From Flavobacteriales bacterium (GTDB lineage: Bacteria; Bacteroidota; Bacteroidia; Flavobacteriales_E; Vicingaceae), in NCBI GenBank assembly GCA_905339165.1, contig CAJPFH010000016.1:1-50499 (forward strand): a stretch of DNA of 50,499 nt, written 5' to 3'. The number at the start of each line of letters is the position of its first letter. Positions within the stretch are counted from its first letter, which is position 1. Both the position numbers and the translations under genes were made by a program. The notes beneath the pieces were generated by a model. The model had not been told where the DNA came from. It worked only from the letters and a program-made list of their open reading frames with translations, and searched no databases. Of the stretch, positions 1 to 50,499 are shown one piece after another.

Positions 1-332
1 TATTTGTAGTAACCGATGCCAGTGGTAATAAAGATACCTGCGATTATAACGTAACGGTAGAAGTATGTGGAGGAGTAAACGAGAATAATCAGAAGTATGG
101 CATAAGTGTATATCCGAACCCAATGAGGGAGTACGTAATCATAGAGAACAAACACATTGAAGGCAAATACACCATAGAGATAACAAACACTTTAGGAGGC
201 ATCGTAAAAACAATCAATACCACAGAGAAGCGAGTAGAAATACAAAAAGGCGATATGAGCAAGGGCATGTATTACTACAGCATCAAACAAAATAATCAAA
301 CCTTAAGCAGCGGAAAATTAACGGTAGAGTAA
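1..332 (+). CDS. C-terminal end of a secreted T9SS-sorted protein (5' partial)
   Basis: The reading frame is open from the window edge (codons from base 3) to the TAA at 330-332, so this is the end of a larger gene and the internal ATG at 123 is not its start. The first residues read FVVTDASGNKDTCDYNVTV, the typical end of a HYR-like or Ig-like extracellular repeat. A linker follows, then a type A T9SS sorting domain that opens with the motif SVYPNP and ends in a beta-strand-rich stretch with KGMYYYSI and GKLTVE. In this family the domain directs export through the type IX system and is removed at the cell surface. What the missing N-terminal part does cannot be told. A strong terminator hairpin follows. 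Confidence 0.85.
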   Translation, partial: FVVTDASGNKDTCDYNVTVEVCGGVNENNQKYGISVYPNPMREYVIIENKHIEGKYTIEITNTLGGIVKTINTTEKRVEIQKGDMSKGMYYYSIKQNNQTLSSGKLTVE

Positions 333-350
333 AATTAAAAAACAAGATGC

Positions 351-376
351 AAAAGGCGGCTATTCAGCCGCCTTTT
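351..376. terminator. Bidirectional intrinsic terminator
   Basis: A perfect 10-bp stem, AAAAGGCGGC (351-360) and GCCGCCTTTT (367-376), closes a 6-nt loop. The A-run on one side and T-run on the other allow it to end both the T9SS gene (+) and the converging dehydratase gene (-). Confidence 0.85.
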
Positions 377-380
377 GTTG

Positions 381-1334
381 TTAAAAAAAAGGAGTATTTT
401 TTAAATCAACATTTCCACCCGATAAAATAATACCTACTTTTTTTTCTGAAAACATGGATTTATTTTTAATTACTGCTGCAAGAGGAACAGCGCTAGAAGG
501 TTCTACAATAATTTTTAATCGCTCCCATATTAATTGCATGGCAGCAATAATTTCATTTTCCTGCACCGTAAATATTTCGTTTACGTTTTTTTTAATGATG
601 TAGAAAGTTTTTTCTCCGAGAGTAGTACGCAATCCATCGGCAATAGTAAACGCATCGGGTAGATTAACTTCTATTTTCCCGCTTAGTATGGAACGATGGG
701 CATCATTCATATTTTCCGGTTCGCAACCAATTACTTTTGTATAAGCGGAAAAATATTTTGCAGATAATGCTGTTCCGCTAAGTAATCCACCTCCACCTAC
801 AGGAGTGAGAATAAAATCGAGAGATGGCGTTTGTTCTATGAATTCTTTTGCAGCAGTAGCTTGTCCGGCAATAACTTTATAGTCGTTATAAGGGGGAATA
901 AAAGCAGCTCCTGTTTTATTTACTATTTTCTGTAGGTTTTCCTCTCGGGCTTGAAGCGAATTTTCACATTCTATTATTTCTGCCCCAAGTTCTATTACTC
1001 CTTTTTTTTTAGTGGTCGGACTTCCTTTAGGCATAACAATGTACGCTTTTATATTTAGTTGGTTTGCCGCTAAGGCCAATGCTTGTGCATGGTTTCCTGA
1101 AGAATGGGTGGTTACTCCATTTTTTTTCTCTTTATCGGAAAGTTGTAGTACTGTGTTAAAAGCTCCGCGTACTTTAAAAGCTCCTATTTTTTGCAGGTTT
1201 TCGCATTTAAAAAAAACGGTTGCATCTATTAACTTATTTATAAAATCGTTTTGAAGAACGGGTGTTTTTATAATCCATTTTTCTATTCGCTGATGTGCTG
1301 CTAAAATATCTTTTTCAGTAGGAATCGTATTCAT
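381..1334 (-). CDS. PLP-dependent threonine/serine dehydratase, short form
   Basis: A 317-residue fold-type II PLP enzyme of the threonine dehydratase/serine racemase family. It is expected to deaminate L-threonine to 2-oxobutanoate, or serine to pyruvate. The PLP lysine is Lys54 in the motif CENLQKIGAFKVRGAFN, the substrate loop is SSGNHAQ, and the glycine-rich phosphate cup is GGGGLLSG. The protein stops after the catalytic domain and has no C-terminal ACT-like regulatory domain, so it resembles the catabolic TdcB form or serine racemase more than biosynthetic IlvA; the sequence does not settle which. Its ATG overlaps the stop of the upstream esterase gene in an ATGA, which implies co-transcription and coupled translation. 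Confidence 0.85.
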   Translation of the reverse strand: MNTIPTEKDILAAHQRIEKWIIKTPVLQNDFINKLIDATVFFKCENLQKIGAFKVRGAFNTVLQLSDKEKKNGVTTHSSGNHAQALALAANQLNIKAYIVMPKGSPTTKKKGVIELGAEIIECENSLQAREENLQKIVNKTGAAFIPPYNDYKVIAGQATAAKEFIEQTPSLDFILTPVGGGGLLSGTALSAKYFSAYTKVIGCEPENMNDAHRSILSGKIEVNLPDAFTIADGLRTTLGEKTFYIIKKNVNEIFTVQENEIIAAMQLIWERLKIIVEPSSAVPLAAVIKNKSMFSEKKVGIILSGGNVDLKNTPFF

Positions 1335-2260
1335 GGTAATTGGTGTTTCATAAAAAAATCAATAATGATTTGTTCGGCATTAAATTCCTTGCTTACTCTT
1401 CCAATAACTGCTTGCGGAAGGTATTGCGAGCCCCCGGGCCATGTATGTCCGCCACCAACAATGCGGTATAAAACAACCTCACTTGCGTTATGGCAAAGTG
1501 CATAAGTTTCTATTTCCACGGTAGTTCCGTCTTTTGACTGGTTGGGCAAAGAAACAATATAGGAATTACCAACACATTTATTTTTTGTTTTCCAAAAATT
1601 AAATGCTTCATCAAAACCTATGGTTTCAATACCATTGCTAATTTTTCCTCCCTTGTAAGGTACAATGGGGTCATCGAATCCGCCAATTAAAAGTACAGGT
1701 ATTTCTTGAGAGGGATAACACCATGTTTCCGGGTTGGGAGCCATAATTCCGGTAACAGAGGCTACTGCAGCAAAGCGGTTTGTTAAATGACAGGCAAGCG
1801 TAAGTGCCATATAGCCACCGTTCGACATACCAACGGTATATATGCGTTTTTCATTGATTAAAAATTCTTCTTTTGTTTTGGCGATTAAGAAATCTAAATA
1901 AGCTACATCATCAATTCCCGCCTTAGAAGCAGGTGTTTTATTTCTGCCATCGTTCCAAGAACGTTTGTACCCATCGGGGTATATGCAAATAAAACCATAG
2001 GTGTCGGCAAGAGGATTCAGTTTCATAAATTTTATGGCATTTTTACCATCGCCTCCTCTTCCATGTAATCCAAATATTAGAGGGTATGTTTTTGCCGAAC
2101 TAAAGTTTTTTGGAAGATAAATCCAGTATTCTCTGGTTTTTCCGGCAAAGGTAACCTTGTGTTTTTTTAAGGAACCACTACCTTTGAACGTTTTATTGCA
2201 GGTAACGAACAAAATGAAGAGGATACCCGTAAAAGCAGAAATAATTAATCTAGCTTGCAT
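1331..2260 (-). CDS. Lipoprotein esterase of the PHB depolymerase/feruloyl esterase family
   Basis: A 309-residue alpha/beta hydrolase. The N-terminus is a hydrophobic signal with a lipobox-like FVTC at about residue 21, so it is probably a lipoprotein. The oxyanion region GLHGRGGDGKN is followed by the nucleophile elbow GMSNGG (Ser146), an acidic residue in GFDDPIVPY (about 196-197) and the catalytic histidine in GGGHTWPGG (His272). This order matches LpqC-type polyhydroxybutyrate depolymerase and feruloyl esterase-like proteins. The substrate cannot be read from the sequence; a carbohydrate or polyester ester is likely. A perfect TAnnTTTG element on the minus strand (2265-2272) lies only 4 nt before the ATG, so the mRNA could be nearly leaderless. 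Confidence 0.8.
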   Translation of the reverse strand: MQARLIISAFTGILFILFVTCNKTFKGSGSLKKHKVTFAGKTREYWIYLPKNFSSAKTYPLIFGLHGRGGDGKNAIKFMKLNPLADTYGFICIYPDGYKRSWNDGRNKTPASKAGIDDVAYLDFLIAKTKEEFLINEKRIYTVGMSNGGYMALTLACHLTNRFAAVASVTGIMAPNPETWCYPSQEIPVLLIGGFDDPIVPYKGGKISNGIETIGFDEAFNFWKTKNKCVGNSYIVSLPNQSKDGTTVEIETYALCHNASEVVLYRIVGGGHTWPGGSQYLPQAVIGRVSKEFNAEQIIIDFFMKHQLP

Positions 2261-2264
2261 ACTA

Positions 2265-2272
2265 CAAAAATA
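2265..2272 (-). promoter_or_regulatory. Possible -7 element before the esterase gene
   Basis: On the minus strand the bases read TATTTTTG, matching the Bacteroidota TAnnTTTG consensus. I see no clear TTG at the -33 distance, and the element is unusually close to the ATG at 2260. Confidence 0.35.
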
Positions 2273-2338
2273 TAATTTAAAGTCGAAACCTATATTATGA
2301 ATAATTTCGTTTTAAAACAGTTAATTCAACTTAGTAAT

Positions 2339-3010
2339 ATGTACAGAGTATTCCTTTATATAATAGCTGTTGTTTTTATACTTTCAAATTTTTCTTGTAG
2401 AAAAAAAGATGATGATAGTACGAATACTGAAATTGAAAAAGAAAAAAGAATGTTATCGGAAGCTGTAAAATCTTTTTTATTCAGGCAACATTCTTATTGG
2501 GTTTATACAAACAGTACCAATGGAAATTTAGATAGTTTGGTAGTTATTGCAACTAAAAACGATTTTTGCTACGATGCACATCCGAAATATGGCGGAGGAA
2601 AATATGTGAAGGAATATGTAGAAACAACATATAATTATTTTGTAGGAAGCCAAAATGCAAGTTACAACTATTGGGAGTACGCAATGTACGATTACATAAA
2701 ACATCAGGGAGGGGGTGAATACGGACAGTATGGACAACCCATATTTTCGTGTACAAAAACAATAGGAGCAGAATTTAATGGTTTGGTATTAGAAGAACTA
2801 TTTCCAACTATGGTTATTAACGGAATTACATTTAATGATGTTCGGAAATTTAAACTGGTAGCAGAAAAACAAATTTATCCTAAGATATTTCAGGAAGACA
2901 GACTTCTTTACTATTCGCCTTATGTTGGATTAGTGAAGAAAGTAATAATGCCTACATCCGGAGATACAACTACTCTTGAGTTGCTTCGGTGGAATGTTAT
3001 TCCTTATTAG
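2339..3010 (+). CDS. Putative lipoprotein of unknown function
   Basis: From the ATG at 2339 the protein has 223 residues and begins MYRVFLYIIAVVFILSNFSC, a compact lipoprotein signal with the acylated cysteine at residue 20, followed by a charged RKKDDDS tether. An in-frame ATG at 2297 would add 14 residues before the signal; the shorter start gives a normal signal length and lies after a near-consensus promoter element, TAATTTCG at 2302-2309. The mature part is rich in Tyr and aromatic residues with alternating beta-type segments. I recognise no domain or catalytic motif. It is divergent from the esterase gene and is followed by a long regulatory region. Probably an outer-membrane or periplasmic lipoprotein. 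Confidence 0.65.
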   Translation: MYRVFLYIIAVVFILSNFSCRKKDDDSTNTEIEKEKRMLSEAVKSFLFRQHSYWVYTNSTNGNLDSLVVIATKNDFCYDAHPKYGGGKYVKEYVETTYNYFVGSQNASYNYWEYAMYDYIKHQGGGEYGQYGQPIFSCTKTIGAEFNGLVLEELFPTMVINGITFNDVRKFKLVAEKQIYPKIFQEDRLLYYSPYVGLVKKVIMPTSGDTTTLELLRWNVIPY

Positions 3011-3104
3011 TTTATTATTTGTATTTCGAAGAAAAAATTTACATTAAATATTATTCTCTATAACCCTTATAAAATAAGGGAAATAAAAAATATTTTAAAA
3101 TTTA

Positions 3105-3138
3105 TTTGGAAGTTGAGAAAAAATATGTTGTATATTTG
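3105..3138 (+). promoter_or_regulatory. Promoter of the metY-metX-hom leader
   Basis: TATATTTG at 3131-3138 is a perfect TAnnTTTG -7 element. A TTTG at 3105-3108 lies 22 nt upstream as the -33 element. Transcription would begin around 3144, about 40 nt before the riboswitch P1 helix. Confidence 0.7.
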
Positions 3139-3183
3139 CGGCACTCAATTACACCTCAAAAAAAGTTCTTTGTTTGTGTAGTT

Positions 3184-3306
3184 GTTTATAAAGAAGAGGT
3201 AAGAGAATAGGCTCGCAGACCCTCTGGCAACCAACTAAAAGTCCTGAAAGGATTGGAAAACCGGTGCCAAATCCTACTCCATTTGAGACGATGGAGACAG
3301 ATAAAC
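3184..3306 (+). ncRNA. SAM-I (S-box) riboswitch
   Basis: The region carries the S-box core. P1 forms from GTTTAT (3184-3189) and ATAAAC (3301-3306). Conserved CTGGCAACC lies at 3224-3232, GGTGCCAAATCCTAC at 3263-3277, and a 6-bp P4 stem CTCCAT/ATGGAG closes just before the ACAGAT segment that joins back to P1. The aptamer binds S-adenosylmethionine and normally lowers expression of methionine genes when SAM is plentiful, which fits the metY-metX-hom genes downstream. I see no terminator directly after P1. Instead a small ORF starts about 10 nt downstream, so P1 could act on access to that start codon or on later structure. Confidence 0.88.
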
Positions 3307-3316
3307 AAAACAAAAA

Positions 3317-3451
3317 ATGAAAACAAACAAAACAATCAAACCAAACGAAAAAAAAGAGTTCAGAGAAGATTTCTTTGAAACAAACTCTCATTCCCTTCAC
3401 AACACTTGTTGTGGCCTGATGTGTTGTTGCATGTGCTGTTGCATGTGTTAA
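3317..3451 (+). CDS. Cys/Met-rich leader peptide between riboswitch and metY
   Basis: A 44-codon ORF starts at ATG 3317, about 10 nt after the SAM aptamer, and ends at TAA 3449-3451. The first 30 residues are polar and Lys/Asn-rich. The last 14 read CCGLMCCCMCCCMC, with nine cysteines and three methionines. This density is far above chance and looks like a leader peptide whose translation senses charged Cys-tRNA (and perhaps Met-tRNA). Cysteine-rich leader ORFs that attenuate sulfur operons are known in mycobacteria; applying that here is inference. Alternatives are a metal-binding microprotein or a chance ORF. The Cys codons overlap one arm of a possible hairpin (3429-3442 with 3518-3529). 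Confidence 0.6.
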   Translation: MKTNKTIKPNEKKEFREDFFETNSHSLHNTCCGLMCCCMCCCMC

Positions 3452-3540
3452 CGCTACGGGCTATTTCCTTACTTTAAAAAGTATTAGTTCCAATGCGTTT
3501 TCAAACAAACGCCCAAGGCAACTACATGCTATTTTTTTCT
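3429..3540 (+). promoter_or_regulatory. Possible attenuator structure in the metY leader
   Basis: GCATGT and GTTGC within 3429-3442 (inside the Cys codon run) can pair with GCAAC and ACATGC within 3518-3529, giving 11 base pairs with a small internal loop. A T7 run follows at 3532-3538. Between the arms, GCGTTT (3495-3500) can pair with AAACGC (3507-3512), or GCGTT (3495-3499) with AACGC (3450-3454); the last two exclude each other. The layout resembles a translation-controlled attenuator, but the 75-nt gap between the outer arms is long for an intrinsic terminator. The remainder of 3011-3589 holds only a weak 7-bp hairpin (3064-3080) and AT-rich spacer. Confidence 0.4.
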
Positions 3541-3562
3541 TATTCTAAACCAATTAAACTAA

Positions 3563-4939
<1,377 letters not shown>

Positions 4940-4944
4940 TAGAA

Positions 4945-5973
4945 ATGAGTTTGAAATATTACAAACACAATCAGGCTTTGGTGTTGGAGTCGGGAAGAAT
5001 TCTTCCCGACTTTACCATAGCTTACCATACTTTCGGAAAACTAAACAAAGAGGCAAGCAATGTAGTATGGGTAACTCATGCGCTTACCGCAAATTCCGAT
5101 GTATTCAATTGGTGGAAAGGATTGTTTGGAGAGAATAGTCTATTCAACCCGAACGAATATTTTATTGTATGTGCTAACGTATTGGGTTCGCATTATGGTT
5201 CAACGGGGCCATTAAGCATTAATCCGGATACCGGAAGTCCATACTATCACAATTTTCCGGAAATTACGGTGCGAGACATGGTGGCGGCTCTCAATTTATT
5301 GAGAGAATATTTACAATTAAAAAAAATACACACGCTTATTGGAGGTTCTTTAGGTGGACAGCAAGCGCTGGAATGGAGTATTACAAATCCGCAGCTAATA
5401 GAAAATTTAATTCTCATTGCAACCAATGCTCAACACTCTCCCTGGGGAATTGCATTTAATGAAAGTCAGCGATTAGCCATAGCTGCTGACAGAACTTGGT
5501 ATAATCACTCCCATAACGCTGGTGCAAAAGGATTGAAAGCAGCCCGTTCCATAGCTCTGTTAAGTTACCGAAATTATAACACCTATTTGGAAACACAAAA
5601 AGACGATGATGAAAAAATTAACAATTTTAAAGCACTTACCTATCAACAATATCAGGGAGAAAAATTAGTAAATCGTTTCAATGCTTTTTCGTATTGGTAT
5701 TTATCAAAAGCAATGGATTCTCATCATGTAGGAAGAAAAAGAGGAGGAATTGAAATGGCTCTTTCATTAGTTAAATCTAATACGCTAATTATAGCCGTAG
5801 ATTCCGATATTCTTTTTCCGGTTTCGGAATCTGAAACTTTATACCATGGTATAAACGGAAGTAAACTGGAAATAATTAATTCGCTTTACGGACACGATGG
5901 TTTTTTAATTGAAACGAAAACATTAACAGAAAAAATTGAAAAACAACTTAAAAAATATGTAGTATATGAGTAA
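4945..5973 (+). CDS. metX: Homoserine O-acetyltransferase
   Basis: A 342-residue alpha/beta hydrolase-fold acyltransferase that activates homoserine for MetY. The nucleophile Ser135 lies in GGSLGGQQALEW, the acid is in AVDSDILFP (about Asp288), and the histidine is His317 in YGHDGF. The N-terminal VLPDFTIAYHTFGKLN segment is conserved in MetX. Acetyl rather than succinyl transfer is assumed from the MetY neighbour. The gene overlaps the start of hom by 8 bp, so the two are translationally linked. A 24-bp perfect palindrome (4988-5011) lies inside the coding region where residues ESGRILPD are encoded. Confidence 0.95.
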   Translation: MSLKYYKHNQALVLESGRILPDFTIAYHTFGKLNKEASNVVWVTHALTANSDVFNWWKGLFGENSLFNPNEYFIVCANVLGSHYGSTGPLSINPDTGSPYYHNFPEITVRDMVAALNLLREYLQLKKIHTLIGGSLGGQQALEWSITNPQLIENLILIATNAQHSPWGIAFNESQRLAIAADRTWYNHSHNAGAKGLKAARSIALLSYRNYNTYLETQKDDDEKINNFKALTYQQYQGEKLVNRFNAFSYWYLSKAMDSHHVGRKRGGIEMALSLVKSNTLIIAVDSDILFPVSESETLYHGINGSKLEIINSLYGHDGFLIETKTLTEKIEKQLKKYVVYE

Positions 5974-7177
5974 TAAAAATAAAATTGGATTACTTGGCTT
6001 TGGAACAGTTGGACAAGGTTTTTACACTTATCTCCAACAATATGGAGAAGAAAGAAAGGTGGAAGAAATAGTAATTAAAAATTCGGAAAAAAACAGAAAC
6101 AAGCACAATGTAAAGTTTACCACCGATACTCATCACTTATTTCAACCCGAAACCGATACAATTGTTGAATTAATTAGTGACGAAGAACAAGCCTATCGAA
6201 TAATTAAAGAAGCATTACAGAAAGGAAAAAAAGTAGTTTCGGCCAACAAAAAAGCCATTGTTTATCATTTGGAAGAATTTATAAAAATGGAAAAGAAATT
6301 TGGAGGTCGATTGCTCTACGAAGGTGCTGTGTGTGGTAGTATTCCTATTCTAAAAATTGTAAACGATTTTTACCGTTTCGATAACATTTCAGAAATAAAA
6401 GGAATTTTTAATGGAACTTCTAATTATATTTTAACACAACTTCTAACCAAAGGAATTTCTTATTCCGAAGCTTTGCAACAGGCCAAAGAAAAAGGTTTTG
6501 CCGAGGAGAATCCTATTTCTGATGTGGGCGGATATGATTCACTGTATAAACTATTATTGCTCTCTGCCCATGTTTACGGCAAACTTATTTTGCCAAATGA
6601 GGCCTTAAATATTGGTATAGAAAACATCTCGCAAAACGATATTTTTTTTGCAAAAAAACACGGTTTGAAAATTAAGTTACTTGCTTCTGTAAAAAATGTG
6701 CAAAACGAAATATTTATAAGTGTACTGCCTGCTTTGGTTCATCAAGAAAGCGAATTGTATGGTGTTGATAACGAAATAAACGGTATTAAAATTTATTCCG
6801 AAAAGTTAGGTTCGCAGTTTTACAAAGGCAAGGGGGCGGGCAAATTGCCCATAGGGCATACCGTTTATTCCGATTATAAAATTTCTGACGGTTACCGTTA
6901 TACCTACGATGCTTTAGAAAATAGGAACGATTTTAAATACTCTAAACAAAATCTGCATTTAATTTATTCCGATAGAATTTATTTGTTGGAAAAGCATATT
7001 CCCGATATAGAATTTATGAGTGATGAAAGCGGTTTTGGGTATCTCACTACCGAAAAGTTAATATCCCTGAAAGATTACTTGTATCAACACAACCTTTCTG
7101 TAATCGCATTAAACGAAAAAATAAAATTAAAAATTTTAAATGCTTCTCTAAAGCATTATGGTTGTGCGTTTGTTTAA
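5966..7177 (+). CDS. hom: Homoserine dehydrogenase
   Basis: A 403-residue NAD(P)-dependent homoserine dehydrogenase, reducing aspartate semialdehyde to homoserine. The Rossmann motif GLLGFGTVGQG is at the N-terminus, VVSANKKAI follows, and the catalytic-domain signature GIFNGTSNYILTQL is near residue 150. EKGFAEENPISDVGGYDS corresponds to the conserved EAD.DP.D.G region. There is no fused aspartokinase; a separate kinase gene lies at 46101. I see no clear C-terminal ACT domain. Placement after metY-metX puts homoserine supply under the same SAM control. Confidence 0.92.
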   Translation: MSNKNKIGLLGFGTVGQGFYTYLQQYGEERKVEEIVIKNSEKNRNKHNVKFTTDTHHLFQPETDTIVELISDEEQAYRIIKEALQKGKKVVSANKKAIVYHLEEFIKMEKKFGGRLLYEGAVCGSIPILKIVNDFYRFDNISEIKGIFNGTSNYILTQLLTKGISYSEALQQAKEKGFAEENPISDVGGYDSLYKLLLLSAHVYGKLILPNEALNIGIENISQNDIFFAKKHGLKIKLLASVKNVQNEIFISVLPALVHQESELYGVDNEINGIKIYSEKLGSQFYKGKGAGKLPIGHTVYSDYKISDGYRYTYDALENRNDFKYSKQNLHLIYSDRIYLLEKHIPDIEFMSDESGFGYLTTEKLISLKDYLYQHNLSVIALNEKIKLKILNASLKHYGCAFV

Positions 7178-7221
7178 ATAAGAACTAGAAGAAATTAGTG
7201 TATGGGTTTCTTGCTTTTTAT

Positions 7222-7905
7222 TTAAGTGGAGGCTTGCATTAAAGCCTCTGCAATAAGTAAATCCTGCGGACTTGTAATTTTTATATTTTCAGAGTTACCA
7301 TCAACCAAAAAAATTTTTTGTCCCGTTTTTTCTATTACCGAAGCATCATCGGTAAACTCAGTGCTGAAGTGTTGCTTGTAGGCATTTACCAACATTTCAG
7401 TTTTAAAGCATTGAGGGGTTTGCACTATTTTATAATCGTTTCTGTTTAATGCATAGCTGAATGCTCCATCTATTTTACGAATAGATTCATGAAGAGGAAT
7501 TGCGGGTATTGCAGCCCCTCTTTTTACAGCCGTTTCGTAAACATTTTTTATAACTTCTGCACTCACTAATGGTCTTACGCCATCGTGTATGCCGGTAATA
7601 CTATTGTAATCGGTAATAAAACGCAGTGCATTTTTAACAGAGTAAAAGCGTTCGTTTCCACCTTCTGAAATGGAATGAGGTGTTTTAAATTGATAAGTGT
7701 TGCAAAGATTTTTCCATGTTTCAATTTCATCGGGTGGCAATGCAATAATTATTTCGGTTGTAGGCAAGGCGGCTGTAATTTTGTTTATGGTGTGCATTAA
7801 AATAGGCAGCCCCTTAATTTCTAAAAACTGTTTGGGTATTTCAGTTTTCATTCTTTGGCCTTTTCCTCCGGCAACCAGTATGGTATATATTTTTGTTTGA
7901 AACAT
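7222..7905 (-). CDS. ispD: 2-C-methyl-D-erythritol 4-phosphate cytidylyltransferase
   Basis: A 227-residue nucleotidyltransferase of the MEP isoprenoid pathway that transfers CMP from CTP to methylerythritol phosphate. The N-terminal signature ILVAGGKGQRM with PKQFLEIKG binds the nucleotide; HDGVRPLVS and TDDASVIE are family signatures. The start must be the ATG at 7905, since the glycine-rich loop begins a few residues later. That ATG follows directly after the T7 tract of a terminator hairpin, so expression probably depends on read-through from queA or on a promoter inside that gene. Confidence 0.93.
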   Translation of the reverse strand: MFQTKIYTILVAGGKGQRMKTEIPKQFLEIKGLPILMHTINKITAALPTTEIIIALPPDEIETWKNLCNTYQFKTPHSISEGGNERFYSVKNALRFITDYNSITGIHDGVRPLVSAEVIKNVYETAVKRGAAIPAIPLHESIRKIDGAFSYALNRNDYKIVQTPQCFKTEMLVNAYKQHFSTEFTDDASVIEKTGQKIFLVDGNSENIKITSPQDLLIAEALMQAST

Positions 7906-7913
7906 AAAAAAAG

Positions 7914-7935
7914 AAAAGGGGAAAAATCCCCTTTT
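7914..7935 (-). terminator. Terminator between queA and ispD
   Basis: An 8-bp stem AAAAGGGG (7914-7921) and CCCCTTTT (7928-7935) with a 6-nt loop. On the minus strand it is followed by C and seven Ts, and the ispD ATG comes directly next. Confidence 0.8.
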
Positions 7936-7943
7936 TTAATTCT

Positions 7944-8990
7944 TTATAAAATCAACATAGCGTCTCCGTAGGAATAGAATCGATATTTTTCTTTCATGGC
8001 TTCTTTGTAGGCTTTCATCATCAAGTCGTATCCGCAAAAGGCAGCCACCATCATTAATAACGTAGATTCGGGCATATGAAAATTGGTAATCATGCAATTT
8101 GCAATACTGAAATCATAAGGTGGAAAAATAAATTTGTTGGTCCAGCCATCGTAAGGTTTTAGAAAGCCTTCTGTAGAAACGGAAGTTTCAATGGTTCGCA
8201 TGGTTGTGGTTCCAACGGCACAAATTTTTCTTTTATTTTTCTTTGCGGCATTCACAATATTACAGGTTTCTTCAGTTATTTTAATTTCTTCCGAATCCAT
8301 TTTGTGTTTGGTAAGGTCTTCTACTTCAACCGAGCGGAAAGTGCCCAAACCTACATGTAGTGTAACGTATGCGAAGTTTACTCCTTTTATTTCTAATCTT
8401 TTCAACAAATTTTTGCTAAAATGCAAACCGGCAGTGGGAGCCGCAACAGCTCCTTCTTCTTTGGCATACACGGTTTGGTAACGGTCTTCATCTTCCGCTT
8501 CTACTTTTCTTTTAATGTATTTTGGAATGGGTGTTTCTCCAAGTTTGGAAATAATATTTTTGAAATCTTCGTAAGGCCCGTCAAATAAAAACCGAAGGGT
8601 TCTGCCTCTGGAGGTGGTGTTATCAATTACTTCGGCCACCAAATCATCGTTTCCGAAATACAATTTGTTTCCGATTCTTATTTTTCTTGCAGGGTCTACC
8701 AATACATCCCAAAGTAGGGTTTCTTTATTTAATTCTCTAAGCAGAAAAACTTCTATTTTAGCTCCTGTTTTTTCTTTGTTACCGTACAATCTTGCCGGAA
8801 AAACCTTGGTGTTGTTCATAATCATTAAATCGCCTTCGCTGAAATAATTGATTAAATCTTTAAATTTTTTGTGTTGTATTTTTCCGGTTTTACGGTCTAC
8901 AACCATTAATCGGGCTTCTTCTCTTTCTTTTGAGGGGTGTTGTGCCACTAATTCTTTTGGAATAGTGAATTTGAATTTGGTTAGTTTCAT
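7944..8990 (-). CDS. queA: S-adenosylmethionine:tRNA ribosyltransferase-isomerase
   Basis: A 348-residue QueA, which transfers and isomerises the ribosyl group of SAM onto preQ1 in tRNA to make epoxyqueuosine. The protein begins with [17 protein letters not shown] and has the conserved region [10 protein letters not shown] near the middle, followed by HVGLGTFR and [16 protein letters not shown]. Length matches the family. It has its own promoter in the 140-bp gap after truB and is followed by a terminator before ispD. Confidence 0.95.
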
Positions 8991-9093
8991 ATTTGTATTT
9001 TGTTTCTAAGTAAGAGGTATGAAACGTAGCGGCAGAAATGCCGGAAAGGTTCATAAATCTTACGGGATTTAATTCGTTTAATTTTTTGGGTTG

Positions 9094-9122
9094 CAAATGT
9101 AGTAATAAAATGTGTTGTACAA
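9094..9122 (-). promoter_or_regulatory. Promoter of queA
   Basis: On the minus strand TACATTTG (9101-9094) is a perfect -7 element with a TTG (9122-9120) 18 nt upstream. It lies between the truB stop and queA and leaves a leader of about 95 nt with no obvious structure. Confidence 0.65.
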
Positions 9123-9130
9123 TAAAAAAA

Positions 9131-9817
9131 TTAGTGGGTATTTAATTGGAGGGCAAAATCATCGGGGTTTATTGCTTGGGAAATACTGTAACACCCAATT
9201 TGTGTTCTTCTTAAATTTTTCAGGTATGCTCCTGAATTTAGAGCATTTCCAAAATCGAAGGCCAAACTGCGTATATAGGTGCCTTTGCTGCATTTTACTC
9301 TAAAATCGAGCTCAGGAAGTTCTATTCTTGTAATTTCAAATTCGAAAAGTTGAACAGAGCGTGGATTCATTTTGGTTTCAATGCCTTTTCGGGCAAGGTG
9401 GTATGCTCTTTCTCCATCAATCATTTTGGCCGAAAATACAGGTGGAATTTGATCTTGTATTCCAATAAATCTTCGGGCTGTTTCGTAAATAAGTTCATTT
9501 GTAATATGCTTAATGGGAAAGGTTTTATTGGGTTGGGTTTCTAGGTCGTATGATGGGGTGGTAGCTCCCAAAAAGAACGTGCCGGTATATTCTTTGGGTT
9601 GTTCCTGAATTTGGTTTATTTCTTTGGTTTTTTTTCCGGTACAAATAATCAGTAATCCTTCTGCAAGTGGGTCTAAAGTTCCGGCATGACCTACTTTTAA
9701 TTTTTTTAATGCAGTGTGTTTTTTTATAAGGTTTCTAATTTTTTTAACTACATCAAAAGAAGTCCAACCTACGGGTTTATTGATAAGTAGAGTTTCTCCG
9801 TTTACAAAGTCGAACAT
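9131..9817 (-). CDS. truB: tRNA pseudouridine(55) synthase
   Basis: A 228-residue TruB, which converts U55 in the T-loop of tRNA to pseudouridine. KPVGWTSFDVVKKIR is the N-terminal motif. VGHAGTLDPLAEGLL carries the catalytic aspartate, and CSKGTYIRSLAFDFG is the conserved third motif. It lacks a long C-terminal PUA-type extension, which is common in this phylum. Nine bases separate it from uppP, in a run with ftsX and the DUF3098 gene. Confidence 0.95.
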   Translation of the reverse strand: MFDFVNGETLLINKPVGWTSFDVVKKIRNLIKKHTALKKLKVGHAGTLDPLAEGLLIICTGKKTKEINQIQEQPKEYTGTFFLGATTPSYDLETQPNKTFPIKHITNELIYETARRFIGIQDQIPPVFSAKMIDGERAYHLARKGIETKMNPRSVQLFEFEITRIELPELDFRVKCSKGTYIRSLAFDFGNALNSGAYLKNLRRTQIGCYSISQAINPDDFALQLNTH

Positions 9818-9826
9818 GGTTTGAAT

Positions 9827-10606
9827 TTATGTAACCTTAAGATCGTAACCCAATGCTAATAACAGCAAAAGTATAAAGCCAAGAGCTATGCGGTAATAAC
9901 CGAAAAATTTGAAACCATGTTTTTGTAAGTACCCTATAAAAAATTTTATAGCCAGCATGGCTACAATAAAGGCCACCGTGTTCCCTATCAGTAAAACAGA
10001 AATATCATCTGCTGAAATGGCCAAATAATTTTTAAGAAGTTTATAGGCCGATGCCGCAAACATGGTGGGTACGGCTAAGAAAAAACTAAATTCGGCAGCC
10101 GTTTTACGGGTAAGTTTTTGGGTCATCCCTCCAATAATGGTTGCAGCCGATCGACTCACTCCCGGTACCATTGCAAGGCATTGAAAAAAGCCTATTTTTA
10201 ATGCACTTGGGTAGGTAATTTCGTGTTCGTCAGAATGGTTTTCTATCCAACGGTCAATAAAAATAAGAATTATTCCGCCCAATAAAAGGGAAACGGCAAC
10301 TACCCATACACTTTCCAGCATGGCATCTATTACATCATTTAACAAAAAACCAATAACTGCGGCAGGAATAAAGGCCACAAAAAGTTTATAGTAAAAATCG
10401 ATTGATTGAAAAAAGCGTTTCCAATAAAGCACCACTACCGAAAGTATGGCTCCGAATTGTATGTTTACGAGATATGCTTTCGTAAAATCGGTGCTTTCTA
10501 TGCCTAACACTTTCTCTGTAATAATCATGTGTCCGGTAGAAGAAATGGGTAAATATTCGGTAATGCCTTCTACAATGGCAATAATAATGGCATGTAAAAC
10601 ATCCAT
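9827..10606 (-). CDS. uppP: Undecaprenyl-diphosphatase
   Basis: A 259-residue BacA/UppP integral membrane phosphatase. It removes a phosphate from undecaprenyl pyrophosphate so the lipid carrier can be reused in peptidoglycan and surface polysaccharide synthesis. The active-site motifs [15 protein letters not shown] (residues about 14-28) and [13 protein letters not shown] are both present, with about seven hydrophobic segments. Its start shares one base with the stop of the preceding gene, indicating tight coupling. Confidence 0.95.
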
Positions 10607-10839
10607 TATTCTTTAGGCTTTTTCATTATGCCGTAAATAACTACTATAAAACCGGCAATAATCAAAATGGGCGAAAGGGTAATTCTGCGAAAACTAAATA
10701 CTTCGGGATTATAAATAACAGGGTCTTCTGAACCTCCTCCTACCATGAGCAAATACCCTATAATACAGAGTAAAAAACCTATGCCAATGTAAAGATAATT
10801 TTCTTTGTTAAAGGGGAGGAGTTGATTTGTTTTTGCCAT
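10606..10839 (-). CDS. DUF3098 family membrane protein
   Basis: A 77-residue protein with two predicted membrane segments (about 15-32 and 54-70). The loop between them contains [20 protein letters not shown], typical of the small DUF3098 family found between ftsX and uppP in Bacteroidota. Function is unknown; its fixed position between a divisome permease and a cell-wall lipid phosphatase suggests an envelope role. It overlaps uppP by one base. Confidence 0.8.
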
Positions 10840-10857
10840 TTTTATTAGTTTTAGTTT

Positions 10858-11733
10858 TTATGAATAAAGTTCACTAGTGCGTATTCTCAAGTATTTTCGA
10901 ACGGCTAATGCTGTAGATATCCAAGAAATAAGGATGCCTAATACAATTACCATTAAGAACAAAGATATATATATTTCCAAGTTCTGAAGTTCCATTAGTT
11001 CGGGCATTTCTTTTTCGGCCATAAATAAAACTCCGGCTAAAAGCCCAATGGCTATAAAAGCACTTATTATTCCGTTAGTAATTCCCCTTGCTACAAAGGG
11101 TCTGCGAATAAAAGCACCGGTAGCACCCACTAATTGCATAGTGCGTATTAAAAATCTGCTGGAGTAAATAGATAACCGAATAGAACTGTTAATCAAAGCA
11201 AAAGAAATAATCATTAAGAGCACACTAAATCCAATAAGAATAAGGCCTATTTTCTTAAGGTTTTCATTTACCATGGCCACTAAATCTTTCTGATAAAAAA
11301 CTTCTTGAACCTTGGTGTTTTCATTCAGCATCGACTCTATTACTTTCAAACTATCAGGATTTGCATATTGTGCATTGAGTTTTATTTCTAAGGATGGAAG
11401 CAAGGGGTTGTAGCCTAAAAATTGAATAAAATCTTCGCCTAGTTCACGTTTTAATTCGGCCGCAGCACTATCTTGATGAATAAATTCGGTTGTTTTTACG
11501 AAAGGTTCGGCATCTAATGTTTTTTGTATTTCGGCAATTTCTACATCTTTTATATTTTCTTTCAGAATAACAGAGAAACCTATATTTTCTTTAACGTAGT
11601 TAGATAAATTGTGAGCATTTAGTAAAATAATACCCAACAAGCCCAACATAAAAAGAACAAGCGAAATACTAATAATTACAGAAACGTAAGAGCCTAATAC
11701 TTTCCCTTTAAGTCCTTTTTTATTGCTTGTCAT
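10858..11733 (-). CDS. ftsX: Cell division ABC transporter permease
   Basis: A 291-residue FtsX: one N-terminal membrane segment (about 20-42), a periplasmic domain of about 120 residues, and three C-terminal membrane segments. The segment NENTKVQEVFYQKDLVAMVN before the second membrane span is typical. With the ATPase FtsE, encoded elsewhere, it controls peptidoglycan hydrolysis at the septum. It is first in the ftsX-DUF3098-uppP-truB run, preceded by a promoter. Confidence 0.93.
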   Translation of the reverse strand: MTSNKKGLKGKVLGSYVSVIISISLVLFMLGLLGIILLNAHNLSNYVKENIGFSVILKENIKDVEIAEIQKTLDAEPFVKTTEFIHQDSAAAELKRELGEDFIQFLGYNPLLPSLEIKLNAQYANPDSLKVIESMLNENTKVQEVFYQKDLVAMVNENLKKIGLILIGFSVLLMIISFALINSSIRLSIYSSRFLIRTMQLVGATGAFIRRPFVARGITNGIISAFIAIGLLAGVLFMAEKEMPELMELQNLEIYISLFLMVIVLGILISWISTALAVRKYLRIRTSELYS

Positions 11734-11750
11734 TTAAATTTATTTTGCCG

Positions 11751-11781
11751 CTAAGTTATACTTAAACCTTTTCTTTGGCAA
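11751..11781 (-). promoter_or_regulatory. Promoter of the ftsX cluster
   Basis: On the minus strand TAACTTAG (11758-11751, 7 of 8 consensus positions) lies 20 nt after a TTG (11781-11779). The expected transcript start gives a leader of about 10 nt. Confidence 0.5.
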
Positions 11782-11841
11782 CAACCTGTACATTTTTCCT
11801 GTTAAGTTTTGTTAACTTCGCCACTTTGTTTTATCACATCA

Positions 11842-14787
11842 ATGGAATATAATCCAAACGAAATAGAAAAGAAATGGCAGAGATGTTGGGCCGAAAAAAA
11901 AACCTTTATTGCCCAAAATCCGAAAGAAAATACATTATCTAAACCTAAGTTTTACGTATTAGATATGTTTCCCTATCCATCGGGTGCGGGCTTACATGTA
12001 GGCCATCCGCTTGGGTACATTGCCTCCGATGTAATTGCCCGTTACAAACGCCACAAAGGTTTTAATGTACTGCATCCAATGGGTTACGATGCATTTGGTC
12101 TTCCGGCCGAACAATATGCGATACAAACCGGCCAACACCCTGATAAAACTACCAAAGAAAACATTGCCCGATATAGAGAACAATTAGATAAAATAGGCTT
12201 TTCTTTCGATTGGGAACGAGAAGTCCGAACCTGCGATTCCGATTACTATAAATGGACACAGTGGATATTTCTGAAACTCTATAATTCTTGGTACAACCCT
12301 ATTTCTGATAAAGCAGAGCCCATAGAAACCCTCATGGCCATATTTGAGAAAGAAGGCTTTCGGGGTAATTTAAACACGGTACTTACCGGAGGAATTGAAA
12401 AAGACTTAGAAAACTTTACAGCCGAAAAATGGAAAAAATTTGATGAAGTAACCCGCGAGTTAATACTCATGAATTTTAGATTGGCATACCTTAGCGAGGC
12501 CTATGTAAATTGGTGCCCTGCTATGGGTACCGTTTTGGCAAATGATGAGGTAAAAGACGGAGTGAGCGAGCGGGGAGGCTATCCGGTAGAAAGAAAGTTA
12601 ATGAAACAATGGAGCCTTAGAATTACCGCTTATGCCCATCGCTTATTAAGTGGATTAGATTCTATCGAATGGAGCGAAAGCATTAAAGAAGCCCAAAAAA
12701 ACTGGATAGGAAAAAGTGAAGGTTGCACCATTGCCTTTGAAGTAGAAAATACTAGTTTTAAAATAGAAGTTTTTACCACTCGCCCCGATACCATTTTCGG
12801 AGTTTCATACCTTACTCTCGCTCCCGAACTAGATTTAGTACCTCAAATAACATCTGCAAACCAAAAAAGCAAAGTAGAAGCCTATATTACGTATGCAACC
12901 AACCGAAACGAGAGGGAAAGGCAAAGCGATGTGAAAAACATTACCGGTGAATTTACCGGAGCCTTCGCCATACACCCTTTTACCCGAAAAAAAATACCTA
13001 TTTGGATTGGCGATTATGTGCTTTCCGGTTACGGAACAGGTGCGGTAATGGCCGTTCCGGCACACGATACCCGAGATCATGCTTTTGCAAAACACTTTAA
13101 ATTACCTATTCAGCAAGTAGTAGAATGCCCTGCCGATTGGAATATAAAAGATGCCGCCTACGATGAAAAGAAAGGAAAAATAATAAACTCCGAATTTTTA
13201 AACGGGCAAGATGTAAAAGAGGCAATAATCCAAAGTATTTCTGAAATTGAGAAAAGAGGATTTGGAAAACACAAAACAAACTTTCGTTTGCGAGATGCTG
13301 TTTTTGGTCGCCAACGCTATTGGGGTGAGCCTATTCCCATATACTACATAAACGGTATTCCTTATCCTCTAAAAGAAGAAGAATTGCCACTACTCTTACC
13401 CGAAGTAGATAAATACTTACCCACCGAAGATGGAGAGCCCCCATTGGCTAGGGCCCAAAATTGGAAATACCAGAATCAATACCACTACGAGCATACCACC
13501 ATGCCGGGCTGGGCAGGAAGCTCATGGTATTTTTTGCGTTATATGGATGTAAACAATTCCAAGGAATTTGCCTCTAAAGTAGCCTTAGAATATTGGAAAG
13601 AAATAGACTTATACATCGGAGGAGCAGAGCATGCCACGGGGCACCTTTTGTATTTTCGTTTTTGGACTAAATTCTTAAAAGACTTAGGTTATATAAACAT
13701 TGAAGAACCCGCTAAAAAACTCATCAATCAGGGCATGATACAGGGAGTGTCGGAAAAAATAATGCTTAATAAATCGTTTACTGCTAAAACGAATCGCATT
13801 GTCTTTTTCGGGTCATTCCAGCCAAATATGCTGTATGTAGATGAGAATAACAAGGAACAAACCGCTTATATTTATTACAGTAAAGATGTTGTAGATAAAA
13901 GAAAATTTGAAACAGTTGAAAAGTATGTGCCCATATCCATAGTGCAGCATCATGAAATATTGCCCGAAAAAATACATGGCTTAAGGCAAATGGAAGATTT
14001 TGAAGATGCCGTATTTGTATGTGAAGGAGGGTATTGGTATAAAGGAAAATTTAAAAGAATTTGCGAAGGAAGCGATAAATTTTATACTAAACCGGAAGTA
14101 GAAAAAATGTCGAAGTCGAAGTTTAATGTGGTAAACCCAGATGAACTTTGCGAAAAATATGGAGCCGATACATTGCGTTTATATGAAATGTTTTTAGGTC
14201 CGCTCGAAGATCACAAACCATGGAGCACGGCAAGTATCGAAGGGGTATTCCGATTTCTTAAAAAATTGTGGCGATTGTTTTACGATGAAAATGGCCACCT
14301 AAAAATAACCGATGAAGAACCCACAAAAGAGGAATTAAAAATTTTACACAAATGTATTAAGCGTGTAACTGAAGATATTGAACGTTTCTCGTTTAATACA
14401 GTAGTAAGTAATTACATGATTTGTGTAAACGAACTAAGCGATATAAAATGCAATAAAAAAAATATCTTGAAATCCCTTTTAATTATACTATCACCCTATG
14501 CTCCGCACATTGCCGAAGAACTATGGGAGAAAACAGGAGAAAAATCTTCTATTGAGTACGAAGCTTTTCCGGTTTTCATTCCGGCTTATTTAGAAGAAGA
14601 CAGTTATACCTACCCGATACAGTTTAATGGGAAATTGCGATTTACACTCAATCTTTCCCTTTCCCTATCGCCTTTAGAAATAGAACAAGAAGTGCTAGGT
14701 AATGACCAAACGCTGAAATATTTGAATGGAGGTACTCCTAAAAAGGTAATTGTAGTTCCTAAAAAAATTGTAAATATTGTGGTGTAA
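11842..14787 (+). CDS. leuS: Leucyl-tRNA synthetase
   Basis: A class Ia synthetase of 981 residues from the ATG at 11842 (MEYNPNEIEKKW). An in-frame ATG at 11809 would add a non-conserved 11 residues and is less likely. The HIGH-type motif is PYPSGAGLHVGHPLGY. The CP1 editing domain has TTRPDTIFGVSYLTLAPE and GYGTGAVMAVPAHDTRDHAF, the catalytic core has AGSSWYFLRYMD, and the KMSKS loop is EKMSKSKFNVVNP. A leucine-specific insertion of roughly 110 residues precedes the KMSKS loop, and an anticodon-binding domain ends the protein. All key motifs are intact. It is divergent from ftsX and ends in a very strong terminator. Confidence 0.96.
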   Translation: MEYNPNEIEKKWQRCWAEKKTFIAQNPKENTLSKPKFYVLDMFPYPSGAGLHVGHPLGYIASDVIARYKRHKGFNVLHPMGYDAFGLPAEQYAIQTGQHPDKTTKENIARYREQLDKIGFSFDWEREVRTCDSDYYKWTQWIFLKLYNSWYNPISDKAEPIETLMAIFEKEGFRGNLNTVLTGGIEKDLENFTAEKWKKFDEVTRELILMNFRLAYLSEAYVNWCPAMGTVLANDEVKDGVSERGGYPVERKLMKQWSLRITAYAHRLLSGLDSIEWSESIKEAQKNWIGKSEGCTIAFEVENTSFKIEVFTTRPDTIFGVSYLTLAPELDLVPQITSANQKSKVEAYITYATNRNERERQSDVKNITGEFTGAFAIHPFTRKKIPIWIGDYVLSGYGTGAVMAVPAHDTRDHAFAKHFKLPIQQVVECPADWNIKDAAYDEKKGKIINSEFLNGQDVKEAIIQSISEIEKRGFGKHKTNFRLRDAVFGRQRYWGEPIPIYYINGIPYPLKEEELPLLLPEVDKYLPTEDGEPPLARAQNWKYQNQYHYEHTTMPGWAGSSWYFLRYMDVNNSKEFASKVALEYWKEIDLYIGGAEHATGHLLYFRFWTKFLKDLGYINIEEPAKKLINQGMIQGVSEKIMLNKSFTAKTNRIVFFGSFQPNMLYVDENNKEQTAYIYYSKDVVDKRKFETVEKYVPISIVQHHEILPEKIHGLRQMEDFEDAVFVCEGGYWYKGKFKRICEGSDKFYTKPEVEKMSKSKFNVVNPDELCEKYGADTLRLYEMFLGPLEDHKPWSTASIEGVFRFLKKLWRLFYDENGHLKITDEEPTKEELKILHKCIKRVTEDIERFSFNTVVSNYMICVNELSDIKCNKKNILKSLLIILSPYAPHIAEELWEKTGEKSSIEYEAFPVFIPAYLEEDSYTYPIQFNGKLRFTLNLSLSLSPLEIEQEVLGNDQTLKYLNGGTPKKVIVVPKKIVNIVV

Positions 14788-14836
14788 TTTTCTAACAAAA
14801 AAAGCTGCAAGTTTTGCAGCTTTTTTTGTTAGAAAA
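14788..14836. terminator. Long bidirectional terminator
   Basis: A perfect 23-bp stem (14788-14810 with 14814-14836) around a 3-nt loop, with a GCTGCAA core flanked by A7 and T7. It lies between the leuS stop and the converging Cys-rich gene and can serve both. Confidence 0.9.
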
Positions 14837-14852
14837 TAAAATGTTTTCTTTT

Positions 14853-15182
14853 TTAGTGCTCATGAGGCCCTTCGTGGCTGCATGCTTTTTTTGTTCCGGG
14901 AGCAACTTCTGTTCCGGCAGGAGTTGCGGTGTTTGCATCTGTTTTTTCAGAAGAACATTTTTTGGCATCTCCTTCTTTTTTACAACAGGCTTTTTTGGCA
15001 TCTCCCTCTTTTTTGCAACAGGCCTTCGATGCATCTTTCTTGTCGCATTTTTTCTTGCAATCTTTTTTGTCGCATTTTTTGTCGCCATCACATTCAACCG
15101 AAGTAGGTGTAGAGGCATACGTTTCAATGGTTGCGGCAGCAACAAATCCCGTTAGGGCTAAGGCAAATAATAACTTTTTCAT
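14853..15182 (-). CDS. Exported Cys/Lys-rich protein, metallothionein-like
   Basis: A 109-residue protein with a clear signal peptide (MKKLLFALALTGFVAAA, cleavage likely near residue 23). The mature part has ten cysteines, many lysines and acidic residues. CDGDKKCDKKDCKKKC is followed by two copies of the 11-residue unit KACCKKEGDAK (33-bp DNA repeats around 14960-15020), a Thr/Ala/Pro linker and a CSHEGPHEH tail. I recognise no named family. Composition suggests periplasmic metal binding; this is inference. The paired CC and terminal His cluster resemble metal-trafficking proteins, but a redox or structural role is possible. The repeats also create open frames on the other strand, which I do not regard as genes. 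Confidence 0.7.
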   Translation of the reverse strand: MKKLLFALALTGFVAAATIETYASTPTSVECDGDKKCDKKDCKKKCDKKDASKACCKKEGDAKKACCKKEGDAKKCSSEKTDANTATPAGTEVAPGTKKACSHEGPHEH

Positions 15183-15256
15183 AAAAAAATCTTTTTTTGG
15201 TTAGGGTAAAGTTACTTAATTAATAAAAAAGTAAAAAATATATATGTTAATTCTTG

Positions 15257-15910
15257 TTAACGCAGCTTTGCAAGGGCGGTAATACCTCCTGTTACTTTTT
15301 GTCCAAGTTGAACCGAAACTTCCGTTCCCAGAGGTAGGAAAACATCTACTCTTGAACCAAATTTTATAAAACCACATTCGGAGGTTTGTTTTACATTTAC
15401 CCCTTCCTTACCATAAAAAACAATTCTTCTGGCTAAAGCCCCTGCTATTTGCCTAAACAAAAACTTCCGACCCCTTTCATCTTCTAATACACAAGTAGTT
15501 CTTTCGTTTTCCGTAGAAGATTTTGGATGCCATGCTACAAGATAATTTCCCGGATGATACCTGAAGTATATAATTTTTCCGCTAACTGGATACCTATTTA
15601 TATGCACGTTGAGTGGCGACATAAATACCGAAACCTGAATGCATTTCTCCTTTAAAAATTCATCTTCCATCACTTCTTCTATTACCACAACCTTTCCATC
15701 GGCCGGAGAGATAATTTCATTTTCTTTTTGTGAGAAATTTCGACAAGGATTTCTGAAAAACTGCAATACAATTCCTGTTAAAAAAATAGAAATAAAAAGA
15801 CTTGCATAGAAAACCCAGCGATGGGGGCAAAAGGAAGAAATGGTGATAATAATTACCGATACAACTACCGAAATCAATATACTTTTATAACCCTCTCTGT
15901 GTATAGTCAT
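15257..15910 (-). CDS. psd: Phosphatidylserine decarboxylase, short form
   Basis: A 217-residue Psd of the short class common in Bacteroidota. It decarboxylates phosphatidylserine to phosphatidylethanolamine at the inner membrane. Hydrophobic segments occupy residues about 10-50. ISPADGKVVVIEE and FMSPLNVHINRYPVSG are conserved, and the C-terminal KFGSRVDVFLP contains the Gly-Ser site where self-cleavage creates the pyruvoyl group. No synthase gene (pssA) is adjacent. Confidence 0.92.
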   Translation of the reverse strand: MTIHREGYKSILISVVVSVIIITISSFCPHRWVFYASLFISIFLTGIVLQFFRNPCRNFSQKENEIISPADGKVVVIEEVMEDEFLKEKCIQVSVFMSPLNVHINRYPVSGKIIYFRYHPGNYLVAWHPKSSTENERTTCVLEDERGRKFLFRQIAGALARRIVFYGKEGVNVKQTSECGFIKFGSRVDVFLPLGTEVSVQLGQKVTGGITALAKLR

Positions 15911-16113
15911 ATATTCTTTAGATTTTTCAAAGATATAAAATATTGTACATCTAAACTACCTAACAGGCAGATGTGCCTATTAATATAATCCTCCTCAACC
16001 TAAAAGGATTTATTTAAGCGAGGGAACGCTGATGCTTTTTATTATTTAATTGCTGTAACTTAGTTTGCAATGTTTCGTACACCTTGTAGCATAAAACAAA
16101 ATTACCTATCTGC

Positions 16114-16980
16114 ATGAGACAATTAAAAATTGCGAAACAAATTACTTCTCGCGAAACCGTATCACTCGATAAATATCTACATGAAATAGGAAAAGTAAGT
16201 TTAATTTCTGCTGAAGAAGAAGTGGATTTGGCAAAACGTATCAAAGAGGGAGATGTTGCTGCTCTTGAAAAGCTTACCAATGCTAACCTGCGTTTTGTAG
16301 TGTCGGTGTCAAAGCAATACCAAAATCAGGGCCTTAGTTTACCCGATTTAATAAACGAAGGAAATTTAGGTTTAATTAAAGCAGCACAGCGTTTTGATGA
16401 AACACGAGGATTTAAATTTATTTCGTACGCAGTTTGGTGGATACGTCAAGCTATTTTGCAGGCTTTAGCCGAACAAGCTCGCATTGTACGCTTACCTCTT
16501 AATAAAATAGGAGGTATTAATAAAATAAACAAAACCTTTGCCATGTTAGAGCAAGAGTTTGAACGCGAACCCACACCTGATGAAATTGCTCAAATACTAG
16601 AAGTAAGTGTAGAAGAAATTAAAGATTCTATGAGAAGCATTGGTCGTCATGTTTCCATGGATGCTCCAATATCTAACGATGAAGATAGTGGCAGTATGTA
16701 CGAATTGATGGAAGCCGAAGATAGTCCTTGCCCCGATAAAGAACTGGAGTTAGAATCTCTGAAAAAAGAAATAGAAAGAGCCTTATCTTCTTTAAGCGTT
16801 AGAGAAGCTGAAGTAGTTCGCCTGTTTTACGGTTTAAATGGAAGTACTCCTCTCTCTTTAGATGAAATAGGAGAGAAATACGAACTATCGAGAGAAAGAG
16901 TAAGACAAATCAAAGAAAAAGCAATTCGTAGGTTAAAGAAAGCTACTTGTTGCAAACATCTAAAAGGGTTTTTAGGATAA
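16114..16980 (+). CDS. rpoD: Primary sigma-70 factor, Bacteroidota type
   Basis: A 288-residue group 1 sigma factor that lacks region 1.1 and begins with [22 protein letters not shown], the usual start in this phylum. Region 1.2 is followed by region 2 ([19 protein letters not shown] and [15 protein letters not shown]), region 3 ([13 protein letters not shown]), and region 4 with the helix-turn-helix [24 protein letters not shown]. In this group the factor recognises the TTG/TAnnTTTG promoters seen before many genes in this window. The 203-bp region upstream contains weak short inverted repeats but no convincing perfect promoter. Confidence 0.95.
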
Positions 16981-17029
16981 AGACCACTTCGTTCTTTATG
17001 TTATTTTTTACTGTTTTATTCTTATTCTA

Positions 17030-17037
17030 TACCTTTG
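17030..17037 (+). promoter_or_regulatory. -7 promoter element of rpe
   Basis: TACCTTTG is a perfect TAnnTTTG, 16 nt before the rpe ATG. There is no obvious TTG at the -33 position. Confidence 0.55.
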
Positions 17038-17053
17038 TGCTCACACGTATTGT

Positions 17054-17704
17054 ATGCAAACAATTATTTCCCCCTCATTATTATCGGCCAATTTTGCAAA
17101 ATTGGAAAACGATGTATTAATGCTAGATAAGAGCGAAGCGCAGTGGATACATATTGATGTAATGGACGGTGTGTTTGTTCCCAACATATCTTTTGGTTTT
17201 CCGGTAATAAAGTCGATACGCAATCTAACCCCAAAAGTTTTTGATGTACACATTATGATTGTTGAGCCCGATAAATATATTTCGGAGTTTAAAAAAGCAG
17301 GAGCCGATATTCTTACGGTGCATTACGAGGCTTGTCCACATCTTCACCGCACTTTACAGGCCATTAAAAAAGAAGGAATGAAAGCAGGGGTTGCATTAAA
17401 CCCACACACTCCTATAAGCGTATTGACAGATATTATTGGTGATATTGATGTTCTTTTAATTATGTCGGTAAATCCGGGGTTTGGTGGCCAAACCTTTATA
17501 GAAAATACCTTTGCTAAGGTGTCTGAAGCAGCGATTTTAATAGCAAATAAAAAGGCAAATACTATATTAGAAGTAGATGGAGGTGTTACAACGGCTAATG
17601 CGGCAAAATTAATTCAGAATGGAGCAAAAGCCTTGGTGGCCGGTAGTTTTGTTTTTAATTCAAAAGATCCAATAGCCACTATTTCAGAATTGGCTTCGTA
17701 CTAA
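17054..17704 (+). CDS. rpe: Ribulose-phosphate 3-epimerase
   Basis: A 216-residue TIM-barrel enzyme of the pentose phosphate pathway that interconverts ribulose 5-phosphate and xylulose 5-phosphate. ISPSLLSANFAKL opens the barrel. HIDVMDGVFVPNISFG carries the metal-binding His and Asp, VHIMI the next histidine, MSVNPGFGGQTFI the flexible loop, and LEVDGGV the second catalytic aspartate. Length is as expected. It converges with the gene at 17720, with only 15 bp between stops and no clear terminator. Confidence 0.95.
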   Translation: MQTIISPSLLSANFAKLENDVLMLDKSEAQWIHIDVMDGVFVPNISFGFPVIKSIRNLTPKVFDVHIMIVEPDKYISEFKKAGADILTVHYEACPHLHRTLQAIKKEGMKAGVALNPHTPISVLTDIIGDIDVLLIMSVNPGFGGQTFIENTFAKVSEAAILIANKKANTILEVDGGVTTANAAKLIQNGAKALVAGSFVFNSKDPIATISELASY

Positions 17705-17719
17705 AAGAATATTAAAAAT

Positions 17720-18418
17720 TCAAAACTTTTTTACCCCAATGCCGATATTAAATCCAAGCGAAATTTTAAAATTAGAATTATAGTATTTCCCTAATCGATT
17801 CATATCTATAACTCGGTGTTGGTTCTGGTTTCTGTAATTTTCTGTCCATTTATTTTCTTTTATGCCCAATCCAAAAAATACATCTAAAGGAAACTGATTG
17901 TAAAGGAGTGTTTGATAGCCAATAAAAAGATTGGCATTCATGTGTATTCCGGTAATAAATACATCGTAAACGCTACCGGTTTTACTGGTAATTTTTGCTG
18001 TAGAATAAGATAAGTGTGGGCCTAAATACCAACCATACGGATTATATAGTGTAAGTTCTCGGAAATTATTTTTAATAAAGAATTTGTGTGTGTATTGAAC
18101 ACGGAAACCGTTTACCACAAATTTATAATTACCGTTTGCTGAGTCTTCGTAGGATTTTAAAACAATACCCTTACCAAGATACGAAAGAGCGAGTTGAGAA
18201 GATTGTTTTGTGCTTACCATGGTTTCGCCAACCAAGCGGTATTCTGCTGTAAGAGGAATGGCTCCCCAAAAATATACAAAAGGGTTGGTTTTTATTAAAA
18301 TGTGGTATTCTGGCAGTGTTTTTTCGGGTTTTAAATAATAATCGTCATTTCCCTGGCCGAACGCAAGGTGTGTAATTAAAACAGGCGTAAAAAAAAATAT
18401 ATAACAATAATTTATCAT
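17720..18418 (-). CDS. Putative outer-membrane beta-barrel protein
   Basis: A 232-residue protein with an N-terminal signal (ITHLAFGQ cleavage region near residue 22). The mature part is made of alternating beta-strands rich in Tyr, Phe and Gly, such as GWYLGPHLSYSTAKI and FKISLGFNIGIGVKKF, and ends in the aromatic residue phenylalanine, as expected for an outer-membrane barrel. NPFVYFWGAIPLTAEYRL resembles small barrel proteins of the DUF3575 type, but I am not certain of the family. It starts one base into the tsaD stop, so it is probably co-transcribed with tsaD, with no obvious functional link. Confidence 0.65.
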   Translation of the reverse strand: MINYCYIFFFTPVLITHLAFGQGNDDYYLKPEKTLPEYHILIKTNPFVYFWGAIPLTAEYRLVGETMVSTKQSSQLALSYLGKGIVLKSYEDSANGNYKFVVNGFRVQYTHKFFIKNNFRELTLYNPYGWYLGPHLSYSTAKITSKTGSVYDVFITGIHMNANLFIGYQTLLYNQFPLDVFFGLGIKENKWTENYRNQNQHRVIDMNRLGKYYNSNFKISLGFNIGIGVKKF

Positions 18419-19446
18419 CAGAATTTTAGTCGGGCAAGCGGAGTAGAATGCATATCGGAAAATTGCATTTCCAAGAACTTAAAATATCCTGCCGTAGCAA
18501 TCATTCCTGCATTATCGGTACATAGCTGGAAGGCAGGAATAAAAATTTTCCAGTTTTTTTCTTTTCCTATTTCTCGCATTTTTTTCTGAAGCCCTGTATT
18601 GGCAGAAACACCACCGGCCAAAGCAATTTGTGTTATTCCTGTTTTTTGAGAGGCTAATATCAGCTTTTCAATTAAAATATCCACGATGGTTTGTTGTACC
18701 GAAGCACAGATATCGTTTAAATGCAATGCAATAAAATCGGAATTTTTAGCGATTTCGTTTTTTAAAAAATAAAGCACCGAGGTTTTTAAACCACTAAAAC
18801 TAAAATTTAAATCGGGAACCGAAGGGTGTGGAAATATAAAGGTTTTCGGATTTCCTTCTTTGGCATGTAAATCAATGAGCGGCCCTCCCGGGTAGTTTAG
18901 TCCAATCATTTTTGCAATTTTATCGAAAGCCTCTCCAGCTGCATCATCAATGGTTTGGCCCAGTATTTTCATTTTTTGGTAGTGGCTCACTTTTACAATT
19001 TGTGTATGTCCGCCCGAAACCGTTAAACACAAAAACGGAAAAGACGGTGGGTTAAATGGAGTTTCTTTTAATTGCGTAAAATGAGCCAATATATGAGCTT
19101 GCATATGGTTCACTTCAATTAACGGAATGTGTAAAGCCAATGCCATACTTTTAGCAAACGAAGAGCCTACCAAAAGAGAGCCAAGTAGGCCGGGACCTTG
19201 TGTGTAGGCAATAGCCGATATTTCGCTAACCGTTACGCCCGCGTCATTAAGAGCTTTAGAAACTACCGGAACTATGTTTTGCTGGTGTGCTCTGGAAGCG
19301 AGTTCGGGCACTACACCGCCATATTCTTGGTGTACTTTTTGATTGGCAATTACATTTGAATACAAAATGCCATCTTTAACAATAGCAGCCGAAGTATCAT
19401 CGCAAGAAGACTCTATTCCCAAAATTATGGTTTGTTTTAACGGCAT
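18418..19446 (-). CDS. tsaD: tRNA N6-adenosine threonylcarbamoyltransferase
   Basis: A 342-residue ASKHA-fold enzyme that transfers threonylcarbamoyl to A37 of ANN-decoding tRNAs together with TsaB and TsaE. ILGIESSCDDTSAAIV is the N-terminal phosphate-binding motif. VNHMQAHILAH holds the metal-binding histidines, TVSGGHTQIV and GEAFDKIAKMIGLNYPGGP are conserved, and GGVSANTGLQ lies in the C-terminal lobe. It is divergent from tamB with 32 bp between starts. Confidence 0.95.
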   Translation of the reverse strand: MPLKQTIILGIESSCDDTSAAIVKDGILYSNVIANQKVHQEYGGVVPELASRAHQQNIVPVVSKALNDAGVTVSEISAIAYTQGPGLLGSLLVGSSFAKSMALALHIPLIEVNHMQAHILAHFTQLKETPFNPPSFPFLCLTVSGGHTQIVKVSHYQKMKILGQTIDDAAGEAFDKIAKMIGLNYPGGPLIDLHAKEGNPKTFIFPHPSVPDLNFSFSGLKTSVLYFLKNEIAKNSDFIALHLNDICASVQQTIVDILIEKLILASQKTGITQIALAGGVSANTGLQKKMREIGKEKNWKIFIPAFQLCTDNAGMIATAGYFKFLEMQFSDMHSTPLARLKF

Positions 19447-19478
19447 ACCAATGAAATAACGAAATTTGGCGTTTATAT

Positions 19479-22400
19479 ATGCTCAAAGTTATAAAAAAAG
19501 CAATTAAAGTTACCACACTTGTATTATTACTGCTATTATTGGTGCAGGTGGTAGTGTTAATGCTTTTGCGTTTACCTTTGGTTCAAACAAAATTGGTGCA
19601 ATACGTTGCTTCGGAGCTTTCGGCAAAAATTGGCACTCCTGTTTCGGTTCGTTACATCGCACTCGATGCTTTTAAAAACCTTACGTTAGAGGGGTTGTAT
19701 ATAGAAGACAAACAAGCCGATTCTTTAATTTACATAGGGAATTTACAAGCCGATTTTTCTGTACAATGGAAACCTCTTTCCGTTTCGGTAAAAATGGTGG
19801 CGATAGATAGTTTAACACTGCACCTTAAAAAATACAAGCAACCAAGAGAATACAATATAGATTATATCATAGCAGCTCTTTCTTCGGCAGATGAAGACAC
19901 TTCTGCATCGGAACCTTTTGATATAAACGTAACATTGGGAGATTTAAAAATTACAAATTCAACCATCTATTACAACGATTATAAGTGGCCTGCTAAAGAA
20001 AGAGTTATTTTTGATGAGAACCGTTTGGCTATATATAATGCCAACGTTACGTTAAAAAATATTAGGTTTGATGCCGATACCATACGAGCTCAAATAACTC
20101 AATTGAGTGCGAACGAAAAGAGTGGCTTTAAGGTAAATAATCTGATTGCCGATTTTTCTGTTTCGGCCACCAAAACGGTTTTAAATGCAGCCGAAATTTA
20201 CACTCCTTATTCAACTGTTTTTGCCGATATTACTTTTCTTACCGATTCTTTTCCCGATTTCAACGAGTTTATAAGCAATGTGTACTGGGATGCCGATGTA
20301 AAAAAATCAAGCATTTCTTTTGCCGATATCAATTATTTTTCTCGAGCCTTTGATGATGTACACGAAAAAGTAGAATTTGAATCGAAAATAAAGGGTACCA
20401 TCGATAACTTTAAGATGAAGCAGCTTATTGCCACATTCCATTCGGGAACCCATGTAAAAGGAAATCTCGATATGAAAGGCTTGCCCGATGAAAACAATAC
20501 CTACTTATATTTTGATGTAAAAGAATTGGAAGCAGATAAAAAATCAATAGAAAAAATGTACTTTCTTTTTGGTGAAGACAGTACATTTACTATTCCAAGT
20601 AATTTTTACAATTTAGGAAATCTAAAGTACAAAGGCATACTCAGTGGTTTTTTTAATGATGTGGTCGCTTATGGCGATTTTCAAACAAATCTTGGAGCTC
20701 TACGTACCGATATTTCTTTAAAATACGATAATCTTAAAAACAAAACATCCTATTCCGGAAGGCTTCGCACACAAGGCTTTAATGCCGGAAACTTTTTTTA
20801 CCTCTCACCCGATTTAGGAAATGTAGCACTCGATGCTAAAATAAACGGAGAGGGCTTTACTTTAGAAACCATAGATTGCCATTTTGACGGCACGGTTTTT
20901 TCATTTGAATTACTAGGATATAACTACAAAAATATTGTAGTAAACGGGAATCTTAAAAATCAAAAATTCAATGGAAAACTAGATGTGAAAGACCCGAACC
21001 TCGATTTTGACTTTGAAGGCACCACCGACTTTACAGGAAAAATGCCCGTAATGGATTTTGTGGCAAACATTCGTAGTGCGAAACTGGCAACCCTAGAGCT
21101 TTTTAATAAATCTGATACGAATACAAATTTTTCTTCTACCATTAAACTAAACCTTACCGGAAACAACATCGATAACATAACAGGAAGCGTAGAAATGTTA
21201 AACACTTTTTATGCCGATAGCGATGAAAAATTTACAGTAAATGCCGTAGATTTTTTTATTGACGACAGTGGGAAAGAAAAAATTATGGTTTTTACCTCCG
21301 ATATTTTAGACGGTGAAATACAAGGAAAATTTAACTTGAGAACACTCCCTTTAGCGTTCGAACAATTACTCTCTAATTACATTCCTGCAAAATTTAGTTT
21401 GCCTTCTGAAGATAAAAAATTGCAAGATAATTTTAGGTTTAATATAGAATTTATTGATCCGGAAGATGTGTTACATGCACTTACCGGTTTCTTGCGTATA
21501 GGTTCAAACTCTTCCCTATCGGGCAAATTAAATTTAGCCGAAAACGATTTATATATTAAAGGCAATGCCACTTTTATTGACATCTACGACCTTAAGTTAA
21601 AAAACTGCTTAATTACAGGAAAATCGCTCGAAAAATCTTTGTATTTAAACTTCGGAAGCAATCGTTTAATTATTAACGACAGTATTTATTTCGAAAATTT
21701 TAATTTAAATAATCAATTACTCAACGATAGTTTGTATGTAAATTCTAACTGGGAAAATAATTCACTGTTTAAAAATAATGGAGATTTAAACTCTGTTACT
21801 GTTTTTAAAAGCAAAAATAGAATTGAAAACAGTATATTAAATTCTTCTTTTACCATTTCCGATTCCCTTTGGAGAATTAATAACCACAATAAAATTATTT
21901 TAGATTCCGGACTTATAAAAATTGAAAATTTATCGCTCAAAACAAATTCATCTTCTGTGGTTATTGATGGTATTTTATCTGAGAATCCTTCGCATCAAAT
22001 AGATGCAGTGTTTACTAATTTCGATATTAATTATATAAACCCTATTTTAAACGATAAAAATATTAGAATAGATGGACTTTTAAATGGAACACTTAGCGTT
22101 TCTAAATTTTCTAAAAATCCTGTTTTAAACAGCAGTGTAGCAATTTCTAATTTTACACTAAACGAGTCTTTACTCGGAAACGGAAATATAAATTCAACTT
22201 GGAACAAAGAAACAGAAACGATTACGCTGAGTGGCGATTTTAAAAGAGAAAATATACCCGTATTAGATTTTAAGGGCACCATTTTCCCCACTAAAAAAGG
22301 GCAAGAATTAAGTATTCAGTTTGTAATGAATAAAACAGATTTAAATATTATAGAATATTTCTCCGAAGGAGTGTTAAGCAATGTAAAAGGCTTTGCCAGC

Positions 22401-23978
22401 GGAACCTTCGGAATTTATGGAAGTGTTCATAATCCCATTACCGATGGTAGTTTAGTATTGGAAAAAGTCTCTTTTAAAGTAGACTATTTAAATACCTCTT
22501 ACTTTATGAAAGGAACTGCCAAGTTAGATATAGAAGAAGATATGGTTGCCCTCAACAATGCATTGATGCTCGATGAAAAAGGAAATACCGCTTTTGTAAA
22601 CGCTACTTTATTTCATAACCAGTTTAAAGAAATTACTTACGACATTGGAATTCATTCCAAAAATTTATTGATATTAAACACCTCCATTGCCCAAAACGAT
22701 TTATACTATGGCACAGCCTTTCTTTCGGGCGATATAAATATTGCCGGGTATGGCGAACAATTACTCATAGATGCCAATGTGAAAACCGAAAAAGGTACCT
22801 ACTTTAATATTCCGCTCAATGGCCCCGAGGAGGTTTCTGAATATGGTTTTATAAAATTTATTTCTAGAACCGATTCAATCAATATACTCGAAACAGAATT
22901 ACTCGATTTAACAGGGGTTGCACTGGCTATAGATTTAACCATTACCCCCGATGCCGAAGTAAAACTCATATTTGATGAAAAAATAGGAGATGTTATGAGA
23001 GGAAAAGGAACCGGAAATATTAAAATGGATATTAATACCAATGGCGATTTTAACATGATGGGTGATTATGTAATTGAAGAGGGAGACTATTTATTTACCC
23101 TGCAAAATGTAATTAACAAAAAATTTGTAATGGAAAAAGGAGGTAAAATTCGTTGGAATGGTTCTCCTTACGAAGCTGAAATTGATATCTATGCACTATA
23201 CAAACTGCGTGCAGCCTTAAATGATGTGATTCAGGATTCTAGCGATATATACAAAAAAAGAGTTCCCGTTGATTTACGAATGCACCTTTTTAACAATTTA
23301 ATGCAACCCGATATTGATTTTGATATTCATTTACCCACCGTAGATGAAGGCACCAAGCAACGTGTACGTAGTGTGCTTTATGTAAACAATAACGAAACTA
23401 ATAACCAAGAAATGAATCGCCAAGTATTTGCCTTATTAGTGCTGAATCGTTTTCTTACTCCTTCGGGCTTAGACCCCACTACTTCCAACAATGCCGATAA
23501 TCCAAATTTTGGAGCACAAAGTTCTAGTGAACTTTTATCCAATCAAATCAGTAACTGGCTTTCCCAAATCAGCAATCAATTTGATGTGGGTTTTGCCTAC
23601 CGGCCGGGCTCCGAACTAACAAACGATGAAGTAGAACTAGCCCTCTCTACACAAATTTTTAACGATAGAGTAGTACTCGATGGAAATGTGGGATACCTCA
23701 ACAATGCAAATATTTCAGGAAACTCAAGCAATGTGGTGGGCGATTTTTCGGTAGAATACAAAGTGGTACCCGATGGTAAACTCAGAGTAAAAGCATTCAA
23801 CCGATCCAATGTAAATAATTTCATGCTCAATAATGCCCCTTACACCCAAGGAGTAGGTTTCTTTTACCGAAAAGATTTCGACCGCTTTAAAGATATTTTT
23901 AAATCTAAAAAGAAAAAGAAATTAATTGCCGATAAGAATCAACAGCAAGAAAAAAAGCCTACTGATACACAGAAATAA
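19479..23978 (+). CDS. tamB: TamB-like translocation/assembly protein (AsmA superfamily)
   Basis: A 1499-residue protein with an N-terminal membrane anchor (about 12-35), then LVQYVASELSAKIGTPVSVRYI, the AsmA/TamB-type start. A very long series of beta-strands spans the periplasm. The C-terminal DUF490 domain (about residues 1100-1460) includes GDYLFTLQNVINKKFVMEKGG and the region RVPVDLRMHLFNNLMQPDIDFDIHLP. In this family the protein bridges inner and outer membranes and helps insert outer-membrane proteins or move phospholipids. A low-complexity Lys/Gln tail ends it. No tamA lies beside it. Confidence 0.88.
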   Translation: MLKVIKKAIKVTTLVLLLLLLVQVVVLMLLRLPLVQTKLVQYVASELSAKIGTPVSVRYIALDAFKNLTLEGLYIEDKQADSLIYIGNLQADFSVQWKPLSVSVKMVAIDSLTLHLKKYKQPREYNIDYIIAALSSADEDTSASEPFDINVTLGDLKITNSTIYYNDYKWPAKERVIFDENRLAIYNANVTLKNIRFDADTIRAQITQLSANEKSGFKVNNLIADFSVSATKTVLNAAEIYTPYSTVFADITFLTDSFPDFNEFISNVYWDADVKKSSISFADINYFSRAFDDVHEKVEFESKIKGTIDNFKMKQLIATFHSGTHVKGNLDMKGLPDENNTYLYFDVKELEADKKSIEKMYFLFGEDSTFTIPSNFYNLGNLKYKGILSGFFNDVVAYGDFQTNLGALRTDISLKYDNLKNKTSYSGRLRTQGFNAGNFFYLSPDLGNVALDAKINGEGFTLETIDCHFDGTVFSFELLGYNYKNIVVNGNLKNQKFNGKLDVKDPNLDFDFEGTTDFTGKMPVMDFVANIRSAKLATLELFNKSDTNTNFSSTIKLNLTGNNIDNITGSVEMLNTFYADSDEKFTVNAVDFFIDDSGKEKIMVFTSDILDGEIQGKFNLRTLPLAFEQLLSNYIPAKFSLPSEDKKLQDNFRFNIEFIDPEDVLHALTGFLRIGSNSSLSGKLNLAENDLYIKGNATFIDIYDLKLKNCLITGKSLEKSLYLNFGSNRLIINDSIYFENFNLNNQLLNDSLYVNSNWENNSLFKNNGDLNSVTVFKSKNRIENSILNSSFTISDSLWRINNHNKIILDSGLIKIENLSLKTNSSSVVIDGILSENPSHQIDAVFTNFDINYINPILNDKNIRIDGLLNGTLSVSKFSKNPVLNSSVAISNFTLNESLLGNGNINSTWNKETETITLSGDFKRENIPVLDFKGTIFPTKKGQELSIQFVMNKTDLNIIEYFSEGVLSNVKGFASGTFGIYGSVHNPITDGSLVLEKVSFKVDYLNTSYFMKGTAKLDIEEDMVALNNALMLDEKGNTAFVNATLFHNQFKEITYDIGIHSKNLLILNTSIAQNDLYYGTAFLSGDINIAGYGEQLLIDANVKTEKGTYFNIPLNGPEEVSEYGFIKFISRTDSINILETELLDLTGVALAIDLTITPDAEVKLIFDEKIGDVMRGKGTGNIKMDINTNGDFNMMGDYVIEEGDYLFTLQNVINKKFVMEKGGKIRWNGSPYEAEIDIYALYKLRAALNDVIQDSSDIYKKRVPVDLRMHLFNNLMQPDIDFDIHLPTVDEGTKQRVRSVLYVNNNETNNQEMNRQVFALLVLNRFLTPSGLDPTTSNNADNPNFGAQSSSELLSNQISNWLSQISNQFDVGFAYRPGSELTNDEVELALSTQIFNDRVVLDGNVGYLNNANISGNSSNVVGDFSVEYKVVPDGKLRVKAFNRSNVNNFMLNNAPYTQGVGFFYRKDFDRFKDIFKSKKKKKLIADKNQQQEKKPTDTQK

Positions 23979-24055
23979 AAGCCCTCATAAATAATTATTA
24001 ACACTTTATTTTAAGTACAGCCTAAAACCTAATTTTATAGACCAATTAAAAACGT

Positions 24056-27000
24056 ATGCCTTCTTTTTCTCACCTACATGTACACACCCAATTTTCTTTG
24101 CTCGATGGAGCTTCAAACATAGCCCACCTTTACCAAAAAGCGGTAAATGACAAAATGCCTGCATTAGCTATTACCGACCATGGAAACATGTTTGGTGTTT
24201 TTAACTTCGTGGCACAAGCCGAAAAACACAATCCAAAAGATCAACTCAATGTAATAAAGCCCATTGTTGGTTGTGAATTTTATGTGGTGGCCGACCGGCA
24301 CAAAAAACAATTTACAAAAGATGACAAAGACGTACGTTACCACCAGTTACTGATAGCAAAAAATGCCGAAGGGTATACTAACTTATCTAAACTCTGTTCC
24401 CTTGGATACATAGAAGGGTTATACGGAAAATACCCTCGGATTGATAAGGAATTAATTCTAAAATACCATAAAGGTTTAATTGCTACCTCATGTTGCCTTG
24501 CCGCAGAAATTCCCCGTGCCATTATTCGCAATGGAGAAGCCGATGCCGAAGAAAAATTAAAATGGTGGCTTAATATTTTTGGCGAAGATTTTTACATAGA
24601 ACTTCAACGACACGATATTCCGGAACAAATAAAAGTAAACGAAGTACTACTGAAATTTGCTCTTAAACACAATGTAAAAGTTATTGCATCTAACGATTCG
24701 CACTACGTAGAACAACAAGATGCCAATGCACATGATATTTTATTATGCATCAATACCGGAGAAAAACAAAGTACCCCAACCTTAAAAGATTTTGCCGATA
24801 ACGAGATCTCATCAAAAGGAAAACGCTTCGCTTTTTATAACGACCAATTTTACTTTAAAAATACACAGGAAATGAGTTCTCTCTTTTCCGATATTCCACA
24901 AGCGATAGACAATACCAACGAAATTGTAGATAAAGTAGAACACCTCAAACTAAAACGAGATATATTACTACCCAACTTCCCGGTGCCAATAGAATTTCAA
25001 ATTCATGAAGATTCAAAATTAAATCAATGGGAATACCTCAAACACCTTACCTTTTTAGGAGCCAAAGAACGATACAAAGAAATTACGGCTGAAGTAGAAG
25101 AACGAATCAATTTCGAACTGTTTATTATTAAAACCATGGGCTTTGCCGGGTATTTTTTAATTGTAGCCGATTTTATAAAAGCCGGAAAAGAGTTAGGCGT
25201 TTTTGTTGGCCCTGGCAGAGGCTCTGCTGCCGGTTCGGTAGTGGCCTATTGTACCAAAATTACCAACATTGACCCCATAAAATACAGGTTGCTTTTCGAA
25301 AGGTTCCTAAACCCCGACCGAAAAAGTATGCCCGATATTGATACCGATTTTGATGACGAAGGAAGGCAAAAAGTAATAGATTATGTAGTAGAAAAATATG
25401 GATACAGCCAGGTAGCACAAATTGTAACCTACGGCACCATGGCTGCAAAAATGAGCATTAAAGACGTAGCCAGAGTGCTCGATTTACCCCTTAACGAAGC
25501 AAACTCACTGGCAAAATTAGTTCCGGATAAACCGGGTATTTCGTTACAACGTATTTTCTTTGCTCCACTAGAAGGAAAGGATAGCTTAAAAGATAAGGAT
25601 AAAGAAAATTTAAAAAACGAAGACATAGAAAATATTCGCATATTACGCGAAAAAGTAAAAGCCTCAAATTTAGAAGCCGAAGTGCTTCGAGAAGCCATTA
25701 AATTAGAAGGCTCTGTAAGAAATACAGGAATTCACGCAGCAGGTATTATTATTGCACCCAAAGACCTAACCGAAATCATACCTGTTTGCACCTCTAAAGA
25801 ATCCAACCTTCTTATTACCCAGTACGAAGGAAAAATAATTGAAGAAGCAGGTGTAATTAAAATGGATTTTTTAGGATTAAAAAACCTTACCATCATCCGA
25901 GATGCCCTAAAGCTAATTAAAGAAAACCACGATATAGAAATAGATATAGATAATATCCCGCTCGATGATACCAAAACATTTGAACTTTTTCAGCGAGCCG
26001 AAACAAACGGAGTGTTTCAATTCGAATCGGCCGGAATGCAAAAACACCTGAAAGATTTAGTACCCGATAAACTCGAAGATTTAATTGCCATGAATGCCCT
26101 TTATCGACCGGGCCCCATGGCATATATACCAGATTACATTTTGCGTAAACACGGTAAACAAGAAATTATTTACGATTTACCCGAAATGAAAGAGTATTTA
26201 GAAGATACATTTGGAATTACGGTATATCAGGAACAAGTGATGTTGCTGGCTCAAAAACTAGCCGATTTTACCAAAGGTGATGCCGATTACCTGAGAAAGG
26301 CCATGGGTAAAAAAAATAAACAAGAATTAGATAAACTAAAAGATAAATTCATAGGTCAGGCTACAGCTAAAGGGTATGAATTAAGCAAATTAGAAAAGAT
26401 TTGGAACGATTGGGAAGCCTTTGCTCAGTACGCATTCAATAAATCACATTCTACCTGTTATGCTCTCGTTGCTTATCAAACGGCTTATTTAAAGGCCAAC
26501 TATGCGGCCGAATATATGGCCTCTATTTTAACACACAACCTCTCTAACATCGATAAGGTTTCTTTTTTTATGGAAGAGTGCAACAGAATGGGTATTGCCG
26601 TTTTGGGACCCGATATAAATGAGAGTAAATACCATTTTTCGGTTAATCAAAGCGGTGAAATTCGTTTTGGCTTGGGAGCCATTAAAGGAGTGGGTGAAGC
26701 TGCCGTAATAGCTATTGTAGAAGAGAGAGAAAAAAAGGGAAAATACATAAGCCTTTTTGATTTATGTACGCGTGTTAATTTGCGATCAGTAAACAAAAAA
26801 ACATTCGAAAGTTTGGCCTATGCAGGAGCTTTTGATTCACTATGTGAGGCCCACCGTGCTCAATTCTTTTTTATAGACCCCAAAGAAGGTACTAATTTGC
26901 TGGAAAAAGCCATTCGTTACGGTAATACCTTTCAGGATTCAATGAACAGTTCCCAACAATCTCTTTTTGGTGAAGTTGATGATAAAGCCGTATCCCCTTT

Positions 27001-27685
27001 GCCCTTATTCCCAGTGTGTGAACCTTGGAGTACACTAGAAAAACTAAACAAAGAAAAAGAAGTGGTTGGTTTTTTTATATCTGGGCACCCACTCGATGAT
27101 TACCGGTTTGAAATCGAAAATTTTGTACCCCACAAATTATCAGATTTAAAAGAACCGTTACAGATGTTAAAGAAAGACATTAAAGTGGCCGGAATCATTA
27201 GTTCCGTAAATCATCGGATATCCAAAAACGGTAAACCCTACGGTAATTTCGTGCTAGAAGATTATACTGATACTTTTACCTTTGTTCTTTTTGGAGATGA
27301 TTATCTTAAATACAGGCAATATATAGAACAAGGCTGGAGCCTTTATGTTTGCGGAAAAATGGAAACCAGCCGATTCAATAACTCGGGATACGATTTTAGA
27401 ATTTCAAACATAGAAATATTATCCAACATAAAAGATAAATTCACAAAAGCAATTACACTTCACATAAACCAACAAAAAGTGAATCAACTTTTTGTAGAAA
27501 AACTTACCTATTTGGTAAGCAATAATCCCGGTAATTGTACACTACAAATGGTATTAAAAGGAAATGAATGCAGTGTGGCCTTAGAATCAAGATCAAAAAA
27601 AATTAATGTAGAAATGGCACTCTATAATGAATTAAAGATGCTTTCGGCAGTAGAGAAAATAACGATTAACGACAAATTGTCTTAA
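24056..27685 (+). CDS. dnaE: DNA polymerase III alpha subunit
   Basis: A 1209-residue replicative polymerase. The N-terminal PHP domain begins with HLHVHTQFSLLDGASN and keeps its metal-binding histidines, so a metal site may persist. The palm has FVGPGRGSAAGSVVAYC and the catalytic aspartates in MPDIDTDFDD (about residues 427-431). The fingers contain ALYRPGPMAYIPDYI and YQEQVMLLAQ, followed by helix-hairpin-helix motifs (GLGAIKGVGEAAV) and an OB domain (KVAGIISSVNHRISKNG). All parts are full length. The window also carries dnaN, the clamp it binds, but about 10 kb away. Confidence 0.96.
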   Translation: MPSFSHLHVHTQFSLLDGASNIAHLYQKAVNDKMPALAITDHGNMFGVFNFVAQAEKHNPKDQLNVIKPIVGCEFYVVADRHKKQFTKDDKDVRYHQLLIAKNAEGYTNLSKLCSLGYIEGLYGKYPRIDKELILKYHKGLIATSCCLAAEIPRAIIRNGEADAEEKLKWWLNIFGEDFYIELQRHDIPEQIKVNEVLLKFALKHNVKVIASNDSHYVEQQDANAHDILLCINTGEKQSTPTLKDFADNEISSKGKRFAFYNDQFYFKNTQEMSSLFSDIPQAIDNTNEIVDKVEHLKLKRDILLPNFPVPIEFQIHEDSKLNQWEYLKHLTFLGAKERYKEITAEVEERINFELFIIKTMGFAGYFLIVADFIKAGKELGVFVGPGRGSAAGSVVAYCTKITNIDPIKYRLLFERFLNPDRKSMPDIDTDFDDEGRQKVIDYVVEKYGYSQVAQIVTYGTMAAKMSIKDVARVLDLPLNEANSLAKLVPDKPGISLQRIFFAPLEGKDSLKDKDKENLKNEDIENIRILREKVKASNLEAEVLREAIKLEGSVRNTGIHAAGIIIAPKDLTEIIPVCTSKESNLLITQYEGKIIEEAGVIKMDFLGLKNLTIIRDALKLIKENHDIEIDIDNIPLDDTKTFELFQRAETNGVFQFESAGMQKHLKDLVPDKLEDLIAMNALYRPGPMAYIPDYILRKHGKQEIIYDLPEMKEYLEDTFGITVYQEQVMLLAQKLADFTKGDADYLRKAMGKKNKQELDKLKDKFIGQATAKGYELSKLEKIWNDWEAFAQYAFNKSHSTCYALVAYQTAYLKANYAAEYMASILTHNLSNIDKVSFFMEECNRMGIAVLGPDINESKYHFSVNQSGEIRFGLGAIKGVGEAAVIAIVEEREKKGKYISLFDLCTRVNLRSVNKKTFESLAYAGAFDSLCEAHRAQFFFIDPKEGTNLLEKAIRYGNTFQDSMNSSQQSLFGEVDDKAVSPLPLFPVCEPWSTLEKLNKEKEVVGFFISGHPLDDYRFEIENFVPHKLSDLKEPLQMLKKDIKVAGIISSVNHRISKNGKPYGNFVLEDYTDTFTFVLFGDDYLKYRQYIEQGWSLYVCGKMETSRFNNSGYDFRISNIEILSNIKDKFTKAITLHINQQKVNQLFVEKLTYLVSNNPGNCTLQMVLKGNECSVALESRSKKINVEMALYNELKMLSAVEKITINDKLS

Positions 27686-27708
27686 TTCATAAAATGGCTG
27701 TAACTTTG
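27677..27708 (+). promoter_or_regulatory. Promoter of trxA
   Basis: TTG (27677-27679), a 21-nt spacer and a perfect TAACTTTG (27701-27708). It overlaps the last codons of dnaE and leaves a leader of about 40 nt. Confidence 0.75.
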
Positions 27709-27753
27709 AAACAAAATGAAGTAAAAATTTATTAACCTATAAAACAAAAAATT

Positions 27754-28071
27754 ATGGCATTAGAATTAACCGATGGAAATTTCGAAGAATTAGTAATGAA
27801 ATCTGATAAACCTGTATTGGTAGATTTTTGGGCAGTATGGTGTGGCCCCTGCCGCATGGTAGGCCCCATTGTAGAAGAACTGGCAAAAGAATACGAAGGA
27901 AAAGCAGTAATAGGAAAAGTAGATGTAGATAACAATCCGGGAGTTTCTGCTCGTTTTGGCATCAGAAATATTCCTACTATTTTATTTATTAAAAATGGAG
28001 AAGTGGTAGATAAACAAGTGGGTGCTGTTCCAAAGAATGTATTGGCAGGGAAATTAGATTCCATTATGTAA
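27754..28071 (+). CDS. trxA: Thioredoxin
   Basis: A 105-residue cytoplasmic thioredoxin. The redox motif is WCGPC (Cys30 and Cys33) within VLVDFWAVWCGPCRMVGP, and the cis-proline loop is in IRNIPTILFIKNGE. There is no signal peptide. It reduces disulfides in cytosolic proteins, including ribonucleotide reductase and peroxiredoxins in general. Its own promoter lies at the dnaE end and a terminator follows. Confidence 0.96.
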   Translation: MALELTDGNFEELVMKSDKPVLVDFWAVWCGPCRMVGPIVEELAKEYEGKAVIGKVDVDNNPGVSARFGIRNIPTILFIKNGEVVDKQVGAVPKNVLAGKLDSIM

Positions 28072-28080
28072 ATAAAAAAT

Positions 28081-28106
28081 AAAACCTGCTTAATGCAGGT
28101 TTTTTT
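28081..28106 (+). terminator. Terminator after trxA
   Basis: A 9-bp stem AAAACCTGC (28081-28089) and GCAGGTTTT (28095-28103) with loop TTAAT, ending in a T-run at 28100-28106. The ATG of the next gene is the very next base. Confidence 0.8.
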
Positions 28107-29036
28107 ATGCATACCATAAACAAACAACTTTTACAACGCTACTCAACATTAGAGCTTCTTGCCAAGCAAGTGGTAGAGGGTTTTATTACAGGATTACATA
28201 AAAGTCCCTTTCATGGCTTCTCTGTAGAATTTGCCGAACATAGATTGTACAATACCGGAGAATCTACCAGGCATATTGACTGGAAACAATATGCAAAAAC
28301 CGAAAAACTATTTATAAAAAAATACGAAGAAGAAACCAATTTGCGATGCCATTTAGTGATAGATTGTTCTTCCTCTATGTTATATCCGCAGCAAAAGAAC
28401 CAAACAATAGAAAAGCCTAACAAATTATTTTTTGCCATATACGGAGTTGCCGTGCTGATAGAAATTTTGAAACGTCAACGCGATGCCGTTGGATTGAGTT
28501 TGTTTGCTGAGAAATTACTGATTCACACTCTCGCAAAATCAAGTGCTGTACACCATCGGTTTTTGTACAACCGCTTAGAGGAACTTATGGAGCAAACAGA
28601 AAAAGAACCCGCCCAATCATTTGTAACCAATAATCTACATTACATTGCCGAATCTATACACAAACGTTCACTAGTAGTTTTATTTAGCGATATGATGGAT
28701 AATTCGGAAAATGAAAACGAATTATTTTCGGCATTACAACATTTAAAACACAATAAACATGAAGTTATTCTTTTTAATGTGTACGATAAAAAAGATGAAC
28801 TTGATTTTGCTTTTGAGAATAGATCTTATCGTTTTATTGATTTAGAAACAAAGGAAGAAGTAAAATTAAACCCACAAGAAATAAAGCAGCAGTACAAAGA
28901 AGAAATAGCTAAAAAGCAAGAAACCATAAAACTTAAGTGTGCCCAGTATGGAGTAGAGTTGGTTCAATGCAATATTCAAGAGGGATTTCATCAGGTAATG
29001 TGGGCGTTTTTAGTAAAGAGGGCTAAACTTTTTTAG
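28107..29036 (+). CDS. DUF58 domain protein (VWA-like)
   Basis: A 309-residue protein of the DUF58 family. The conserved block VVEGFITGLHKSPFHGFSVEF is followed by YNTGESTRHIDWKQYAKTEKLFIKKYEEE and a von Willebrand-type metal site with DCSSSM near residue 90. Members usually pair with a MoxR AAA ATPase that remodels partner complexes; no moxR gene is adjacent here, so the partner must be elsewhere. There is no membrane segment. The ATG lies directly after the T-tract of the trxA terminator, and residues near it match the family start, so 28107 is retained. Confidence 0.85.
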   Translation: MHTINKQLLQRYSTLELLAKQVVEGFITGLHKSPFHGFSVEFAEHRLYNTGESTRHIDWKQYAKTEKLFIKKYEEETNLRCHLVIDCSSSMLYPQQKNQTIEKPNKLFFAIYGVAVLIEILKRQRDAVGLSLFAEKLLIHTLAKSSAVHHRFLYNRLEELMEQTEKEPAQSFVTNNLHYIAESIHKRSLVVLFSDMMDNSENENELFSALQHLKHNKHEVILFNVYDKKDELDFAFENRSYRFIDLETKEEVKLNPQEIKQQYKEEIAKKQETIKLKCAQYGVELVQCNIQEGFHQVMWAFLVKRAKLF

Positions 29037-29044
29037 GAAGGATA

Positions 29045-29074
29045 TTGTAAAAACACAAAAAATAATTAGCTTTG
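29045..29074 (+). promoter_or_regulatory. Promoter of tRNA-Asp
   Basis: TTG (29045-29047), a 19-nt spacer and a perfect TAGCTTTG (29067-29074). Transcription should start about 20 nt before the tRNA. Confidence 0.75.
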
Positions 29075-29101
29075 TGGCCTTGTTATATTTTTTTAACAAT
29101 T

Positions 29102-29178
29102 GGTTCGGTAGTTCAGTTGGTTAGAATACATGCCTGTCACGCATGGGGTCGCGGGTTCGAGTCCCGTCCGGACCGCCA
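29102..29178 (+). tRNA. tRNA-Asp (anticodon GTC)
   Basis: A complete 77-nt cloverleaf. The acceptor arm GGTTCGG pairs with CCGGACC (one G-T pair), the anticodon stem CATGC/GCATG closes the loop CTGTCAC with anticodon GTC at 29136-29138, and the T-arm carries GGTTCGAGTCC. The discriminator is G and the 3' CCA is encoded. The following terminator stem begins inside the CCA end. Confidence 0.97.
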
Positions 29179-29219
29179 AACAAAAAAGCCTTGTAAATCT
29201 ACAAGGCTTTTTTGTTTGG
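29176..29219. terminator. Terminator after tRNA-Asp
   Basis: A perfect 20-bp stem (29176-29195 with 29200-29219) and a 4-nt loop, with AAGCC/GGCTT core and flanking A6/T6. It starts at the CCA end of the tRNA and can also end the converging gene at 29233. Confidence 0.9.
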
Positions 29220-29232
29220 GGTTCTTCCAATA

Positions 29233-29799
29233 CTATTTTATTCCGGTTTTAAAAGTGCTGTAAAAAACTTCCCATTTGGTGGTTTTGTAATGGTCTTCAC
29301 CAAAGAATTTTAAAATGGGTTCTAACTGTTGGGGAGTCTGGTAGCCTTGTATAGCCTGCATAATATTTAATTTTTCATCAAAATAAACAAGGGTTGGGTA
29401 AGCGATGCTGCCATTTACCGCAGCAATAGAATAAGCCAGTTCATGAGTACCATTACGAGAGTTTGCCCGCTCGGGGTTGTAATTCGGATTTTTAAAAGTA
29501 TGCCCTTTTACCGTAACATCGTCAGGACCTTCGGCATTAAATTTTACAGCATAATAGTTTTTATTTATATAATCAATAATATAGGGGTGTGTAAAGGTGT
29601 TTGCCATCATCATTTTACAAGGGCCACACCATGCCGTATATACATCTACAATAATTTTCTTTGGATTTTTTTCCTGAAGTTTTATGGCTTCTTCAAAACT
29701 TACCCAATTGATTGATTTCGTTTCTTCCGGAGTTTTATTTTTTAAAGCCAAAATGCTAAGACTTAAAAAGGCTAAAAAGAGAAAGGTTATTTTTTTCAT
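29233..29799 (-). CDS. Exported thioredoxin-fold protein
   Basis: A 188-residue protein with an N-terminal hydrophobic signal (KKITFLFLAFLSLSILAL). The redox motif is TAWCGPCKMM (Cys58 and Cys61). An insertion around DDVTVKGHTFKNPNYNPERANSR separates it from the cis-proline region GSIAYPTLVYFDE. This arrangement is common in Bacteroidota DUF255/thioredoxin-like periplasmic proteins that handle disulfides of exported proteins or cytochromes. No specific partner is evident nearby. Confidence 0.82.
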   Translation of the reverse strand: MKKITFLFLAFLSLSILALKNKTPEETKSINWVSFEEAIKLQEKNPKKIIVDVYTAWCGPCKMMMANTFTHPYIIDYINKNYYAVKFNAEGPDDVTVKGHTFKNPNYNPERANSRNGTHELAYSIAAVNGSIAYPTLVYFDEKLNIMQAIQGYQTPQQLEPILKFFGEDHYKTTKWEVFYSTFKTGIK

Positions 29800-29831
29800 A
29801 ACGAATGGATTTTCTGAATTTGCTTATAAAG

Positions 29832-30287
29832 TTAACTTATTTTATGTAGCGATGTTATTTCCAAAGATTGTACCAGTTCGTATTTTGCCGATTTAAATTC
29901 GTAAAACCATTTTACTGCGGCATGTTTTTTTATAGTATTGAATTTAATATATGTAATGGTAAGCGAGGGTATGTAAGGTTGGTTAGGAAATACAGGTAGC
30001 AAAAATTTCCAGTTATTTATTTCAAGTCCGGCTATTATGGTGTGCCCAATAATAGGTATTACTTGGTTTTTGTAGAAAACGGTAAATAGTTGAGAACCGC
30101 TTGCCACAAGACTTTTAAATACGCTTTTTTGAGCCACATTTGTATCTATATGAAAGGGCAGAGGGTCATTTATTTTAGCAAACTCAATTATCTCCTGTTC
30201 AGATAAGGAAATAGGGCCAAACAGAAACTTTTGCCCTACTTCAAAATCGTTTGTATTCAGCGGAGTTTTTAAATTAATGAATTCCAT
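29832..30287 (-). CDS. MaoC-like hotdog-fold protein
   Basis: A 151-residue protein with the MaoC dehydratase signature: FAKINDPLPFHIDTNVAQ contains the Asp/His pair, followed by KSLVASGSQLF and GLEINNWKFLLPV. In this family it hydrates enoyl-CoA or binds acyl thioesters. The substrate is unknown. It overlaps the stop end of the upstream transporter gene by 14 bp, so the two are co-transcribed, although no metabolic link is obvious. Confidence 0.75.
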   Translation of the reverse strand: MEFINLKTPLNTNDFEVGQKFLFGPISLSEQEIIEFAKINDPLPFHIDTNVAQKSVFKSLVASGSQLFTVFYKNQVIPIIGHTIIAGLEINNWKFLLPVFPNQPYIPSLTITYIKFNTIKKHAAVKWFYEFKSAKYELVQSLEITSLHKIS

Positions 30288-31800
30288 GCATCATTTTCTT
30301 CAGTTTTCCATTTAGTGCTATTAGAATGAGACCTGCCACAATGGGAAGAAAGGTGTATATTAAGAAGAAAATAGAGATAGAATAGGCTTCCGTAATTTTA
30401 TCAATCAGGCTACCGGTCCAACCGGCTAAATAATTGGCAATGGCAGTGGCGCCAAACCAAATTCCGAACATCATGCCCACCAGCTTTGCGGGAGCTAATT
30501 TACTTACATACGATAATCCTACAGGGGATAGGCATAATTCGCCCAAGGTGTGTAAAAGATAAGCGGCAATTAACCAAACCATGCTTACAGAGGCTGTTTG
30601 TGCTCCCTGAGGAATACTAAGCCCTCCGAATGCTAACACTGCAAAACCTAAACCTAAAAGGATGAGTCCGAGAGCAAACTTAACGGGGCCCGAAGGATTA
30701 ATTTTACTTTCCCAAATTTTAGAAAAAAGAGGAGCAAACGCAATAATAAAAAATGAATTTAAAATACCGAACCATGATGCGGGAACTTCAGCCACATCGG
30801 AGTCGAATTCTTTTTTTAACATCCACAAAGCAATAGCCCAAATAATAATAAAACTAAGGGTAATAAAAAGTAAACTTAAAGGGTATGATTTGATGATACT
30901 TTTGCCTAAGAGAAAAACCACCCACGTTACAATTATTAATGGCCCAATGGTTAGGGCGGTATTTAATATTCTGAAAATATTGGCACTCCCTGCTTCTAAA
31001 ACACGGTTTGTATAATCTTTTGCAAAGATGGTCATACTGCCACCGGCTTGTTCAAAAGCCATCCAAAAGAAAATGGTAAAAAAGGCAAGAATTCCAATTA
31101 CAAAAAGCCGATCTCTGGTAACATTGGCAGGAAGAGCTTCTTCTTGCACATCATTGCTTTTATCTCTTTGCAGTTCTTGTTTCGGGCTAAGGCCAACATT
31201 TCCAAAAATATTTTGAGCAAACCAAAACATCAGCATTCCTAAAAACATAAAAATTCCGGCCAGTCCAAAGCCGTAACTCCAACCTACTTTTTCGCCAATG
31301 TACCCGCAAAGTAAAATACCTAAAAAGGCACCGGCATTAATGCCCATATAAAAGATGGTATAGGCTGCGTCCTTTTTGTTACTTCCCTTAGGGTATAGGC
31401 CACCTACAATAGAAGATATATTTGGTTTAAAGGCTCCGTTTCCTAAAATTAATAAACCCAAACCGGCATAAAAAAAGAATTGGGTTTCTAAGGCCATAGA
31501 GGCATGACCTAATGTCATTAAAATAGCTCCGAGCAAAACGGCTCTTCGGTAGCCCAATAATTTATCGGCAAGAATACCTCCAATAATAGGGGTTACATAC
31601 ACTAAACCGGTGTACAGGGCGTACAATTTAAGAGCTTCTTCTCTGGGCCAACCCCAGCCACCGGCTGCTATGTCGCTTACTAAAAATAATACCAATAAGG
31701 CCCGCATGCCGTAGTAGCTAAATCGTTCCCACATTTCGGTAAAGAATAAAATGAATAATCCGGCAGGATGTCCGAGTACTGTATTTTGTGGTTGGTTCAT
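30274..31800 (-). CDS. Proton-dependent oligopeptide transporter (POT/PTR family)
   Basis: A 508-residue MFS protein of the POT family with about 14 hydrophobic segments. LFFTEMWERFSYYGMRALL in the first helix contains the ExxER proton-coupling motif. GGILADKLLGYRRAVLLGA and FYMGINAGAFLGILLCGYIGE are the family signatures. It should import di- and tripeptides with protons. The neighbouring DPP4-like peptidase is on the same strand 41 bp upstream, which suggests peptide use as nitrogen and carbon source. Confidence 0.92.
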   Translation of the reverse strand: MNQPQNTVLGHPAGLFILFFTEMWERFSYYGMRALLVLFLVSDIAAGGWGWPREEALKLYALYTGLVYVTPIIGGILADKLLGYRRAVLLGAILMTLGHASMALETQFFFYAGLGLLILGNGAFKPNISSIVGGLYPKGSNKKDAAYTIFYMGINAGAFLGILLCGYIGEKVGWSYGFGLAGIFMFLGMLMFWFAQNIFGNVGLSPKQELQRDKSNDVQEEALPANVTRDRLFVIGILAFFTIFFWMAFEQAGGSMTIFAKDYTNRVLEAGSANIFRILNTALTIGPLIIVTWVVFLLGKSIIKSYPLSLLFITLSFIIIWAIALWMLKKEFDSDVAEVPASWFGILNSFFIIAFAPLFSKIWESKINPSGPVKFALGLILLGLGFAVLAFGGLSIPQGAQTASVSMVWLIAAYLLHTLGELCLSPVGLSYVSKLAPAKLVGMMFGIWFGATAIANYLAGWTGSLIDKITEAYSISIFFLIYTFLPIVAGLILIALNGKLKKMMHGIH

Positions 31801-31840
31801 AAATTAAATTTTAAAAGAAAGCCGAAAGATAGTTATTTTT

Positions 31841-34048
31841 TTACAAGTTGTTTTTAATGTAGTTGCTCATTAGTGTGTAAAGGTGCAAGCGGGTAGAGCC
31901 CCCATAAATTCCGTGATTTTTATTGGGGTATGCAAAGGAATCAAACTGCTTATTTGCTTTAATAAGAGCATCGGCCATTTCTACTGCATTTTGAAAATGC
32001 ACGTTATCATCGGCCATTCCGTGTATTAGAAGGTATTTACCTTTTAGTAAATCTGCAAAATGGATGGGTGAGTTATGGTCGTATCCTTCAGGGTTTTCTT
32101 GTGGGGTGCGCATAAAACGTTCGGTGTAAATGGTGTCGTAAAATCGCCAGTTGGTAACGGGAGCCACGGCAATGCCCATTTTAAATAAATCGTTTGCTTT
32201 TAATAAACACAACGATGACATGTAGCCTCCGAAACTCCAACCCATGATGCCTATTCTTTTTGCATCTACAAAGGGGAGTGTTTGTAAATGTTTGGCTACA
32301 TCAATTTGGTCTTCACTTTCCAGTTTACCTAAATTCATGTATGTGCTGTTTTTAAAATCTCTGCCACGGTACATGGTGCCGCGGTTATCTACCGAAACTA
32401 CTATGTAGCCTTCTTGTGCAAGGTATTGGTGGTAGAAATAATTTTTTCCATCCCAGTGATCTAATACGGTATTGTGCCCGGGCCCGCCATATACAAACAT
32501 AAAAACAGGATATTTTTTGTTGGGGTCGAAATGTTGGGGTTTTATCATCCAGCCATTTAGCTCAATGTTTTCGCGGTTTTTAACTGTAAAAAATTCTTTT
32601 TTACTAAGCGGATATTGAGCCATGGTTTTTAAGAGATTTTCGTTGTTTTCCAGCATTTTTACCAGAGCTCCCTTAGAGTCGTTTAGTGTAATGTATTCTG
32701 GAGTATTGGCGCTGCTGTTAATGGCAATAAAATAGTTGAAATTGCGGCTGAATTCTATTTCGTTGTAGCCGCTTCGGGTGGTTAGTTTTTTCTTATTGGT
32801 GCCATTGAGTTTAATAGAATATAAATGTTTTTCCATTGGCGAAACCTCAGAAGAGGTGTAGTAAATGGTTTCTGTTTTTTCGTCTACGCCTAAAAAGTCA
32901 ATGATATCAAAATTTCCTTTTGTTATTTGGTTTGCGATAGTACCATCGGAGTTTACCAGATACAGGTGGTTGAATCCGTCTCGTTCACTGTTCCAGATAA
33001 AATGTTTTCCGTTTGTAAGAAAGGTAAGGTTATCGTATGTTTCTTCAATAAAAGTTTCCGATGTTTCGGTAAATAAAACCGAGGTGGGTATTTTAGGCGT
33101 AATTTCTTTCGAGGCATCGCCAACTAAAAAATCGCATTTATTTTGAAGTCGGTTTAACCGTAGCATACACAATTCGTTTGGCTTTGCAGTCCATTTTATT
33201 CGGGCAATGTACTGATCGGTAACGGGGCCTAAGTCAAATTCTTTCAAGAGAGCTTTTTCTATGTCATACACATGTATGCTTACGATAGAATTTTCTTCGC
33301 CTGCTTTGGGGTATTTAAACCGATATTGAAAGGGATAAAGTTCTCCATAGATTTCCATTTCAAATTCCATTACTCGAGTTTCGTTAAAACGATAAAAGGC
33401 TAAGAATTTATTGTTTGGCGACCATTCGAATGCTTTTGCAAAAGATAATTCCTCTTCGTACACCCAATCGGTGGCTCCGTAAATTACGGTATTTTCTTTT
33501 CCATCGGAGGTAATCTGAAATTCGCGACCGCTTATAATGTCGTATATATACACATTATTATTTCTAACAAAGGCCACCATTTTTCCGTTGGGCGAAAATT
33601 CGGCAAGGCGTTGTTTCCCCATGGTAAGCGGAGCTAAAGGTGTAATTTTTTTTGTTTTTAAGTCTATAATGTAATAAAAGGCCAATGATGATCTTCTGTA
33701 AATAGGTTCTGTTTCGGTAGAAACCAACAGTTTGGTTTCGTCTTGATTAAAAAAATAATCGTCAATATTCAGAGAAGTTCCTCCAAACATTAAATCCTCA
33801 GCCGATACAATAGTGGCTACCTTTTTTCCGGTTTTATACTCATACTTTACAATTTCAAAAAGGTCGTTTTTTCTTTCCATAGAAGTGTAGTGCACTCCAT
33901 CTTTCATAGAAGCCAAGCCATAAACCAAGTTGCTATTCAGCTTTCGCGAAGCCCAAATATCATCTAACGTAATTTTTTTCTGTGCTAAACTATTTTCTGT
34001 CCATACGGTAATGGCCAAAAGGGCGATGCAGATTCTTTTTAAAATCAT
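31841..34048 (-). CDS. S9B dipeptidyl peptidase (DPP4-like)
   Basis: A 735-residue exported prolyl-oligopeptidase-family enzyme with a signal peptide (LLAITVWTENSLAQ, cleavage near residue 22). The DPP4 N-terminal beta-propeller covers about 80-440. The catalytic domain has VYGGPG, DNRGTMYRGRDFK, the nucleophile Ser605 in GWSFGGYMSS, the Asp in GMADDNVHF and the His in PNKNHGIYG. It releases N-terminal dipeptides, often after proline, in the periplasm or at the surface. A near-consensus promoter precedes it, and a POT transporter follows. Confidence 0.92.
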   Translation of the reverse strand: MILKRICIALLAITVWTENSLAQKKITLDDIWASRKLNSNLVYGLASMKDGVHYTSMERKNDLFEIVKYEYKTGKKVATIVSAEDLMFGGTSLNIDDYFFNQDETKLLVSTETEPIYRRSSLAFYYIIDLKTKKITPLAPLTMGKQRLAEFSPNGKMVAFVRNNNVYIYDIISGREFQITSDGKENTVIYGATDWVYEEELSFAKAFEWSPNNKFLAFYRFNETRVMEFEMEIYGELYPFQYRFKYPKAGEENSIVSIHVYDIEKALLKEFDLGPVTDQYIARIKWTAKPNELCMLRLNRLQNKCDFLVGDASKEITPKIPTSVLFTETSETFIEETYDNLTFLTNGKHFIWNSERDGFNHLYLVNSDGTIANQITKGNFDIIDFLGVDEKTETIYYTSSEVSPMEKHLYSIKLNGTNKKKLTTRSGYNEIEFSRNFNYFIAINSSANTPEYITLNDSKGALVKMLENNENLLKTMAQYPLSKKEFFTVKNRENIELNGWMIKPQHFDPNKKYPVFMFVYGGPGHNTVLDHWDGKNYFYHQYLAQEGYIVVSVDNRGTMYRGRDFKNSTYMNLGKLESEDQIDVAKHLQTLPFVDAKRIGIMGWSFGGYMSSLCLLKANDLFKMGIAVAPVTNWRFYDTIYTERFMRTPQENPEGYDHNSPIHFADLLKGKYLLIHGMADDNVHFQNAVEMADALIKANKQFDSFAYPNKNHGIYGGSTRLHLYTLMSNYIKNNL

Positions 34049-34070
34049 AAAAAATAATTTGTTTGAAGTC

Positions 34071-34099
34071 CGAAATTAGGTATTTTTAGCCAAAAACAA
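34071..34099 (-). promoter_or_regulatory. Possible promoter of the DPP4-like gene
   Basis: On the minus strand TAATTTCG (34078-34071) matches 7 of 8 consensus positions and lies 18 nt after a TTG (34099-34097). Confidence 0.45.
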
Positions 34100-34107
34100 T
34101 TCGAGAG

Positions 34108-35511
34108 ATGAAGTATGCAAAGGTGAATTCTGATACTATAAACATTTTGAAACAGATATGCGGAGAAAAATTTGTTTTTACTGATGAAGAAAATCGAAGA
34201 AAGTATGCAAAAGACCAAACAGAAGATTTGCATTTTATGCCCGAAGTGGTAGTAAAACCGGAAACCCCACAACAAGTTTCAGCTATTTTGAATTTAGCCA
34301 ATACTTTTAACATACCGGTTACTCCGCGTGGAGCTGGTACAGGGCTTAGCGGAGGGGCATTGCCTGTGCTGGGCGGAATACTTTTAAGTATGGAAAAGTT
34401 TAACCGAATTTTAGAAATAGACGAACGTAATTTACAAGCTACCGTTGAGCCGGGTGTAATTACACAAGTTTTTCAGGAAGAAGTAATAAAGAAAGGATTG
34501 TATTATCCGCCCGATCCCGCCAGCAGAGGGAGTTGTTTTATTGGAGGAAATTTAGCCGAAAACTCCGGAGGCCCAAAGGCTGTAAAGTACGGAGTAACCA
34601 AAGATTATGTGCTGAATTTAGAAGTGGTTTTACCCACCGGAGAAATTGTGTGGACCGGTGCAAACGTGTTAAAAAATGCCACAGGCTATAACCTAACGCA
34701 GTTAATGATTGGTAGCGAAGGCACATTGGGTGTTATTACCAAAGCAGTCTTTCGGCTTATTCCATACCCTGCACAAACCTTGTTGATGTTAGTTCCTTTT
34801 TATAGAGCAGAGCAAGCCTGTGAAGCAGTGTCGGCCATTTTTAGGGCAGGTATTACCCCTTCGGTACTCGAGTTTATGGAAAAAGAAGCCATAGATTTTG
34901 GCATAAAATACATAAATGGAATTTCGCTTTCCATAAATCCAACAGTAGAAGCCCATCTCCTTATAGAAGTAGATGGAAATAATGCCGATGCACTGCTGCT
35001 TGAATGTGAAAAAATATACGAAGTATTAAGCTCATTTGAATGCGATGAAATTTTATTAGCCGATGATAATGCCAAAAAAGAAAATTTGTGGCGTATGCGT
35101 AGAGGGCTTGGTGAAGCGGTAAAAGCTCATTCTATTTACAAAGAGGAAGATACGGTGGTTCCTCGTGCCGAATTACCCGTTTTGTTAAAAGGAGTGAAAG
35201 AAATAGGAAAAAAATATGGATTTTCTTCTGTTTGCTACGGACATGCCGGAGACGGAAATTTACACGTAAACATTTTAAAAGGCAGCATGAGTGATGAAGA
35301 TTGGAATACCAAATTAAGCGAAGGAATAAGAGAAATATTTTATTTATGCAAAAAACTCGGAGGCACTGTTTCGGGCGAACATGGCATTGGTTGGGTTCAA
35401 AAAAAGTATATGAACATTGCTTTTGATGAAACATTGATTCGCCTGCAAAAAGAACTAAAAAAAATGTTTGACCCCAACGGTATTTTAAATCCCGAAAAAA
35501 TGTTTGAATAA
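34108..35511 (+). CDS. FAD-binding oxidase, GlcD/D-lactate dehydrogenase type
   Basis: A 467-residue FAD enzyme. The PP-loop and FAD site are in PVTPRGAGTGLSGGALPVLGG, and PASRGSCFIGGNLAENSGGPKA and GSEGTLGVITKAVFRL continue the FAD-binding domain (about 40-215). The C-terminal oxidase domain has CYGHAGDGNLHVNIL with metal-binding histidines, SGEHGIGWVQKKYM, and the terminal FDPNGILNPEKMF. It should oxidise glycolate or D-lactate (or D-2-hydroxyglutarate). No GlcE/GlcF partner genes are adjacent; a cytochrome-like lipoprotein gene follows 60 bp later. Confidence 0.88.
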   Translation: MKYAKVNSDTINILKQICGEKFVFTDEENRRKYAKDQTEDLHFMPEVVVKPETPQQVSAILNLANTFNIPVTPRGAGTGLSGGALPVLGGILLSMEKFNRILEIDERNLQATVEPGVITQVFQEEVIKKGLYYPPDPASRGSCFIGGNLAENSGGPKAVKYGVTKDYVLNLEVVLPTGEIVWTGANVLKNATGYNLTQLMIGSEGTLGVITKAVFRLIPYPAQTLLMLVPFYRAEQACEAVSAIFRAGITPSVLEFMEKEAIDFGIKYINGISLSINPTVEAHLLIEVDGNNADALLLECEKIYEVLSSFECDEILLADDNAKKENLWRMRRGLGEAVKAHSIYKEEDTVVPRAELPVLLKGVKEIGKKYGFSSVCYGHAGDGNLHVNILKGSMSDEDWNTKLSEGIREIFYLCKKLGGTVSGEHGIGWVQKKYMNIAFDETLIRLQKELKKMFDPNGILNPEKMFE

Positions 35512-35571
35512 AACAAATCCGTAAAAAATAATAGTAACACATATTTCCGTTTAAAAAAAAAGACTTACAAA

Positions 35572-35949
35572 ATGAATTTAAAAAATATGATTATTGCAAC
35601 AATTTGTTTCGTAGCATGTATATCGAGCTGCAAAAAAGAAAGTAACATTACCGATTATGCCGAAAAGGCTACCTGCACAGGAACTACGCCTACCTATACA
35701 GCAGATATTGCCACTATATTAAATACAAATTGTGCCACTTCTAAGTGCCACAATGCGAGTGCTGCAAAAGCTAAAATAAACTTGTCGGATTACAACAATG
35801 CCAGTGCACAATTTAAAAACAATAAAAAAAATTTAGCTTCTGTGCATCATGAAAAAGGCATAAAAAAAATGCCGGAAGGACGTGCAAAATTATCTGACGA
35901 AATCATTAATAAATTAGATTGTTGGGTAAAAAACTCCTGTCCACAGTAG
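35572..35949 (+). CDS. Cytochrome c-like lipoprotein with CX4CH motif
   Basis: A 125-residue lipoprotein: the signal MNLKNMIIATICFVACISSC places the acylated cysteine at residue 20. The mature part has TADIATILNTNCATSKCHNAS, where Cys54, Cys59 and His60 form CX4CH rather than the standard CXXCH, and a later KKMPEGRAKLSDEIINKLDCWV that matches the methionine-ligand region and last helix of c-type cytochromes (Met100). Spacing fits a single heme domain. Whether heme is attached through the wider motif is uncertain; two more cysteines near the end (116, 123) might form a disulfide instead. Confidence 0.7.
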   Translation: MNLKNMIIATICFVACISSCKKESNITDYAEKATCTGTTPTYTADIATILNTNCATSKCHNASAAKAKINLSDYNNASAQFKNNKKNLASVHHEKGIKKMPEGRAKLSDEIINKLDCWVKNSCPQ

Positions 35950-35960
35950 TACTTAATATC

Positions 35961-35982
35961 TGAGACAAAAGTTTTTGTTTCA
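35961..35982. terminator. Weak hairpin between converging genes
   Basis: TGAGACAAAA (35961-35970) can pair with TTTTGTTTCA (35973-35982), including a G-T pair and a tight loop. It is the only terminator-like signal between the two stops. Confidence 0.3.
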
Positions 35983-35988
35983 AGATAA

Positions 35989-36402
35989 TTATAAAAGCTT
36001 TACTTCAAATTTTTTAGCCATCTTTCTTATTTGTTCATCAGAAATATTATGCGTATTTGTACGAGTATGGTGTTTTTCTACAGTGGCAACGTGCAGAGTA
36101 TAGTTGTATTGCTTAGCGAGTTTAAAATAAGGCTCCATTTCCCATTGCATAGAAAATACATTGTGCAGAATAATTTTTGAAACATTCTCTTTCATTGCTT
36201 TTTCGCAATATTGCAGGCATTGTTGGTAGGCAATATGATTTTCGGAAAAAACAAAAGCGTATTTTCCTGTTTGTGCATCGGTAAAAAAATCATCAATAGA
36301 AAAAACAGGGTATTTTCCATTTTCGGATAAAACATGGGCAAGGGTGGTTTTTCCTGCTCCGGGCAAACCTCTGAGTATAATCAAATGTTTTTGTTCCAGC
36401 AT
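35989..36402 (-). CDS. Small P-loop kinase (N4BP2/PNK kinase-like)
   Basis: A 137-residue P-loop protein. The Walker A motif is RGLPGAGKTTLA (residues about 10-21), SIDDFF follows as the acidic motif, and the C-terminal region TRTNTHNISDEQIRKMAKKFE resembles the lid of the polynucleotide-kinase-like ATPases related to N4BP2. The middle HNVFSMQWEMEPYFKLAKQY is also typical. The substrate is unknown; a nucleic acid or small molecule 5'-hydroxyl kinase is possible. One base separates it from the upstream aminopeptidase gene, so they form one unit. Confidence 0.7.
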   Translation of the reverse strand: MLEQKHLIILRGLPGAGKTTLAHVLSENGKYPVFSIDDFFTDAQTGKYAFVFSENHIAYQQCLQYCEKAMKENVSKIILHNVFSMQWEMEPYFKLAKQYNYTLHVATVEKHHTRTNTHNISDEQIRKMAKKFEVKLL

Positions 36403-36403
36403 G

Positions 36404-37321
36404 TTAAAGTTTCTTCATTAAAAGCTGATAAATTCTAAGCATAGAATCAATGTCTTTTTTGTGTACTTTTTCGTTGGGAGAATGTACATTGTTCTCTGCT
36501 GCACCTATAAAACACCAGTCGAACGAAAGAGACGAACGTTGCAGCGAGCTGCCATCACTTCCTCCTGCACTTTCTACTTCTAACTGAAAAGGTATTTTCG
36601 CTTTTTTAATGAGAGCTACAATTTTATCGGTAAACACTTTTCGTGGAATAAGAGAGTCTCTGAGCGAAATGGCAGCTCCTTTTCCGTGCTGTACTCCTTT
36701 GGTAATCCATGTAATATCGGCAATAAGGGCTTGTCTTACCTTGTATTTTTCGTAAATAAATTTTCCGATAAATTGTGCATTTCCGCCTCCGTGTTCCTCG
36801 TAGGTGGTAAAGGCAATAATTCCATTTTCAAGTGTTTTTGCAGTTTGCAAGGCAATCCATACACCCAGTCGATTATCAAGATAATTGCTTTGTACGTATT
36901 CTTTGCTTTCTTTAAAAAGGGGTTTAAAGGTAAGTGTGGTTCCTCTTTCTATTTCTCTTTTAAATTGGGCAGAGAGGAGTGGAGGTTCGTTTTTCTTTAC
37001 CACCAACTTACATTCTATTTTTCCTTTAGAGTCTTTGCCGGAAAGTATAAAATCATTTTCGCAAACAGGCCCTCCTATTTTTATTAGTTCATTGTTGTAG
37101 CCGGCTGTAAAGCCAATACTGTCTATATGAGCAAAGAGAGCAGTAGTGGGGTTTCCAAAAACGAGTACAATACTTTCCTGAAATTCGTTGCCGGTAAAAA
37201 CGATAGGTTTTTTTTTCCAAGAGGAGGCATTTTTTTTAATGTAGTTTAAAAGGAAATCGGTCATTTCTTTTTCGTTTCCCGAAGGAGCGTGTACCGCACA
37301 AAGTTTTTTTAGAAGTTGCAT
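36404..37321 (-). CDS. M42-like metal aminopeptidase
   Basis: A 305-residue zinc peptidase related to the M42/M20/M28 group. Metal and catalytic residues can be placed in ALFAHIDSIGF (His, Asp), NYLDNRLGVW (bridging Asp), TTYEEHGGG (Glu-Glu), LIADITW (Asp) and NNVHSPNEKVHKKD (His). It starts with LLKKLCAVHAPSGNEKEMTDFLL, the usual opening of this fold. It is shorter than typical M42 enzymes (about 350). There is no signal peptide, so it acts on cytosolic peptides. It starts 8 nt after the T-tract of the dnaN terminator. Confidence 0.78.
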   Translation of the reverse strand: MQLLKKLCAVHAPSGNEKEMTDFLLNYIKKNASSWKKKPIVFTGNEFQESIVLVFGNPTTALFAHIDSIGFTAGYNNELIKIGGPVCENDFILSGKDSKGKIECKLVVKKNEPPLLSAQFKREIERGTTLTFKPLFKESKEYVQSNYLDNRLGVWIALQTAKTLENGIIAFTTYEEHGGGNAQFIGKFIYEKYKVRQALIADITWITKGVQHGKGAAISLRDSLIPRKVFTDKIVALIKKAKIPFQLEVESAGGSDGSSLQRSSLSFDWCFIGAAENNVHSPNEKVHKKDIDSMLRIYQLLMKKL

Positions 37322-37336
37322 ACAGAAGTAAAAAAG

Positions 37337-37363
37337 AACCCCGTATTTTTTAGGTACGGGGTT
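37337..37363 (-). terminator. Terminator after dnaN
   Basis: A 9-bp stem AACCCCGTA (37337-37345) and TACGGGGTT (37355-37363) with a 9-nt loop. On the minus strand it is followed by C and six Ts, then by the aminopeptidase ATG 8 nt later. Confidence 0.8.
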
Positions 37364-37383
37364 TGGTGTTAATTTTTTTTTAA

Positions 37384-38505
37384 TTAAGAATTAAGCATTA
37401 CGGGCATCACGAGCATTAAAATTTCTTCGTGCTCATCGGTGGTATCGGCCGGTGTTAAGATTCCGGCACGGTTAGGTGCCGACATTTCTAAATTTACGGC
37501 ATCGGATTCTAAGTGCCCTAGCATTTCGGCTAAGAATTTGGAATTAAATCCTATTTCCATATCAACTCCATCGTATTGGCAGGTTAATCGTTCGTTTGCT
37601 TCACTCGAAAAATCTAAATCTTCTGCCGAAAGTTGTAATTCGCTTCCGCTTAGTTTTAAACGTATTTGATGGGTGGTTTTGTTAGAAAAGATAGAAACCC
37701 GTTTTATAGAGCCTAAAAGTAATTGCCTGTCTATGGTAAGTTTGTTTGGATTTTCTTTTGGAATTACGGCATCGTAATTAGGGTATTTGCCTTCTATTAA
37801 GCGGCAAATTAATGTAATTTGGTTAAAACTGAAAAGAGCATTGGTTTGGTTGTATTCTATTTTTACGGGTACATCGCTAATAGCCAAAATATTTTTAAGC
37901 AGGTTCAGTGGTTTTTTGGGTAAAATAAAAGAAGATGCTTTTTGAGAGGAAGTATCGTTTCGGCTGTATTTTACCAGCTTGTGGGCATCGGTGGCTACGA
38001 ACACAATATTATTTTCATTGAGTTGTGTAAATACTCCAGACATTACGGGCCTCATTTCATCGTTACCGGTGGCAAACAATGTTTTATCAATGGCGTGTGC
38101 CAGCGATATGGAATTCATTTCGAGTGATGAGGTGCTGTCTAATTGTGGCGTTTTAGGGTAATCATCTGCAGCTTGCCCTACTAATTTATACTTTCCGTAG
38201 TCTGATGCAATTTCTACCGAATGGTTTTTGGTATCGATATTGAACGTGAGAGGTTGAGTGGGAATGGCTTTGAGTGTTTCAATTAAAAATTTGGCCGGAA
38301 TGGTAATGGCTCCCGAATCTTTTGCTTCTACAGGAACAATGGTGGTAATGGTGCTTTCTAAATCGGAGGCGGTAATGTTTAATTCTCCTTTTTTTAGTTC
38401 GAATAAAAAATTGTCTAAAATAGGAATGGCATTGTTAGAATTTAAAACACCGTTAATGGTCTGTAAATGTTTTAAAAGGGTGGAGCTAGTTACGATAAAT
38501 TTCAT
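37384..38505 (-). CDS. dnaN: DNA polymerase III beta subunit (sliding clamp)
   Basis: A 373-residue clamp from the ATG at 38505 (MKFIVTSSTLLKHLQ). An in-frame ATG three codons upstream (38514) is possible, but the internal start matches the family. Three clamp repeats can be followed. Signatures include NAIPILDNFLFEL in the first, RPVMSGVFTQL in the second, and the C-terminal MLVMPVMLN, the usual MP-x-R-L-like ending in altered form. It encircles DNA and tethers the DnaE polymerase. A perfect -7 promoter element precedes it and a terminator follows. Confidence 0.96.
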   Translation of the reverse strand: MKFIVTSSTLLKHLQTINGVLNSNNAIPILDNFLFELKKGELNITASDLESTITTIVPVEAKDSGAITIPAKFLIETLKAIPTQPLTFNIDTKNHSVEIASDYGKYKLVGQAADDYPKTPQLDSTSSLEMNSISLAHAIDKTLFATGNDEMRPVMSGVFTQLNENNIVFVATDAHKLVKYSRNDTSSQKASSFILPKKPLNLLKNILAISDVPVKIEYNQTNALFSFNQITLICRLIEGKYPNYDAVIPKENPNKLTIDRQLLLGSIKRVSIFSNKTTHQIRLKLSGSELQLSAEDLDFSSEANERLTCQYDGVDMEIGFNSKFLAEMLGHLESDAVNLEMSAPNRAGILTPADTTDEHEEILMLVMPVMLNS

Positions 38506-38531
38506 GGGGTACAAATTTTTAAAATGCCCAA

Positions 38532-38539
38532 CAAAGTTA
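38532..38539 (-). promoter_or_regulatory. -7 promoter element of dnaN
   Basis: On the minus strand TAACTTTG is a perfect TAnnTTTG, placed to give a leader of roughly 20 nt before the ATG at 38505. No clear TTG lies at -33. Confidence 0.6.
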
Positions 38540-38574
38540 TATTTTTAGGGTAACAGAGGAATGAAAGATATTAA

Positions 38575-39621
38575 CTACTTTTCAACAAAAGAGGCTGTAG
38601 AAAACTGATTTATTTCACTGATTATTTTATCGAAAGTAGCAAATTGAACAAAGACAAAATCGCTGCTTTGGTCGGGATAAATAATTTGGGCAAACATTCG
38701 GTCTACATCCCACGGAAATAAATGGCCTTCATGGTCAACGGTACCTTTATGGTTGGGCATGTGAAATGTTTTAACGATTTTAACTTTATTGTCTGTATCG
38801 GTAAGAGTAAATATGTGGAATGGTGTTGAAGATAAAATAGAGTCTTTTTTTGTGGTTTCTATTTCGGCAGCAATTTGTTCAAAATAAATAGCCGAGAAGC
38901 GATTCAGGTAATTGTAAACGGAGGCAGTATCAAATTGGCTGAGGGCTATTTTTTTATGGTTTAATAATTTAAACTGCTGTGCAGAGGTTTGTTGAATGGT
39001 AAACGAGGTTTCAGGTTCTTCGGTGTTTTCTACGGTAATCGATTTTATTTTTTCGGGAGAGAGTGTAAAAATTTCTCGGTCTCTCCATAAAAAAGGTTGG
39101 GCAAAAAAGCGTGTAGAAAGATACCCGAAAAAACCGGGTATGTGGGTTACAAAAGGTACTGATGATTTTTTGCCGCTTTTTTCGAGCAGCATGTAGGTGC
39201 CAAACTGGTTTTGGGTGGCGTGTCCGACATAGTAAACTTTTTCGGGTTTATTTTTTCCGTTTAAATAAATTTCTACTTTGGTGGCATTGCTTGAAAGTTG
39301 AGAAATAATTGTTTTTAATTCCGATTCAGGAACAGGATATTTTACTTCTACTCTTTTTATGGTAAGTAAGATATTTTCTATGGCATCTTTTCTGGCTTTG
39401 AATTTTTTATCAATAAGCCAAGTACCGTTACTTTGTTTTTCAAGAAGTACGGAGTTGTTTTTAGCATCGGCTAAAAAAAGTTTTGTAATGTTTGCTGTAT
39501 CTTCAATAGCAAAGTCTTTTAATTCTTTACTGAGAGTACCACTATTTTGCGATAAATAAAGAATACCTGCAATGATGCCAAGACTCAAAAGAATAAGGTA
39601 AATCAATCTGTTACTGCTCAT
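38575..39621 (-). CDS. DUF4340 domain protein
   Basis: A 348-residue protein with one N-terminal membrane segment (about 6-24) and a long periplasmic domain. KLFLADAKNNSVLLEKQSNG followed by WLIDKKFKARKDAIENILLTI matches the DUF4340 family, often encoded after gldG-like genes or ABC-2 type exporters. Its biochemical role is unknown. Its ATG overlaps the gldG stop by 4 bp (ATGA), so it is translated with gldG and probably acts in the same complex. Confidence 0.82.
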   Translation of the reverse strand: MSSNRLIYLILLSLGIIAGILYLSQNSGTLSKELKDFAIEDTANITKLFLADAKNNSVLLEKQSNGTWLIDKKFKARKDAIENILLTIKRVEVKYPVPESELKTIISQLSSNATKVEIYLNGKNKPEKVYYVGHATQNQFGTYMLLEKSGKKSSVPFVTHIPGFFGYLSTRFFAQPFLWRDREIFTLSPEKIKSITVENTEEPETSFTIQQTSAQQFKLLNHKKIALSQFDTASVYNYLNRFSAIYFEQIAAEIETTKKDSILSSTPFHIFTLTDTDNKVKIVKTFHMPNHKGTVDHEGHLFPWDVDRMFAQIIYPDQSSDFVFVQFATFDKIISEINQFSTASFVEK

Positions 39622-41345
39622 TGGGTGTATCGTTTTTTACGAATAATATATTGAGTTATACCAAAAGCAATTACAATAAGAATGGGGAGTAATAAATTAA
39701 GGGCTTGCCATTTAGTGCGTTGTTCTTTAATTAGTGCTTGGTCTAATAGTCGAAGGGTTAGTTTTCGGCTGCGTACTTCCATAAGGCCGTTGTCATCGCA
39801 AAGAAAATTAACACAGTTTAAAATAAAATCTTTGTTGCCGTATTGTTGTTTGGTAAACCGGTCGTAACCTAGGGGAAGGTATTCATTTCCTGTTTTTTTT
39901 ATGTGGTTTTTAATCATGTCTCCATCGCCAACCACAATAATTTTTGTATTTACACTTTTGTTTTTAAAAGCAATTTCTTTGCTATTTTCTACCGATTTTG
40001 GAATCCGGTTTTCGAAAACCGAATTAAATTCACCTTCGAGCAAAACAGCCACCGGTTGTTGGGGTTTATTAAATTGTTGCATGTTGGGTTCAATACGCAG
40101 CATACCCAAACTAATGCGAACCGGAGCGTTTAAAATTTTGGTGTATCTGGACGATTGAAGCAATACGGTTTTTTTAATTTCGGGTTTGGCAATGGTATCA
40201 ATAGTACTTACAAACTCTCCTTTTACTACATTTAAATTATTAATAATAGGGTGCGAGGTACTAGGCATAAAAAGAGGAAAGAAAAGCCATGGAAACATTT
40301 CTGTTTTAATTTGTGTACCTATTCTTCCGGTAACTACCGGAATGGGGGCTGCCTGTAAATCTTGAACCAAAGTAAAATTGATTCTTGCTCCGTAGGTAAA
40401 AAGTTGGTCGTCTAATTTTAAATCAATGGGTATAGCCATAGTAAATTCAGAGGTTTCTAGGCTATCCATTTCGGCAAAAACAGGATCTATCAAATAGAGT
40501 ATTTTGCCTCCATACATTAGGTGTTGGTCTATTATAAATTTATCGTTCTCCGAAAATGCGTTGGAGGGTTTGGCAATAATAAGTGTTTCGTATTTTCGTT
40601 TTACAATAAAATTTCCCGAATCATTTTCTGCTCGTTCGGTTAAGGTACTAAGTTGTCCGTTTAGGGTAATTCGGTCAACCACATAGTATTCGGCCAATGT
40701 TTTTGCAATATCTGCTGTTTGCAGACTGTTTAGTTCTCCATGTCCTTCAATAAATGCAACCTTCATTACATTTTGTTGAGTGATTTTATTTATGCCGTTT
40801 ATTAATTCGTATTCCAACGATTCTATAGAGCCATTTACTATTTGCTCGGGAGGCACTCCCATTTGGCTTTTTAAGAGCTGGAGCGGAATTTCTTTATTCT
40901 TGTACGAAAGGATAGCTCCCGGCCAAATAATTTTGTTGGAAACGCCATCGTCTTCTTTAACGGAGAGGTCGGTAGGTAATAAGCCTTGTTTGTAAAGTTG
41001 GCGGTAAATATCTTCGCGTGTTTTTTTATCGGAACTGGCCGATGGGTTTATAAATTCGTATTCAATTTTTTTGCCTGCATAGGCTTTAAATTCATTGAGC
41101 ATTTCTCGGGTTTCGTTGCGAAGTTTTTTGAATCCCGCAGGAAATTCGCCCTCCAAATATATTTTGAAGTAAACTACATCCTCTAAATTTCTTAGAATTT
41201 TTTTTGTGGCATCAGATAAGGTATATCTTTTTTCTTGTGTTAAATCGAAACGTAAAAACCAAAACGAACTCACGTAATTGAGTAATAACAGCACAACGAA
41301 TGTAGCTACTACTTTTGCAATATCGTTTTTTTTATTTTGTTTCAT
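39618..41345 (-). CDS. gldG: Gliding motility ABC transporter component GldG
   Basis: A 575-residue protein with an N-terminal membrane segment (about 12-31), the family opening FDLTQEKRYTLSDATKKIL, a large periplasmic domain with FIEGHGELNSLQTADIA and ILYLIDPVFAEMDSL, and a C-terminal membrane segment before KKRYTQ. In Flavobacterium GldF, GldG and the ATPase GldA form an ABC complex needed for gliding in some species. It lies 21 bp after gldF and overlaps the DUF4340 gene. No gldA is present in the window. Confidence 0.88.
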   Translation of the reverse strand: MKQNKKNDIAKVVATFVVLLLLNYVSSFWFLRFDLTQEKRYTLSDATKKILRNLEDVVYFKIYLEGEFPAGFKKLRNETREMLNEFKAYAGKKIEYEFINPSASSDKKTREDIYRQLYKQGLLPTDLSVKEDDGVSNKIIWPGAILSYKNKEIPLQLLKSQMGVPPEQIVNGSIESLEYELINGINKITQQNVMKVAFIEGHGELNSLQTADIAKTLAEYYVVDRITLNGQLSTLTERAENDSGNFIVKRKYETLIIAKPSNAFSENDKFIIDQHLMYGGKILYLIDPVFAEMDSLETSEFTMAIPIDLKLDDQLFTYGARINFTLVQDLQAAPIPVVTGRIGTQIKTEMFPWLFFPLFMPSTSHPIINNLNVVKGEFVSTIDTIAKPEIKKTVLLQSSRYTKILNAPVRISLGMLRIEPNMQQFNKPQQPVAVLLEGEFNSVFENRIPKSVENSKEIAFKNKSVNTKIIVVGDGDMIKNHIKKTGNEYLPLGYDRFTKQQYGNKDFILNCVNFLCDDNGLMEVRSRKLTLRLLDQALIKEQRTKWQALNLLLPILIVIAFGITQYIIRKKRYTQ

Positions 41346-41366
41346 TCCGTATAGAAAAAAGTGTGT

Positions 41367-42098
41367 TTACCATTTTCTGCTTTTTAGTACTAGTTGTGTA
41401 AGAGAAAGAAAAAAGGCATTCAAGCTAAAAAAATAAATCACATCTCGGGTGTCAATTACTCCACGGCTCATGGAAGCGTAGTGTTCGTTTATTCCCAATT
41501 GAATAACAATACTGTCGGCATGAGCAAAGAAAGGCATTGTGCTTAGGTATTCAAAACCCACGTACATAAAAAAGCATACAAACACTGCAATAATAAAGGC
41601 TACCAACTGGTTTTCGGTTAATGAAGAAGAAAAGATGCCTATAGAAACAAAAGCTCCGGCTAAAAATAATAATCCTATGTAGGAACCCCAAGTGCCTCCT
41701 GTATCGATGTTGCCTATGGGGTTTCCTAAGTCGTACACCGAATTAAAATAAATGAAAGTGGGTAATAAGGCAAATAGAACTAATACGACTCCTGCGGTAT
41801 ACTTTGCAAAAATTATTTGCATATCTGTAAGCGGACGGGTAAGTAGCAGTTCTATGGTGCCTGCTTTTTTTTCATCGGCAAAGGAACGCATTGTAATAGC
41901 CGGAATTAAAAACATAAATACCCAGGGTGCAATGTAAAAGAGAGTGTCTATGTGAGAGTATCCGCTATCTAAAATGTTTAGTTCTCCCGGAAAAATCCAC
42001 ATAAATAAGCCTAAAGTACTTAAAAAAACAATGAGTACTAAGTAGCCTATTAAGGAGCCAAAAAAGGCTTTTATTTCTTTATTTAAGAGAGTGAACAT
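41367..42098 (-). CDS. gldF: Gliding motility ABC permease GldF
   Basis: A 243-residue ABC-2 type permease with six hydrophobic segments. MFTLLNKEIKAFFGSLIGYLV is the typical GldF start, and RSFADEKKAGTIELLLTRPLTDMQII is the conserved cytoplasmic loop that contacts the ATPase. The frame is open further to an ATG at 42128, but a strong promoter (-7 element 42117-42124) lies between the two and would start transcription after that ATG, so 42098 is preferred. It leads a gldF-gldG-DUF4340 unit. Confidence 0.88.
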   Translation of the reverse strand: MFTLLNKEIKAFFGSLIGYLVLIVFLSTLGLFMWIFPGELNILDSGYSHIDTLFYIAPWVFMFLIPAITMRSFADEKKAGTIELLLTRPLTDMQIIFAKYTAGVVLVLFALLPTFIYFNSVYDLGNPIGNIDTGGTWGSYIGLLFLAGAFVSIGIFSSSLTENQLVAFIIAVFVCFFMYVGFEYLSTMPFFAHADSIVIQLGINEHYASMSRGVIDTRDVIYFFSLNAFFLSLTQLVLKSRKW

Positions 42099-42116
42099 GT
42101 TCTTTATTGATGCCGA

Positions 42117-42149
42117 CAAATTTAGCATTTTTGTTGGGTAGGGTGCAAA
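42117..42149 (-). promoter_or_regulatory. Promoter of gldF-gldG
   Basis: On the minus strand TTTG (42149-42146), a 21-nt spacer and a perfect TAAATTTG (42124-42117). The predicted start near 42110 lies inside the longer possible gldF frame and so decides its start codon. Confidence 0.75.
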
Positions 42150-42291
42150 TGAATAATAAACGGTAACAAATTATATATAAAAGTGTGGTTTTGATGCTTT
42201 AAAGGAAGTTTGCCTTATCATTTTCTCTATTGGTCTTTAAGTTGAGTAGGTACGTCTAATGCTAAGTGTTCTTTGTGTATAATTTTTTATA

Positions 42292-44577
42292 TTGCATTTT
42301 ATTATCATAAAAACAATGAAGGCATTTTATAGAGTTTTTGTCCATACCGGTAAGATGCAAAGGAATATTCAATGGAAAGCGTTTTTTACTCTTACTTTTT
42401 TACTTTTTACGTTTTACGGATATTCATACGGTAGAAACATAGACAGCCTTCTTACTTTAATCAGAAGCAATCCACACGATACTACAAAGATTATTTGTTA
42501 CAACTTTTTATCGCAAGAATTTTTAAATAAAGATATATCGAAAGCTAAATTGTATGTTCAAAAGGCGTTGGACCTATCAAAAATTACAGGTTATAAAAAA
42601 GGAATGGCCGCATCGTACCATTTGCTGGGTACTATTCATTATCAATCGAACCGCGAAAAGGGGCTTGAATATTTTATGCTTTCTTTAAATACCAGCAAAG
42701 AAATAAACGATAAAGTTACCATGTCGAGTACCTACAACAATCTTGGAAACTTATACAACCAATCGGGCGAATATGAAAAAGCACTCAAGTATTACATTTT
42801 ATCAATGGAGTTAGACGAAGAACTAAACAATCGGAATGGAATGGCTACATCTTACAATAACATTGGTTTAATTTACTGGATGCAGGGAGGATTTGAAAAG
42901 GCTCAGGAATACTTTGAAAAAGCATTACACCTACATAAAGCGTTGAATAAAAAAGAGGGCGTAGCTGCAGCATACAGTAATATAGGAGGGGTTGCTTATT
43001 ACAGAGGTAAAAGTGACGTGGCTCTTAGTTATTTTTATAAGGCCTACGAAATAAATAAAGAGATTAATAACAAAGTGGGTTGCGCCACTACATTGGCTAA
43101 TATTTCGGAGATATTGATTGAGCAAAAGAAATACGAAGAAGCCATCGATTATTGTTATAAAGCCTTAGAAATTCAAAAAGAAATGGGAAGCATCAGCGAT
43201 ATGGTTCATACGCTTCTTTCGGTTGCCAAAAATTATGAGGCTCAAAACAAATATGAAAAATCGATAGAAGTACTAAATGAGGCTATTCGTTTGTCCGAAG
43301 AAATTAATGCACAACTTCTGCTAAGTAAATCGTATTTAATGATGGCCGAAGTAAAAGAAAAAGCCGGCAATTACTTGGAGTCTATAAGTTATTACAAGCT
43401 TTATATTATTGCACACGATTCCTTATTTTCGAAAGAAAGTAATGCTCAAATTGCAGAAATGAACGCACGATTTGAGAACGACAAAAAAAACAGAGAAATA
43501 GAATTATTAACGAAAGAAAAAAAAATTCAAGAACTAAATCAGAATGTTGAAAGAAGTAAAAATTCCATGATTCGGAATATTCTGGCTATTGGTTTAATAT
43601 TTATTCTTGTGCTTGCCTTGGTATTATACAACCGAAATAAAGTAAAACAAAAAGCCAATAACATACTTTCAGAAAAAAATAAAAACATAGAAGAGCAAAA
43701 ACTGCAAATAGAATTGCAACGAACCTTGCTCGAACAGAAAAATAAAGATATTACGGACAGCATTAAATATGCACAGCGATTACAAAATGCCATTATTCCA
43801 TCGTACAAAAAAGTGAAACAAATATTGCCCGATAGTTTTGTGCTGTTTAAGCCCAAAGATATAGTGAGCGGTGATTTTTACTGGATAGAAAAATCGCATG
43901 AAACCGAAACAAATAAAAAGTGTATTTACATTGCAGCAGCCGACTGTACCGGACATGGAGTGCCTGGTGCATTTATGAGTATTATTGGGCATAATTTACT
44001 CAACCAAGCATTTAAAATATATCGAAAAGAGACTCCTGCCGCTATTTTAGATAACGTAAACGAAAATTTATCGGTTATGCTAAATCAACCCCAACACGAT
44101 GGAAACATAAAAGATGGGATGGATATCTCTATTTGCAAACTAGAACAAACAACACCTGAAAATTATAACTTGAGTTGGGCTGGAGCGAATAATCCTTTGT
44201 GGATTATTCGCTCCAGCGCTCATCATAATATCAACGAAACTAATTGCGAAGCAGAATTACCAACAGAACTATTAGAGTTTGCTCCCGATAAGCAACCGGT
44301 GGGCGAGTTTGTTGGAGAAACTTTAAAACCCTTTACACATCATACCATTGCATTGCAAAAAGGTGATGCGGTTTACTTATTTTCCGATGGCTTTGCCGAC
44401 CAATTTGGTGGGCCTAAAGGAAAAAAATATAAATATTCACGATTCAAAAATACCCTCCATCAAATTTATTCTCTTACTATGCAAGAACAAAAAAAGTATT
44501 TGGAAAATGAATTGCACTTATGGAAAGGAGAACTTGAACAAATAGACGATATTCTGGTAGTAGGTTTTAGGGTGTAA
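42292..44577 (+). CDS. TPR sensor protein with SpoIIE-type phosphatase domain
   Basis: A 761-residue protein. An export signal (KAFFTLTFLLFTFYGYSYG, about 29-47) leads to a periplasmic part with about seven TPR repeats (60-390), for example YNNLGNLYNQSGEYEKALKY. Then come a coiled coil, a membrane span (about 426-447), a second coiled coil and a cytoplasmic PP2C/SpoIIE domain (about 495-761). Catalytic motifs are KDIVSGDFYW, ADCTGHGVPGAFMS, LFSDGFADQFGG and IDDILVVGF. It should dephosphorylate a protein, perhaps an anti-sigma antagonist, in response to a TPR-sensed signal. In-frame ATGs at 42316 and 42355 are also plausible starts; 42355 gives the neatest signal peptide. A perfect 17-bp hairpin lies within the phosphatase domain. 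Confidence 0.85.
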   Translation: MHFIIIKTMKAFYRVFVHTGKMQRNIQWKAFFTLTFLLFTFYGYSYGRNIDSLLTLIRSNPHDTTKIICYNFLSQEFLNKDISKAKLYVQKALDLSKITGYKKGMAASYHLLGTIHYQSNREKGLEYFMLSLNTSKEINDKVTMSSTYNNLGNLYNQSGEYEKALKYYILSMELDEELNNRNGMATSYNNIGLIYWMQGGFEKAQEYFEKALHLHKALNKKEGVAAAYSNIGGVAYYRGKSDVALSYFYKAYEINKEINNKVGCATTLANISEILIEQKKYEEAIDYCYKALEIQKEMGSISDMVHTLLSVAKNYEAQNKYEKSIEVLNEAIRLSEEINAQLLLSKSYLMMAEVKEKAGNYLESISYYKLYIIAHDSLFSKESNAQIAEMNARFENDKKNREIELLTKEKKIQELNQNVERSKNSMIRNILAIGLIFILVLALVLYNRNKVKQKANNILSEKNKNIEEQKLQIELQRTLLEQKNKDITDSIKYAQRLQNAIIPSYKKVKQILPDSFVLFKPKDIVSGDFYWIEKSHETETNKKCIYIAAADCTGHGVPGAFMSIIGHNLLNQAFKIYRKETPAAILDNVNENLSVMLNQPQHDGNIKDGMDISICKLEQTTPENYNLSWAGANNPLWIIRSSAHHNINETNCEAELPTELLEFAPDKQPVGEFVGETLKPFTHHTIALQKGDAVYLFSDGFADQFGGPKGKKYKYSRFKNTLHQIYSLTMQEQKKYLENELHLWKGELEQIDDILVVGFRV
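44179..44217. repeat. Perfect 17-bp inverted repeat inside a coding region
   Basis: Bases 44179-44195 (GCTGGAGCGAATAATCC) are exactly the reverse complement of 44201-44217, with loop TTTGT. It sits in the codons for WAGANNPLWIIRSSA of the SpoIIE domain. No T-run follows, so it is not a normal terminator. Confidence 0.85.
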
Positions 44578-44622
44578 TAGGAAAATATTTTTTTAAAGTA
44601 TATTTTATATTCTTCCAATGTT

Positions 44623-44630
44623 TACTTTTG
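44623..44630 (+). promoter_or_regulatory. -7 promoter element before the PAS phosphatase
   Basis: TACTTTTG is a perfect TAnnTTTG, about 135 nt before the ATG at 44765. No clear -33 TTG is seen. The leader contains a 27-codon open frame (44638-44721) with no recognisable features and a weak GCCGGTA/TACTGGC hairpin. Confidence 0.5.
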
Positions 44631-44764
44631 TACCGAAATGTTGCAAAAGCAATTACATATTCCTTCTCGAATTATTGCGGCCGGTATTTACTACTGGCAG
44701 CCGTGTTCTCTAATGCGATAAACGCATCTCCACCTTCTTTTTTCTATTTTTTTATTTTAATGCA

Positions 44765-46045
44765 ATGCAACAGATACATCAATATATTCCGGTTTTATAC
44801 AGATTTGTAAAATCAAAATCAATCCAAAAGGTTAGGCGGTTAAAAAAACATCGTAGTTTATTTTACCATCTAAATCATTTTCACTTTGTACTCAACAAAT
44901 TAGATGCATTAGTTGTAGTAATCGACAAAAAAGGAAAAGTACAATATGTAAGTAATTCCTCAAAAAAAATATTAGGATATGAACCTTCAAAACTACTGGG
45001 TAACCAGTGGTGGGAACTGACAAGAAATAATGAAGAAGAAAGATGGCATGCCAAAGAATGGGTAAAAAAAATAGTGGAAGGGAAGGTTAATTTACAAGAA
45101 TTAACGATGGAAAAAAAGTTGATTTCGGCCAACGGTTCAACCAAATGGATAGTTTGGAATATCTCCTTATTGTCTAATCATACCATAGTGGCTATCGGAC
45201 ATGATGTAACACACCGTAAATTATCCGAACAACTTTTACACCAATCGCATCTCGATTTGGTAGCAAAAAATAATGAAATAATTTCGGGTATAGAGTACGC
45301 AAAACGCATTCAGCAAGCAATACTTCCCGATGTAGCTGAAATTAAAAAAAGTTTTAACTATAATGCTTTTGTATTGTACAAACCAAAAGATATTGTAAGC
45401 GGAGATTTTTACTGGCACTACAAACAGGGAAATAAAGTATATGTTGCTGTAATAGATTGCACAGGACATGGAGTGCCAGGTGCTCTAATGTCTGTTATTG
45501 CTCATTCTATTTTTAAAGAAGTTTTTATCAACCAAAAACGAACCAATACAAGCGATATTCTACATGCCTTAGATACTGAATTATTTAATGAACTGAATAA
45601 AAATAAATCACACTCTCCGTACCCCGATGGTATGGATGTGGCTCTTTGCTGCTTAAATACAGAAACTCGCGAGTTGGAATTTTCAGGAGCCATGAGGCCC
45701 TTGCTCTTGGTAAGAAATAAAGAGGTAATAGAAATTAAATCTTCTCGTTATCCTATCGGGTTTTATAACGATGTTTCTAAAAAATTTATTTCAGAAAAAA
45801 TACAACTAACACCCGATGACGCATTTTACATTTTTTCCGATGGCTACATAGATCAATTTGGAGGAGATATTTCTGAACATAAAGAGGGAAAAAAATTAAA
45901 CAAAGTTCGATTTAAAGAATTGCTTTTAACCATTAATGAAATGCAAATAGAAGAACAAGAAACATTTTTAGAGTACGCATTAAATAACTGGAAACAGCAA
46001 TTAGAGCAAACCGATGATATTGTGGTAGTAGGTGTAAAAATTTAA
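44765..46045 (+). CDS. PAS-sensor protein with SpoIIE-type phosphatase domain
   Basis: A 426-residue cytoplasmic protein. Residues about 45-165 form a PAS domain (ALVVVIDKKGKVQYVSNSSKKILGY, and AIGHDVTHRK at its end). A short coiled coil leads to a SpoIIE/PP2C phosphatase domain (about 180-426) with KPKDIVSGDFYW, IDCTGHGVPGALMS, IFSDGYIDQFGG and TDDIVVVGVKI. All metal-binding aspartates are present. The phosphatase half closely resembles that of the upstream gene, down to EYAKRIQQAILP, while the sensor differs. There is no membrane segment, so the signal is probably internal. Confidence 0.87.
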   Translation: MQQIHQYIPVLYRFVKSKSIQKVRRLKKHRSLFYHLNHFHFVLNKLDALVVVIDKKGKVQYVSNSSKKILGYEPSKLLGNQWWELTRNNEEERWHAKEWVKKIVEGKVNLQELTMEKKLISANGSTKWIVWNISLLSNHTIVAIGHDVTHRKLSEQLLHQSHLDLVAKNNEIISGIEYAKRIQQAILPDVAEIKKSFNYNAFVLYKPKDIVSGDFYWHYKQGNKVYVAVIDCTGHGVPGALMSVIAHSIFKEVFINQKRTNTSDILHALDTELFNELNKNKSHSPYPDGMDVALCCLNTETRELEFSGAMRPLLLVRNKEVIEIKSSRYPIGFYNDVSKKFISEKIQLTPDDAFYIFSDGYIDQFGGDISEHKEGKKLNKVRFKELLLTINEMQIEEQETFLEYALNNWKQQLEQTDDIVVVGVKI

Positions 46046-46069
46046 CTACACAAATAGTATTTCTTGTGT

Positions 46070-46077
46070 TATATTTG
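46070..46077 (+). promoter_or_regulatory. -7 promoter element of lysC-lysA
   Basis: TATATTTG is a perfect TAnnTTTG, 23 nt before the lysC ATG. The short leader leaves no room for a lysine riboswitch. Confidence 0.6.
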
Positions 46078-46100
46078 CCCCCTTGTAAATAATTGAATGT

Positions 46101-47411
46101 ATGTTAGTAATGAAATTTGGCGGCACTTCTGTTGGTTCTTCGGAACGAATAAAAGCCCTTGTAAAACTTGTTGTAAGCGAACAAAATAAAATAATAGTCC
46201 TTTCGGCTATGGCCGGAACTACCAATTCGCTGGTAGAAATTTGTAATTCCTTATATAATAAGGAAACAGAGAAAGCAAACCAACAGATTAACTCCTTAGA
46301 GGAAAAGTATTTTCAGGAAGTACAAAAACTATATACTACCAACGAATACAGAGGAAAAGGAAAAGAATTAATAAAATCACATTTCGATTATCTGAGGTCG
46401 TTTACACAAGATATGTTTACCTTATTCGAGGAGCGTGCAGTATTAGCGCAAGGCGAACTTATCTCAACCGCCATGTTCCATTTTTATTTGAAAGAAATAA
46501 ATGTAGATTCTGTTTTGTTACCGGCATTACATTTTATGCGAATAGATGAAAACGATGAGCCCGACTATATTTCCATAAAAGAAAACCTAAACAAGGAACT
46601 GGAAAAATATCCCAATCAAAAACTTTTTATTACTCAGGGTTACATCTGCAGAAATGCTTTTGGAGAAGTTGATAATTTAAAAAGAGGAGGTAGCGATTAT
46701 ACAGCATCAATCATTGGCGGAGTTTTGAAAGCCGAAGAAATTCAAATTTGGACCGATATAGACGGAATGCACAATAACGACCCACGCATCGTAGAAGGCA
46801 CCAAACCCATCGCAAAACTATCGTTCGATGAAGCAGCCGAATTAGCTTATTTTGGAGCCAAAATACTGCACCCGCAAAGCGTTTTTCCAGCACAACAAAA
46901 CCATGTTCCCGTTCGCTTAAAAAACACCATGCAGCCAGAAGCAGAAGGCACTATTATTTCCGATTATTCCGATGGAACCGGAATTAAAGCAATTGCTGCA
47001 AAAGACGATATTACGGCAATTAAAATAAAATCGGGAAGAATGTTGTTGGCCTACGGTTTTTTAAGAAAAGTGTTCGAAGTGTTTGAAATTTATAAAACAT
47101 CTATCGACATGATTACTACTTCAGAAGTAGCGGTATCTCTTACCATAGATAACAATAAAAATATAGCAGAAATAACACAAGAGTTAGAAAAATTTGGACA
47201 GGTAGAAATTGATGAAAGCCTTACCATTATCTGTATTGTAGGCGATTTAGTGGCCGAGAGCAAGGGTTTAGCGCTTACCATTTTTGATGCACTTAAAAAT
47301 ATTCCTGTTCGCATGATTTCGTACGGAGGAAGTACGCATAACATTTCGGTTTTAATAAAAACAGAAAACAAAAAGGAGGCTTTAAATGCGTTACATAAAA
47401 AACTATTCTAA
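46101..47411 (+). CDS. lysC: Aspartate kinase
   Basis: A 436-residue monofunctional aspartokinase, the first step of the lysine, threonine and methionine pathways. The kinase domain begins with VMKFGGTSVGSSERI. FITQGYICRNAFGEVDNLKRGGSDYTASIIG holds the ATP and substrate residues, and IWTDIDGMHNNDPRIV is conserved. Two ACT-type regulatory domains follow from about residue 290, with ISYGGSTHNISVLI in the last. Because it is followed by lysA after 2 bp, it is probably controlled by lysine at the protein level; the window has no RNA control for it. Confidence 0.94.
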   Translation: MLVMKFGGTSVGSSERIKALVKLVVSEQNKIIVLSAMAGTTNSLVEICNSLYNKETEKANQQINSLEEKYFQEVQKLYTTNEYRGKGKELIKSHFDYLRSFTQDMFTLFEERAVLAQGELISTAMFHFYLKEINVDSVLLPALHFMRIDENDEPDYISIKENLNKELEKYPNQKLFITQGYICRNAFGEVDNLKRGGSDYTASIIGGVLKAEEIQIWTDIDGMHNNDPRIVEGTKPIAKLSFDEAAELAYFGAKILHPQSVFPAQQNHVPVRLKNTMQPEAEGTIISDYSDGTGIKAIAAKDDITAIKIKSGRMLLAYGFLRKVFEVFEIYKTSIDMITTSEVAVSLTIDNNKNIAEITQELEKFGQVEIDESLTIICIVGDLVAESKGLALTIFDALKNIPVRMISYGGSTHNISVLIKTENKKEALNALHKKLF

Positions 47412-47413
47412 CT

Positions 47414-48556
47414 ATGTTTAACGGAGAAACCATAAACCTTTTCAGAAAGCAAAAAACACCTTTTTACTTTTACGATATCAATTTGCTTACACGCACGCTG
47501 CAAGAAGCCAAGCGAGAAGCTGATAAATATCAATTCCATATTCATTATGCATTAAAAGCAAATGCCAATCCCCACATCTTAAAGTTAATAAGTGGCATGG
47601 GTTACGGAGCCGATTGTGTGAGCGGAAACGAAATTAAAAGAGCAGTAGAATGTGGTTTCCCTGCCTCTCATATTGTATTTGCAGGAGTAGGAAAAAGCGA
47701 TGAAGAAATAAACATTGCTCTTTCTAATAATATTTTCTGTTTTAACTGCGAGTCGGTTGCCGAAATGGTTGTATTAAACGAATTAGCCGAAGCATCGGAA
47801 AAAAAAGCACGCATAGCCATTCGTATCAACCCTAATGTAAATGCCCATACACACCATTATATAACCACCGGCTTAGAAGAAAATAAGTTTGGTATAAGCA
47901 TGTGGGAATTAGAAGACGTACTAAACGTAATGAAATCATTAGCTCATATTGAATTAATCGGATTGCATTTTCATATTGGTTCACAAATTACCGACCTCGA
48001 TGTGTTCAAAGGTTTGTGCATTCGTATCAACGAAATTCAGCAATGGTTTTTCAGACATCAACTCATTGTTGACCACATTAATGTTGGTGGAGGTTTAGGT
48101 ATAGATTATTACAAACCTGATGAAAACCCTATTCCCGATTTTGAAAAATATTTTTCCATTTTCAACGAATTGCTGGAAATACGACCCAAACAAAAAGTGC
48201 ATTTTGAGTTGGGTAGAGCCTTGGTAGCCCAGTGTGGCAGCTTAATTACTAAAGTGCTATATGTTAAAAAAGGAGTACAAACCAATTTTGCCATTGTAGA
48301 TGCCGGAATGACGGAGCTACTTCGTCCTGCACTCTATCACGCATATCATAAAATAGAAAATCTTTCTGCTACGGGAAATAATCAAAAGTACGATGTGGTG
48401 GGACCTATTTGCGAATCGAGCGATTGTTTTGGAAAAGCCGTAGAGTTACCCGAAACAGTACGTGGCGATATTCTTGCCCTGCGTTCGGCAGGTGCCTATG
48501 GCGAAGTAATGGCATCGGCTTATAATTTGAGAGATATTGTAGGGGCTGTATATTAA
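47414..48556 (+). CDS. lysA: Diaminopimelate decarboxylase
   Basis: A 380-residue fold-type III PLP enzyme that makes lysine from meso-diaminopimelate. The PLP lysine is Lys48 in HYALKANANP. GLHFHIGSQI and NVGGGLGIDYY bind the cofactor phosphate, and PICESSDCFGK contributes the active-site cysteine and substrate contacts. The alanine-racemase-type beta domain completes the protein (MASAYNLRD near the end). It lies 2 bp after lysC in an operon that supplies lysine from aspartate. Confidence 0.95.
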   Translation: MFNGETINLFRKQKTPFYFYDINLLTRTLQEAKREADKYQFHIHYALKANANPHILKLISGMGYGADCVSGNEIKRAVECGFPASHIVFAGVGKSDEEINIALSNNIFCFNCESVAEMVVLNELAEASEKKARIAIRINPNVNAHTHHYITTGLEENKFGISMWELEDVLNVMKSLAHIELIGLHFHIGSQITDLDVFKGLCIRINEIQQWFFRHQLIVDHINVGGGLGIDYYKPDENPIPDFEKYFSIFNELLEIRPKQKVHFELGRALVAQCGSLITKVLYVKKGVQTNFAIVDAGMTELLRPALYHAYHKIENLSATGNNQKYDVVGPICESSDCFGKAVELPETVRGDILALRSAGAYGEVMASAYNLRDIVGAVY

Positions 48557-48619
48557 AGGGTGTAAAATCATTATTCAAACACTCTCGTGAAATTTTTCGT
48601 AAGAATTTGATTTAATTCT

Positions 48620-48627
48620 TACATTTG
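48620..48627 (+). promoter_or_regulatory. -7 promoter element of the small secreted protein gene
   Basis: TACATTTG is a perfect TAnnTTTG, about 28 nt before the ATG at 48655. No clean TTG lies at the usual -33 distance. Confidence 0.55.
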
Positions 48628-48654
48628 GTCGAATAATATTAAAACCTAAAACGT

Positions 48655-49065
48655 ATGAAATTAAAAATTATGTCCATTCTATTGGTGGGTTTTGTATCAA
48701 TAAGCCACTTAGCTATTGGTCAAAACAACACAACAAAACAATTTGTGCCGAACAGCACAGCATCAGATTTTTCTGTTTCAAAAATTACCGAAAAAGAACA
48801 AATTACGGCATCCTTTATGAAAGGTAAAATTAATGGAAAAGATGCACTAAGTGTGGTGTTAGAAAACAATCAAAAACAATCTAAAAATGTAGTTTGTAAA
48901 GTGAAGGAGAATAGTGGAAGAGTAGTATCAACAGGAGAAATTCTCATAAATTCCGGAGAAAAAATAGCTGCTTTCCATTCAGATAAGTTAAACGGAAATT
49001 TAGTATTCATTATTCCTGAAGGAAAAAAAATAACCGATTATCAAGTTGAACTAATTTTAAAATAA
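48655..49065 (+). CDS. Small exported protein of unknown function
   Basis: A 136-residue protein with a signal peptide (MSILLVGFVSISHLAIGQ, cleavage near residue 23). The mature part looks like a single beta-sandwich: short strands such as VVCKVKENSGRVVSTGEILI and NLVFIIPEGKKITDYQVELIL resemble the fold of a sorting domain but lack the YPNP opening. I recognise no family. The next gene, a large glycine-rich T9SS protein, begins 6 bp after it, so the two are probably co-transcribed and may work together at the surface. Confidence 0.65.
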   Translation: MKLKIMSILLVGFVSISHLAIGQNNTTKQFVPNSTASDFSVSKITEKEQITASFMKGKINGKDALSVVLENNQKQSKNVVCKVKENSGRVVSTGEILINSGEKIAAFHSDKLNGNLVFIIPEGKKITDYQVELILK

Positions 49066-49071
49066 ATAACC

Positions 49072-50499
49072 ATGAAAAAGATATTTACATCTATATTGAG
49101 TTTAGCATATGTATTTGCGAATGCTCAAACAACACAAACCTTCAATTATACGGGTTCCATTCAAACTTTTACCGTTCCTTCTTGTGTTAATTCCATAACA
49201 ATTCAGGCAAAAGGTGCACAGGGTGGATATACAGATTATAGCGGAGGTAAAACGGGAGGATTAGGTGCCGACATTAAGGGTACATTCACAGTAGTACCAG
49301 GTCAAACATTAAATGTTATGGTTGGGGGTATGGGCATTAAATTAACTCCCGGAAGTGGAGGAATGTACCTCAGTGCAGGTGGCGGAGGAGGTTCATTTGT
49401 GTGGGATCCAAATAATCAAACAAATCCAATGATTGCAGCCGGTGGCGGTGGAGGTGCAAACTCGTGCAGTTATACCGATGGAGATCCCGGATTAGCAACT
49501 CTTGGAGGAAGCGGATTGGGTGGAGCATCATTGTGCGGAGGAGGTTGCGATAATGGCAATGGTGTTGGAGGTGGAGGTGCAGGTTGGAACGGAGACGGTG
49601 CATCGTGTGGAGGATGTGCAGTAGCAAAATCGCCAATTAACGGAGGCGTAGGAGGAGTTCCTTGTATGCCTTTAGGTGGTTCGTATCTTGGAGGAGCAGG
49701 AGGCTACGGAGGCGGAGGACAAGGTGACGGCAATTGCGGTGGTGGCGGTGGCGGTGGTGGTTACACCGGAGGTGACGGAGGTGGAAATACCATTATTTGC
49801 CCTGCTTCTCCTTCAAAAGGAGGAACCTCATATAATGCCGGAACGAACCAAACAAATACAGGTGGCGTTAATTCAGGAAACGGAGTAGTAATCATAACGT
49901 ATAACGCCTCTGTAGTTGCCGGTACTGCCACGGCTGTTAATGATACGTTGTGTTACGGAGATTCAACCATGATAGATTTGAGTGGTTCCAACGGAACCAT
50001 ACAGTGGGAAATATCTACAAACGGAGGTGGAACATGGAATGCTATTCCAGGAGCCACCAACACTACTTACAACACTTCAGCATTAAATGTAAATACATGT
50101 TTTAGAGCAGAAGTAACATGTGGTTCTTCGGTTTATTCAAACATGGTTTGTGTTGTAGTGAATCCACTTCCTACGGTTACCTTTACTATGCAAGATACCG
50201 TTTGTTTAAATAACGGAACGGTTACCCTATCAAGCGGAACACCAAACGGAGGAACGTACAGCGGAAATGGAGTAACAGGAAATATATTCGATCCGCAAGT
50301 AGCAGGTTTAGGTACACACACAATCACCTATTCTTATACCGATGGTAATGGTTGCAGCAATCAAGCTACATTTAATGTAGTAGTAGATTTATGTGCAGGA
50401 ATAAATGAAATGAATCCATTAAAAAATATCAGCATATATCCGAATCCTTCGCGAGGCAATGTGGTTATTAATTTACCAAATGGAATAGAAAAATTAAAA
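49072..50499 (+). CDS. Glycine-rich T9SS-secreted protein (3' partial)
   Basis: The frame is open from ATG 49072 to the window edge (476 codons, no stop). A signal peptide (MKKIFTSILSLAYVFANAQ) is followed by a beta-rich start, FNYTGSIQTFTVPSCVNSIT. Residues about 45-275 form a glycine-rich region with long Gly runs and about ten cysteines, of the kind seen in Bacteroidota surface glycine-rich domains. Ig/PKD-like repeats come next (TVCLNNGTVTLSSGTPNGGTYSG, with YSYTDGNGCSNQATF at their end), then the start of a type A T9SS sorting domain, ISIYPNPSRGNVVINLP, cut at the edge. It is probably a cell-surface or secreted adhesin-like protein. Confidence 0.85.
   Translation, partial: MKKIFTSILSLAYVFANAQTTQTFNYTGSIQTFTVPSCVNSITIQAKGAQGGYTDYSGGKTGGLGADIKGTFTVVPGQTLNVMVGGMGIKLTPGSGGMYLSAGGGGGSFVWDPNNQTNPMIAAGGGGGANSCSYTDGDPGLATLGGSGLGGASLCGGGCDNGNGVGGGGAGWNGDGASCGGCAVAKSPINGGVGGVPCMPLGGSYLGGAGGYGGGGQGDGNCGGGGGGGGYTGGDGGGNTIICPASPSKGGTSYNAGTNQTNTGGVNSGNGVVIITYNASVVAGTATAVNDTLCYGDSTMIDLSGSNGTIQWEISTNGGGTWNAIPGATNTTYNTSALNVNTCFRAEVTCGSSVYSNMVCVVVNPLPTVTFTMQDTVCLNNGTVTLSSGTPNGGTYSGNGVTGNIFDPQVAGLGTHTITYSYTDGNGCSNQATFNVVVDLCAGINEMNPLKNISIYPNPSRGNVVINLPNGIEKLK

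Follow-up and report, generated by a model that had tools for sequence, protein, structure and literature searches.

A SAM-I riboswitch followed by a predicted Met/Cys leader-peptide attenuator upstream of metY-metX-hom in a Flavobacteriales bacterium

The metY-metX-hom genes of a Flavobacteriales bacterium are preceded by a compound leader, in which a SAM-I riboswitch aptamer is followed directly by a short open reading frame (ORF) ending in a run of methionine and cysteine codons. The element was found in a window of 50,499 nucleotides, i.e. the whole stretch of DNA that was analysed. This compound leader is real and conserved; its parts are ordinary, the combination is unusual. The leading account, to which we assign a probability of roughly two thirds (0.68), is that the SAM-I riboswitch and a Met/Cys attenuator together control metY-metX-hom.

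According to protein family models, metY (3590-4939, + strand) codes for an O-acetylhomoserine aminocarboxypropyltransferase (TIGR01326, 695.2 bits, cut-off 495.1), metX (4945-5973, +) for a homoserine O-acetyltransferase, and hom (5966-7177, +) for a homoserine dehydrogenase (NF004976, 273.8 bits, cut-off 205). The best families for MetX, TIGR01392 (336 bits, cut-off 500) and PRK00175 (312.3 bits, cut-off 331), both stayed below their cut-offs. The name of the MetY family itself includes cysteine synthase. Elsewhere in the genome, which has a listed completeness of 100, the CysK model reached 289.5 bits (below its cut-off of 350.95) and the CysE model 92.9 bits (below 210.65). The CysK match is a 454-aa ORF that also aligns with the whole length of the cystathionine beta-synthase (CBS) model, scoring 494.3 bits (cut-off 510.25); a second protein passes the cystathionine gamma-synthase model NF005871 (526.6 versus 513). 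Since only 8 of 14 control genomes passed the cut-off of the CysE model and none that of the CBS model, these cut-offs are not decisive, and the low CysE score is no proof of absence. Taken at face value, the models indicate that homocysteine from MetX/MetY probably feeds methionine directly and cysteine via reverse transsulfuration. Because homocysteine probably feeds both, it makes sense for a leader to sense both amino acids. Upstream of the operon there is also a 237-aa ORF (2297-3010, +) with a start that looks lipoprotein-like by eye and with no NCBIfam match at E 0.001.

The aptamer (RF00162; 3183-3307, +) was detected by cmscan with 64.8 bits, against a gathering score of 44.4, and covers positions 1-108 of the model. 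It passes the curated threshold over the full model and on that ground is a SAM-I riboswitch, with SAM binding predicted. It is the sole Rfam match in the region, and the only RF00162 match of the genome at E <= 0.001. For comparison we assembled 46 genomes of the host family with 58 RF00162 matches, 20 of them before metX or metY and 38 before metH (37 assigned by tblastn, and one, L023, from reading the protein start); an order-wide search of 32 genomes with a completeness of at least 90 yielded no other family. At L023 a strong hairpin with a T-run, resembling an intrinsic terminator, comes directly after the SAM-I aptamer, in contrast to the metX/metY loci. A candidate promoter box, TATATTTG (3131-3138, +), lies 44 nt 5′ of the aptamer and has the form TAnnTTTG, which parts of a study on Bacteroidota give as the sigma-A promoter consensus of this phylum (PMC9723704). 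The same form occurs 37-44 nt 5′ of the aptamer at each of the 20 metX/metY loci of the host family, and at 27 of the 38 metH loci, there at distances of 22-93 nt.

The leader ORF (3317-3451, +) comprises 44 codons, MKTNKTIKPNEKKEFREDFFETNSHSLHNTCCGLMCCCMCCCMC. Its ATG at 3317 is at position +10 after the aptamer, leaving 9 nt between the two, and it ends with CCGLMCCCMCCCMC (tail LMCCCMCCCMC) ahead of the stop codon at 3449-3451. Codons 35-44 (MCCCMCCCMC; 3419-3448, +) are the presumed Met/Cys regulatory codons, as suggested by the tail composition of the host-family leaders: their final 12 residues contain 40.4% Cys and 26.2% Met (20 leaders), compared with 0.2% each in the leader bodies. 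All 20 metX/metY loci of the family have an ORF that starts 1-9 nt past the aptamer and carries Met and Cys among its last residues, with tails such as MMHSMCCCCMC and MMMCCMCCCMC. Under a strict rule, which asks for at least three Cys within the last 16 residues, 18 of these 20 loci were positive, and none of the 38 metH loci. A hairpin inside the leader ORF, right before the Met/Cys run (3398-3413 in the window), was noticed at the corresponding place in relatives and gave p = 9e-4 in the host-family arm-swap test described below; it is a possible pause hairpin.

Cys-run leaders are also present outside the host family. A MetY search in named genomes retained 80 loci, 60 of which have an aptamer within 900 nt upstream. 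A strict Cys-run leader was found at 41 of these 60, in records that include Hymenobacter, Pontibacter, Chryseolinea, Mucilaginibacter, Pedobacter and Saprospiraceae, and was absent at the other 19, five Algoriphagus among them. A sample of the class comprised 119 genomes, 88 with RF00162, from which 112 loci were examined, omitting four matches above the cut-off that were already in the family set and one below it (G088:C32). Nine of these loci lacked the core motif in a regular-expression search and were oriented by the strand recorded in the search table; loci with a tblastn gene match beyond the interval from -30 to +1000 nt relative to the aptamer end were classed as "other". Leaders were detected at 9 of the 12 close metY homologues and at 2 of the 14 other loci, and at none of the 69 metH, 14 distant PLP enzyme and 3 distant metX loci. 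Two class-sample loci, L231 and L245, both from genome G095, show Cys-run ORFs after SAM-I aptamers, and their genes are not metX, metY or metH by tblastn. The start of the L245 gene resembles that of a TonB-dependent receptor.

When all sets are pooled, Cys-run leaders follow the aptamer at 68 of 92 metX/metY loci, the other 24 lacking the strict run, versus 0 of 106 metH loci (Fisher 6.5e-33, relatedness ignored, and with the named and class sets possibly sharing near-identical species; the L064 and L218 leaders, for example, are almost identical). In shuffled metX/metY spacers about 1.5 such ORFs would be expected in 92. As mean spacers are shorter before metH (112-150 nt) than before metX/metY (264-301 nt), chance ORFs are rarer before metH. 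In 52 of the 68 loci the leader ATG lies at +8 to +13 after the aptamer, an offset that is overstated for named loci with an nhmmer-shortened aptamer match. Of the 56 loci with both a TGYTGYTGY run and an ATG at -12 to +33 of the aptamer end, 45 have the first run in the frame of the first such ATG (binomial p 6.6e-13, not corrected for relatedness); five further loci have the run and no ATG in this interval. Both Cys codons are used (195 TGT and 150 TGC in 61 leaders), which, like the frame bias, is an indirect sign that the leader may be translated. In the named-genome leaders Met is enriched alongside Cys, with 9.1% in the tails versus 0.8% in the bodies.

The long Cys runs and the wide presence of these ORFs could also point to a functional Cys-rich microprotein, e.g. 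for thiol or metal binding, in place of a regulatory leader. Outside close relatives, however, the composition of the tails is the only shared feature that we noticed among the leaders, and their lengths vary from 28 to 64 aa. Moreover, the ORF is tied to aptamers before metX and metY, not metH, and in the host family the tail codons are part of a covarying RNA helix (see below). A microprotein was thus judged unlikely, indeed hardly credible.

The RNA downstream of the aptamer is more structured than chance, both over 3308-3600 (z -3.59, 0 of 200 shuffles as good) and over 3415-3545 (z -3.27, 1 of 200). Three helices are predicted here. In helix 1:2 (3414-3461, +) the Met/Cys codons pair with the region of the stop codon; it appears in the long fold, and when folded alone the region 3411-3464 reaches -26.1 kcal/mol. 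Helix 2:3, the putative antiterminator (3450-3499, +), consists of 3450-3454:3495-3499 and 3458-3463:3485-3490 and was seen in a local fold of 3447-3504 with -11.3 kcal/mol. Helix 3:4 (3480-3530, +), which is present in the MFE folds, is the hairpin of a predicted intrinsic terminator located before the first gene, with the pairs 3480-3484:3526-3530, 3485-3489:3520-3524, 3490-3491:3517-3518 and 3495-3500:3507-3512 (+), and the sequence continues with a T7 tract at 3532-3538 (+). The 3480-3530 hairpin was not among the + strand results of a simple terminator scanner, which accepts only uninterrupted stems with loops of 3-8.

To model the switch we moved a ribosome-shaped mask codon by codon along the leader and scored the mean probability of the 3:4 pairs, P(3:4). 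In the window this value is 0.97 in the free RNA and with the ribosome at the stop codon. It falls to 0.28, 0.12, 0.09 and 0.24 with codons 35, 36, 37 and 38 in the A-site, recovers to 0.71 at codon 39, and is 0.94 or more from codon 40 to the stop. Scoring by helix segment gave the same course in the window. With a shuffled arm 2 the window performs comparably (4 of 60 shuffles were as low in one run, 6 of 40 in another); therefore, the window alone is no proof of a switch.

The first-pass annotation had proposed a different geometry, in which the Cys codons at 3429-3442 would pair with 3518-3529 as the terminator stem itself and a paused ribosome would block this stem. The 11 standard pairs do exist, six between 3429-3434 and 3524-3529 and five between 3438-3442 and 3518-3522 (codon 38 begins at 3428 and codon 42 ends at 3442), and they are indeed followed by the T7 tract. 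The annotation had also pointed out two mutually exclusive inner pairings, which are borne out as 3450-3454:3495-3499 and 3495-3500:3507-3512. In favour of this geometry, L041, the sole congener compared, keeps 10 of the 11 pairs and has lost three of the five middle pairs of the 3480-3530 terminator. Covariation between the two arms, the lack of which the annotation itself had regarded as fatal, was looked for in 19 relatives and not found (swap p = 0.66), and the predicted occupancy of the 11-pair helix was just 0.00-0.07 in the window across 12 ribosome states. The arms are 75 nt apart, and a local hairpin already occupies 3517-3530. The most stable duplex that the Met/Cys run (3422-3448) can form with 3460-3545 has -17.1 kcal/mol; a value at least as low was obtained with 98 of 1000 dinucleotide shuffles and with 141 of 1000 random 86-mers taken from the window. 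With covariation, occupancy and shuffles all against it, we rejected this 1:4 pairing, which has a very small chance of being right. What stands of the earlier proposal is an attenuator before metY with a Cys-codon leader on which a paused ribosome would favour read-through; what is not supported is the role of the Cys codons as a terminator arm. The earlier proposal made no mention of the SAM-I riboswitch, of the terminator at 3480-3530, of the Met codons within the run or of the hairpin between the Met/Cys codons and the stop region.

The main support for the helices 1:2, 2:3 and 3:4 comes from the host family. RNAalifold, run on MAFFT alignments of the region after the stop codon, predicted a structure, a weak one, for just one of three sets; the g8 and all-leader sets gave none. 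Because the arms misalign, we replaced it by an arm-swap test, in which the pairing of each arm with its own partner is compared with that to partners from other species. This test covered 19 of the 20 loci, leaving out the congener L041, and used windows chosen after the host-family folds had been seen. It yielded p = 1.5e-4 for helix 1:2, 5e-5 for 2:3 and 5e-5 for 3:4, and two controls were negative (0.67 and 0.53). Covariation within the host family thus supports 1:2, 2:3 and 3:4 as mutually exclusive helices, as predicted from sequence. As a global-MFE terminator finder missed most hairpins, we used a local hairpin-plus-U scan, which located a terminator-like hairpin with U-tract behind 16 of the 20 host-family leaders versus 2.9 expected; no terminator was detected by this rule behind L043, L046, L051 and L054.

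The folded switch was uneven among the relatives. It was strong in L001, L036 and L041, partial in L037, L039, L042, L049, L055 and L057, and without change in L038, L040, L048 and L056, and in L045, L052 and L053 the scored hairpin moved the wrong way. Compared with shuffled arm 2, the drop was rare in L036 (0 of 40 shuffles), L041 (1), L039 (3) and L049 (4); in the other leaders it was not, with the exception of L045 and L053, in which the scored hairpin starts at the stop codon. The unevenness is partly explained by the score, which averages all pairs although the upper hairpin is formed in either state. Even so, the uneven switching in these folding models remains a weakness of the attenuator model. 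L041 (genome G005) has an unchanged Met/Cys run but a degraded terminator middle stem and U-tract, and P(3:4) of the outer pairs is at most 0.30. This damage would mean either a weaker terminator or decay of control. On balance, the sequence comparison supports a tRNA-sensing attenuation step, and we hold it to be highly probable that the leader serves as a sulfur-amino-acid attenuator in the host family.

In the named-genome set the corresponding signals are faint. The swap test on its 41 leaders gave p = 0.09 for 1:2, 0.0004 for 2:3 and 0.01 for 3:4, with own partners merely 0.05-0.67 kcal/mol better than shuffled ones, and these p values are probably driven by composition differences. The pairing put forward by the first-pass annotation scored p = 0.03 there, a value that the same differences make unreliable. 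Terminators were little enriched (14 of 41 leaders versus 9.2 expected), and among ten named leaders with a terminator only L064 (4 of 60) and L116 (3 of 60) switch better than most shuffles. Support for a transcriptional mechanism, as judged from sequence, is confined to the host family. The low terminator enrichment would fit leaders in which ORF and aptamer control metY translation or RNA stability instead of transcription termination, and the portion of PMC2258182 that deals with riboswitch modes names translation attenuation as the commonest outside Firmicutes. Against such control stand the hairpin and U-tract behind the leader, both in the window and in the family, as well as the position of metY, which begins 51 nt after the T7 tract and outside the folded elements. 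We consider this explanation decidedly less probable than transcriptional attenuation, and improbable overall.

How the aptamer could be coupled to the attenuator is suggested by its flanks. In the host family, nucleotides adjoining the aptamer extend P1 up to the start codon of the leader. An extended P1 duplex of -3 kcal/mol or lower was predicted at 17 of 20 metX/metY versus 2 of 37 metH loci (p 1.2e-9; here, as in all our Fisher and binomial p values, relatedness is ignored), and the difference was weaker in the class sample, with 5 of 12 metY versus 8 of 69 metH loci (p = 0.02). Since the space between aptamer and leader ATG is so small, P1 in its SAM-bound form would, on the simplest interpretation, cover the start of the leader. 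A ribosome-binding site inside the 3′ side of P1 is a SAM-I mode described in PMC2258182, as far as the pertinent part of that paper goes. Spacing and pairing thus suggest that SAM may gate translation of the leader ORF, and we slightly favour the view that it acts through leader initiation.

Alternatively, the Met/Cys attenuator could work alone as outlined, the aptamer being independent of it, e.g. by a long-range effect on the downstream terminator, and not gating leader translation. The two elements do occur apart. A Met/Cys-run ORF is present at four (L117, L132, L133 and L135) of the 18 metY loci that have no Rfam SAM match, as rechecked with an aptamer HMM and the Rfam gathering score, and other metY loci, including the five Algoriphagus, have an aptamer without the run. 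As attenuator-only and aptamer-only metY loci both exist, the modules are separable. The locus L133 carries the label Lysobacterales and is possibly on a misbinned contig. The close placement of the leader ATG, however, leaves little room for another expression platform, and the P1 extension is specific to metX/metY in the host family, so that an independent aptamer appears unlikely, if less so than control of translation or stability.

The compound SAM-I and Met/Cys leader would operate as follows. Plentiful SAM would bind the aptamer and stabilise P1, whose extension reaches the leader start codon, and the leader would remain untranslated; helices 1:2 and 3:4 would then form and transcription would end at about 3538. 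At low SAM the leader ORF would be translated. A shortage of Met-tRNA or Cys-tRNA would then make the ribosome pause in the Met/Cys run (codons 35-38 in the window) and cover arm 1; arm 2 would pair with arm 3, and the terminator would be prevented. If both charged tRNAs are plentiful, the ribosome would reach the stop codon and cover arm 2, allowing the terminator to form. Hence, transcription of metY-metX-hom would take place at low SAM when, in addition, a sulfur amino acid is scarce. In its most general form, the proposal is that the expression platform of the riboswitch is the start codon of an amino-acid-sensing leader, which makes SAM, Met-tRNA and Cys-tRNA the inputs of a three-input gate, widely used in Bacteroidota for metX/metY, not metH, and composed of separable modules. 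We put this forward tentatively, at a little short of even odds.

The components are familiar from well-studied systems. The trp, his and leu attenuators comprise a leader ORF with codons for the product of the pathway near its stop, mutually exclusive 1:2, 2:3 and 3:4 helices, and a terminator before the first gene. The metY leader resembles them in having regulatory codons near the stop, exclusive helices and a terminator before the first structural gene, and differs in coding for two amino acids, Met and Cys, and in the aptamer directly 5′ of its start codon. Likewise, the aptamer scores above the RF00162 gathering threshold and precedes methionine genes as in other SAM-I (S-box) riboswitches; its nearest start codon, however, belongs to a leader peptide and not to a metabolic gene, and the metH copies in the family have no such ORF. 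Polycysteine attenuators of mycobacteria are reportedly the subject of a 2020 paper by Canestrari. Passages of PMC1262725 describe Cys-run leader ORFs before cys/cbs operons in Actinobacteria, and state that no conserved terminator hairpins are found in the Mycobacterium leaders. Like the metY leader, they are short ORFs upstream of sulfur genes with consecutive Cys codons close to the stop, but they belong to another phylum and other genes; the metY leader has Met codons in addition, and those passages mention no riboswitch.

Further partial parallels exist. According to extracts of PMC8632094, uORFC-8-2 before cysS in Rhodobacterales has tandem Cys codons contained in its first stem, and a terminator stem with U-run; unlike the metY leader it has two Cys codons, precedes another gene and, in these extracts, lacks a riboswitch. 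For ppe2 of M. tuberculosis, sections of PMC11260477 report a B12 riboswitch with a translated uORF that is needed for translation of the gene via termination-reinitiation. A riboswitch-controlled, translated leader upstream of a gene would be common to both systems, if SAM gates the metY leader as we infer, whereas the ligand is another one and those sections contain no amino-acid-sensing attenuator. In S. meliloti, downstream of a SAM-II riboswitch controlling translation of metA, an intrinsic terminator lies between two start codons, and the authors found no SAM-driven antiterminator (PMC9373788, in part). The order of SAM riboswitch and terminator before a methionine gene is the same as for metY, but the aptamer class is different, the two starts are in frame in one gene, and that part of the article does not describe a series of regulatory codons. 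Excerpts of PMC9723704 and PMC7366714 touch broadly on attenuation by leader peptides in flavobacteria and on short ORFs in the 5′ UTRs of Bacteroides. A full-text literature search, with most subscription papers and supplements outside its scope, retrieved no SAM-I riboswitch joined to a Met/Cys leader attenuator.

The predicted small ORFs are a further yield of the analysis, since their shortness makes it likely that annotation overlooks them. Sister SAM-I aptamers before metH, which lack the leader ORF, and metY loci with only one of the two modules constitute a natural experiment, and the two-part logic is open to test with small reporters. If the proposed mechanism is true, sulfur entry into homocysteine would be controlled, in much of a large phylum, by a single leader that senses first SAM and then charged tRNA(Met) and tRNA(Cys).
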